From: Roseofilum capinflatum BLCC-M114
Lineage (GTDB): Bacteria; Cyanobacteriota; Cyanobacteriia; Cyanobacteriales; Desertifilaceae
NCBI RefSeq assembly: GCF_030068505.1
Contig: NZ_JAQOSO010000039.1
Location: forward strand, 1-40,075
Length of the DNA: 40,075 bases
Reading direction: 5' to 3'
Every line of letters begins with the position of its first letter. Position 1 is the first letter of the stretch. The position numbers and the translations under genes are program-made. Of the stretch, positions 1 to 40,075 are shown in pieces. The notes below the pieces were generated by a model. That model was not told where the DNA came from, made no database searches, and saw only the letters and a list, made by a program, of their open reading frames with translations.

Positions 1-85
1 TCAACCCAACCTACACTCTTACCCCCAATTTTAAGCTTGCCGGTCCAGTAGGGTGCGTTAGCGTTAGCGCAGGGCATCCAGTAGT

Positions 86-775
86 TTACTCCCCCCATTC
101 CCCCATTACCGGGCGAAGCGTTGTATCGCGCACGCGAGGGCAAGGTTCAGGCTTCACAGAAGAAATAGCACAATGCTCCGTTAAGCAGGGTTGCTCGAAG
201 GCCGCTTCTTCTTCTAAGGGTTGGGGATACTGTCCAAACACCATTTCACAACTGAAATCTTCAAAGTTGGGAGTCATGGTTAAGGGAATGCCAAATTGTT
301 GGGTAAAGAAATCTTGAGTCGGCAATTTGCACATATTAATGCACATTCCTACACAACCACTGCTTTCTAAATAGCGACATTTTTTAATCTGAACGGCGCT
401 TTTTTGTGGTCGGGCCGTGTGATTTTCACTAATAATTTCTACGGTTTTGGTTTCACAGGGCCCCACCAACCATTGAAATAAGAGCGTCGCAAACCAGGCA
501 TTGGCTTCACATACCCATTGAGTCGGTCGAGTTAAGGTACGCACAACGGTTAAAAGGGGGGCGGGAATCAGGGAGTTTAAGACCTTTTTTACCAGTTGCT
601 GTTGCTCCAAGGCATTGCGCCCCTGCATGATGTTCTGGGATACCTCCACGAAGCCTTCATAGCCTCTTTTTGAGCTACCTTTACCCACCACAGCCGCCAT
701 TTTGCGGGTGAAAAGGGCAATGAAGAGGCGATCGAACAGATTATCGTGGTAGGTTGTGGGTTCAGGTTGAGTCAT
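86..775 (-). CDS. D27-like (DUF4033) beta-carotene isomerase family protein
   Basis: This 229-residue protein resembles the DWARF27/DUF4033 family, whose plant members isomerise all-trans to 9-cis beta-carotene in strigolactone synthesis. The family signature is visible near the C-terminus as a cysteine cluster, GCVGMCINMCKLPTQDFF. It is followed by a region with FEDFSCEMVFGQ and further cysteines, fitting the iron-containing family. I start it at the ATG at 775 (protein MTQPEPTTYHDN) rather than an upstream in-frame ATG at 859, because the longer form would run into the dehydrogenase gene and an ACAGGA ribosome site lies just before 775. It begins 8 nt after the stop of the aldehyde dehydrogenase gene, so the two are probably co-transcribed. 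The function of cyanobacterial D27-like proteins is less settled than in plants; isomerase activity here is inference. Confidence 0.75.
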   Translation of the reverse strand: MTQPEPTTYHDNLFDRLFIALFTRKMAAVVGKGSSKRGYEGFVEVSQNIMQGRNALEQQQLVKKVLNSLIPAPLLTVVRTLTRPTQWVCEANAWFATLLFQWLVGPCETKTVEIISENHTARPQKSAVQIKKCRYLESSGCVGMCINMCKLPTQDFFTQQFGIPLTMTPNFEDFSCEMVFGQYPQPLEEEAAFEQPCLTEHCAISSVKPEPCPRVRDTTLRPVMGEWGE

Positions 776-783
776 AAATCCTG

Positions 784-2154
784 TTAATATCCAAGCAGTT
801 TTTTGAAGAGTTGAAGTTTGTCGCCATAGGGGGGATATCGCAAGTTGAGATCCAGCCAAAACCAGCGTCTTAAGACACTTTTATAATGGCTAAAGGTTTG
901 AAAGCTGGCTAATCCATGATAACTGCCCATGCCACTTTGTCCAACTCCCCCAAAGGGCAGTTGGTGAACGCTAACCTGCAAGATGGTATCGTTGAGGACT
1001 GCGGTTCCGGATGAGACTTGTTCTAGCACTTGGCGCTGGATCTGGGAGTCTTGGGAGAAGAGATAGAGGGCGAGGGGTTTGGGACGTTCATTGATTTTGG
1101 CGATCGCCTCCTCCAGGCGGTTATACTCTAAAATCGGTAAAATTGGGCCAAAAATCTCCTCCTGCATCACCAAGGAATCCCAAGTCACGTCCTCAATCAA
1201 AGTCGGAGCAATATAGCGCGTTTCCGGATTCGTTTTTCCACCACAAAGAATCTTTCCCTCTTGCAGCAACTTTTCCAGAGAATTAAACTGTTTTTCATTA
1301 ATAATGCGGGCATAATCAGAGCTTTCTTCCGGATTTTCGCCATAGAACGATTGGATTTCAGCCAGCATCGCTTCTGTCAGCTCGGCTTTCACCTTTTGAT
1401 TCACCAGCACATAATCGGGAGCAATACAAATTTGCCCCGCATTCAGAAATTTACCCCAAACAATCCGCCGCGCTGTGCAAGAGATATCACAATCTTCATC
1501 CACAATACAGGGACTTTTTCCCCCTAACTCTAACGTCACAGGCGTTAAGTGTTTCGCCGCCGCTTCCATGACAATTTTGCCGATTCTGGTACTACCCGTA
1601 AAGAATATATGATCGAATTTCTGGGCAAGTAGGGCTTGACTCACTTCCGCGTCCCCTTCCACCACCGCAATATAGTTGGGATCGAAATTTTTACCAATAA
1701 CTTCCGCTAGAACTTGCGAAGTTTTTGGGGAAATCTCCGAAGGCTTAATTACAGCACAATTTCCGGCTGCTATGGCTCCCACCAAGGGGCTTATGGCTAA
1801 ACTAAATGGATAATTCCAAGGGGAAATAATCAGTACCACACCTAGGGGTTCAGGATGAATTTCTCCAATTGAAGGCCACATCACCGGGGAGGTGAAAGTG
1901 CGCTTAATTTTTGCCCATTTATCTAAGTGTTTTAAGGTATAATCAATTTCGGAGATCGGGTTTAACTCGTAATATCCTTCCTGTTCGCATTTGTGTAAAT
2001 CTTGGTTCAAGCCCTCCAGAATTTTTGACTTATTTTCTACAATAACTGCTCTGAGTTTCTGGAGTTGAGATTTCCGAAAGTTTAAGTTCCTGGGTTGTCC
2101 CGTTTGGAAGAATTCTCTTTGTTGGGCAATGATTTGCTCGCAGTTCGGTGTCAT
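784..2154 (-). CDS. Aldehyde dehydrogenase (class 3 type)
   Basis: A 456-residue NAD(P)-dependent aldehyde dehydrogenase that should oxidise aldehydes to acids. Visible motifs in order are PWNYP (112-116), the cofactor-loop FTGSTRIG (185-192), the general base Glu209 in LELGGKSP, and the catalytic Cys243 in NAGQICIAPDY. The length and the hydrophobic, aromatic C-terminus (WFWLDLNLRYPP) match the class 3 / fatty-aldehyde group, which includes cyanobacterial apocarotenal dehydrogenase. It lies 33 nt downstream of the MscS gene and 8 nt upstream of the D27-like gene, all on the minus strand. With zeta-carotene desaturase further upstream, an apocarotenal or fatty aldehyde substrate is possible, but the substrate cannot be read from sequence. 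Confidence 0.93.
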   Translation of the reverse strand: MTPNCEQIIAQQREFFQTGQPRNLNFRKSQLQKLRAVIVENKSKILEGLNQDLHKCEQEGYYELNPISEIDYTLKHLDKWAKIKRTFTSPVMWPSIGEIHPEPLGVVLIISPWNYPFSLAISPLVGAIAAGNCAVIKPSEISPKTSQVLAEVIGKNFDPNYIAVVEGDAEVSQALLAQKFDHIFFTGSTRIGKIVMEAAAKHLTPVTLELGGKSPCIVDEDCDISCTARRIVWGKFLNAGQICIAPDYVLVNQKVKAELTEAMLAEIQSFYGENPEESSDYARIINEKQFNSLEKLLQEGKILCGGKTNPETRYIAPTLIEDVTWDSLVMQEEIFGPILPILEYNRLEEAIAKINERPKPLALYLFSQDSQIQRQVLEQVSSGTAVLNDTILQVSVHQLPFGGVGQSGMGSYHGLASFQTFSHYKSVLRRWFWLDLNLRYPPYGDKLQLFKKLLGY

Positions 2155-2187
2155 AAGTGATGAGTGTATTGTTCAGACTTAGGCCAA

Positions 2188-3933
2188 TTAACCCTGTTCA
2201 TATTCTAGATCATTTTTTGATGTCCAGGGAATAGAGGGAGTTGAAGAAGTCTGGAGGGGTGAGTCGGGGCGATAAATCATTCCTTGTTGGGGCATTCCCA
2301 ATTCTAAACCCTGTTGATCAAAGGTTTTCTTGACTCGACGCAGATATTCGCGGATCACAAAGCGATAGACTCCAGGTTTGGTTTCAAAGCGCACTCCGAT
2401 TTGAGTTCCTCCTGCGTCAATGGAATCCACACCCCGCACTTCAGCTTCGATAATTTGCTCGTTCCAATCAGGATCGTGCCACAGATTTTGGGCTATATCA
2501 TCCAGCAGTTTCAAGGCATAATCAACATCGGTTTTAGCACTCACGTAAATAAATACTTTCTTTCTTGCCCAATCTTTAGAGGAATTTTGAACGACTCGAA
2601 TTTCGCTATTGGGAAGGGTGATTAAGCGCCCTTCTTTTGTCCGCAGGCTAGTAATCCGTAAATTAAGGTTTTCGACGCGACCAAAAAATTCATTAATGCT
2701 AATCCAATCGCCGATCGCGTACTGGTCTTCAAATAAAATCAGGCATCCGTTGAGAGTATCTTTAATCAGGGTTTGGGAGCCAAAGGAAATCGCAAACCCC
2801 AAAATCCCAGCACCGCCTAAGATCGGGGCTAGGGGGATGCCCAAGGTATTCAAAATTAAGAGAGTTCCTAGACCTAACAAAGATAAGGCGATCGCCCCTT
2901 TGACAATCGGAGCAAAGCTATTCACTCGCATGGACATGCGGTAGGATTCTTGCTCTGAGTGGGATTGACGTTCAATGAGCATTCGCGAGAGATGATTTAA
3001 GCCCACAAAAGAGCTTTCGATCGCAATCTGAGTGACCAGGACAAAAAAGATGATCAGGACGGGTAAATCGAAGAGCCAATTGCCTAAAGGACGAGTCCAG
3101 GGGAACCGCCATAAAATCAGGGATAATGCTCCTAAACCAACCAGTAATTGCAACCAGTGTAACACTTGAATTTTAAGCCGTAAGGATTCTTTGGCTTGCT
3201 TTTGATGGAGGTCACGATCTAGGGAGGCTAATGGATCGGAGTTTTCTAGGGGAGGTGATGCTTCGGATTCCTGGTTTTGACTCTCTCTTTTGAACTTCGC
3301 TTTGATGAATCGTTCTAAATAGAGTAAAGTGGCACTCAATAAAAGGGTTATGCCTAAAATCCCTAGGGAAATTTTTAGTTGGTGCTTAATATAGGCCGGC
3401 TGTAGTTCTTCATAGCCTTGAATGAGGATTTGTTTTAAAAGGATACTTCCTTGCGTTGCTAATCGAGGAATCGGTTGCCCATACAATTCACTATCGAGTT
3501 CTGTGATTTCTAAAACGATTATCGGTTCAAGCTGGGGAGGATCGGAGGCAATTAAAACGGTATAGCCTTTATAGTCTTCTACCGTTATTTTTAGGCTCTC
3601 TGGATTAAATCCGGTAGTGATAATTTGCTGGAGTCTGCTTTCAATTCGGTTAATTCTCTGCTGTAAAGGTGTTTTGCGCCGAAGGTTTTGCTCTGCTAGA
3701 GAGGGACGAGCAGCGACATCAAAAAGTTTGCGTCCATTGAAGGTAATTGTGCCATAGACTAATTTGGAATCGTCGGAGGAAACCGTTGATTCTTGATTTC
3801 TTTGGAGGATGGAGGGAAGCTGGGGATAGGCAGGAAGGGAAAAGTTAGGGAGGCAGATCGTTAGTATAGCGATCGCCACACCGATCCCGATTAGTCTACC
3901 ATAGCGCTTGAATAGAGCTTTGCACAATTCCAT
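2188..3933 (-). CDS. MscS-family mechanosensitive channel
   Basis: A 581-residue small-conductance mechanosensitive channel family protein of the inner membrane. An N-terminal hydrophobic segment (about 14-28) precedes an extracytoplasmic region of about 150 residues. Hydrophobic helices follow near 187-206, 257-274, 289-307 and 342-361. The pore-lining helix and MscS beta domain begin at GGAGILGFAISFGSQTLIKD (373-392) and continue through DQYAIGDWI and LPNSEI. The extended N-terminus is larger than in E. coli MscS, as in many cyanobacterial and plant homologues. The gene sits between zds and the aldehyde dehydrogenase on the same strand; a 193-nt gap with a short repeat separates it from zds, so it may be the first gene of the downstream group. 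A role in osmotic release is the family function; a link to carotenoids would be coincidental. Confidence 0.93.
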   Translation of the reverse strand: MELCKALFKRYGRLIGIGVAIAILTICLPNFSLPAYPQLPSILQRNQESTVSSDDSKLVYGTITFNGRKLFDVAARPSLAEQNLRRKTPLQQRINRIESRLQQIITTGFNPESLKITVEDYKGYTVLIASDPPQLEPIIVLEITELDSELYGQPIPRLATQGSILLKQILIQGYEELQPAYIKHQLKISLGILGITLLLSATLLYLERFIKAKFKRESQNQESEASPPLENSDPLASLDRDLHQKQAKESLRLKIQVLHWLQLLVGLGALSLILWRFPWTRPLGNWLFDLPVLIIFFVLVTQIAIESSFVGLNHLSRMLIERQSHSEQESYRMSMRVNSFAPIVKGAIALSLLGLGTLLILNTLGIPLAPILGGAGILGFAISFGSQTLIKDTLNGCLILFEDQYAIGDWISINEFFGRVENLNLRITSLRTKEGRLITLPNSEIRVVQNSSKDWARKKVFIYVSAKTDVDYALKLLDDIAQNLWHDPDWNEQIIEAEVRGVDSIDAGGTQIGVRFETKPGVYRFVIREYLRRVKKTFDQQGLELGMPQQGMIYRPDSPLQTSSTPSIPWTSKNDLEYEQG

Positions 3934-4004
3934 AGTGGCTTGTCGTAAAGATACAGACTCTTTGGATCGATATCCAGTCTGGGCAATCCCTTAAACTATA
4001 GCAG

Positions 4005-4070
4005 TAAGGTGGGCAGGGTCTGCTTGTCAAATTTGGATGAGATGGCGACATTCTCCTGCCCACCCTACGA
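4005..4070. repeat. Short dispersed palindromic repeat, copy 1
   Basis: A 66-nt element bounded by inverted ends TAAGGTGGGCAGG and CCTGCCCACCCTACG, with a 35-nt interior. A second copy in opposite orientation lies at 24329-24394 and has the same interior length, so the two can be aligned without gaps; the ends are nearly identical and the interior is diverged. It occupies the gap between zds and the MscS gene. It may form a hairpin that ends the zds transcript. Confidence 0.7.
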
Positions 4071-4126
4071 TACTTTAAACCCAAATTTTCGGTAATCAAA
4101 GCTGCGCCCTTTTTAAGGGCGCAAAG

Positions 4127-5554
4127 TTAACCTAAAATGGCTTGAGCTGCTTGTCGTCCGGACAAGGTTGCCCCTTCCATGCTATCGATATAATCTTGTT
4201 GGGTATAGCTTCCGGCAAGGAAAAAGTTAGGAATGGGGGTTTTTTGCGCCGGACGATAGAGATCCATTCCCGGTGCTTCCCGATAGAGAGATTGGGCGAG
4301 TTTAACCACAGAATACCAGGTCATGTTGAGATTGCGGGCAGAGGGGAAGAGATCTTGCACTTGTTTTAGCACATGATTGGCGATCGCCTCATTACTTTCC
4401 CGAATAAACGGATCGCCAGGCGTTAACACCAACTGTAACAGCGATCCTTGTCCCTCCCGATAATAATCTCCAGGACTCGCCAGGGCTAAGTCAGCAAAGC
4501 AGGAAAAATCAGCATCTGCCGTATAGAGTAAATTATCAATTCCAGCCGCTTTTTCCAGTTGCTTCCGTTGCGTTTCATCATTCAATTCTGTCACCCAACC
4601 ATCAAAGCGCAATTGCACCGTAGCCACCGGAACCGTATCTAACTTATAAATATTATCGAACTCCGGCCACTTGCGCCAATCTGAGGGTAAAAGCTTTTGA
4701 ATTCCCGGCACATCACAGGCACAAACATAGACATCAGCCGTAATGGTTTCTTCTTTTTCGCCATCGGCAACCATAATGCCCGTCACCTCAGTTTTGCCCT
4801 GAGTTTCGGTAAATTGGATTTCTCTGACGCGGCGACGAGTATAGATTTTTGTGCCCCGTTCTTCTAAATAGTTAATAATCGGTTTATGCAGATATTCATG
4901 GGGCGATCCTTCCAACATTCTCAGCACCGACGCTTCCGTTTTTGCGGCAAAAAATTGGAAGATGGTGAGCATACAGCGAGCGGAAATATTTTCTGTATCG
5001 ATAAAACCTAAAGCATAGGCAATGGGGTTCCACATGCGCTTAAGGGAGCCATCCGAGCCGCCCTGCTTGCGGAACCAATCGGCAAAACTGATAGAATCCA
5101 GGTTGCGAATCGTCCGCATTGCGCCCTCAAAGTCCACCAAACCGCGTACAATGGGACTGGTTCCTAGGGCGATCGCATTCATCGCCTTATCCTGAACTGA
5201 CAATTGGGAGGTGGTGAAAAAAGCCTTCAACCCATTAAACGGCGCACCCACCGGAAAGCGGAAATCCAACTCTCCTGTCATTCCTCCCCGGTTAATAAAC
5301 GTATGGGTATGTTCCTTCAAGCGCAGATTCTCAAACGCCCCTACCTTACGCATTAACTCAAACAGATTGTAATAGCAGCCGAAAAAGACATGCAATCCCA
5401 TTTCAAGATGATTGCCGTCTGCATCCACCCAACTGCCAACTTTTCCCCCCACAAAGGCGCGGGATTCAAAAATTTCCACCTGATGACCAGCATCAACCAA
5501 TTCAACGGCAGTAGATAAGCCAGCTAAACCTGCCCCAACAATGGCAACACGCAT
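4127..5554 (-). CDS. zds: Zeta-carotene desaturase
   Basis: A 475-residue FAD-dependent plant-type (CrtQ/Zds) desaturase that converts 9,9'-di-cis-zeta-carotene via neurosporene to prolycopene. The Rossmann FAD motif GAGLAG is at residues 7-12, followed by the acidic VEIFESR. The family segments [27 protein letters not shown] and the C-terminal [18 protein letters not shown] that closes the FAD site are all present. The strong [11 protein letters not shown] match favours Zds over phytoene desaturase. It is divergent from the glutamine-synthetase-like gene, with 133 nt between the two starts. The gene downstream on the same strand is the MscS channel, then the aldehyde dehydrogenase and the D27-like gene. 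Membrane association and plastoquinone as electron acceptor are family knowledge. Confidence 0.96.
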
Positions 5555-5687
5555 CGAACGTCCTAAATATTCTTAACAGTTTCTTTACGGATTGTAACAG
5601 AGTTTGGGTAAGCTATAGGGACTTCTCCGGTTCATCTCTCAATCCCTCTTTATTCTATGATCGGGATCGCCCCCAACTCTGAACCCA

Positions 5688-7031
5688 ATGGCCATGGATC
5701 GTGATATTGAAGCATCTCTCAAAAAAGCTGGAGTCCAATTTATCCGCATTCTCTGGTGCGATAATGGCAATCTGATCCGAGGAAAAGCGGTTCATGTGGG
5801 CATGTTAGCGGATTATCAAGCTCAGGGGGTAGGCTTGTCTATGGCTCAACAAGGAATGCCGGTGATTGGCAGTACGCCAGCCTCTGGCAGTGGTTTGGGG
5901 CCGGTGGGAGAGGTGCAGTTGATTCCCGATTGGTCTACACTGATGGCTCTACCCTATACTCCAAGCCATGCGCGGGTCATGGGCAATATGATTAAAGATG
6001 GAGAACCTTGGCCGGTTTGTCCTCGGCGGTTTTTACGGGATATGGCGGCTGATGCGAAGCTGGAAGGGTTAGAAATTATTGCTTCGTTTGAAAATGAATT
6101 TTATTTATTAGAGCGCAGGGGAAACGGGGAAATTGTTCCCAATGACCAAGCGCCCTATTGTTCGACCTATGGCATGGATATTCAGCAACGAATTATTGAT
6201 GATATTGCCACGGCTCTCAATGAGCAAGGGGTATTAGTGGAGCAGTATTATCCGGAGTCGGGTGCGGGACAACATGAAATTTCCGTGTTGTATACTCAGG
6301 CATTGGCGGCGGCTGACCAGCAGGTGGTGTTTCGGGAAACGGTGAAGGCGATCGCCCATTATCATAATCGTATTGCTTCTTTTTTACCCAAAATTTTTCC
6401 CGATCAGGCCGGAAGTGGCGCTCATCTCCATCTGAGTTTATGGCATAAAGGGGAAAATTTACTGCCCGACCCCTCCGGACTCTTGGGATTATCGGATCTC
6501 GCTCGCTGGTTTATTGGCGGTATCCTCCATCACCATCGCGCCCTCATGGCCATCACCAACCCCATCCCCAACTCCTACCGTCGTCTCCAACCCCATTCCT
6601 GGAGCGGAGCCTTTTGCTGTTGGGGGTTGGACAATAAAGAAGCCGCCATTCGGGTCATAAGTAACCCAGAAGGCACAGGTTCCAGCCATTTTGAGTTTAA
6701 AACCATTGATGCGGCTGCCAACCCCTATTTAGCCCTAGGAGCCATCATTGCCGCCGGTTTGGATGGAATCCGCAACCAGATCGAACCCCCCCAACCCGTA
6801 GATTGCGATCCGGGTACATTGCCAGAAGAGGAACGCCAACATCGCGGCATTCAGTGGCTACCGGAAAGCCTTCTAGAAGCCATAACCGCTTTACAAGAAA
6901 ATCAGGTATTACTCAGCGCTCTGAGTCCGCCCTTAGCCCAAGCCTATCTAGCCGTGCGCCAAGCGGAATGGGAAATGATGAAAGATTGGGACTTGCAGAA
7001 AGAGGTGAAGATGTTGTTAGAGTTCTATTGA
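5688..7031 (+). CDS. Glutamine synthetase family protein (gamma-glutamyl ligase-like)
   Basis: A 447-residue member of the glutamine synthetase superfamily, ATP-dependent ligases that activate a glutamate gamma-carboxyl. Metal-ligand motif ENEFYLL (135-141), PESGAGQHEIS (189-199), the ATP-site strand GSGAHLHLSL (242-251), NSYRRL (295-300) and DAAANPYLAL (341-350) are all present. It keeps the catalytic framework but lacks the C-terminal adenylylation tyrosine region of GlnA and is shorter at the N-terminus than type I enzymes. That places it with GlnT/PuuA-like proteins, whose substrate may be a polyamine or another amine rather than ammonia. Start: ATG 5688, with an in-frame ATG at 5694; neither has a clear Shine-Dalgarno sequence. 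The 3' flank holds two hairpin repeats. Confidence 0.88.
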   Translation: MAMDRDIEASLKKAGVQFIRILWCDNGNLIRGKAVHVGMLADYQAQGVGLSMAQQGMPVIGSTPASGSGLGPVGEVQLIPDWSTLMALPYTPSHARVMGNMIKDGEPWPVCPRRFLRDMAADAKLEGLEIIASFENEFYLLERRGNGEIVPNDQAPYCSTYGMDIQQRIIDDIATALNEQGVLVEQYYPESGAGQHEISVLYTQALAAADQQVVFRETVKAIAHYHNRIASFLPKIFPDQAGSGAHLHLSLWHKGENLLPDPSGLLGLSDLARWFIGGILHHHRALMAITNPIPNSYRRLQPHSWSGAFCCWGLDNKEAAIRVISNPEGTGSSHFEFKTIDAAANPYLALGAIIAAGLDGIRNQIEPPQPVDCDPGTLPEEERQHRGIQWLPESLLEAITALQENQVLLSALSPPLAQAYLAVRQAEWEMMKDWDLQKEVKMLLEFY

Positions 7032-7049
7032 GATGGGGGAATGGGGAGT

Positions 7050-7113
7050 GCGGGCATCTTGCCCGCTTCTTAACCCGTTAGCTAGGGAGCCAGACGCTCC
7101 CACTCCGAAATAT
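7050..7113. repeat. Paired palindromic intergenic repeats
   Basis: Two adjacent hairpins fill the gap after the glutamine-synthetase-like gene. The first is GCGGGC-ATCTT-GCCCGC at 7050-7066. The second spans 7081-7113, with GGGAGC/GCTCCC arms, and recurs in inverted orientation at 29162-29194 with only two mismatches in 33 nt. They may act as a terminator or be non-coding mobile repeats. They argue against starting the next gene at the in-frame ATG at 7033. Confidence 0.7.
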
Positions 7114-7146
7114 TCTAGGTTTTGCAGCTTCACCCATTACCGATCC

Positions 7147-9828
7147 ATGCATGTAACAGGTATTAGTATTTTAGGTGGACTGGTGTTGCTGGCGATCGCC
7201 ACTTACCAAGTTTATCAACAAATTGTTCGCCGCCGCCGGGCCGAACTGAGCTTGAGACAACAAACTCAGCGAGAGCGATTAATCAACGAAATCGCCCAAC
7301 ATATCCGGCAATCTTTGAATCTGGATGAAGTGCTGGCCACGACTGTTGCCGATGTACGCCAATTTCTAGAGTGCGATCGCGTCTTAATCTATCAAATTTA
7401 TGCCGATGGAACCGGGTGCGCCATTACCGAAACCGTTTTACCCGATTATCCACGTATTTTAGGCGAAGTCTTTCCCGAAGAAGTCTTTCCCAAAGAATAT
7501 CATCAAGCATACGTTGAAGGTAAAATTCGGGCGATCGCCAACATCGAACAAGCCGAAATTGAATCCTGTTTAGTCGAATTTGTGCAACAATTCGCCGTTA
7601 AAGCCAAATTAGTCGTTCCCATCATCCAAACCCTAACCGACATTGAAAGCCCCGACAACCTGCCTCAAACGCCCCATCTGTGGGGTTTACTCATTGCCCA
7701 CCACTGTCGCCAACCCAGACAATGGCAACCCCACGAAATCGAACTGATGAAACAACTCGCCACCCAAGTGGCGATCGCCATCCGCCAATCCGAACTCTAT
7801 CAACAACTGCAACACCTCAACACCCAACTCGAACAGCGCGTCGAGCAACGCACCCAAGAACTCGCCCACACTAACCACGCCCTGCGCCTAGAAATTGCTG
7901 AACGTCAACGCACCGAAATCGCCCTCCGGCACACTAACCACACCCTACAGTCCCTCATTGCCGCCTCTCCCCGTGCCATCTTCACCCTTGACCTCCAAGA
8001 CCGGGTACAACTATGGAACCCAGCCGCAGAAAAAATGTTTGGCTGGACAGAACCAGAAGTTTACAATCAATCCAACCCCATCCTCTGCCAAGAAACCGTA
8101 GAAGACTACCGCAACCTTCGCCAAGCCTGTCTGCAAGGCATCACTCCCCCCAGTTTAGAACTGCGCCGCTCGAAAAAAGACGGCTCCCCCATTGATATTG
8201 TCTTCTCTGCTGCTCCCCTACGCGACAGCAACGACCACATTAGTGGCATGGTTGCCGTTGTCGCCGACGTTACCGAACAAAAACGGCAAGCCGAACAAGT
8301 GCGGCTGCTTCAGTCAGTCGTTGTCAATACGAATGATGCTGTTTTAATCACGGAAGCCTTCCCCCTCGATCCTCCCGGCCCCAGGATTCTCTACGTCAAT
8401 CATGCCTTTACCCGCATGACCGGTTATACCTTAGAAGAAGTGATTGGGCAAACGCCCCGTATTCTCCAAGGGCCAAAAACCGATCGCCAAAAACTGGAAC
8501 AGGTGCGAACGTCCTTGGCTCAATGGCAACCCTTAACCATGGAATTAATCAACTATCGTCAAGATGGCTCCGAGTTTTGGGTTGAGTTTAGCTTAGTTCC
8601 AGTGGCCAACAAGCATAATGAATATACCCATTGGGTTTCCATTCAGCGAGATATTACTGAACGCAAACACACGGAAGAAGCCCTGCGCCGTTCTGAAGAA
8701 CGCTTCCGTTCCCTGATTGAAAATGCCTTAGATATTATTACCCTTCTCGATCGCCGAGGAAACATTGACTATGCCAGTCCTTCCGTCGAAAAAGTTCTCG
8801 GTTATTCCCCCACTCAACTGATGGGTCAAAACTTTTTTGACTTCGTGCATCCCGATGACTCCCAGAAAATTTATCAGCACACCCTCAATAGTCTGGACAG
8901 TGAAGATGTGCTACTTCCCATGGAATTTCGCGCCCGACATCAGGACGGATCGTGGCGGATCTTAGAAGCAGTTACCCATCGAGATCAATCCGTGAGTGAC
9001 CCTGGAGGAGTTACCGAGCGCTGCCGAGGTGTAGAAACTTCCCCAGAGCTAAGAATTGTGGTCAATTCCCGCGATATTACCGCCCGCAAGCGACTGAATG
9101 AGGTGAAACTGGCTCTAGAGAGGGAAAAAGAATTGCATACTCTGAAAACTCGCTTTTTCTCCATGGCTTCCCATGAGTTTCGCACCCCCTTGAGTACGGC
9201 TCTAGCAGCGACCCAATTGTTAGAACAGTCCTCCCATCTCCATCAAGCTGAAGATCCCCTCAAACGCTCCCGTAATTTACGCAGGATACAGGATGCAATT
9301 AAACAAATAATACATCTTTTAGATGATATTCTCACCATTAATCGCGCTGAAGCAGGCAAACTGGAATTTAACCCTGAACCCCTTGATTTACAGAAGTTTT
9401 GCCGCCAGTTACTGGAAGAAATTCAGTTAAGTGCTGGTCATCAATATCCCCTGAAATTACGGAGTAATGATCATAACCCATGTGTTTACCTAGACAAAAA
9501 GCTCCTGCGATCGATTCTTTCTAATTTGTTGTCGAATGCGATTAAATATTCTCCCGTTGGCAGTGAGGTGGAACTGTCTTTAACCGTTGAGCCGCAGCAA
9601 ATTGTCTTTGCCATTAGCGATCGCGGTATCGGCATTTCCCCAGAGGATCAAAAACACCTGTTTGAACCCTTCCAACGGGGTCAAAATGTGGGCAATATTC
9701 CCGGTACAGGATTAGGCCTAGTGGTCACTAAAAAATGCGTAGAATTGCAAGGCGGCACGCTGAGAGTGGAGAGTCAGATCGACTTAGGCACAACCTTAAC
9801 CGTTATTTTACCCCTGAATCATTGTTAA
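7147..9828 (+). CDS. ccaS: CcaS-like membrane-anchored GAF/PAS sensor histidine kinase
   Basis: An 893-residue hybrid-free sensor kinase. Order of domains: one N-terminal membrane helix (about 4-20); a phytochrome/cyanobacteriochrome-type GAF (about 54-215) with Cys141 at the canonical bilin position and the typical KLVVPI and LWGLLIAHHC strands; a coiled coil; three PAS domains (about 263-378, 385-506, 516-648); HisKA with the phosphoacceptor His676 in SHEFRTPLS; and HATPase with the N box NLLSNAIKYS, G1 DRGIGI and G2 GTGLGL. CcaS, the green/red sensor of chromatic acclimation, has this plan with two PAS domains. A convergent OmpR regulator, a G-box and cpcL follow immediately, which supports the assignment. 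The start is set at ATG 7147, because the 38-residue upstream extension is translated repeat DNA. The residue after Cys141 is Leu rather than the His common in this family, and no second DXCF cysteine is visible (EEVF at that position). Bilin binding and light colour are inference. Confidence 0.8.
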   Translation: MHVTGISILGGLVLLAIATYQVYQQIVRRRRAELSLRQQTQRERLINEIAQHIRQSLNLDEVLATTVADVRQFLECDRVLIYQIYADGTGCAITETVLPDYPRILGEVFPEEVFPKEYHQAYVEGKIRAIANIEQAEIESCLVEFVQQFAVKAKLVVPIIQTLTDIESPDNLPQTPHLWGLLIAHHCRQPRQWQPHEIELMKQLATQVAIAIRQSELYQQLQHLNTQLEQRVEQRTQELAHTNHALRLEIAERQRTEIALRHTNHTLQSLIAASPRAIFTLDLQDRVQLWNPAAEKMFGWTEPEVYNQSNPILCQETVEDYRNLRQACLQGITPPSLELRRSKKDGSPIDIVFSAAPLRDSNDHISGMVAVVADVTEQKRQAEQVRLLQSVVVNTNDAVLITEAFPLDPPGPRILYVNHAFTRMTGYTLEEVIGQTPRILQGPKTDRQKLEQVRTSLAQWQPLTMELINYRQDGSEFWVEFSLVPVANKHNEYTHWVSIQRDITERKHTEEALRRSEERFRSLIENALDIITLLDRRGNIDYASPSVEKVLGYSPTQLMGQNFFDFVHPDDSQKIYQHTLNSLDSEDVLLPMEFRARHQDGSWRILEAVTHRDQSVSDPGGVTERCRGVETSPELRIVVNSRDITARKRLNEVKLALEREKELHTLKTRFFSMASHEFRTPLSTALAATQLLEQSSHLHQAEDPLKRSRNLRRIQDAIKQIIHLLDDILTINRAEAGKLEFNPEPLDLQKFCRQLLEEIQLSAGHQYPLKLRSNDHNPCVYLDKKLLRSILSNLLSNAIKYSPVGSEVELSLTVEPQQIVFAISDRGIGISPEDQKHLFEPFQRGQNVGNIPGTGLGLVVTKKCVELQGGTLRVESQIDLGTTLTVILPLNHC

Positions 9829-9831
9829 GTT

Positions 9832-10512
9832 TTAACTGGTCTCAACTTTCCCCAACCGATAACCAATACCATGCACCGTTTCAATAAAATCTTCGGGCGC
9901 ACCAGCCGCTTTTAACTTTTGACGTAAACTGCGAATATGCACTTTAATCGTATCTTCTTCTGGCGGATCTTTGAGCGACCAAATATGTTCAATCATCATA
10001 TGACGACTCAACACCCGACGACCATTACGCATCAATAATTCTAAAAGGGAATATTCTTTGGGGGTTAAATGTAGGGAGCGATCGCTATAGTTGGCTTCAT
10101 AGGTGCTAGGATCAAACCTCAAGGCTCCCCACTCTAGAATCGGAGCTGATACGCTGCCTCGACGCAAAAGGGCGCGAACCCTGGCAAATAATTCACCGAG
10201 ATCGACAGGTTTGACAATATAATCATCAGCTCCAGCATCTAAACCCGCGATTTTGTCACTAACGGTATCACGGGCTGTGATCATTAGAATCGGCATTTGA
10301 TAACCTTGAAGACGCAGTTGCTTACAGAGACTAATGCCATCAAGATCGGGAAGCATCACATCCAAGAGCAACAGGTCATAATCAAGAGCGTCAAAGTATT
10401 CCCACGCGACGGCTCCATTGGCGGCAATGTCCACAACATACAGTTGATCGGTGAGGGCTTCTGCTAGAGTCTCAGCCAGACTTATGTCATCTTCAATTAA
10501 AAGAATCCTCAT
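9832..10512 (-). CDS. ccaR: CcaR-like OmpR-family response regulator
   Basis: A 226-residue response regulator. The receiver has the acidic pocket EDD (7-9), the phosphoacceptor Asp51 in LLLDVMLPDLDG, Thr79 and Lys101. The C-terminal winged-helix DNA-binding domain ends in the characteristic HGIGYRLG. It converges on the kinase gene with only 3 nt between the stop codons and is divergent from cpcL across a 440-nt spacer. In the known CcaS/CcaR system, phosphorylated CcaR binds a direct-repeat G-box to switch on cpcL (cpcG2). A matching direct repeat lies at 10628-10649, 115 nt upstream of this gene's start, so it could also control itself. An RppA-like regulator is the main alternative by sequence alone; context makes CcaR more likely. 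Confidence 0.8.
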   Translation of the reverse strand: MRILLIEDDISLAETLAEALTDQLYVVDIAANGAVAWEYFDALDYDLLLLDVMLPDLDGISLCKQLRLQGYQMPILMITARDTVSDKIAGLDAGADDYIVKPVDLGELFARVRALLRRGSVSAPILEWGALRFDPSTYEANYSDRSLHLTPKEYSLLELLMRNGRRVLSRHMMIEHIWSLKDPPEEDTIKVHIRSLRQKLKAAGAPEDFIETVHGIGYRLGKVETS

Positions 10513-10627
10513 AGGTTACAGTTGCCTTGACTCATTTATTTCAGCTTACAAGAAAACTAAGCATATTCCCTCAGCTCTGACGAGAGCAAGTATTACAAAA
10601 TGTTAAAATCTGCGAAATTTTAGCAAT

Positions 10628-10649
10628 CTTTCCGATTTCTTTACCGTTT
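10628..10649 (+). promoter_or_regulatory. CcaR G-box (direct repeat operator)
   Basis: Two head-to-tail 11-mers, CTTTCCGATTT and CTTTACCGTTT, fit the published CcaR G-box pattern (CTTTNCNATTT repeated). The first half matches it fully and the second keeps CTTTNC and the final TTT. It lies in the ccaR-cpcL divergent spacer, 303 nt before the cpcL start. A possible -10 hexamer TAATTA is at 10661-10666, which would give cpcL a leader of more than 250 nt. The G-box match is seen in the sequence from memory of the consensus; binding and the promoter position are inferred. Confidence 0.72.
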
Positions 10650-10700
10650 CTTCCCTCTTTTAATTACTTGCCATCTGCTAAATTCCTAAGTTATGGGAAG

Positions 10701-10765
10701 TTGGTTAATTTAGACAGTTCGCTAGAGGCTGCCCACTGGGTTAGTCTCTAGCCTCCTCCAACCAA
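10701..10765 (+). promoter_or_regulatory. Stem-loop in the putative cpcL leader
   Basis: Nested complementary arms are visible: outer TTGGTT (10701-10706) with AACCAA (10760-10765), inner GCTAGAG (10721-10727) with CTCTAGC (10746-10752), and CCCA/TGGG in the loop. A second small hairpin, GATCTC-TCT-GAGATC, lies at 10779-10793. If transcription starts near the G-box, these would sit in a long structured 5' leader and could affect mRNA stability or attenuation. I see no known riboswitch class here. The rest of the 10513-10952 spacer shows nothing else I can name. Confidence 0.4.
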
Positions 10766-10952
10766 AGAATGATAGACAGATCTCTCTGAGATCAATGTCA
10801 TGCTTGAGAGTTCAGATCGCAAAAATAGGGTGAAGACCAGCCCTGAGACTTGCATATTGGCGATCGCTCAGGGATTTAGAATAGAATCATTGAGTTAGTC
10901 TGTCTTTAGGGATTTTTACTCACTCTAACCCGAAATAACATTAGGAGGTCTT

Positions 10953-11699
10953 ATGGCAATTCCCTTACTTCAATATCCCCCAACCAGTCAAAATCATCGA
11001 GTGGAGGGATTTGAAATTCCGACTCCGGAAAAGCCTCGACTCTATACCACTGAACTCTTGACTTCATCCACAGACATGGATGAACTAATTTGGGCGGCCT
11101 ATCGCCAAGTTTTTAATGAGCAACAATTGCTCTCGGTCACCTATCAGAAGTCTCTAGAGTCTCAGTTGAGATCGGGTCAAATTACAGTTCGTGATTTTAT
11201 GCGATCGCTGCTGGTCTCGGAAACCTTTCGGATACATAACTATGAACCCAATAATAATTATCGGTTTGTAGAACTGTGTATTCAACGGGTACTGGGACGA
11301 GAGGTTTATGGAGAGCGAGAAAAATTAGCCTGGTCAGTCGTTTTAGCCACTGAAGGCTTACATGGGTTCATTGACCAACTCCTCAATAGCGAAGAATATC
11401 TGACCCATTTTGGCGATCGTACCGTTCCCTATCAACGGCGGCGTATTTTGCCCCAACGTTCTCAGGGAAACTTACCCATTGCCAGGATGCCTCGTTATGG
11501 AGAAGATTATCGCCAGAAATTAGAAGAATTGGGTTATTTTCAACCCCCTAAAACAGACTATCGTTGGTCATGGCAACAGCCTCCTTATCCCGCTTGGATT
11601 CGTCTAACGGGTAAGCTCATTGCTTTCAGTGGTGCTGGATTACTAGCATTAGGAGTCGGAGCAGTCGCCTTAGCAGCCTGGGGCATTATTCCCCTATAA
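10953..11699 (+). CDS. cpcL: Phycobilisome rod linker CpcL (CpcG2-type, membrane anchored)
   Basis: A 248-residue phycobilisome linker. The PBS linker domain occupies roughly residues 35-160, with typical segments [34 protein letters not shown] and [13 protein letters not shown]. Instead of the soluble C-terminus of a rod-core CpcG, it ends in one hydrophobic helix, [20 protein letters not shown] (positions about 224-243). This is the hallmark of CpcL, which anchors rod-shaped, core-less phycobilisomes to the thylakoid membrane and passes energy mainly to photosystem I. A strong ribosome site, TAGGAGGT, precedes the ATG. A rod linker gene follows after 51 nt, and a ccaS-ccaR pair with a G-box lies upstream, predicting green-light induction. 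Assignment is confident because the C-terminal helix is diagnostic. Confidence 0.92.
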
Positions 11700-11750
11700 G
11701 GGCAACCCCAATTTTGTGAAAACAGTTTGAAAAAAATTAGGACATTCTCA

Positions 11751-12518
11751 ATGAGTATAGTATTAGATGCACCCCTTGAACTTTGGAAAACCAGTAGCTT
11801 AGATGAACAGCAAGCGGTGATTCGTGCTGTTTATAAACAAGTGTTGGGCAATCCCCATGTGATGGAAAGCGAGCGACTGGTTACGGCTGAATCTCAATTG
11901 ACCCAAGGGAAGATTACAGTGCGTGAATTTGTACGGGCGGTCGCTAAATCTGATTTTTACCGTCGCCGTTATTTTGAATCGTGCGCTCCCTACCGCTTTG
12001 TAGAGTTGAACTTCAAGCATTTATTGGGACGTGCCCCTGTGGATCAAAAGGAAATTTCCGAACATATTTCCCTGTGTATTGGGCAAGGATATGATGCCGA
12101 GATTGATTCCTACATCGATAGTATGGAATATCAAGAAAAATTCGGAGAAAACATTGTTCCCTACTATCAAGGTGCAAAGAGTCAGAGCGGACAAAAACAG
12201 GTTGGGTATAACCGTACTTTGTCCTTGTATCAAGGCAATGCGGGGGTAGATAGTGCGTTTAGGGCTTCCCGGTTGGTGCAGGAAGTGGCCACCAACTCAG
12301 CCACTAAAATTAAGTTGCCTTCTACTGGCGGTCGTCTCGTTGGGTACAAAGATGCCACAGAGAAGACGTTTGAAATTTTGGTGAAAGGATCTAAGTTTGA
12401 TGCTCCCCGTCGTGTGAGTACAACTCGATATGTCGTTTCTGGGGCAAAATTGAGTCCCCAAATCCAGCGAATTCATCGAGCAGGCGGTAAGATTGTTAGC
12501 ATTACAGAACTCGCTTAA
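11751..12518 (+). CDS. cpcC: CpcC-type phycocyanin rod linker polypeptide
   Basis: A 255-residue rod linker with an N-terminal PBS linker domain (about 15-145; segments AVIRAVYKQVLGN, ITVREFVRAVAKS, YRFVELNFKHLLGRAP, EIDSYIDSMEYQEKFGENIV). It also has a C-terminal CpcD-like capping domain (about 203-253; FEILVKGSK and IQRIHRAGGKIVSI). This two-domain order is that of the phycocyanin rod linkers CpcC1/CpcC2 that join hexamers within a rod. I start at ATG 11751, which has AGGA eight bases upstream; an in-frame TTG at 11727 would add MKKIRTFS and is less likely. It follows cpcL and is closed by a terminator, so the two form a short operon that could supply both the anchor and the extender of a rod-shaped phycobilisome. 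A distal linker for a different chromophore protein is possible. Confidence 0.88.
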   Translation: MSIVLDAPLELWKTSSLDEQQAVIRAVYKQVLGNPHVMESERLVTAESQLTQGKITVREFVRAVAKSDFYRRRYFESCAPYRFVELNFKHLLGRAPVDQKEISEHISLCIGQGYDAEIDSYIDSMEYQEKFGENIVPYYQGAKSQSGQKQVGYNRTLSLYQGNAGVDSAFRASRLVQEVATNSATKIKLPSTGGRLVGYKDATEKTFEILVKGSKFDAPRRVSTTRYVVSGAKLSPQIQRIHRAGGKIVSITELA

Positions 12519-12562
12519 TCAGCGTTATACCACTGTGCCCTGGTAGTCAATGATTAGACAAA

Positions 12563-12590
12563 AAAACAAGGGGTTGAAGCCCCTTGTTTT
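12563..12590 (+). terminator. Rho-independent terminator of the cpcL-cpcC operon
   Basis: A perfect 11-bp stem, AAAACAAGGGG / CCCCTTGTTTT, with a 6-nt loop TTGAAG, lies 44 nt after the rod linker stop. The descending arm itself ends in a T run, as in an intrinsic terminator. It separates the linker operon from the next genes. Confidence 0.85.
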
Positions 12591-12654
12591 GATCTAGAGA
12601 GTTGAGAAGTTCCGAGTGGAGAGAGCTGTGATACCCCCAGTGGCTTGTCAAAAA

Positions 12655-12945
12655 ATGCGAAATTGGATCAGAAATCGCTATTTGATCTGCTCCGGTAGTT
12701 TTTTTATCTTTCAAAGTTTAGAATATTCAGCCGTAGAACGCTTTGAAGAATGTGTCTCTAGTCTGGGTGGAACATTGATTTCCGTAGAACCGGCTAGACG
12801 GGTTTGGATTGGTCAACATCGACAGGTCATTTTGTATCAAGCAAAGGCAAGCTTACATACCCCCAATCATGGGTTAAAACAGTATTGGTTACAATACGGT
12901 AGTTTCTATACGAAGTTTAATGACCCTTGCGGCGAGGATGGGTGA
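12655..12945 (+). CDS. Small conserved-looking protein of unknown function
   Basis: A 96-residue basic, aromatic protein starting MRNWIRNRYL. I do not recognise a named family. The segment from SGSFFIFQ to GGTLISVEP has the pattern of a CpcD capping domain (SxSVFI...LGGxIVxI.P), which is notable so close to the linker operon, but the C-terminal half (ASLHTPNHGLKQYWLQYG) does not fit. An in-frame GTG at 12616 could extend the N-terminus by 13 residues; I prefer ATG 12655 because the upstream residues look unstructured and there is no better ribosome site. A terminator separates it from the linkers, and the degenerate kinase gene begins 112 nt later, so it is more likely linked with the kinase. 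Confidence 0.55.
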   Translation: MRNWIRNRYLICSGSFFIFQSLEYSAVERFEECVSSLGGTLISVEPARRVWIGQHRQVILYQAKASLHTPNHGLKQYWLQYGSFYTKFNDPCGEDG

Positions 12946-13057
12946 TCCGGGAATTGCAACTGCTTTATTCGGTTCTACTCCTAGTCAATGGGCTGAAAAT
13001 ACCGATACCCTCACAGATAATAGCTGTCATACTTGCAGAGATTGGGGGGATATGGTT

Positions 13058-14461
13058 ATGTTTGAGTGGACGCTGCCGACGTTAAGCGAGATTTTAGCAC
13101 GGGCTGAACCGATCGCCGATCGCCAAAATAAAGCCGAACGGAGTTGGTATGGGGCGATCGCCGCCTTAAATGAGTTGCTCGATCGGCTGGAAGTGGCTCA
13201 GGGGTTAATCCTCTCTAGTTCTCCGATCTTGGCCCATCCCCATCCCCAGATCACCAGTTGGCTGTTTTCGCCCCTGCAAGAAGGGCACTCTACCCTATTT
13301 CAGCTCCCTCCAGCCTCTTCCCAACCCGGACTAGGGTTGCGGTTCACTCCTGTATGGTCAGGCGATCGCCAATCTTGTCCCCTGACTCCCACCACCCCAT
13401 TACTGCCCCAAGATCCTCTGCGGGGCGAACAGTTTGCTCTGGTTTTAACCCCCTCATTGAGTTTGGTGATGGTGGTTTCTCCCCAGAAGAATACAGAGCT
13501 GGGTTTTCAGTTTTCCTTTGACCCCCAGGAGATTGAGAGCGCTTGGAGAGCCTTGCGATCGCGAGTCTCGGCGACCGGAACCCCAGACCAGATCCCCTAT
13601 CTGGAGCGCTTTTACCAGCAGTTTCCCCCCGTTGCGCCCCCCTATCAAACGGTGATGGATTTTAGTCGCTTAATGCTGCAACATCTCCCAGAACCCCAAG
13701 GAACGGGATCGACGGCTGAAAAACCCTCGGAGATCGCCAAAAAGATCGCTTCTCCAGCGCCTTCTCCTGCTTCCCCTGCTCCTCAACCCGATCTGGAGTT
13801 ACTCAAGGCGATCGCCCATGAAGTCAAAACCCCCCTAGCCACCATCCGCACCTATACACGGCTATTGCTCAAACGCTCTCATCTTCCCCCGGAAGTATTA
13901 AAACGCCTGCAAACTATCGATCGTGAATGTACGGAACAGATCGATCGCTTTAATCTGATTTTCCGGGCCGTTGAACTCGAAACCACGCCCACCAAGTCTC
14001 AATCGACTCATTTAACCCCAACCTCTCTGGCCCAGGTGTTTCAAGAGAGTATTCCTCGATGGCAAAAACAAGCCAGTCGTCGGAATGTCACCTTAGATGT
14101 GGTTTTACCCCAACAGACCCCTACCGTGGTTAGCGATCCCCATCTGTTGGATCAGGTGTTAAGCAATGTGATTCAGAATTTCACCTCCACCTTACCCACG
14201 GGTTCCCATGTGCAAGTGGAAGTAACTCCCGCAGGCGATCAACTGAAACTGCAATTAATCTCGGAAACCTCTCAAACTTGCTCCAGTTTGTCAGGGTTTA
14301 AGGCCTTGGGTCATGTGTTGATGTTTCAACCGGAAACAGGGAACTTGAGTCTCAATTTGAGCGTGACCAAAAACTTGTTTGAGGCGATCGGGGGTAAACT
14401 GTTGATTCGTCAACGACCTCAGCACGGAGAGGTGATGACGATTTTCTTACCCATCCGGTGA
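13058..14461 (+). CDS. Sensor histidine kinase with degenerate ATPase domain
   Basis: A 467-residue cytoplasmic sensor-kinase-like protein. An N-terminal sensory region (about 35-205; GAF- or DICT-like in pattern, not firmly assignable) is followed by a Pro/Ala-rich linker (about 210-244) and a clear HisKA helix with His254 in AIAHEVKTPLATIRTY. The HATPase part keeps an N-box-like LSNVIQNF (368-375) and the closing GEVMTIFLP strand. The G1 box (DxGxG) and G2 box (GxGxGL) are not recognisable in residues 395-445. ATP hydrolysis or autophosphorylation is therefore doubtful; it may be phosphorylated in trans or act as a scaffold. I start at ATG 13058, which has GGGGGA seven bases upstream, rather than an ATG at 12920 that would overlap the previous gene. 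No regulator gene is adjacent. Confidence 0.8.
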   Translation: MFEWTLPTLSEILARAEPIADRQNKAERSWYGAIAALNELLDRLEVAQGLILSSSPILAHPHPQITSWLFSPLQEGHSTLFQLPPASSQPGLGLRFTPVWSGDRQSCPLTPTTPLLPQDPLRGEQFALVLTPSLSLVMVVSPQKNTELGFQFSFDPQEIESAWRALRSRVSATGTPDQIPYLERFYQQFPPVAPPYQTVMDFSRLMLQHLPEPQGTGSTAEKPSEIAKKIASPAPSPASPAPQPDLELLKAIAHEVKTPLATIRTYTRLLLKRSHLPPEVLKRLQTIDRECTEQIDRFNLIFRAVELETTPTKSQSTHLTPTSLAQVFQESIPRWQKQASRRNVTLDVVLPQQTPTVVSDPHLLDQVLSNVIQNFTSTLPTGSHVQVEVTPAGDQLKLQLISETSQTCSSLSGFKALGHVLMFQPETGNLSLNLSVTKNLFEAIGGKLLIRQRPQHGEVMTIFLPIR

Positions 14462-14633
14462 AGGATTCAACAGGGCAATGCTAGATTGAAAGTATTTGGG
14501 CAACAACTGGATGAGTTGAAAATTTTCAGCCCGACTCTGAATGGGGGTGCAGAGAGTGAACTCTATCTATGGAAACCCTTTTTAATTCAACAGACCAATC
14601 TCAATTGTGCTGACACTTACGGAACATTAAATC

Positions 14634-16136
14634 ATGCAATTCCCCCTCATCCACCCTAAACTTGAAAAACCTCTGCCTTGGCTGGTGGGACTCGTCGCTG
14701 TTTCTGTCGTCACCGGAACAGGAATCATGTACCTGAGCAGTGGACGATCGACTTCTCAAGGGGAGGCGATCGCCTCCTTAACGGTTCCTGCCGAAGCCTC
14801 AACTCTCACCATTCGCATTAATGCCAGTGGCGTAGTGCAACCGGTTCGCCGAGTTAATGTTAGTCCTAAAGTGCAAGGACGCTTGGCTGAACTGTATGTG
14901 GAACAAGGCGATCGCGTGGAAAAAGGACAACGGATCGCCCTGATGGAGCGAGGAGAAATTGAAGCCCAACTGCGACAAGCTCAAGCGAGATTAACCCGCG
15001 TGCAAGCGGAACTCGATAAGGCGATCGCCGGAAACCGTTCTGAAGATATTGCCGAAGCCCAAGCCAGACTCAGACGGGCCCAAGCCAATTTAGCTGAATT
15101 GCAAGCGGGAAGCCGTCCAGAAGACATTGCCGAAGCTCAAGCCTCCCTCAACCGGGCCCAAGCTCTGGTCGCCGAAGCCCAATCTCGGTTAGATTTAGCC
15201 CAAGAACGGGCCCAACGCAATCAACAGTTAGCCGATGAGGGCGCAATTTCCAGGGATGAACTGGATCAACGGCTCGACGATCGCCGCCGCGCCCAAGCCT
15301 ATCTCGCCCAAACCCAAGCCGGGGAAATTGAAGCCCAACGCCGTCTAGAGCGCTTGCAAAACGGCTCTAGAACCGAGGATATTGCCGAAGCCCAAGCCAC
15401 CGTTGCTGAAGCCCAAGCCGCCCTAGAACGACTGCAAAATGGGACTCGCCCGGAAGATATTGCCCAAGCCCAAGCCCAACTCGCGGAAGCCCAAGGCAAT
15501 GTGCAATACTACCAAGTGCAACTTGACGATACGGAAGTCCAAGCCCCATTTGCTGGCTTAATTGTGCAGAAATATGCCGACCCCGGAGCCTTTGTTACCC
15601 CAGTCACGGCTGCATCTTCAGCAGACTCGGCAACCTCGACCTCGATTGTGGCTTTGGCACAAGGCTTAGAAGTTCTTGCCAAAGTCCCCGAAGCCGACAT
15701 TAGCCAAATTTACCCCAATCAAAAAGTAGAAATTGTGGCCGATGCCTATCCCGATCGCACCTTTGAAGGTCGCGTTCATCTGATTGCCCCGGAAGCCATT
15801 AATGAACGGGATGTTACTCTGTTTCAAGTGCGAGTAGAAATTGAAACTGGCTTAGACTTGCTCCAGTCGGGGATGAATGTGGATTTGTCGTTTGTTGGCG
15901 ATGAACTTACGGATGCCTTAGTTGTGCCCACCGTTGCCATTATTACCAATCAGGGAGAAACCGGGGTGTTAGTGCCTGGCGATCGCGATCGACCTGAATT
16001 TCAACCAGTAACCATTGGTTCCGTCTTAGGCAATCAGATCCAAATTCTAGAGGGCATTGAACCAGGTCAACCCGTGTTTGTGGAATTACCCGACGGCAAA
16101 ACCCTAGATGAAATCATTAAACGGGAGATCGAATAA
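14634..16136 (+). CDS. HlyD/MacA-type membrane fusion (adaptor) protein
   Basis: A 500-residue periplasmic adaptor of an ABC-type efflux system. There is one N-terminal membrane helix (about 15-37), a biotinyl-lipoyl half-motif (VSPKVQGRLAELYVEQGDRV), a long coiled-coil hairpin (about 105-300), the second lipoyl half (VQAPFAGLIVQKYADPGAFV), and a beta-barrel ending in ILEGIEPGQPVFVELPDGK. The coiled coil carries four copies of a unit built on G-[NST]-R-[SPT]-EDIA[EQ]AQA, an internal amplification that lengthens the hairpin. The permease gene starts 5 nt after the stop, so the two are an operon. Family: DevB/MacA-like; these work with a MacB/DevC-type permease, an ATPase and a TolC-like channel to export lipids, peptides or drugs. 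The substrate is not evident. Confidence 0.92.
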   Translation: MQFPLIHPKLEKPLPWLVGLVAVSVVTGTGIMYLSSGRSTSQGEAIASLTVPAEASTLTIRINASGVVQPVRRVNVSPKVQGRLAELYVEQGDRVEKGQRIALMERGEIEAQLRQAQARLTRVQAELDKAIAGNRSEDIAEAQARLRRAQANLAELQAGSRPEDIAEAQASLNRAQALVAEAQSRLDLAQERAQRNQQLADEGAISRDELDQRLDDRRRAQAYLAQTQAGEIEAQRRLERLQNGSRTEDIAEAQATVAEAQAALERLQNGTRPEDIAQAQAQLAEAQGNVQYYQVQLDDTEVQAPFAGLIVQKYADPGAFVTPVTAASSADSATSTSIVALAQGLEVLAKVPEADISQIYPNQKVEIVADAYPDRTFEGRVHLIAPEAINERDVTLFQVRVEIETGLDLLQSGMNVDLSFVGDELTDALVVPTVAIITNQGETGVLVPGDRDRPEFQPVTIGSVLGNQIQILEGIEPGQPVFVELPDGKTLDEIIKREIE

Positions 16137-16141
16137 AGCAT

Positions 16142-17359
16142 ATGGATATCTTAGAGAGCATAACCATTGCCGGTAAAACCCTGCTGGGCAATAAAGTCCG
16201 CAGTAGTTTAACCATGCTGGGCATTATTATCGGCAACTCTTCCGTAATTGCTATGATTGGCATTGGCGAAGGAGCGCAGAATTTTGTCCGAGCTGAGGTC
16301 GATTCCCTGGGGCCGAATGTTTTATTTGTTTTACCCGGTAGTCCAGAAGCTCAAAGACGACCCGTTTTTTCCCCTCAAACCCTGGTTCTAGAAGATGCCG
16401 AGGCGATCGCCGAACAAGTCCCCGATGTGGAAGCGGTTGCTCCCATGCTCACCGCCAGTGAAATGATTCAGTATCGGGGTCAAAATGTCTCCAGTTCCAT
16501 TACCGGAAGTACCCCAGAATTGCTCCCCGTTCGGAGTTTAGATATTGCCAGAGGTCGGTTTATTACTGAATTGGATTTGAAGCGCCGAGAAACTGTCGTG
16601 GCTTTAGGATCGGAGTTAGCAGAACGGTTATTTGGCGACTTAGATCCTCTAGGGGAAACCGTGCGCTTAAAATCAGTTAGTTTTCGCGTCATTGGCGTGA
16701 TGCAATCTAAAGGCTCATCTTTTGGGGATAATATGGACATGAGCGCCTATATTCCCCTGACGACGATGACCAATCGGATTACGGGCAACACCTCCCCCTA
16801 TGGGACTCAAGTGACATTTATTTCGATTTCGATTCAGTCAGAAGATCGCATGAACGCGGCCAAGTTCCAGATTGAAAACTTGCTGCGTTTTCGCCATAAA
16901 ATCACGGATGAGGATGATTTTACGGTGCGCTCTCAAAAGGAATTAATGAGTATTTTAGGGAGCATCACCGGAGCGCTCACGGTGATGTTGGCGGCGATCG
17001 CCGGAATTTCCTTACTCGTTGGCGGTATCGGTATTATGAATATTATGCTCGTCTCCGTGACCGAGCGCACCCAAGAAATCGGCTTGAGAAAGGCGATCGG
17101 AGCTTCAGAGCAAGATATCTTAATTCAGTTCATGATTGAAGCTGTGATTTTATCGATTATGGGTGGATTAATTGGCACAGGATTGGGAATAGGAGGAATT
17201 TGGATCATTAGTGCCTTGACCCCCCTAGAAGCCGAAATTTCCCTGATGGCGATTTCCACTGCCATTGGTGTTTCTGGAACCATTGGCTTATTTTTTGGCG
17301 TATTTCCAGCCCAACAAGCGGCTAAACTTGACCCCATTGTGGCCTTGCGGAGTGCTTAA
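16142..17359 (+). CDS. MacB/FtsX-type ABC transporter permease
   Basis: A 405-residue permease with the MacB fold: an N-terminal membrane helix after the amphipathic start (RSSLTMLGIIIGNSSVIAMI), a periplasmic core domain (about 50-270) and three C-terminal helices (about 275-305, 325-355, 365-390). The family segments GIGIMNIMLVSVTERTQEIG, LRKAIGA and the terminal PAQQAAKLDPIVALR are present. It stands 5 nt downstream of the adaptor gene. The cognate ATPase, usually beside it in devBCA or macAB loci, is not in the operon and is not fused to this protein, so it must be encoded elsewhere. An intergenic hairpin and icd follow on the same strand. Confidence 0.93.
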   Translation: MDILESITIAGKTLLGNKVRSSLTMLGIIIGNSSVIAMIGIGEGAQNFVRAEVDSLGPNVLFVLPGSPEAQRRPVFSPQTLVLEDAEAIAEQVPDVEAVAPMLTASEMIQYRGQNVSSSITGSTPELLPVRSLDIARGRFITELDLKRRETVVALGSELAERLFGDLDPLGETVRLKSVSFRVIGVMQSKGSSFGDNMDMSAYIPLTTMTNRITGNTSPYGTQVTFISISIQSEDRMNAAKFQIENLLRFRHKITDEDDFTVRSQKELMSILGSITGALTVMLAAIAGISLLVGGIGIMNIMLVSVTERTQEIGLRKAIGASEQDILIQFMIEAVILSIMGGLIGTGLGIGGIWIISALTPLEAEISLMAISTAIGVSGTIGLFFGVFPAQQAAKLDPIVALRSA

Positions 17360-17473
17360 GCCAACAAAATCAGATAGCCATTCCCCATGACCCATTTTTC
17401 CCTCCCCAGCACTAAACCTGGAAAAAAGATAAATCCTTGACCGGTTTTCCGAAAGGATCTGGTAGCCTGGTAC

Positions 17474-17499
17474 GTGCTTAACCGAACTCCGGTAAGCAC
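17474..17499 (+). promoter_or_regulatory. Inverted repeat upstream of icd
   Basis: Arms GTGCTTA and TAAGCAC, extended by CCG/CGG with one unpaired base, form a hairpin 29 nt before the icd start. It could be a terminator for the permease operon (no T-tract follows) or an operator of icd. A nearby GTA-N6-TAC at 17462-17473 resembles an NtcA site but has the wrong spacing. Confidence 0.45.
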
Positions 17500-17528
17500 A
17501 AATCCTTAATGTTAGGAATGATTACCCT

Positions 17529-18953
17529 ATGTACGAGAAAATTACCCCTCCCGAAACCGGCGAAAAAATCACCTTTGCTGAAGGTAAACCCGTTGTTCCC
17601 GACCATCCCATCATTCCCTTCATTCGTGGAGATGGTACGGGGGTAGATCTTTGGCCTGCCTCTCAGAAGGTCTTTGATGCAGCGATTCAAGCGGCCTATG
17701 GTGGAAAACGGCAAATTTCCTGGTTTAAGGTGTATGCGGGTGATGAAGCCTGCGATCAATATGGAACCTACCAGTATCTACCCGAAGATACTCTCAAGGC
17801 GATCGGCGAATATGGCGTTGCTATTAAAGGCCCCTTAACCACCCCCATTGGTGGCGGTATTCGCTCCCTCAACGTGGCTCTGCGGCAAATCTTCGATCTG
17901 TATGCTTGTGTGCGTCCCTGTCGTTACTATGCTGGAACGCCTTCACCCCACAAAACCCCAGAGAAAATGAATGTGATTATCTATCGGGAAAATACCGAAG
18001 ATATTTACTTGGGTATTGAGTGGCGCGAAGGCACAGAGATTGTTAAGAAGTTAATTGAATACCTCAATAGCGATCTCATTCCTGCTACCCCTGAGCATGG
18101 GACAAAGCAAATCCGCCTCGACTCTGGCATTGGCATTAAGCCCATCAGTAAAACCGGAACCCAACGACTGGTGAAGCGGGCGATCGAAAATGCCCTGCGG
18201 CTGCCTAAAGAAAAACAAATGGTCACCTTGGTTCATAAAGGCAATATTATGAAATATACCGAGGGAGCCTTCCGTGACTGGGGTTATGAGTTAGCAACGA
18301 CTGAGTTTCGCGACCAATGTGTTACCGAGCGCGAATCCTGGATTTTGAGCAATAAAGAAGACAATCCAGACATTAGTTTAGAAGACAATGCTCGCAAACT
18401 TGAACCCGGTTATGATGCTTTAACCACTGATAAAAAACAAGAAGCCTGTGCGGAAGTTAAGGCCGTTTTGGAGGCGATTTGGGAAAGCCACGGTAATGGC
18501 AAATGGAAAGAGAAAGTCATGGTTAATGACCGGATTGCCGATAGTATTTTCCAACAATTACAAACCCGTCCCGGAGAATATTCGATCCTCGCTACTATGA
18601 ATTTAAATGGGGATTACCTCTCGGATGCTGCCGCCGCTATTGTTGGGGGGTTAGGCATGGGCCCAGGGGCCAATATTGGCGATACTTGTGCGATTTTTGA
18701 AGCCACCCATGGTACTGCCCCCAAACACGCGGGTTTGGATCGGGTTAATCCGGGATCTTTGATTCTTTCCGGAGTCATGATGTTGGAATATATGGGGTGG
18801 AAAGAAGCCGCAGACTTAATTAAAATGGGCATTGAAAAGGCGATTTCTAATCGAGAAGTGACCTATGATTTAGCCCGATTAATGGAGCCTCCGGTTAAGC
18901 CTCCTCTGAAATGTTCGGAGTTTGCGGACGCGATTATTAAATACTTTGGCTAA
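17529..18953 (+). CDS. icd: NADP-dependent isocitrate dehydrogenase
   Basis: A 474-residue enzyme of the isocitrate/isopropylmalate dehydrogenase family that converts isocitrate to 2-oxoglutarate, the carbon skeleton for ammonium assimilation in cyanobacteria. Visible signatures: [16 protein letters not shown] near the start; the substrate loop [19 protein letters not shown], with the phosphorylatable-serine position of E. coli Icd; [64 protein letters not shown]; and the adenine-binding [11 protein letters not shown]. The length is that of cyanobacterial Icd, longer than the E. coli enzyme because of an insert near residues 270-310. TAGGAATG precedes the ATG. It is probably a single-gene unit: repeat DNA follows the stop. 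Confidence 0.97.
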
Positions 18954-19055
18954 GTCCAGATTGGATCGGTAGGTTGGGTTTCACTTTCAAGATTACCAAT
19001 CCTTTTAGGGTGAGCAGGAGCATACAGCAGTTTTCGCTGTTATGTGGTACACTTC

Positions 19056-19330
19056 GATCCCCCTTTCATGTCCGCTTGCGGAAAATCCCCCTTAAAAAAG
19101 AGGGGGACTTTCTTATTCCCCCCTTATTAAGCTAATCCTGTAGGGGTTTCGTTGAAGTACAATTTGGTATGTAGGGGCGAACGGCCGTTTCGCTTTGTGA
19201 CATGAAACGCCCCTACAGATAGTCAACAAACCAGAAAATCTTGTCATATTGGATGATTTTTAGCCAAATTGAGAGGGTATCTTAAAACCCCTACAAGACA
19301 AGCTTATTAAGGGGGGTTAGGGGGGATCTT
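19056..19330. mobile_element. Nested MITE-like repeat cluster
   Basis: A 275-nt non-coding block fills most of the gap after icd. Its outer ends GATCCCCC (19056) and GGGGGGATC (to 19330) mirror those of the repeat at 21289-21362. Inside, 19118-19316 is a 199-nt element with terminal inverted repeats of about 32 nt, CCCCTTATTAAGCT at the left and AGCTTATTAAGGGG at the right, each adjoined by GTAGGGGTTT or its complement. Within that lies a long hairpin (GTAGGGG at 19171 pairing with CCCCTAC ending 19216, plus CGTTTC/GAAACG). No transposase is encoded. No clear target duplication was found. Its right end supplies the last codons of the HepT reading frame. Confidence 0.7.
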
Positions 19331-19638
19331 TTACTACACTCCGTTACAGCGCAAAGCGCTGTATCCCAAATAATTTCATCATCGACTGAAAAATAGGTGT
19401 GAACAATAATATTACGGAGTCCAATGATTTTCTGCCAATCAATTGAAGTGTATCGGTTGCGGATGTCTTCAGGGATACTTTTGGTTGCTTCACCAATAAT
19501 TTGTAGATTGTGGACAACTGCATCAAATGTTCGTTCATCAGCAACCAACTGATCTTGAGACATTTGAGTGGTGTAACGTTGAATTTTATTGATGCTTTTG
19601 AGGATATCATCTAGGTAGAGACGAAGACTGCGTGACAT
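19291..19638 (-). CDS. hepT: HepT-like HEPN toxin, C-terminus altered by a repeat
   Basis: A 115-residue HepT/DUF86 protein, the HEPN ribonuclease toxin of type VII HEPN/MNT systems. The catalytic R-x4-H is intact as Arg75-His80 in LRNIIVHTYFSVDDEIIWD. After Asp92 the usual C-terminal helix is absent. The remaining 23 residues (TALCAVTECSKRSPLTPLNK onward) are encoded by repeat DNA of the MITE cluster, so the original end has been lost or replaced. It overlaps the mntA gene by 32 nt, the usual tight toxin-antitoxin coupling. Whether the altered protein is folded or active is unclear; a missing terminal helix could inactivate it. Family identity is confident, functional status is not. Confidence 0.72.
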   Translation of the reverse strand: MSRSLRLYLDDILKSINKIQRYTTQMSQDQLVADERTFDAVVHNLQIIGEATKSIPEDIRNRYTSIDWQKIIGLRNIIVHTYFSVDDEIIWDTALCAVTECSKRSPLTPLNKLVL

Positions 19639-19948
19639 AAACGGCCTCTGCTAAAACGGATTGGCTAATTTGGGATTTGAGGGAGCGTCGAGTGACCAGA
19701 TCGACAGATTTTTGAAATAAATCTTCTAGAAAAAATTTCAAATCCATATAACCATCCAATGTGGCTGGCCCTTGGAATTCTACCAGAAAATCTAGATCGC
19801 TATCCGGTGTGGCTTGGTTACGAGCAGCAGAACCAAACAGAGCCAAGGATTTTACGCCGAGGTTATCTAAGGTGCTTAGGTGGTTTTGAAGGGTGGAAAT
19901 AACGACTTCTTTATTCATGATTTGAGGAGCGACAGAATCGATTTTCAT
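19607..19948 (-). CDS. mntA: MntA-like nucleotidyltransferase antitoxin
   Basis: A 113-residue minimal nucleotidyltransferase. The polymerase-beta-type motif GSAARNQATPDSDLDFLVEF is complete, with both aspartates of DSDLD. In HepT/MntA pairs the antitoxin adenylylates a tyrosine of HepT next to the R-x4-H site, and the partner here carries HTYF at that position. The start may be ATG 19948 or the in-frame ATG at 19918 (MNKEVVISTLQNHL), which fits typical family N-termini better; neither has a convincing ribosome site. It overlaps hepT by 32 nt. A 53-nt repeat begins 33 nt upstream. Confidence 0.82.
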   Translation of the reverse strand: MKIDSVAPQIMNKEVVISTLQNHLSTLDNLGVKSLALFGSAARNQATPDSDLDFLVEFQGPATLDGYMDLKFFLEDLFQKSVDLVTRRSLKSQISQSVLAEAVYVTQSSSLPR

Positions 19949-19981
19949 AAGATTACACTTGTATAATTCCTCTATTTTCTG

Positions 19982-20034
19982 ATTATATCGCCGATCGCCA
20001 CGGAGCTACCTTGAACAGAGCGATCGCCGCTTCT
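19982..20034. repeat. 53-nt direct repeat, copy 1
   Basis: Begins ATTATATCGCCGATCGCCAC and ends GCGATCGCCGCTTCT. A second copy at 20441-20493 matches at all but about five positions in the same orientation. The pair brackets the phd antitoxin gene and the vapC stub, so the repeats may mark the boundaries of a gained or recombined cassette. Both contain HIP1-like octamers. Confidence 0.75.
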
Positions 20035-20039
20035 CCTAT

Positions 20040-20168
20040 CTACCAAATGGTTTGTACATGGGGATAGCTGAGAATTTTTCGATCGCAAATGACTAAGGGG
20101 ATATTATATCTGCGGGCGATCGCGACTAAGATTCGGTCTGCGGGATCTTTATGGAAGTTGTCGGGTAA
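20040..20168 (-). pseudogene. C-terminal remnant of a VapC-type PIN toxin
   Basis: Directly after the antitoxin stop codon, the minus strand reads 42 codons without a start: LPDNFHKDPADRILVAIARR, then YNIPLVICDRKILSYPHV, ending QTIW and a stop. DPADR-L-A-A and the T/CD-K-I pattern are the last acidic-residue motifs of PIN-domain VapC toxins. The first 80 to 90 residues, including the N-terminal catalytic aspartate, are missing, so the protein cannot work. The deletion joins exactly at the antitoxin gene end, leaving the antitoxin intact. Confidence 0.8.
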
Positions 20169-20405
20169 TCATTCTCCTAATGCGTCCCAAAGTTCAGACA
20201 TGGGTTCATCAAATGTATCAGAAATGGTAATCGGCATTCCTCGTAGGGGATAGTTCTTCACTGATGTAGCTGATGATTGATAAGGAACAATCCGAGCCAC
20301 GGGTAAACCGCGATCGGTCAGGATGACTTGTGATTGGGTGATGTTCATTTCTTCAATAATTGCAGCCAGCTTGATATCTGTTTCCTGTAGGTTGATATAT
20401 TTCAT
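20169..20405 (-). CDS. Phd/YefM-family antitoxin (orphan)
   Basis: A 78-residue protein of the Phd/YefM antitoxin type, DNA-binding repressors that neutralise a toxin with their C-terminal tail. The N-terminal half shows the family pattern NLQETDIKLAAIIEEMN followed by QVILTDRGLPVARIVPY, and the tail SDTFDEPMSELWDALGE is acidic and probably the toxin-binding part. The toxin gene that should follow is reduced to a stub, so this antitoxin has no working local partner. It could still repress its own promoter or neutralise a related VapC elsewhere. The whole unit lies between two 53-nt direct repeats. Confidence 0.82.
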   Translation of the reverse strand: MKYINLQETDIKLAAIIEEMNITQSQVILTDRGLPVARIVPYQSSATSVKNYPLRGMPITISDTFDEPMSELWDALGE

Positions 20406-20440
20406 AAGATGAGCTTTGTTAGGATTTTAATCTCCTTTCA

Positions 20441-20493
20441 ATTATATGGCCGATCGCCACGGAGCCACCTTGAACGGAGCGATCGCCAGTTCT
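20441..20493. repeat. 53-nt direct repeat, copy 2
   Basis: Second copy of the repeat at 19982-20034, same orientation, about 90% identical. It lies just upstream of the antitoxin gene, so it could include part of its promoter. Confidence 0.75.
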
Positions 20494-20534
20494 GCTAAAC
20501 TAGCCTAGATGCGGCGATCGCCCTCAAGTTAGAT

Positions 20535-21170
20535 TTAGCCCTGTTTCCGTTGACGCAGGAAACCGACACCCAACGCACCAAAGGCTAATACTCCTAAAAC
20601 AGAAGAAGGTTCTGGAACGCTCTCAGGTGAAGAAACTTCCTCAACCCTCTCAAACTGCAAATCTTCTAGAAGAATGCCATCACTAGGCATAATATTTCGA
20701 GGTTGGTAAATTTCCACTCGCTTGATCGTAGGAAAATTGACTTCCAAAGTAAAGAATTCCCCTACACCGTCACTACTTCCAAAGACTTGATCAAAACCGA
20801 TCAAATTACCGCCAGTAGATGAATCATAGGCATCTATTCGTACACCATTTAATCCAATATCAATACCAACAATACTTATACTAGAAACAACCGGCGCAAA
20901 AGTAGCTACAACTGGATTAGAACTTGTCCATATCAAACCATTAGTCATTGCGAAAGAACCTGAAGTCCCACTCAGTCCATGGTTATTTACCCACTGAGCA
21001 TTTTGGAATTCTACACCATCATTAGCATAGAAGCTATCAATCGCTTCTCCATGGACACCATCATCAAAGTTGATTAATGCCGCTTCAGAACGATTGGGTA
21101 GCAAAACCCAAAACACTAAAGATGCCATGAAAATACTAAACTTTTGTTTTGCATTGAATAAATTCATCAT
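20535..21170 (-). CDS. PEP-CTERM sorting-domain protein
   Basis: A 211-residue exported protein. A signal peptide with the hydrophobic core FSIFMASLVFWVLL ends near RSEAA. The mature part begins LINFDDGVHGEAI, a beta-rich domain of unknown function. The C-terminus is a classic PEP-CTERM signal: VPEPSS, a hydrophobic helix (VLGVLAFGALGVGFL) and the basic tail RQRKQG. Exosortase is known to process such proteins for surface or exopolysaccharide-matrix display. I start at ATG 21170, preceded by GGGAG; upstream in-frame ATGs at 21191 and 21182 are less likely. Its upstream region shares a 69-nt element with the PEP-CTERM gene at 26438. Its 3' end is almost identical to that of the mini gene at 28860. 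No exosortase gene is in the window. Confidence 0.88.
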   Translation of the reverse strand: MMNLFNAKQKFSIFMASLVFWVLLPNRSEAALINFDDGVHGEAIDSFYANDGVEFQNAQWVNNHGLSGTSGSFAMTNGLIWTSSNPVVATFAPVVSSISIVGIDIGLNGVRIDAYDSSTGGNLIGFDQVFGSSDGVGEFFTLEVNFPTIKRVEIYQPRNIMPSDGILLEDLQFERVEEVSSPESVPEPSSVLGVLAFGALGVGFLRQRKQG

Positions 21171-21216
21171 TGTGACTCCCATACTGAGCATTGAACTACA
21201 GAAACCACAGAGGCCT

Positions 21217-21285
21217 CTATAAGTTAGTCAGTTTTTTTGGGCTGATTTTATGCAAAATCACGATTTTTGTAATAAAACGTTACAT
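21217..21285 (-). promoter_or_regulatory. Shared 69-nt PEP-CTERM upstream element, copy 1
   Basis: Read on the minus strand, this element ends 46 nt before the start of the PEP-CTERM gene. It aligns without gaps to 26325-26393 with 62 of 69 identical positions, starting ATGTAACGTTT and ending ACTGACTAACTTATAG. At its centre is the palindrome GATTTTGCATAAAATC, identical in both copies. A common promoter with operator is the likely role. A sigma-54 reading fails because the -24 GG is CG or CC. Confidence 0.75.
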
Positions 21286-21288
21286 TTT

Positions 21289-21362
21289 GATCCCCCCTAA
21301 CCCCCCTTAAAAAAGGGGGGAATCAGAAAAGTCCCCCTTAAAAAGGGGGATTTAGGGGGATC
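21289..21362. repeat. Palindromic C/G-run repeat
   Basis: A 74-nt element with outer inverted ends GATCCCCCC and AGGGGGATC and two internal hairpins, CCCCCCTTAAAAAAGGGGGG and CCCCCTTAAAAAGGGGG. It lies between the FutB-like gene and the PEP-CTERM upstream region and may terminate transcription. Related sequence is at 19056-19330. Confidence 0.75.
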
Positions 21363-21368
21363 TTGATC

Positions 21369-23003
21369 TCACGCGCTAAACCGGCGAATCCTCAGACTCA
21401 GCAAAATCACCGGTAAAATCCCCACCAGCACCAGAGCCAAAGCGGGGCCGGCAGCTTCGGCTAGGCGTTCATCGGAGGCGAGTTGATAGGTGCGGATGGC
21501 GAGGGTGTCGAAGTTAAAGGGACGGATAATTAAGGTTGCGGGTAATTCCTTCATCACATCCACAAATACTAGGAGCGCCGCCGTTAATAGGCTACCGCGC
21601 ATCATGGGGACGTGGATGCGCCAGAGGGTCTGAGTGACTCCGTAGCCGAGGCTGCGGGAGGCATGGTCTAAATTGGGGGTAATTTTGCCCAGACTGGACT
21701 CTACGGTTCCAAAAGCGACCGCTAAGAAGCGCACCAAGTAAGCGAAAATGAGGGCAAAAACTGTACCACTGAGGAGCAGACCGGTAGAGATGCCGAAGGT
21801 GGCTTGCATCCAAGCATCGACGGTGTTATCAAAGACTCCCAGGGGGATGAGAATACCGACGGCAATCACGGAGCCGGGGATGGCGTATCCCATGGAGGAG
21901 AGTCGAGCAGCGCTGTTCATGGCAACGGTGGGGTTTAAGCGCACTCCATAGGCGATCGCTACTGCTAAAATGACTCCCAAGAGCGCAGTCATGCCAGCGA
22001 GAATGAGGCTATTCTGGGCATATTCCCAAAATCGACCTTGGAGAGTGTCCGGGTTAGCGATCGCCATTTGCAGCAGCAGTCCAGCCGGGAGTAAAAAGCC
22101 ACAGCCAATGGGAACCATACAGGCGATCGCCGCCAAACCCCCCCGTGTTCCGGTTAACTGGTAGGGTTGAATGGCTCGGAAGCGATCGCCACTTTGGTAA
22201 TATTTGGCTTGCTGACGAGACCAGCGCTCTAGGATAATCAGCCCTAAAACAAACATCAATAACACAGAGGAGAGCTGGGAAGCGGCTGCATGTTCCCCCA
22301 TGCCAAACCAGACACGATAGATACCCGTCGTAAACGTATCTACACCGAAATATTGCACCGTACCAAAATCGCTCAACGTCTCCATCAGAGCCAACGACAA
22401 CCCCGCCATAATTGCCGGTCGAGCTAGGGGGAGCGCCACTTTGCGGAAACTTTGCCAGGGATTACAGCCCAGGGAGCGGCTGGCTTCCAGGGTACAGGTG
22501 GCTTGTTCCAGGAAGGCAACCCTAGTTAATAAATAAACATAGGGATAGAGAACCAAACTGAGCAAAATTATAGCCCCAAGGAGCGATCGCACGGGAGGAA
22601 ACCAATAATCTTGCACCGTTTCCCAACCGAACAGACTCCGGAGCATCGTTTGCACCGGGCCGTAATATTCCAGAAACTCCGTATAGGTGTAAGCTAAAAC
22701 ATAGGCAGGCACGGCTAAGGGGAGCAACAGCGCCCACTCAAACCAGCGCTTTCCCCAAAACTCGCACATCGTCACCAACCAAGCGCATCCCACACCGATC
22801 AGTAATACCCCTATTCCCACGCCGACTATTAAGCCAAACGAGTTCAACAAATAGCGAGGTAACACCGTTTCCATGAGATGTAACCAGATTTCTCCCGTGT
22901 TAGTGAAACTACTGGCAACCACGCAAAGAATCGGAGTTGCAATTAACAGAGCAATCAGTATGACGGCGATCGTCCATCCTTTAGAAAACCAGATCATAAT
23001 CAA
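21369..23003 (-). CDS. futB: Fused iron(III) ABC transporter permease (FutB/FbpB type)
   Basis: A 544-residue inner-membrane permease made of two fused BPD_transp_1 halves with about twelve membrane helices. Each half carries an EAA loop that docks the ATPase: EASRSLGCNPWQSFRKVALP in the first and HASRSLGYGVTQTLWRIHVP in the second. Length and fusion match FbpB/FutB ferric-iron importers, which work with a periplasmic FutA-type protein and the ATPase FutC; neither is in the window. The start MIMIWF has two possible ATGs. The upstream region is AT-rich but I cannot identify a clean Fur box. Other substrates of this permease family (thiamine, putrescine) are less likely, given the fusion. Confidence 0.88.
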   Translation of the reverse strand: MIMIWFSKGWTIAVILIALLIATPILCVVASSFTNTGEIWLHLMETVLPRYLLNSFGLIVGVGIGVLLIGVGCAWLVTMCEFWGKRWFEWALLLPLAVPAYVLAYTYTEFLEYYGPVQTMLRSLFGWETVQDYWFPPVRSLLGAIILLSLVLYPYVYLLTRVAFLEQATCTLEASRSLGCNPWQSFRKVALPLARPAIMAGLSLALMETLSDFGTVQYFGVDTFTTGIYRVWFGMGEHAAASQLSSVLLMFVLGLIILERWSRQQAKYYQSGDRFRAIQPYQLTGTRGGLAAIACMVPIGCGFLLPAGLLLQMAIANPDTLQGRFWEYAQNSLILAGMTALLGVILAVAIAYGVRLNPTVAMNSAARLSSMGYAIPGSVIAVGILIPLGVFDNTVDAWMQATFGISTGLLLSGTVFALIFAYLVRFLAVAFGTVESSLGKITPNLDHASRSLGYGVTQTLWRIHVPMMRGSLLTAALLVFVDVMKELPATLIIRPFNFDTLAIRTYQLASDERLAEAAGPALALVLVGILPVILLSLRIRRFSA

Positions 23004-23076
23004 TGTTAATAAGGTTAACTATATTTGTATTACCTTTAAAATATATCTTGTAAAAAATCAGTTAAATCCCGTTGAG

Positions 23077-23370
23077 TCATATCTCAATCGCCTCCGCCCA
23101 AACCCTTTCCTGAATCCTCGGTTTCAACCCTCCATCGGTTACCACATCAACTGGCATCTCCAGTACTTCACTCAAATAATCTCGCAATTCTACCAACATC
23201 CAAAGGGTGGGCGCTCTCTCATAGCCAATTAAAATATCAACATCACTGTCCTCCGTTTGCTCGCCACGTGCATAAGAACCAAAAACTCGCATTTCTGTCA
23301 CTCGAAACTGTTGGCGTACCAATTCCTGATGTTCCTGCAAAATACATTTAATCTCCTCTAGAGTTTTCAT
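23077..23370 (-). CDS. MntA-like nucleotidyltransferase, no toxin partner adjacent
   Basis: A 97-residue minimal nucleotidyltransferase with the motif GSYARGEQTEDSDVDILI, containing both catalytic aspartates. The tail DVVTDGGLKPRIQERVWAEA is typical of MntA-like proteins linked to HepT toxins. Here neither neighbour is a HEPN gene: the Uma2 gene lies upstream and the iron permease downstream. It may be a solo antitoxin or the survivor of a pair. It differs strongly from the MntA at 19607, so the two are not recent duplicates. Confidence 0.8.
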   Translation of the reverse strand: MKTLEEIKCILQEHQELVRQQFRVTEMRVFGSYARGEQTEDSDVDILIGYERAPTLWMLVELRDYLSEVLEMPVDVVTDGGLKPRIQERVWAEAIEI

Positions 23371-23426
23371 GGCTTGAAATAATCCCTTCTAGAATCATGA
23401 TCCAAACTGATTATTCGGATTTGATA

Positions 23427-24212
23427 TCATCCAACATCATCGGGGTTAATGCCATTTTCCAGAAGCAACCGCCGAAAGCGTTCTGCTCGCTGTTGTTGCT
23501 CGTCAGCCCGTTGTTGCTCCTGTTCAGCCCGTTGTCGCTCCTGTTCAGCTCGTTGTCGTTCCCGTTCTTCAGGCGTAGGAATCCAGTTGCCCGAAGCATC
23601 ATAAAATCGTAACCAGAGGCGATCGCTATTATCGTACACACCTTGCCATAATCCTAAACCGATTCCCAGATGGGGTAACCATAAGCGATTATCCGGTACT
23701 TGTAACTCTTGATAGCGCTTCCCTTGGTGATGAAAGGCTCGGAAAGCACTATTTTTGCGATCGTAAACCACATAATAGGGCACTTGCAGAATTTCTTCAT
23801 ACACTTGCCATTTAGTTGGAGGTTCATCTGGTTCAGGCTCAGTTTCTCCCAAGTCCTCTTTTTGGGTACTCGCAGAGAGCAGTTCTACGACAATAAAAGG
23901 ATTAACGCCCTCTTGCCAGATCACATAACTGAGCCGTAAATCCTGTTCTTCATACAATTTGGGGACTCCCACGACTCCAAACCAGTCGGGACGCTTGTAT
24001 AGCCGCGTATTATTCGGGTCATAATAAATATTGAGATCCATTGCCGCCAGTACCCGTTCAGAGGGATAAGTGAACGGTTGAAAGGTTAAGCGCAACAAGG
24101 TCGCTTGTAGGGGATGGAATAGATCGGGCAAACCAGATTCTCCTACTTCTTCACTGGGTAAATCGTACATTGTTGGCAGGCTAGTTTGCTGCTTTTGAGA
24201 AAGGTTAACCAT
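23427..24212 (-). CDS. Uma2/DUF820-family protein with coiled-coil tail
   Basis: A 261-residue Uma2-type (DUF820) protein of the PD-(D/E)XK nuclease-like fold. The core is recognised by KRPDWFGVVGVP, NPFIVVELLSAST, the KWQVYEEILQVPYYVVYDR segment and the closing strand region. The C-terminus is a low-complexity coiled coil of heptads built on RQRAEQE / QQRADEQ, ending FRRLLLENGINPDD. This subfamily differs from the three tandem Uma2 genes at 29.3-31.2 kb. Uma2 genes are highly expanded in cyanobacteria and their role is not settled. The 5' side is repeat-rich intergenic DNA. Confidence 0.85.
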   Translation of the reverse strand: MVNLSQKQQTSLPTMYDLPSEEVGESGLPDLFHPLQATLLRLTFQPFTYPSERVLAAMDLNIYYDPNNTRLYKRPDWFGVVGVPKLYEEQDLRLSYVIWQEGVNPFIVVELLSASTQKEDLGETEPEPDEPPTKWQVYEEILQVPYYVVYDRKNSAFRAFHHQGKRYQELQVPDNRLWLPHLGIGLGLWQGVYDNSDRLWLRFYDASGNWIPTPEERERQRAEQERQRAEQEQQRADEQQQRAERFRRLLLENGINPDDVG

Positions 24213-24269
24213 GTTCGTAATTACCTTATGATTGAATTACTTAGCGCTATAGAACTTTTAAATGAGTCA

Positions 24270-24510
24270 TTCTGCCCTCATCCCCCTACCCCCTTCTCCT
24301 GTGGGAGAAAGGGGAAAGTATCATCTAGGTAGGGTGGGCAGGAGAAGGAGCGATATGATTAAAATTCTAGCAAGGATATCCTGCCCACCTTACGATGATT
24401 TGTCATCATATAGCAAACGTAAATGAGTTATAAATGGCTGCCCCTCATCCCCCAGCCCCCTTCGGCTACGCTCAGGGCAAGCCTTCTCCCGTGGGAGAGG
24501 GATTGAGGGA
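24270..24510. repeat. Intergenic repeat cluster, including copy 2 of the short palindrome
   Basis: The 305-nt gap between the Uma2 and nadB genes holds no gene. It contains a CTCATCCCCCTACCCCCTTC-type hairpin (24277-24315, CTTCTCCTGTGGGAGAA), the 66-nt palindromic repeat at 24329-24394 (inverted copy of 4005-4070), and a second CTCATCCCCCAGCCCCCTTC-type repeat with CTTCTCCCGTGGGAGA (24443-24510). These are common cyanobacterial non-coding repeats. The last may end the nadB transcript. Confidence 0.65.
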
Positions 24511-24517
24511 GAGGGCA

Positions 24518-26161
24518 TTACCCTGAATAAACTTGGTTACCTTGAATTAAGGTATGCACTTGCCAATCGGCTGAGGGTTGGGGATAATCGTTGCGATAAT
24601 GACCGCCTCGGCTTTCGGTGCGAAAGGTTGCACTTTTGAGAATCCAATAGCCAATATCGAGTAAATTTAGGGTTTCTGCTGCTAATTTTAATTGGGTTGC
24701 TGACTGTTCAGAGCTGAATTTTAGGTTGTCATCGGGGGATAAATTCTGCCAATATTGACCGATCGCACTCTCGAAAACTTCCGCACGCCAAGCGCTCACT
24801 GTGGCGATCGCTTCTTCTAATATAGACTGCTGGCGAGAAATGCCCGCACTGTGCCACATCAGAGCCGGTAATTGTTGGCGAATGGAGGCAATAAACAGTT
24901 GCTCGGCATCCCAGTCTACGGTTTCCGTTCTCGAAGTCGGCAGGGGAGCAACAGCCACCGGTTCTATCTCTAATTTCTGTAACTGAGCAGCAAATACAAT
25001 ACATTCCAATAGGGAATTACTCGCTAAACGATTGGCTCCATGGACTCCCGTACTGGCTGTTTCCCCGATCGCATATAATCCCGGTATCGAGGTCGCTGCC
25101 ATCAAATCTACCGCCACTCCTCCCATCCAATAATGGGCTGCTGGCGCAACCGGGATCGGTTCTTGAAAGACATCAATGCCCCATTGCTGACACTTTTGGA
25201 TAATATTGGGAAAACGATAGCGTACTTTTTCTGGGGCGATCGCCCGCAAATCCAGATAAACTGTCGCTCTGACGGGATCGGGGGCCGTTTTCTCCAAATG
25301 ATTAAAAATCGCCCGACTGACCACATCACGGGGCGCTAACTCCCCTCTGGGGTCATAATCAAAGGCAAACCTGCGCCCCTGTTGATCAATTAAATGGGCC
25401 CCTTCTCCGCGCACCGCTTCACTGATCAGAAAATGGGGCGCTCCCGGTTTGCTCAATGCTGTAGGATGGAACTGGACAAACTCTAAATCCCTGATCGCCG
25501 CACCTGCACGCCATGCTAGAGCCACCCCATCCCCCGTACTCACGGGTGGGTTAGTCGTTTGGGCAAAGATTTGGCCGCCGCCTCCAGTCGCTAAAATCAC
25601 TGCATTGGCTCTGAGCCAGATAATCTGATTGTTCCACAGTAAACTAATCCCTTGAATGGCAGCGCCCGGTGCATCTTGCCATAAACTGAGGGCAAAGGCT
25701 TGGGAGAGAACTTGAATATTCGATCGCTCGGAGACTCTCGCCGTGAGAATATCAATAATGGCGCGGCCGGTGGTGTCTTGGGAATGAAGAACCCTAGAGC
25801 GAGAGTGGGCCGCTTCTAGGGTAGTGGCGAGTTTATTGTTTTTGCGGTCAAAAGCAACACCGAGTTTCAGTAAAGAATCAATGGCTTCTGGAGCATGATT
25901 CACTAAAAACTCTACCGCCTGGCGATCGCACAAACCCGCTCCTGCCTGTAGTGTATCTTCCCGATGCAATTCTGGTGAGTCATCCTCGGCGATCGCCGCC
26001 GCTATCCCCCCTTGCGCCCATTTACTCGAACCCGTGCGAAGTTTATCTTTCGTTACCAGTAATATCCGATAGTGTGCGGGTAAACAGAGAGTGGCATAGA
26101 GTCCCGCAGCTCCGGAACCCACCACAATAATATCAAAGGCTCTAGAGAGGATAGGGGGCAT
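24518..26161 (-). CDS. nadB: L-aspartate oxidase
   Basis: A 547-residue FAD enzyme that oxidises L-aspartate to iminoaspartate, the first step of NAD synthesis. Signatures in order: the FAD motif VVGSGAAGLYATLCL; TGSSKWAQGGIAAA; AHSRSRVLHSQDTTGRAI; ATGGGGQIFAQTTNPPVSTG; DLEFVQFHPTAL; the catalytic-domain APRDVVSRAI; AHYWMGGVAVDL; and ETASTGVHGANRLASNSLLE. These distinguish it from succinate dehydrogenase by the missing covalent-FAD histidine context and by the C-terminal domain ending WQVHTLIQGNQ. I start at ATG 26161 (MPPILSRAFD); an in-frame TTG at 26179 would add six residues. The gene stands alone; nadA and nadC are not nearby. Confidence 0.96.
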   Translation of the reverse strand: MPPILSRAFDIIVVGSGAAGLYATLCLPAHYRILLVTKDKLRTGSSKWAQGGIAAAIAEDDSPELHREDTLQAGAGLCDRQAVEFLVNHAPEAIDSLLKLGVAFDRKNNKLATTLEAAHSRSRVLHSQDTTGRAIIDILTARVSERSNIQVLSQAFALSLWQDAPGAAIQGISLLWNNQIIWLRANAVILATGGGGQIFAQTTNPPVSTGDGVALAWRAGAAIRDLEFVQFHPTALSKPGAPHFLISEAVRGEGAHLIDQQGRRFAFDYDPRGELAPRDVVSRAIFNHLEKTAPDPVRATVYLDLRAIAPEKVRYRFPNIIQKCQQWGIDVFQEPIPVAPAAHYWMGGVAVDLMAATSIPGLYAIGETASTGVHGANRLASNSLLECIVFAAQLQKLEIEPVAVAPLPTSRTETVDWDAEQLFIASIRQQLPALMWHSAGISRQQSILEEAIATVSAWRAEVFESAIGQYWQNLSPDDNLKFSSEQSATQLKLAAETLNLLDIGYWILKSATFRTESRGGHYRNDYPQPSADWQVHTLIQGNQVYSG

Positions 26162-26324
26162 TGAATAGGGGCTGTTCAATCGTTTCTCCCAGATGTAAAC
26201 AGGTTTGACAGTTTTCCTATTCTATCCCCTTGGTTCCTTGAGCGCTTAATAAGGATGTTCTACATCTGCTGAGATCGCCAATACCGCTAGACTCATGTCT
26301 TGGAATTGTCCATCGCCTGCATAA

Positions 26325-26393
26325 ATGTAACGTTTCATTACAATATCCGTGATTTTGCATAAAATCGCCCCGAAAAAACTGACTAACTTATAG
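26325..26393 (+). promoter_or_regulatory. Shared 69-nt PEP-CTERM upstream element, copy 2
   Basis: Ends 44 nt before the start at 26438, nearly the same distance as copy 1 (21217-21285). About 90% identical without gaps, with the central palindrome GATTTTGCATAAAATC and the final ACTGACTAACTTATAG unchanged, while the remainder of the 26180-26437 spacer has no similarity to the other locus that I can see. Confidence 0.75.
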
Positions 26394-26437
26394 GAGCGCT
26401 ATTCGTTCCTGGTTCGTTAATGATCGGGATAAATTTT

Positions 26438-27196
26438 ATGAAAGTCTTGATTTCAGGTGTTTTAGCGGGATTTGCCGCCATTGCCACAGCACAAGCTGCT
26501 TATGCAGATCCGTTTGAAATTAACTTATTCAGTGGAACCAGTTATAGCTCAGATACCGCATCCATGGATGAACTACTGGGAATCACGGGGTATACCATTG
26601 AAAGCTTTGAAGATACTGCCTTGGTTCCAGGGTTATCGATTTCGTACACCAATCCTACCACGGAACCCATCAGTGTGTTACCTGCCCTTTACAATGAAGC
26701 CCAGACGGGAATGTATACCAATAACCTTTGGGATGGTCATCATGCACTTGTGAATACGCCTCAAAACCAAGAGTGGGAGGGAGTCGGACTACACTTTCTT
26801 GCTGATCGGACTACATTCCATATTGAGGGTGGTGCAACATCTTTTGGTATCGGTTTGGGCAATTTTCAAACCAACATTACCTATCATGAGTTACTGGTGA
26901 ATGGAGTGTCGCAAGTTGCCGCGATTGATACTTTACCAAGTTGGCGGACTGGTATTCACCTTCGCAATGGTTACATCCGCATTGATGCTCAACCGGGTGA
27001 ACTCATTAACTCAGTCTCCTTTAATATTGGTAGCCGTCGTGATGGCTTGATTTTCGATCGCCTAGCCTTTGTTCCTGCGTCTGAAGAAACACATGAACCA
27101 ACCTCAGTACCAGAACCCATGACAGGGTTAGCAGCAATGGGCATCACCAGTCTAGCGCTCCTCGGAAAACGCAAGCGTCACAACCGCAATCTCTAG
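26438..27196 (+). CDS. PEP-CTERM sorting-domain protein
   Basis: A 252-residue secreted protein. The signal peptide is MKVLISGVLAGFAAIATAQA, cleaved near AYA-DP. The mature region is beta-rich with no domain I can name; ESFEDTALVPGLS and FHIEGGATSFGIGLGNFQ recall carbohydrate-binding-like PEP-CTERM proteins. The C-terminus is VPEPMTG, a hydrophobic helix and the basic tail KRKRHNR, a PEP-CTERM signal for exosortase. I start at ATG 26438 because CGGGA lies nine bases upstream and the mini gene at 28860 begins at the same point in an equivalent signal peptide; an ATG at 26420 is in frame. The 69-nt shared element is immediately upstream. Confidence 0.87.
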   Translation: MKVLISGVLAGFAAIATAQAAYADPFEINLFSGTSYSSDTASMDELLGITGYTIESFEDTALVPGLSISYTNPTTEPISVLPALYNEAQTGMYTNNLWDGHHALVNTPQNQEWEGVGLHFLADRTTFHIEGGATSFGIGLGNFQTNITYHELLVNGVSQVAAIDTLPSWRTGIHLRNGYIRIDAQPGELINSVSFNIGSRRDGLIFDRLAFVPASEETHEPTSVPEPMTGLAAMGITSLALLGKRKRHNRNL

Positions 27197-27237
27197 GCAA
27201 TTGTAGGGGCGGGTTCACCAAAATTTAGGAAAAAACG

Positions 27238-27496
27238 ATCGATTTCTTAAACCCGCCCCCACCCTTGGGTCAATCAAGACCATGCACAACATTAGTAAAT
27301 TATATATCAAGTCCGGATAATCAATTACACTATGTCATTGCGAATGGAGCGGAGCGGAATGAAGCAATCTCGATCATCTCCGAATCTTGGCTTTTCCGCT
27401 TCGCGGACATGAAAGCGAAGCTTGCGTGAAACGCGAAACGCGAAGCGCGAATGCTTCCCTTCGATCGCAATGACAATTGTTTAAACGGATTTGATA
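27238..27496. repeat. 259-nt duplicated segment, copy 1
   Basis: Non-coding DNA downstream of the PEP-CTERM gene that recurs at 28574-28832 without gaps and with about seven differences. Its second half is a palindromic element framed by GTCATTGCGAATGG and TCGCAATGAC, with heptads (GAAACGC, GAAGCGC) near the right end. The first half includes an AT-rich stretch. The 27197-27553 spacer otherwise contains only a hairpin at its right. Confidence 0.85.
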
Positions 27497-27501
27497 GAAC
27501 T

Positions 27502-27526
27502 TAGGGTGCGTTAATAACGCACCCTA
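27502..27526 (-). terminator. Perfect hairpin after the PPC-like PEP-CTERM gene
   Basis: TAGGGTGCGTT-AAT-AACGCACCCTA is an 11-bp perfect stem with a 3-nt loop, 28 nt beyond the stop of the minus-strand gene. A T-tract is absent, so termination is inferred. Part of the same sequence, TAGGGTGCGTTA, occurs at the left end of the window (50-61), so it is a dispersed repeat. Confidence 0.55.
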
Positions 27527-27553
27527 CATGGTTCTGATATGCTGAAAGAGCAA

Positions 27554-28174
27554 CTAATTCTGCTTACGCTTGAGAACTGTTGTACCTAACAGTCCCAGTG
27601 CTAAGAGTCCTAATGTAGCGGCTGGTTCAGGTACTGGTGTTGAATTGGCAATAAAAGTTCCAGTCCCTTCAGCTCCACTATATCCATCAACTTGCAAATA
27701 ATAGGTACTACCTTGAGTGACGCTAACAGGTGTAATGTATGGTGCAAACACAGGCCCACTATCATCATTTGCAGCCACTTCAGTAAATGTACCAAAATCT
27801 GTCGGATCGAGAACTTCCCAAAGAGCCGCCTGGCTATCCATCCCTGTAAAGTAAAAGTCAACAAACAAATCTTCAGAGGCAACAAAGCTGTACCAAATAG
27901 AGCTTTGTACATTTGTCTCAAAACTGCACCAACCGTCTTGAGAGTTACAAGTGCTTGCTCCAGTTCCAGACCCTGGGGAAACTTCGCCCGCTTCTGCGGT
28001 TGCACCCGTATTATCAAAATTGATCAGGGTATCTAAGTCTAGAACCAGTGCATCGATTACATTGTCATTCACTGGAGAAGCTTGAGCTGATTGAGCTTGA
28101 CTGATTGATAAACCTAAGCCAATAGTCAATCCAGCAGTGACAATTGAGAGTGATTTGAAGGAAGAGTTATTCAT
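27554..28174 (-). CDS. PEP-CTERM protein with pre-peptidase-like (PPC) domain
   Basis: A 206-residue secreted protein. The signal peptide runs to about residue 32 (AGLTIGLGLSISQAQSAQA). The mature part has the pattern of a bacterial pre-peptidase C-terminal beta-sandwich: SSIWYSFVASEDLFVDFYF, AALWEVLD, and GSTYYLQVDGYSGAEGTGTF. The C-terminus is VPEPAATLGLLALGLLGTTV with the tail LKRKQN, a PEP-CTERM signal. Unlike the genes at 20535 and 26438, it has no copy of the 69-nt upstream element; its upstream 28175-28260 looks unrelated. Surface or matrix location is a family expectation. Confidence 0.87.
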   Translation of the reverse strand: MNNSSFKSLSIVTAGLTIGLGLSISQAQSAQASPVNDNVIDALVLDLDTLINFDNTGATAEAGEVSPGSGTGASTCNSQDGWCSFETNVQSSIWYSFVASEDLFVDFYFTGMDSQAALWEVLDPTDFGTFTEVAANDDSGPVFAPYITPVSVTQGSTYYLQVDGYSGAEGTGTFIANSTPVPEPAATLGLLALGLLGTTVLKRKQN

Positions 28175-28545
28175 AAACCTATGATGCCTGCCCTATTTAC
28201 TATCCAGTACAGTTGTTACTTTCCCACACCTCTGAGATTGTACTCAAGCCTTTCATACCCAACTTTACAGACTCTTTAAAATTACTATCAGAATTATGAA
28301 GCTTAGATAAAGATGATCCGAGAAATTATGTAATCTAGTTTCTACTAAACCCAAATCTGTCCGGGTTTCTGGCTCCTATTCGTAGTTTAAAGGAGCAATC
28401 TTTTGGGTGATCTCATCCACCCGTTCAGTGCAGATTAGGGAATAGGCAATAGCCAGTGTTTCCACTCTTGCCTTTTGCCTCCCCCCCTCCCATTACTAAA
28501 GCGCAAAGTGCTGTAACTTACCGGTTGAGGACACCTGGCCAATTG
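28175..28545. other. Intergenic stretch without a recognised gene
   Basis: I see no convincing gene, RNA or strong hairpin here. A CTAAAGCGCAAAGTGCTGTAAC piece near 28496 resembles the GCGCAAAGCGCTGT sequence at the HepT end (about 19350), another dispersed fragment. The region probably contains the promoter of the minus-strand PEP-CTERM gene near 28180-28260. Confidence 0.5.
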
Positions 28546-28573
28546 CGATCGCCTAGCCTTTGTTCCTGCATCT
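28546..28573 (+). pseudogene. 28-nt fragment of a PEP-CTERM gene
   Basis: Matches 27055-27082 inside the gene at 26438 (coding for DRLAFVPAS) with one mismatch. It joins directly to the duplicated non-coding segment beginning 28574, whose counterpart begins at 27238. Relative to the first locus, 155 nt containing the PEP-CTERM end of the gene is missing. It is the scar of a duplicated gene copy. Confidence 0.75.
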
Positions 28574-28832
28574 ATCGATTTCTTAAACCCGCCCCCACCC
28601 TTGGGTCAATCAAGACCATGCACAACATTAGTAAATTATATATCAAGTCCGGATAATCAATTACACTATGTCATTGCGAATGGAGCGGAGCGGAATGAAG
28701 CAATCTCGATCATCCCCGAATCTTGGCGTTTCCGCTTCGCGGACATGAAAGCGAAGCTTGCGTGAAACGCGAAACGCGAAACGCGAATGCTTCCCTGCGA
28801 TCGCAATGACAACTGTTTAACCGGACTTGATA
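28574..28832. repeat. 259-nt duplicated segment, copy 2
   Basis: About 97% identical to 27238-27496 with no indels, same orientation, 1336 nt apart. It stops 27 nt before the start of the mini PEP-CTERM gene, so any promoter of that gene lies in or just after this repeat. Confidence 0.85.
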
Positions 28833-28859
28833 TTACAATCAATTCTCAGGAGACCTTTC

Positions 28860-29087
28860 ATGAAAGCCTTGATTTCAGCTATTTTAGCCGGATTTGCAGC
28901 CCTCGCTACAGCGCAAACCGCTTATGCAGGGACATTAATGTACGCCTCAACATATCGGCACAACAGCACCGTATCTCCAACCAATGGTAAGCCGATTGTA
29001 GACGTACCAGAACCTTCTTCTGTTTTAGGATTATTAGCCTTCGGTGCATTGGGTGTCGGTTCCCTGCGTCAACGGAAACAGGGCTAA
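28860..29087 (+). CDS. Mini PEP-CTERM protein (apparent recombinant)
   Basis: A 75-residue open frame with a signal peptide (MKALISAILAGFAALATAQT) very like that of the 26438 gene. Only about 28 residues (GTLMYASTYRHNSTVSPTNG and a short linker) follow before a full PEP-CTERM signal, VPEPSSVLGLLAFGALGVGS and RQRKQG. Its 3' end and about 20 nt of flank are nearly identical to the gene at 20535. It therefore looks like a fusion of the 5' end of one PEP-CTERM gene and the 3' end of another, with most of the mature domain lost. CAGGAGACC gives a good ribosome site, so it could be expressed; it may equally be a remnant. Confidence 0.65.
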   Translation: MKALISAILAGFAALATAQTAYAGTLMYASTYRHNSTVSPTNGKPIVDVPEPSSVLGLLAFGALGVGSLRQRKQG

Positions 29088-29161
29088 ATCTAACTTGAGG
29101 GCGATTGATCACCAAATCTACAATATCAAATCCGGTTAATGGGTGATCCTAAAACCCTTTG

Positions 29162-29194
29162 ATATTTCGGAGTGGGAGCATCTCGCTCCCTAGC
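29162..29194. repeat. 33-nt palindromic repeat, second copy
   Basis: Inverted copy of 7081-7113 with two mismatches, with GGGAGC/GCTCCC arms. It follows the mini PEP-CTERM gene and could end its transcript. The remaining 29088-29275 spacer shows nothing further. Confidence 0.7.
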
Positions 29195-29275
29195 TCCTTT
29201 TTCTGACTTTATATCAAATCCTTAATTAAAAATTCACTCACAATTAGCTCTAAAGCCAATGGTTCAAGCACATCG

Positions 29276-29905
29276 TCATAGGGAAATGCTATCACCCCAA
29301 ACTCGGTGTAAATCTAACACAAAACCAGGTAAGACTTCTTCACCCGATAACTCGGTAGGATTCGATAAGATTTCTACATCTAAACCCACTCGATAAACTT
29401 CCACCGCTCTATTTTGAGGATCGATTAACCAACCCAATTTCGCCCCATTTTCCATATACTCTTGCATTTTCTCTTGCAAGGATTTCAGGGTATCCGACTC
29501 TGAGCGCAATTCCACCACAAAATCGGGGCAAATATTAGGAAATGTTCCCTTTTGTTCATCCGTCAGTGCATCCCAACGTTCTTGACTAATCCAACAGGCA
29601 TCAGGAGAGAGATTCGCGCCATTGGGTAAAATGAATCCGGTTGAAGAATCAAAAGCTTGTCCCGGTTCGCCGGTATTTCGCCACCACAAATATAATTCGC
29701 CTGAAATACTCCAATTTCGTTGTCCAGTTTCCCAACCAGTAGGTGGATTCACGATTAATTCTCCTTGTGCAGTTCTTTCTAGTCGTAAGTCTCGATTACT
29801 GGCAGCTAGAGCTTCAAATTGTGCTTGTGTGACATAGAGCTTTAGGGTTGTGGGTAATGTTAGTAAGAGCGTTTCGGTTTCGGGTTTGGTGGGTGTCTGT
29901 ACCAT
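29276..29905 (-). CDS. Uma2-family protein, tandem copy 3
   Basis: A 209-residue Uma2/DUF820 protein. Core residues of the PD-(D/E)XK-like fold are in SPDACWISQERW, CPDFVVELRSESD and QEYMENGAKLGWLIDPQNR. The start MVQTPTKPETE follows AAGAGGTCAAA, a good ribosome site. The C-terminus has four extra residues (DSISL) compared with its two neighbours, where the reading frame runs on past the common end VWG. Differences from its paralogues concentrate around residues 65-80, where it has ELYLWWRNTGEPGQ. Last gene of the tandem set in transcription order. Confidence 0.88.
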   Translation of the reverse strand: MVQTPTKPETETLLLTLPTTLKLYVTQAQFEALAASNRDLRLERTAQGELIVNPPTGWETGQRNWSISGELYLWWRNTGEPGQAFDSSTGFILPNGANLSPDACWISQERWDALTDEQKGTFPNICPDFVVELRSESDTLKSLQEKMQEYMENGAKLGWLIDPQNRAVEVYRVGLDVEILSNPTELSGEEVLPGFVLDLHRVWGDSISL

Positions 29906-29951
29906 TTTGACCTCTTGTATCCTATGGATTTATTTTATCTGATTCTAAACT

Positions 29952-30563
29952 CTAACCCCAAACTCGGCGTAAATCTAACACAAAACCAGGTAAGACTTCT
30001 TCACCCGATAACTCGGTAGGATTCGATAAGATTTCTACTTCTAAACCCACTCGATAAACTTCCACCGTTCGCTGTTGAAGATCGATTAACCAACCCAATC
30101 TCGCCCCATTTTCCATATACTCTTGCATCTTCTCTTGCAGGGATTTCAGGGTATCGGACTTTGAACGCAATTCAACGACAAAATCGGGACAAATATTGGG
30201 GAATGTTCCCTTTTGTTCATCCGTCAAAGTATCCCAACGCTCTTGACTAATCCAACAGGCATCAGGAGAACGAGTTGCACCATTGGGTAAAATGAATCCT
30301 GTTGAAGAGTCAAATGCTTCCCCCTGTTTATTTTCTTCATACCAACGATCAAGTTGTGCGATGATACTGCGGTTACGTTTTCCAGTTTCCCAACCGGTAG
30401 GTGGATTCACAATTAATTCTCCTTTTGCAGTTCTTTCTAGTCGTAAATCTCGATTGCTGGCAGCTAGAGCTTCAAATTGTGCTTGTGTGACATAGAGCTT
30501 TATGGTTGTGGGTAATGTTAGTAAGAGCGTTTCGGTTTCGGGTTTGGTGGGTGTCTGTACCAT
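29952..30563 (-). CDS. Uma2-family protein, tandem copy 2
   Basis: A 203-residue Uma2/DUF820 protein with the same core (SPDACWISQERW, CPDFVVELRSKSD, QEYMENGARLGWLID). It is separated from copies 1 and 3 by nearly identical 46-nt spacers carrying the same ribosome site, so the repeat unit includes gene plus spacer. Its variable segment near residues 65-80 reads AQLDRWYEENKQGE. The strong conservation of both ends suggests recent tandem duplication or gene conversion. Confidence 0.88.
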   Translation of the reverse strand: MVQTPTKPETETLLLTLPTTIKLYVTQAQFEALAASNRDLRLERTAKGELIVNPPTGWETGKRNRSIIAQLDRWYEENKQGEAFDSSTGFILPNGATRSPDACWISQERWDTLTDEQKGTFPNICPDFVVELRSKSDTLKSLQEKMQEYMENGARLGWLIDLQQRTVEVYRVGLEVEILSNPTELSGEEVLPGFVLDLRRVWG

Positions 30564-30609
30564 TTTGACCTCTTGTATCCTATGGATTTATTTTATCTGA
30601 TTCTAAACT

Positions 30610-31224
30610 CTAACCCCAAACTCGGCGTAAATCTAACACAAAACCAGGTAAGACTTCTTCACCCGATAACTCGGTAGGATTCGATAAGATTTCTACATCT
30701 AAACCCACTCGATAAACTTCCACCGCTCTATTTTGAGGATCGATTAACCAACCCAATTTCGCCCCATTTTCCATATATTCTTGCATCTTCTCTTGCAGGG
30801 ATTTCAGGGTATCGGACTTTGAGCGCAATTCAACGACAAAATCGGGACAAATATTGGGGAATGTTCCCTTTTGTTCATCCGTCAAAGTATCCCAGCGCTC
30901 TTGACTAATCCAACAGGCATCAGGAGAGAGATTCGCGCCATTGGGTAAAATGAATCCGGTAGAAGAATCAAAGGCTTTCCCTAAATTACCATTGTCTTCA
31001 TACCAACGACCCAATTGTACAATAATGCTAAAGTTACGTTCTCCAGTTTCCCAACCTGTCGGTGGATTCACTCTTAATTCTCCTGTTGCAGTTCTTTCTA
31101 GTCGTAAATCTCGATTACTCTCGGCTAGAGCTTCAAATTGTTCTTGCGTGACATAGAGCTTTAGGGTTGTGGGTAAGGTCAGCAAGAGCGTTTCGGTTTC
31201 GGGTTTGGCTGGTGTCTGTACCAT
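30610..31224 (-). CDS. Uma2-family protein, tandem copy 1
   Basis: A 204-residue Uma2/DUF820 protein, first of three in transcription order, with SPDACWISQERW, CPDFVVELRSKSD and GWLIDPQNR. I start at ATG 31224 (MVQTPAKPETE), preceded by AGAGGTG, because both paralogues begin there; an ATG at 31251 would add nine residues. The variable segment reads VQLGRWYEDNGNLG. It is divergent from rpoC1, with about 160 nt between starts that must hold both promoters. Confidence 0.88.
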   Translation of the reverse strand: MVQTPAKPETETLLLTLPTTLKLYVTQEQFEALAESNRDLRLERTATGELRVNPPTGWETGERNFSIIVQLGRWYEDNGNLGKAFDSSTGFILPNGANLSPDACWISQERWDTLTDEQKGTFPNICPDFVVELRSKSDTLKSLQEKMQEYMENGAKLGWLIDPQNRAVEVYRVGLDVEILSNPTELSGEEVLPGFVLDLRRVWG

Positions 31225-31384
31225 ATTCACCTCTGCGATCTTATGATTCATTTTAGGCGATCGCCTCTACAACCCAGATAAAAAGTCACCCATTCCCCAT
31301 TACTCCCTCAAAGCGCTATAATAACAGATTGGGCTAGTCCAGTTTCTCAAGGCAGCGTTATTCACCACTCATTGAGCAGCAGCA

Positions 31385-33292
31385 ATGAAAAATCAGCAAC
31401 AACGGTTTGATTACGTCAAAATTGGTATTGCTTCTCCTGACCGGATTCGGCAATGGGGAGAGCGAACCCTTCCCAATGGGTCAGTGGTTGGGGAAGTGAC
31501 CAAACCAGAAACCATTAACTATCGTACCCTCAAGCCCGAAATGGATGGCCTCTTCTGCGAGCGGATTTTTGGGCCAGCTAAAGATTGGGAATGTCATTGT
31601 GGAAAGTATAAACGAGTTCGTCATCGCGGGATTGTTTGCGAGCGTTGCGGCGTAGAAGTCACGGAATCTAGAGTGCGTCGCCATCGCATGGGTCATATTC
31701 AATTAGCCGCTCCAGTTGCCCATGTGTGGTACTTAAAAGGAATACCCAGTTATATGGCGATTCTGCTGGATATGCCTTTGCGGGATGTGGAACAAATTGT
31801 GTATTTTAATGCCTATGTTGTTCTCGATCCCGGTAATACGCCAGAAGTGGCCAAAACCAATGAAGAAATTCCCCCCCTCAGTTATAAACAACTGCTCAAT
31901 GAAGACCAGTGGATGGACATTGAAGACCAATTGTATTCTGAAGAGTCAGAATTAATTGGCGTGGAAGTGGGCATTGGTGCAGAAGCCATTGAGCGCTTAT
32001 TAGGCGATTTAGAATTGGAAACGGTAGCGGAACAACTGCGGGAAGATATCCTTAATTCTAAGGGGCAAAAACGGGCGAAGTTAATCAAACGTTTGCGGGT
32101 GATTGATAACTTTATTGCTACGGGTTCTAAACCGGAATGGATGATTTTAAGTATGCTTCCGGTGATTCCGCCCGATTTGCGTCCCATGGTGCAGTTGGAT
32201 GGGGGGCGGTTTGCCACGAGCGATTTAAATGATCTTTATCGTCGGGTGATTAACCGGAATAATCGGTTAGCTCGGCTGCAAGAGATTTTAGCACCGGAGA
32301 TTATTGTCCGTAATGAAAAACGGATGTTACAAGAAGCGGTGGATGCTCTGATTGATAATGGTCGGCGAGGTCGCACGGTGGTGGGAGCCAATAACCGGCC
32401 GTTGAAATCTTTGTCGGATATTATTGAGGGGAAACAGGGCCGGTTCCGGCAGAATTTGTTAGGAAAACGGGTGGATTATTCCGGTCGTTCGGTGATCGTG
32501 GTGGGGCCAAAGTTACACATTTACCAGTGTGGTCTACCGAAGGAAATGGCGATCGAATTGTTCCAACCGTTTGTGATTCATCGCTTAATTCGTCAAGGTT
32601 TGGTGAATAATATTAAGGCGGCCAAAAAGCTGATTCAACGGAATGATCCGAGTGTTTGGGATGTGCTGGAAGAGGTGATTGAAGGTCACCCGGTCTTGCT
32701 CAACCGCGCTCCGACGTTGCACCGGTTAGGGATTCAAGCCTTTGAACCGATGTTGGTGGAAGGGCGAGCGATTCAGTTACATCCGTTGGTTTGTCCGGCG
32801 TTTAATGCTGACTTTGATGGCGACCAAATGGCGGTGCATGTGCCGTTGTCTTTGGAGTCCCAATCTGAGGCGCGGTTGTTGATGTTAGCGTCGAATAATG
32901 TGATGTCTCCGGCGACGGGACGGCCGATTATTACGCCGTCTCAGGATATGGTGTTGGGATGTTACTATTTAACGGCGGAAAATCCTTGGGCGCAGAAAGG
33001 GGGCGATCGCTTTTTTGCCTCTTTAGATGATGCTATTCGAGCCTACGATCAAGATCAAGTAGAGCTACATACCTATATCTGGGTGCGGTATGACGGTGAG
33101 GTGGAATCCCCCGAAAAGGATGATGAAATCGTCTCCGAAGAACAGCTCGAAGACGGAACCGTTAACCGGGTTTACCTCTATCGTCGAGTGCGGGAAACGG
33201 CCGAAGGGGAACAGCTCTGCCAGTATATTCGCACGACTCCCGGTCGGATTATTTTTAATAAGACGATTCAAGAGTCTATCCTGAGTGTTTAG
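31385..33292 (+). CDS. rpoC1: RNA polymerase gamma subunit (RpoC1)
   Basis: A 635-residue N-terminal half of beta-prime, separate in cyanobacteria. It has the zinc site Cys70, Cys72, Cys85, Cys88 (ECHCGKYK and VCERCGVE), the clamp and lid region [20 protein letters not shown], and the catalytic NADFDGDQM with Asp476, Asp478 and Asp480 that holds the active-site magnesium. It ends at the usual split point, [14 protein letters not shown]. The gene lies alone: Uma2 genes precede it divergently and dcd follows, whereas many cyanobacteria have rpoB-rpoC1-rpoC2 in one operon. Synechocystis PCC 6803 also has a detached rpoC1. Two hairpins follow the stop. Confidence 0.97.
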
Positions 33293-33303
33293 TGGTCTAG
33301 GGA

Positions 33304-33360
33304 GAGGGGCAATCTCGCCCCTCACTCGCCTTAATTCCCCTACGCGAGGGGAGATTAAGG
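33304..33360 (+). terminator. Double hairpin after rpoC1
   Basis: First stem GAGGGGC/GCCCCTC (33304-33323), second stem CCTTAAT...ATTAAGG with an inner CCCCT/AGGGG (33329-33360). No T-tract, so this may be a processing or termination structure or a dispersed repeat. Confidence 0.55.
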
Positions 33361-33439
33361 TACACAGGATACGAACCTGATACAAGAAGGAAACACTTCA
33401 TGTATGATGACTAAAGTCTTGATAAACTAGAATTCAGAT

Positions 33440-34036
33440 ATGCTCAAGAATGATAAGTGGATTGCCGAACAAGCCCAGAGTGGGATGATTGACCCGTTTG
33501 AACCTTCATTGATTCGGGCGATCGAAGAAGACCATGGATTAGTCAGAAAAGTCTTAAGTTATGGAGCCTCCTCCTATGGTTATGATATTCGATTAAGTCC
33601 TAAAGAATTTCTCATCTTTAAGCACATTCCCGGTACAGTCGTCGATCCGAAAAATTTTAATTCCCAAAATCTCGAATCTGTTCCCCTGCACCAGGATGAA
33701 CAGGGAGACTTTTTTATTATTCCTGCCCATAGTTACGGTTTAGGTGTTGCCCTAGAGCGCCTAGACGTTCCCCCTAACATTACGGTCATTTGTTTGGGTA
33801 AGTCCACATATGCTAGATGTTCTATTATCCTGAATGCCACCCCCGCAGAAGCCTGTTGGCGCGGCCATCTGACCTTAGAACTCTCCAACTCTTCGAGTGC
33901 TGACTGTCGAGTGTATGCGAATGAAGGGATTGCCCAATTGTTATTTTTTGAAGGAGAACCCTGTAAGGTTACTTATGAAGACCGATTGGGTAAGTATCAG
34001 GATCAATCTCACCAAGTTGTTTTACCGAAAGTTTAA
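33440..34036 (+). CDS. dcd: dCTP deaminase
   Basis: A 198-residue trimeric enzyme that deaminates dCTP to dUTP for thymidylate synthesis. Visible: SYGYDIRLSPKEF near residues 45-57, the nucleotide-binding GKSTYARC (120-127), the catalytic Glu137 in TPAEACWRG, and YANEGIAQLLFFEGEPC near the C-terminus. The length is near the family's usual 190-200. Some family members are bifunctional dCTP deaminase/dUTPases; I cannot separate the two. It is followed by the interrupted small secreted-protein gene on the same strand. Confidence 0.95.
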   Translation: MLKNDKWIAEQAQSGMIDPFEPSLIRAIEEDHGLVRKVLSYGASSYGYDIRLSPKEFLIFKHIPGTVVDPKNFNSQNLESVPLHQDEQGDFFIIPAHSYGLGVALERLDVPPNITVICLGKSTYARCSIILNATPAEACWRGHLTLELSNSSSADCRVYANEGIAQLLFFEGEPCKVTYEDRLGKYQDQSHQVVLPKV

Positions 34037-34047
34037 GTTAATGTAGA

Positions 34048-34209
34048 GTGTTGCCAAGCCTAAATTGTTTACCGCGTATTTTTGCTGGGCTGTTGATGCT
34101 CGCCATTCTATTAACTGTTAATATTGCTCCTGTACAAGCCTCAATTTGTCGTCAACAGGGCAATAATCGCATTTGTATTCTCACCATTAAGCGCAGTGCT
34201 AAATATTAG
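34048..34209 (+). pseudogene. Split small secreted protein, N-terminal part
   Basis: From a GTG or TTG start the frame gives a signal peptide (LPRIFAGLLMLAILLTVNIA, ending PVQA) followed by SICRQQGNNRICILTIKRSA and a stop created by the insertion. The matching C-terminal half lies beyond the IS element at 35831-35990. Joining AAATAT to TGGGAA restores a single frame of about 105 codons with paired cysteines. I do not recognise the family. Confidence 0.75.
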
Positions 34210-34400
34210 TGACGTTCTCTCCCGTCAAATCAAAGATTATGACGGGAAGCTCTCAAAAGAGACTAAGTTGAACCCATTCTCCTTTTAAAGTTTCTTGCTT
34301 CACTGGCTGACTAACGTCTAAGCCTCCACAAGCAGAAACGATGAGACCCACCGCCTGTATTTGTTCTATTGCTCGATTGAGAATATTCACCGCCGCATTT
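34210..34400 (-). ncRNA. Possible TnpB guide RNA (reRNA) region
   Basis: In IS200/IS605 elements the guide RNA of TnpB overlaps the 3' end of tnpB and the transposon right end, with the guide read from flanking DNA. This position holds the last tnpB codons and the 34220-34247 hairpin. The guide would then begin near 34209 and read into the host gene on the minus strand. This is inference from the family; the exact ends are not visible. Confidence 0.35.
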
Positions 34401-35521
34401 TCGTCGCGATCCATTATTAATCCGCATTTCGGACATTCGTGAGTACGAATTGATAGAGTCTTCGGAACTTTTGCACCACAATTGCTACAATTTTGACTGG
34501 TGCCGTGAGGATTTACTTTTACTACCCGGACACCGCATTTTACTGCCACTGTTTCCAAGATATTAATAAATTGTCCCCAGGCTACATCAAGAACTGATGA
34601 AGCTAATCGAGTACGGGCTAATCCCTTAATATTTAAGTCCTCTACTGCTATTAAGTCATAGGTTTTAACTAGGGCATGGGCTATTTTATAATGAAAATCT
34701 TTTCGCTGGCGGGCTATTTTTTGATGAAGTTTAGCAATTTGGTTTTGTTGCTTCAGATAATTAGACGAGCCTTTCTGTTTTCTTGCTAATCGACGTTGCT
34801 GATGGGCTAGATGTTTTTGAGCCTGGCGATAGTGTTGTTTAACGGCAACGGTTTCTCCGTTAGAAGTTGTTAAAAATTCTTTAAGTCCGACATCTGCTCC
34901 TACTGCTGATTTGATGGTTTCTAACGGCAATAGTTGAGCGATTGTGTCATCTTTAATTACCAAACAAACGTAGTAACCATCTGCTTTTTTGACAATTGAT
35001 GCGGTTTTCAGTTCAAAACCTTCTGGAATAGGACGATGCCTGATAACGAGAATTTTCCCCAATCGTGTCGTTATCAGATTTTTCCCATCAAATTTAATTG
35101 TGGATTTCGGATGATTAACTCTCGAAAACTCAAACGATCTCAACTGTCCTGCTTTTTTAAACCTCGGTCGCCCTCCTCTCTTGCCACTTTTATCGGGGAC
35201 TCTCCATTTTTTCCATGCCTTATCTAATCTTTGCAGATTAATTTGTTGCACTTCCGAATAGATTTCTTGGTATTCAGGGAACAAAACCTTGGTTTCTTTA
35301 AGTGCTGCTTGTTGCGTGTAGTAATTGACCTGTTCTGGTATCTCGCCAATAGGTTCAGACACTAAACTACATCGATCTATTTGAGAACGAGTTCGCCTTA
35401 AATAGTCCAACCTTTGACCTAAAGCATAGTTCCAATGTCGCCGCAGTAGTTCTAGCCACCAATCGATTTGGGCCGCCTGTTGATTTGTTGGGCGCAATCG
35501 GTACTCGTAGGTTAAAATCAT
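34253..35521 (-). CDS. tnpB: TnpB RNA-guided nuclease of IS200/IS605
   Basis: A 422-residue TnpB, the RNA-guided DNA nuclease ancestral to Cas12. All three RuvC acidic residues are present: Asp210 in AVGADVGLKEF, Glu294 in LIAVEDLNIKG and Asp373 in MDRDENAAVN. The zinc ribbon CSNCG (345-349) and CPKCG (363-367) is intact. The N-terminal helix-turn-helix region (YEYRLRPTNQQ) and the arginine-rich recognition part are complete. TnpB promotes retention of its transposon by cutting the donor site after excision. Here the partner tnpA is broken, so the element cannot move by itself unless served in trans. It is divergent from tnpA with 28 nt between. Confidence 0.94.
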   Translation of the reverse strand: MILTYEYRLRPTNQQAAQIDWWLELLRRHWNYALGQRLDYLRRTRSQIDRCSLVSEPIGEIPEQVNYYTQQAALKETKVLFPEYQEIYSEVQQINLQRLDKAWKKWRVPDKSGKRGGRPRFKKAGQLRSFEFSRVNHPKSTIKFDGKNLITTRLGKILVIRHRPIPEGFELKTASIVKKADGYYVCLVIKDDTIAQLLPLETIKSAVGADVGLKEFLTTSNGETVAVKQHYRQAQKHLAHQQRRLARKQKGSSNYLKQQNQIAKLHQKIARQRKDFHYKIAHALVKTYDLIAVEDLNIKGLARTRLASSVLDVAWGQFINILETVAVKCGVRVVKVNPHGTSQNCSNCGAKVPKTLSIRTHECPKCGLIMDRDENAAVNILNRAIEQIQAVGLIVSACGGLDVSQPVKQETLKGEWVQLSLF

Positions 35522-35549
35522 TTTACCAGTATATAACTTACCGCTTGCA

Positions 35550-35809
35550 ATGTCAACTCAGTATGATAAAGGATTTAGGTCGGTTTACGCACTTACCGCT
35601 CATCTTGTCTTGGTTACTTAAGTAAATTTATTGCTAATCTTAAAACGGTTTCTAGCCGTTTAATCCGTAAAGAATTTGACGATTATCTCCAACAATTTTA
35701 TCGGAAACCTGTATTCTGGACTGGATCTTATTTTGTTGCTAGTTGTGGTGGCGTAACGGTAGAACAGCTTAAGCAATATGTCCAACAACAAGAAGTCCCC
35801 GGAAAATAA
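35550..35809 (+). pseudogene. tnpA: Internally deleted tnpA (Y1 transposase)
   Basis: The frame starts MSTQYDKGFRSVYALTAHLV and stops after LVT. After a frame change at about 35620 it resumes with KFIANLKTVSSRLIRKEF and ends LKQYVQQQEVPGK, which contains the catalytic tyrosine. The central part with the HUH motif, about 50-60 residues, is missing. The N- and C-terminal pieces are recognisable IS200/IS605 TnpA sequence. The deletion plus frameshift makes it non-functional. Confidence 0.88.
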
Positions 35810-35830
35810 AGATGCCCTGCCGACATTTAG

Positions 35831-35990
35831 TTGGGAATATCGTGCATCTGTGCGAGTGAACGATCGCACCTATCCGATAGAAATCTATAATTGTCGTCAA
35901 AAAGTCCGGATCAAAGCGGATAAAACGATTGTTCCTTTTGCTCTAGATGGGCCGGGGCATTTAATTTGTAACCTTCTTTCTCACTCATAA
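35831..35990 (+). pseudogene. Split small secreted protein, C-terminal part
   Basis: Reads WEYRASVRVNDRTYPIEIYN, then CRQKVRIKADKTIVPFA and a stop after LLSHS. It is open without its own good start; an ATG at 35778 lies within transposon sequence. It continues the frame of 34048-34209 once the element is removed. Confidence 0.75.
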
Positions 35991-36067
35991 CCGCAAAACA
36001 TAGGCTAGACTAGCAATAATTATAGAGTGTCTGTGTTGGTCAAGTAGAAAGTATTAAATTTAGATCT

Positions 36068-37441
36068 ATGACTACGGAATTAAGCAAAGGGGCACGGTTG
36101 AATCTGTCCCAAAATTATCCCCAAGTGCAACACCTCCAGATTGAGGTAGGTTGGAGTGCTACAGAACCGGGCTATGAGGTGGATGGCTCGGTGTTTATGT
36201 TAGGGGCTAATGGTTTGATTCCTGCGGAAGAGTATTTTGTTTTTTATAATAATCCCCGATCGCCCGATCGCGCTTTGCAGAGAGTTGAAAATTGTGAAGA
36301 AGGTCGGCAACGGTTTATGCTCGATTTGAGCCAACTGAGTGCCCTGATTACTGAATTAGTGTTTGTGGTCACCATCCATGAAGGAGTCGAGAAAAATCAA
36401 AGTTTTCGCCACATTGAGCAGGCCTTTATGGCCATCTCCAATGCTCAAACTCAGGAAGAATTAGCCCGTTATGCCTTAACCGAACCCTTTACCTCAGAAA
36501 CCGCCCTCGAATTTGGTCGCCTGTATCAAAAAGATAGCCAATGGCGTTTTCATGCCCTCGGTCAAGGCTATAATTCTGGATTACAAGGTTTTTTAGACCA
36601 ATATCATCAAGAAGGAGCCACCCCACCTGCACCCCCCCAACCCTCTCGCCGAACAAAAGCGGTTGAGTTAGAGAAGAAATTGGAAAAGGAAGCACCCCAG
36701 TTATTTGATCTGGTTAAAAAAGCGGATATTTCTCTGCAAAAGGCGAATTTAACCGATCATCAAGCGCAAGTGGCTCTCTGTTTAGATGTGTCGGGTTCCA
36801 TGTATTCTCTGTATAACTCAGGGAAGATTCAACGGTTAGCGGAGAAAATATTAGCCCTTGGTTGTCGGTTTGATGATGATGGAGCGATTAAAATTTTCCT
36901 GTTTGCAGGAAATGCCCAGAATCGGGGAGAGATGACGGTGGAGAATTTCCATAATTTTATCGGTCAAGCCTATAACCAATATGGGGGTGCAGGGGGAACG
37001 AATTATGCTCCCGCTTTGCAAGGGATTAGAAATGCCTATTTTCCTGATGGTGGGGGAGGAAGCCGACACTCTCCTTTGAAGGCGAATGTACCGGTTTACG
37101 TGATGTTTGTTACGGATGGGAGACCGTTCGATCAAGCTCAGTCTGAACAACAGTTACAGTGGTCATCCTATGAGCCGATTTTCTGGCAATTTATGGCTAT
37201 TGGTCAGTCGAGTAAGGATGCTAAAGCCAAACGTGGAGGTATTTTAGGCTTTTTGAGTGGGGGGAGTCAGTTTGAGTTTTTGGAAAACTTAGATGATTTG
37301 GAGGGACGATATCTCGATAATGCGGATTTCTTTAGTGTGGAAGATCCGGAGGCGATCGCCGACCAAGAGCTGTATGATTTGTTGATGACAGAATACCCCA
37401 ATTGGCTCAAAACTGCACGCGATCGGGGTTTGCTGTCCTAA
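36068..37441 (+). CDS. TerD domain - vWA domain protein
   Basis: A 457-residue fusion. Residues 1-180 form a TerD domain (KGARLNLSQNY, IEVGWSATEPGYEVDGSVFM, FVFYNNPRSPD, LVFVVTIHEG), a calcium-binding beta-sandwich. After a linker (about 180-235) comes a von Willebrand A domain whose MIDAS metal site begins with Asp240 in LCLDVSGSM and continues through GGTNYAPALQGI and FVTDGRP. The layout matches TerF-type proteins of the tellurite/stress (ter) systems, thought to act at the membrane with other Ter proteins and metal ions. No other ter gene is in the window. TerD usually has DxD acidic calcium ligands; EPGYEVDGS keeps that pattern partly. Confidence 0.9.
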   Translation: MTTELSKGARLNLSQNYPQVQHLQIEVGWSATEPGYEVDGSVFMLGANGLIPAEEYFVFYNNPRSPDRALQRVENCEEGRQRFMLDLSQLSALITELVFVVTIHEGVEKNQSFRHIEQAFMAISNAQTQEELARYALTEPFTSETALEFGRLYQKDSQWRFHALGQGYNSGLQGFLDQYHQEGATPPAPPQPSRRTKAVELEKKLEKEAPQLFDLVKKADISLQKANLTDHQAQVALCLDVSGSMYSLYNSGKIQRLAEKILALGCRFDDDGAIKIFLFAGNAQNRGEMTVENFHNFIGQAYNQYGGAGGTNYAPALQGIRNAYFPDGGGGSRHSPLKANVPVYVMFVTDGRPFDQAQSEQQLQWSSYEPIFWQFMAIGQSSKDAKAKRGGILGFLSGGSQFEFLENLDDLEGRYLDNADFFSVEDPEAIADQELYDLLMTEYPNWLKTARDRGLLS

Positions 37442-37469
37442 GTTCAGGTGGGAGCATTCAGTCTAACCA

Positions 37470-38219
37470 TCAGGGGAGAACGGTAATTTGACCGATACAG
37501 AAGATTTTTTCCGGGCTGATGTGGAGCTGTTCAAGGGCCACTTCAGTTCCGAGTTCGATATCGAGGGAGTCTAAGGGTTGGGTGAACCAGCCTGGTGGAG
37601 TGTCAATGGTAAGGGAATGGAAGTGTAGTAAATGACCCTGAATCAGGTCTAGATTGCTGTTTATTTTGAGACAGGCGTGAGGATCGTCAGGTTGAGGCCA
37701 GGTGGCTTCTAGGCTGAGTTGATGGTGACCGAGGGTAATGGTGTGCCACTGGGGGGAAGACGTGGCTAGGAGGCGATCGCCGCCATTTGTTTGACTGGCT
37801 TTGAGTAGTTCTCGCAGAAATTCGGTGAGTCCTTGGGAGAGCAGTCCTCCAGGGGTGAGGGAGTCTTGGAGTTGTTGGGCCGTAATTTGGAGTTGCCCCT
37901 TGACGAGAATGGGGTCAAGGAGACGCAAGGGTTTGCGCCGCAAAACTTGGGGTAAATTCGTGCGAATGGTGTCGGCTTCGAGCTGAAGTTGGCTCAGATG
38001 GAGTCCTTGGTAGATGGCTTGACTGGCTTGGACGGCGACATGGGGAATGAGACCGGATAGAATTTGGCGATCGCCTGCATCAATCCTCAGATGTAAATCG
38101 TGGATTTCTTCTGCTTGCGATCGGAGCCACAGTTGTAAGGCGGGAGAAAGTACCCGACTAATGAGACCGTGTTTACTGCCTGGACGGGTCTCTATTTCTC
38201 TCGGCTGCGCTGGGGTCAT
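37470..38219 (-). CDS. DUF2993 (LmeA-like) domain protein
   Basis: A 249-residue protein of the DUF2993 family, common in cyanobacteria and actinobacteria (mycobacterial LmeA binds lipid). The family pattern is seen as LISRVLSPALQLWLRSQAEE, an INAGD-like RIDAGDRQILSGLIP, LRLLDPILVKGQLQITAQQL and FHSLTIDTPPGW. There is no signal peptide, so it is probably cytoplasmic or membrane-associated. It converges on the TerD-vWA gene, with 28 nt between stops, and is divergent from the DUF4912 gene. Function is unknown in cyanobacteria. Confidence 0.87.
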   Translation of the reverse strand: MTPAQPREIETRPGSKHGLISRVLSPALQLWLRSQAEEIHDLHLRIDAGDRQILSGLIPHVAVQASQAIYQGLHLSQLQLEADTIRTNLPQVLRRKPLRLLDPILVKGQLQITAQQLQDSLTPGGLLSQGLTEFLRELLKASQTNGGDRLLATSSPQWHTITLGHHQLSLEATWPQPDDPHACLKINSNLDLIQGHLLHFHSLTIDTPPGWFTQPLDSLDIELGTEVALEQLHISPEKIFCIGQITVLP

Positions 38220-38538
38220 GAATAACTGTATTTGTTCACTCTGAGTATTTGTACTGCCTAATTTTAGGCATAATGGATTGTATTCTATCGTGTCTACTCA
38301 CTTCTTTTTACCGATCCCTTCATATTGTCATGAAATGATGACTTAAATTCCTGATGAACCCAACAAAAGTCATCTTTCTATGACAAAAACATGGAGATCG
38401 AGCTGAGATCCCGTCAAATCACCCAAAATTCCCTGACGTTCCCCTTGCACTACCCTATTTTTTTTTGCAATATGTTAAGCAGTTGATCCCCAAGCTCAAC
38501 CCTTGAGTTAACGATTAAGACATTAGGAGAGCCTGTCC
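38220..38538. other. Divergent spacer between DUF2993 and DUF4912 genes
   Basis: No gene recognised. A run of nine or more T residues sits at 38458-38466, a small hairpin CTCAA-CCC-TTGAG at 38495-38507 and the ribosome site TAGGAGAG at 38523-38530. Both promoters must lie here; I cannot assign -35/-10 boxes with confidence. Confidence 0.5.
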
Positions 38539-40075
38539 ATGACCAATAACCGTCCTCCCTTATCCGAGATGACCTTACGACAATTGCGTAAAGTCGCCAG
38601 TGAATATCAGATTTCCCGTTATAGCCGGATGCGTAAGTCCGAACTCCTGCAAGCCATTATCGAAGCCCAAAACTCTACTCATACATCTATGGACAACCAT
38701 ATGGAGACTGAACCAATGGACTCTCAAGAAACTGTAGAAGCTGCCAAGTTTGAAGTGGGCAACTCCTTTGATCCAGAAATTTTGGCTTCCGTAGATGACG
38801 GGTTAACAGATTTACCCATTGGTTATGGTCAACCCTGCATTGTCCTAATGCCTCGCGATCCTCAATGGGCTTATGCTTACTGGGATATTAGCAACGAGCA
38901 AAAAGAACAATTACGCATTCAAGGGGGACAACAACTCGCCCTACGAATTTACGATGTTACCGATCTCAACATCAACTACGAAAGCCCCCACAGTATGCAG
39001 GAATATCCCTGCGACGAATTAGCCAGAGAATGGTATATTCCCATTCCCATTAGCGATCGCATCTATGTCGTTGATATTGGTTATCGCTGTCCCGATGGTC
39101 GCTGGTTAATTCTGGCACGTTCTGCCCCCGTTACCATCCCCCCCATCTATCCCTCCGACTGGGTAGACGACAAGTTTATGACCGTAAACTGGGAAAAAAC
39201 CCTCGGCAGTGGCGATCGGCTCCTCACCCTCGATCCCCCTGGCCGTAAAACCACCGAGGCCGATGAACTGTATCAACTCGCACGCGAAGCAGAAGCCAAA
39301 CGTCTTGCCGGTTCCGTCTTTGGCTCCGAAACTGCCCAAGCTATCAGTTCCTACGTCTTCCCTTCTGGTGTAGGCAAATGGGCTGCCCCCGCAGCATCAG
39401 TGCAAACTGAATCTGGTGCAGGAATGACCACCTCTGGTGCAGGAATGACCACCTCTGGCGCAGGCTTAACCACCTCTGGTGCAGGAATGACCACCTCTGG
39501 CGCAGGCTTAACCACCTCTGGTGCAGGCTTAACCACCTCTGGCGCAGGTTTAACCACTTCAGGAGTAGGGCTAACCACTTCAGGAGTAGGGCTAACCACC
39601 TCTGGTGCAGGAATGACCACTTCAGGAGCAGGGCTAACCACCTCTGGTGCAGGAATGACCACCTCTGGTGTAGGCTTAACCACCTCTGGTGTAGGCTTAA
39701 CCACCTCTGGTGTAGGCTTAACCACTTCGGGAGTAGGTTTAACCACCTCTGGTGTAGGCTTAACCACTTCGGGAGCAGGCTTAACCACTTCGGGAGTAGG
39801 TTTAACCACTTCGGGAGCGGGAGCAGGCTTAACCACTTCGGGAGTAGGTTTAACCACTTCGGGAGCAGGGCTAACCACTTCGGGAATGGGCTTAACCATG
39901 TCTGGTGCAGCAGAAACCATGTCAGGCGTAGGTTTAACCACTTCGGGAGTAGGTTTAACCACTTCGGGAGTAGGCTTAACCACTTCGGGAGCAGGGCTAA
40001 CCATGTCCGGAGCAGGCTTAACCACTTCGGGAGCAGGGCTAACCATGTCCGGAGCAGGCTTAACCACTTCGGGAG
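38539..40075 (+). CDS. DUF4912 protein with long heptapeptide repeat tail (partial)
   Basis: An open frame of 512 codons that runs off the right edge, so the C-terminus is missing. Residues 9-42 (LSEMTLRQLRKVASEYQI..., MRKSELLQAI) form a small SAP/Rho-N-like helical domain. Residues about 95-200 are the DUF4912 domain (PCIVLMPRDPQWAYAYWDIS, ELAREWYIPIPISDRIYVVD, LILARSAPVTIPP). From Ser292 onward the protein is a run of SG[AV]G[LM]TT units. A clear ribosome site TAGGAGAG precedes the ATG. The opposite strand is also open through the repeat but is not considered a gene. DUF4912 proteins are widespread in cyanobacteria and uncharacterised; the SAP-like start suggests nucleic-acid contact, which is inference. 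Confidence 0.87.
   Translation, partial: MTNNRPPLSEMTLRQLRKVASEYQISRYSRMRKSELLQAIIEAQNSTHTSMDNHMETEPMDSQETVEAAKFEVGNSFDPEILASVDDGLTDLPIGYGQPCIVLMPRDPQWAYAYWDISNEQKEQLRIQGGQQLALRIYDVTDLNINYESPHSMQEYPCDELAREWYIPIPISDRIYVVDIGYRCPDGRWLILARSAPVTIPPIYPSDWVDDKFMTVNWEKTLGSGDRLLTLDPPGRKTTEADELYQLAREAEAKRLAGSVFGSETAQAISSYVFPSGVGKWAAPAASVQTESGAGMTTSGAGMTTSGAGLTTSGAGMTTSGAGLTTSGAGLTTSGAGLTTSGVGLTTSGVGLTTSGAGMTTSGAGLTTSGAGMTTSGVGLTTSGVGLTTSGVGLTTSGVGLTTSGVGLTTSGAGLTTSGVGLTTSGAGAGLTTSGVGLTTSGAGLTTSGMGLTMSGAAETMSGVGLTTSGVGLTTSGVGLTTSGAGLTMSGAGLTTSGAGLTMSGAGLTTSG
39412..40075 (+). repeat. 21-nt coding tandem repeat (31 full units plus partial)
   Basis: In-frame units of 21 nt coding SG-A/V-G-L/M-TT. I count 31 complete units before the window ends. 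One unit has 27 nt (SGAGAGLTT, around 39810), one is SGAAETM and others end in TM. Units differ mainly at synonymous sites and cluster into types (TCTGGTGCAGG, TCGGGAGTAGG), showing repeated block duplication under selection for the reading frame. Confidence 0.92.

Follow-up and report, generated by a model that had tools for sequence, protein, structure and literature searches.

The window examined here, the whole 40,075-nucleotide stretch of contig NZ_JAQOSO010000039.1 from Roseofilum capinflatum BLCC-M114, carries the genes of a green/red light switch directly adjoining three light-antenna genes. The features, and the evidence used to name them, are as follows.

7147..9828, + strand: ccaS, a membrane-anchored green/red cyanobacteriochrome histidine kinase of 893 aa from 7147 (Pfam, GAF matches, key residues, best match in own genome)
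9832..10512, − strand: ccaR, an OmpR-class response regulator (Pfam, best match in own genome)
10628..10649, + strand: G-box of two abutting 11-mers, presumed CcaR site (identity to Synechocystis, genome scan, conservation among loci)
10953..11699, + strand: cpcL, a rod-membrane linker with a hydrophobic C-terminal segment (PF00427, match to 8hfq, hydropathy)
11751..12518, + strand: cpeD-type phycoerythrin rod linker, 255 aa (PF00427 and PF01383, linker tree, identity to plasmid operons)
12563..12590, no strand assigned: hairpin in the cpeD-cpeR spacer, 11-12 pairs long, a possible attenuator or processing site
12616..12945, + strand: cpeR, phycoerythrin-operon activator (co-occurrence with CpeB, operon position)

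A first-pass annotation of this DNA had named ccaS, a convergent ccaR, the G-box and cpcL, and we find all four where it placed them. Two features lie beyond its parts list, the cpeR-like ORF at 12616-12945 and the recognition of 12563-12590 as a hairpin.

The kinase ORF spans 7033-9828, and its conserved start is most likely 7147, the start site in relatives. Near the N-terminus its product is hydrophobic over a 19-residue segment (mean hydropathy 1.89), and Pfam identifies a GAF domain, three PAS domains, HisKA and HATPase; this arrangement of membrane helix, cyanobacteriochrome GAF, PAS and histidine kinase agrees with the published CcaS architecture (PMC5121610). The CcaS of Synechocystis sp. 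PCC 6803 has two PAS domains (PMC5121610) vs the three seen here; we do not regard the three as an oddity, since this is the commoner form, with alignment coverage extending across every one of them in 57 of 80 CcaS rows. The best solved structures for the GAF domain are 8k9o and RcaE 7ckv, and residues E112, C141, L142 and K154 are conserved in RcaE and in 85/85 CcaS rows, counting duplicates and the window itself. We take C141 to be the bilin-binding cysteine, and E112, L142 and K154 to be residues of the protochromic photocycle. The sampled loci are the best 80 of 396 by GAF similarity, which over-represents CcaS by design, and the row counts of 73, 80, 81 and 85 include duplicate genomes (L054 equals L120, L055 equals L145 and L057 equals L154, for example). 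A kinase tree, which the first-pass annotation had proposed, groups the window's protein with the CcaS rows; the other half of that expectation, separation from RcaE, was not obtained, as the single RcaE row forms a long branch of unsettled position. Because this branch left the tree only partly informative, we name the protein CcaS from its gene neighbourhood and from best matches: with the Synechocystis salina CcaS GAF as query, the window's ccaS is the best match in its genome.

The regulator gene converges on ccaS, the two stop codons standing 3 bases apart, and is divergent from cpcL. Searched with S. salina CcaR, the Roseofilum genome returns ccaR at 348 bits and the next paralogue at 289. 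An OmpR-class regulator orthologous to a known CcaR thus adjoins ccaS, and best-match orthology ties both proteins to the ccaR-cpcL-ccaS cluster of S. salina.

As expected of a CcaSR system, a direct-repeat G-box lies between ccaR and the target operon. Its repeats, CTTTCCGATTT and CTTTACCGTTT, stand head to tail without a gap, 115 bases from the ccaR start and 303 bases from the cpcL start, and 20 of the 22 bases are identical to the Synechocystis G-box printed in PMC8256508. A degenerate pattern, drawn up after the site was seen, has one exact match in the 5.37 Mb genome, at 10628-10649; at two or fewer mismatches it has 3 matches, and a control with the pattern reversed has 6, which is why we give weight to the exact match alone. 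Comparison among loci gives a G-box footprint across dozens of them, with a strict motif (at most 2/18 mismatches, at most 700 bases upstream of ccaR) present in 64 of the 73 loci that have a ccaR orthologue vs 1 of 1,460 shuffles. Upstream of cpeBA, cpeC, cpcBA and pebAB in the same genome we find no G-box, the best sites having 6 to 8 mismatches. We therefore dropped direct CcaR control of these genes, and any control of phycoerythrin would depend on CpeR.

The cpcL product aligns over residues 1-247 of 248 with the solved CpcL 8hfq (E 3.4e-97), and residues 230-248 form a hydrophobic 19-mer of mean hydropathy 2.19. The linker behind it falls inside the CpeD clade of our linker tree (16 rows, support 100/99) and is 76 and 74% identical to the linker that comes second in cpe operons on Gloeothece and Rippkaea plasmids. 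The labels CpeC, CpeD and CpeE are our own, presumed from gene order rather than from a named family model. Two other identities for this linker were rejected. CpeC was dropped because, in the tree, the linker joins those encoded in the middle of cpeCDE-like operons, and a linker from contig C110 falls in the CpeC clade. The phycocyanin linkers, which would include CpcC, form a separate clade, represented by 4 distinct rows in a tree where six of the seven added rows are three identical pairs; those of S. salina immediately follow a phycocyanin-like subunit, and no CpeB exceeds the cut-off in that genome (best 209 bits).

The last antenna gene has a GTG start at 12616, or at 12628 going by homologues. 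Its product has no match in Pfam, NCBIfam or PHROGs, and we accordingly identified it as CpeR by co-occurrence and operon position. A CpeR match occurs in 109 of 110 genomes with CpeB, G246 being the sole exception, and in 15 of 181 without it. The gene is the last of linker-linker-lyase-CpeT operons on two plasmids, and among the 65 loci whose layout is known, 35 have it no more than 9 kb from ccaR, although in a few of these it is part of a separate cpe operon. Its plasmid matches comprise three records, all cyanobacterial and with phycobilisome genes around each match; on the third, from Pseudanabaena PCC 7367, the preceding linker is 46% like the window's and closer to a CpeE-like one. A phage link for cpeR was rejected, there being no phage match.

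Between cpeD and cpeR, the hairpin has a T-rich end and is conserved in all four Roseofilum loci examined; a hairpin just upstream of cpeR occurs in several lineages. The folding threshold of -12 kcal/mol was chosen after inspecting folds, and the higher-scoring terminator-like form of 12563-12590 reads on the minus strand. No known RNA family scores at gathering level in the window, and the best 10 of 2,725 literature matches listed include none on a hairpin preceding cpeR. The hairpin could mark a transcription end between the two genes, against the operon reading. It also offers a testable idea of how the dose of cpeR may be uncoupled from that of the linkers.

The first-pass annotation had described the strain as tuning its antenna without phycoerythrin, on the premise that cpe genes are absent. 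The window's ORFs do lack cpeBA, but the window holds the CpeD-clade linker and cpeR, and elsewhere in the genome phycoerythrin genes exceed curated family cut-offs on contig C56 (CpeB 325 bits, cut-off 275; CpeA 295, cut-off 225; CpeY 686, cut-off 600) and contig C100 (PebB 468, cut-off 327; PebA 366, cut-off 263), which overturns the claim.

We consider it very probable that the locus is a G-box-driven cpcL-cpeD-cpeR operon that combines CA1 and CA2 under the CcaS/CcaR switch. The CA1 feature is cpcL, with its hydrophobic C-terminal helix, in a CcaSR cluster; the CA2 features are a phycoerythrin linker and CpeR in a predicted CcaSR operon together with phycoerythrin genes in the genome, the linker being of CpeD rather than CpeC type. 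In green light, CcaS, with phycocyanobilin on Cys141, would phosphorylate CcaR, which would then bind 10628-10649 and turn the operon on; red light would switch it off. CpcL would anchor rods to photosystem I, CpeD would lengthen them with phycoerythrin, and CpeR would activate cpeBA elsewhere in the genome, raising phycoerythrin in green light. The switch thus probably turns on phycoerythrin as well as the photosystem I antenna. CcaSR control of cpcL, as originally proposed, remains the best reading of the sequence, and the identities of its four parts are agreed. The circuit outgrows the 5.5 kb once allotted to it, since its output reaches cpeR at 12945 and presumably cpeBA on another contig. 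No phycobiliprotein subunit gene lies in the window's cluster, so it lacks the pec genes in the CcaSR operon that would define CA7. Other loci, L120 and L161 among them, do have pec-like subunit genes.

Known systems share parts of this arrangement. The CcaSR operon of Nostoc punctiforme ATCC 29133 contains phycoerythrin genes plus cpcL (PMC12461855), and PCC 6803 lacks green-absorbing antenna pigments (PMC12461855), in contrast to the strain described here. The CA1 cluster of PCC 6803 shares with the window CcaS/CcaR, a near-identical G-box and cpcL; in the cluster of S. salina, used as its stand-in, cpeR was not found. In N. punctiforme, CcaS, CcaR, cpcL and phycoerythrin genes likewise form one light-controlled cluster, light control in the window being predicted, and the proposed combination of CA1 and CA2 here is much as reported for that organism. 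The window differs in that its linker is of CpeD type, with cpeC elsewhere (contig C110). Its ccaS is also convergent with ccaR, unlike that of Nostoc loci such as L122, which comes after the operon. Geminocystis sp. NIES-3708 (CA2) has a CcaSR operon with CpeC and CpeR (PMC4424290), and so resembles the window in its phycoerythrin linker and CpeR but has no cpcL in the operon. The plasmids of Gloeothece PCC 7424 and Rippkaea PCC 8801, and a same-genus control genome (G004) with cpeBA and a cpeC-, cpeD- and cpeR-like set, share cpeD- and cpeR-like genes with the window; unlike it, they lack matches to ccaS and ccaR in the stretches examined, where no G-box has fewer than 4 mismatches, and their CpeC-type linker adjoins the CpeD-type one. 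In the control, the best ccaS match is not close (E 4.8e-34) and the best G-box candidate in the cpe stretch has 4 mismatches.

Other readings of the locus need to be weighed against these data. That CcaSR tunes only phycocyanin CpcL rods, in a strain devoid of phycoerythrin, fits the presence of CcaS, CcaR, G-box and cpcL and a window free of cpeBA, but is very improbable given cpeBA, cpeY, pebA and pebB in the genome and cpeD and cpeR in the operon. Since the latter two sit there, CA1 in the strict sense, in which the rod-shaped phycobilisome alone is regulated and phycoerythrin is unaltered, is likewise unlikely. A narrower circuit, in which CcaSR controls cpcL and cpeD, the hairpin stops transcription and a separately expressed cpeR leaves phycoerythrin outside colour control, would account for the conserved, T-rich-ended hairpin; the frequent proximity of cpeR to ccaR, a published CcaSR operon that contains cpeR, and the minus-strand orientation of the better terminator-like form make it a distinctly doubtful alternative. 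The locus might instead be a relic that keeps its sensor and has lost its colour response, in line with the absence of a close ccaS from the same-genus control; intact frames in four other genomes of the genus examined, and retention of the four key GAF residues, the H-box, the regulator and the G-box (the last scanned in three of those four), leave it hardly credible.

The circuit itself is already understood in outline; the one described here belongs to Roseofilum, the cyanobacterial genus tied to black band disease of corals. The best 10 of 290 literature matches listed include none joining Roseofilum with CcaS or CpcL. In a published lesion transcriptome (PMC5240343), cpcAB, cpeAB, cpeD, a cpcG-annotated linker, psaC, psaE, psaF and psaJ are up, and the core gene apcB, psbA, psbC and psbH, and also psaA and psaB, are down. 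We offer as speculation, and rate as rather unlikely, that CcaSR in Roseofilum is a single lever that moves phycoerythrin-bearing, core-less rods onto photosystem I, raising cpeBA, cpeD and the 'cpcG' linker while apcB falls in lesions and favouring photosystem-I work in sulfidic mats, with the pre-cpeR hairpin, arisen separately in several lineages, keeping the regulator below the structural proteins. The locus is a genetic candidate for the transcript shift in lesions, and for Roseofilum, to which the cyanobacterium that dominates coral black band disease belongs, a plain CA1 reading would become CA1 plus CA2.

The ccaS-ccaR-G-box-cpcL locus of Roseofilum capinflatum BLCC-M114 is real and well conserved, and is of a kind already known; from its parts we infer that it responds to light. 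It lies on contig C39 (the window) of a 5.37 Mb genome in 120 contigs, genus Roseofilum. The sensor kinase, regulator, G-box and cpcL are all where the first-pass annotation had placed them, among the following features:

7147-9828 (+), ccaS, sensor kinase
9832-10512 (-), ccaR, regulator
10628-10649, G-box repeat
10953-11699, cpcL, linker
11751-12518, linker read as cpeD
12563-12590, hairpin of 11-12 pairs between cpeD and cpeR
12616-12945, read as cpeR

The ccaS start is either 7147 (893 aa), whose equivalent is used in relatives, or 7033, and the product has a hydrophobic N-terminus, a GAF domain, three PAS domains, HisKA and HATPase. The top solved-chain matches of the GAF domain are 8k9o, a histidine kinase by its listing (E 9.1e-56), and 7ckv, RcaE (E 2.2e-49); the printed letters of both chains agree. 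Cys141, Glu112, Leu142 and Lys154 do not vary among the CcaS rows (85 of 85) and are shared by RcaE; they comprise the bilin ligand and the residues of the protochromic photocycle. These four are not diagnostic of CcaS, because a second GAF in the genome (L187, C1:35720-36280, in a 1931 aa frame) retains the Glu, Cys, Leu and Lys of CcaS and RcaE; it is perhaps a second green/red sensor. When the genome is queried with the Synechocystis salina CcaS GAF, the window ranks first at 275 bits and the next GAF scores 155 bits. In the GAF tree the window and the Roseofilum rows form a group (5 rows, support 100/100), to which four MAGs (two Symploca, one Richelia, one Oscillatoriales) are joined less firmly, at 89/89; RcaE is a single row there, on a long branch.

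In the same way, the window CcaR is the top match of the S. salina CcaR (348 bits, 71%), ahead of a paralogue at 289 bits; the cluster from which the query comes is ordered ccaR-cpcL-146 aa-ccaS, as in Synechocystis PCC 6803. A degenerate G-box pattern, composed after the site had been seen, has its sole exact match in the genome at 10628-10649. Under a strict consensus, for which the best reverse-strand score is 4, the window site has 1 mismatch of 18. Of 87 entries, 73 offer a ccaR match preceded by enough sequence to scan; a site with at most 2 mismatches lies upstream of ccaR in 64 of these 73 loci, against 1 of 1,460 shuffles. Among the other loci, seven show 3 or 4 mismatches, and L146 and L157 show 6 each. 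The repeat shares 20 of 22 bases with the published G-box, CTTTCCGATTTCTTTACGATTT (PMC8256508). The stretch from G-box to cpcL (10650-10952) is 303 bases long in the window and about 170 in R. halophilum (L102), a difference of ~130 bases in the cpcL leader.

The operon beyond the G-box can be read as cpcL-cpeD-cpeR because of a linker-tree clade, the co-occurrence of cpeR and the order of plasmid operons. The cpcL product aligns to CpcL of 8hfq, residues 1-247. The second gene encodes PF00427 and PF01383 domains. In a tree of 49 linker rows (46 different) its product belongs to a 16-row clade (100/99) that also contains the middle linkers of operons resembling cpeC-cpeD-cpeE; a linker on contig C110 joins the CpeC clade (17 rows, 100/98), whereas the phycocyanin linkers have a clade of their own. 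No Pfam, NCBIfam or PHROGs model matched the third gene, 12616-12945. Among 291 genomes drawn from across the order, homologues of it occur in 109 of the 110 with CpeB above cut-off and in 15 of the other 181. Two plasmids, one from Gloeothece PCC 7424 and one from Rippkaea PCC 8801, carry an orthologue of the third gene (annotated as hypothetical) behind two linkers, a phycobiliprotein lyase and a CpcT/CpeT lyase, an order close to that of the cpeCDESTR operon. That operon is named in the title of a reference in PMC4443024, and the paper also describes CpeR as the inducer of phycoerythrin under green light. Gaps of 51 bases (cpcL-cpeD) and 97 bases (cpeD-cpeR) separate the genes. At its 3' end cpeR overlaps with a HisKA-type kinase ORF (12920-14461), whose true start may lie further downstream; a match to this ORF comes after cpeR in loci L049, L051 and L052 but not in L053.

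The claim of the first-pass annotation that the strain lacks phycoerythrin, which arose because a single window had been viewed, is contradicted by the genes of the genome. Contig C56 carries cpeB (325 bits, cut-off 275), cpeA (295, 225) and cpeY (686, 600), and contig C100 carries pebB (468, 327) and pebA (366, 263), adjoined by cpcB (325, 279) and cpcA (294, 269). In the sister genome G001, cpeBA lies ~4 kb past cpeR, and R. reptotaenium is phycoerythrin-rich according to PMC4284477. The genome has eight PF00427 domains: cpcL, cpeD, the CpeC-type linker on C110, a CpcG-like one on C82, three on C101 that share an ApcE-like frame of 894 aa, and one odd domain on C24. No CpcC-clade phycocyanin linker was identified among these eight, and assembly gaps are possible. 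C24 also shows an unusual pair (L060, 1919-3143), a 157 aa diverged phycobiliprotein-like ORF adjoining a 238 aa linker-like ORF.

Across 81 loci (the window and the best 80 of 396 by GAF similarity), both ccaS and ccaR occur in 66. The layout is ccaR, divergent operon, then ccaS in 59 and convergent in six (the window, two Roseofilum, L106, L125, L140), with 1 other and 15 incomplete. Matches within 9 kb of ccaR in the 65 loci with either layout include cpeR in 35, part of a separate cpe operon in a few (e.g. L148, L168), and phycocyanin/phycoerythrocyanin-type subunits without cpeR in 13. Since 18 of the 65 pair cpeR with cpcL, combining control of CpcL rods (CA1) with control of phycoerythrin (CA2) is not unusual. 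A same-genus control, G004, has cpeBA, cpeC-like, cpeD-like and cpeR-like genes together, with no close ccaS in the genome (best E 4.8e-34) and no G-box in the cpe stretch (best 4 mismatches). Sister genomes G001 (L049 12177-12968) and G002 (L050 10694-11482) carry an extra linker just 3' of ccaS; that of G001 lies between ccaS and ccaR and belongs to a CpeE-like clade, its exact place being weakly supported.

The strong hairpin at 12563-12590 is near-identical in four Roseofilum loci: the window, L102, L104 and L049. Uninterrupted hairpins of -12 kcal/mol or better, a cut-off chosen after the folds had been viewed, occur, in the loci examined, in 14 of 23 linker-to-cpeR gaps (25-399 bases long; nine lack one) versus 4 of 42 other gaps (linker-linker 4/30, cpeR-linker 0/12; Fisher 2e-5). 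On this count, gaps beating all 30 shuffles number 16/23, 6/30 and 2/12 for linker-to-cpeR, linker-linker and cpeR-linker. Four near-duplicate loci had been removed before counting, but relatedness persists among the rows; when similar hairpins are merged by eye and each distinct one is counted once, the figures become 8/17 versus 4/42 (p 0.003). Hairpin sequences vary by lineage, several other lineages having an unrelated hairpin at the corresponding position, and in a terminator scan the minus-strand form scores higher. From its position, our guess is that the hairpin would keep cpeR below the linkers.

Elsewhere in the window, three similar Uma2-like ORFs stand in tandem at 29276-31251 (-), classed by their resemblance to an ORF of the Uma2 type. 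A 422 aa ORF at 34253-35521 is TnpB-like by its sequence, and an ORF at the contig end (39351-40067) is built of PAPEVVKP-like repeats.

The locus may bear on coral black band disease, in whose lesions the bin Cya2, with 99% 16S identity to R. reptotaenium, is dominant. According to PMC5240343, Cya2 raises cpcA, cpcB, cpeA, cpeB, cpeD, a 'cpcG' linker, psaC, psaE, psaF and psaJ in lesions and lowers apcB, psbA, psbC and psbH. Against a reading in terms of CpcL rods, the same paper has psaA and psaB down and cpcAB also up, and its authors attribute the lesion shift to sulfide. Of the genes raised, cpeD and cpeBA would be outputs of the cpcL-cpeD-cpeR operon, and the lesion 'cpcG' might be cpcL; the rise of rod genes with the fall of the core gene apcB is the pattern that core-less CpcL rods would require.
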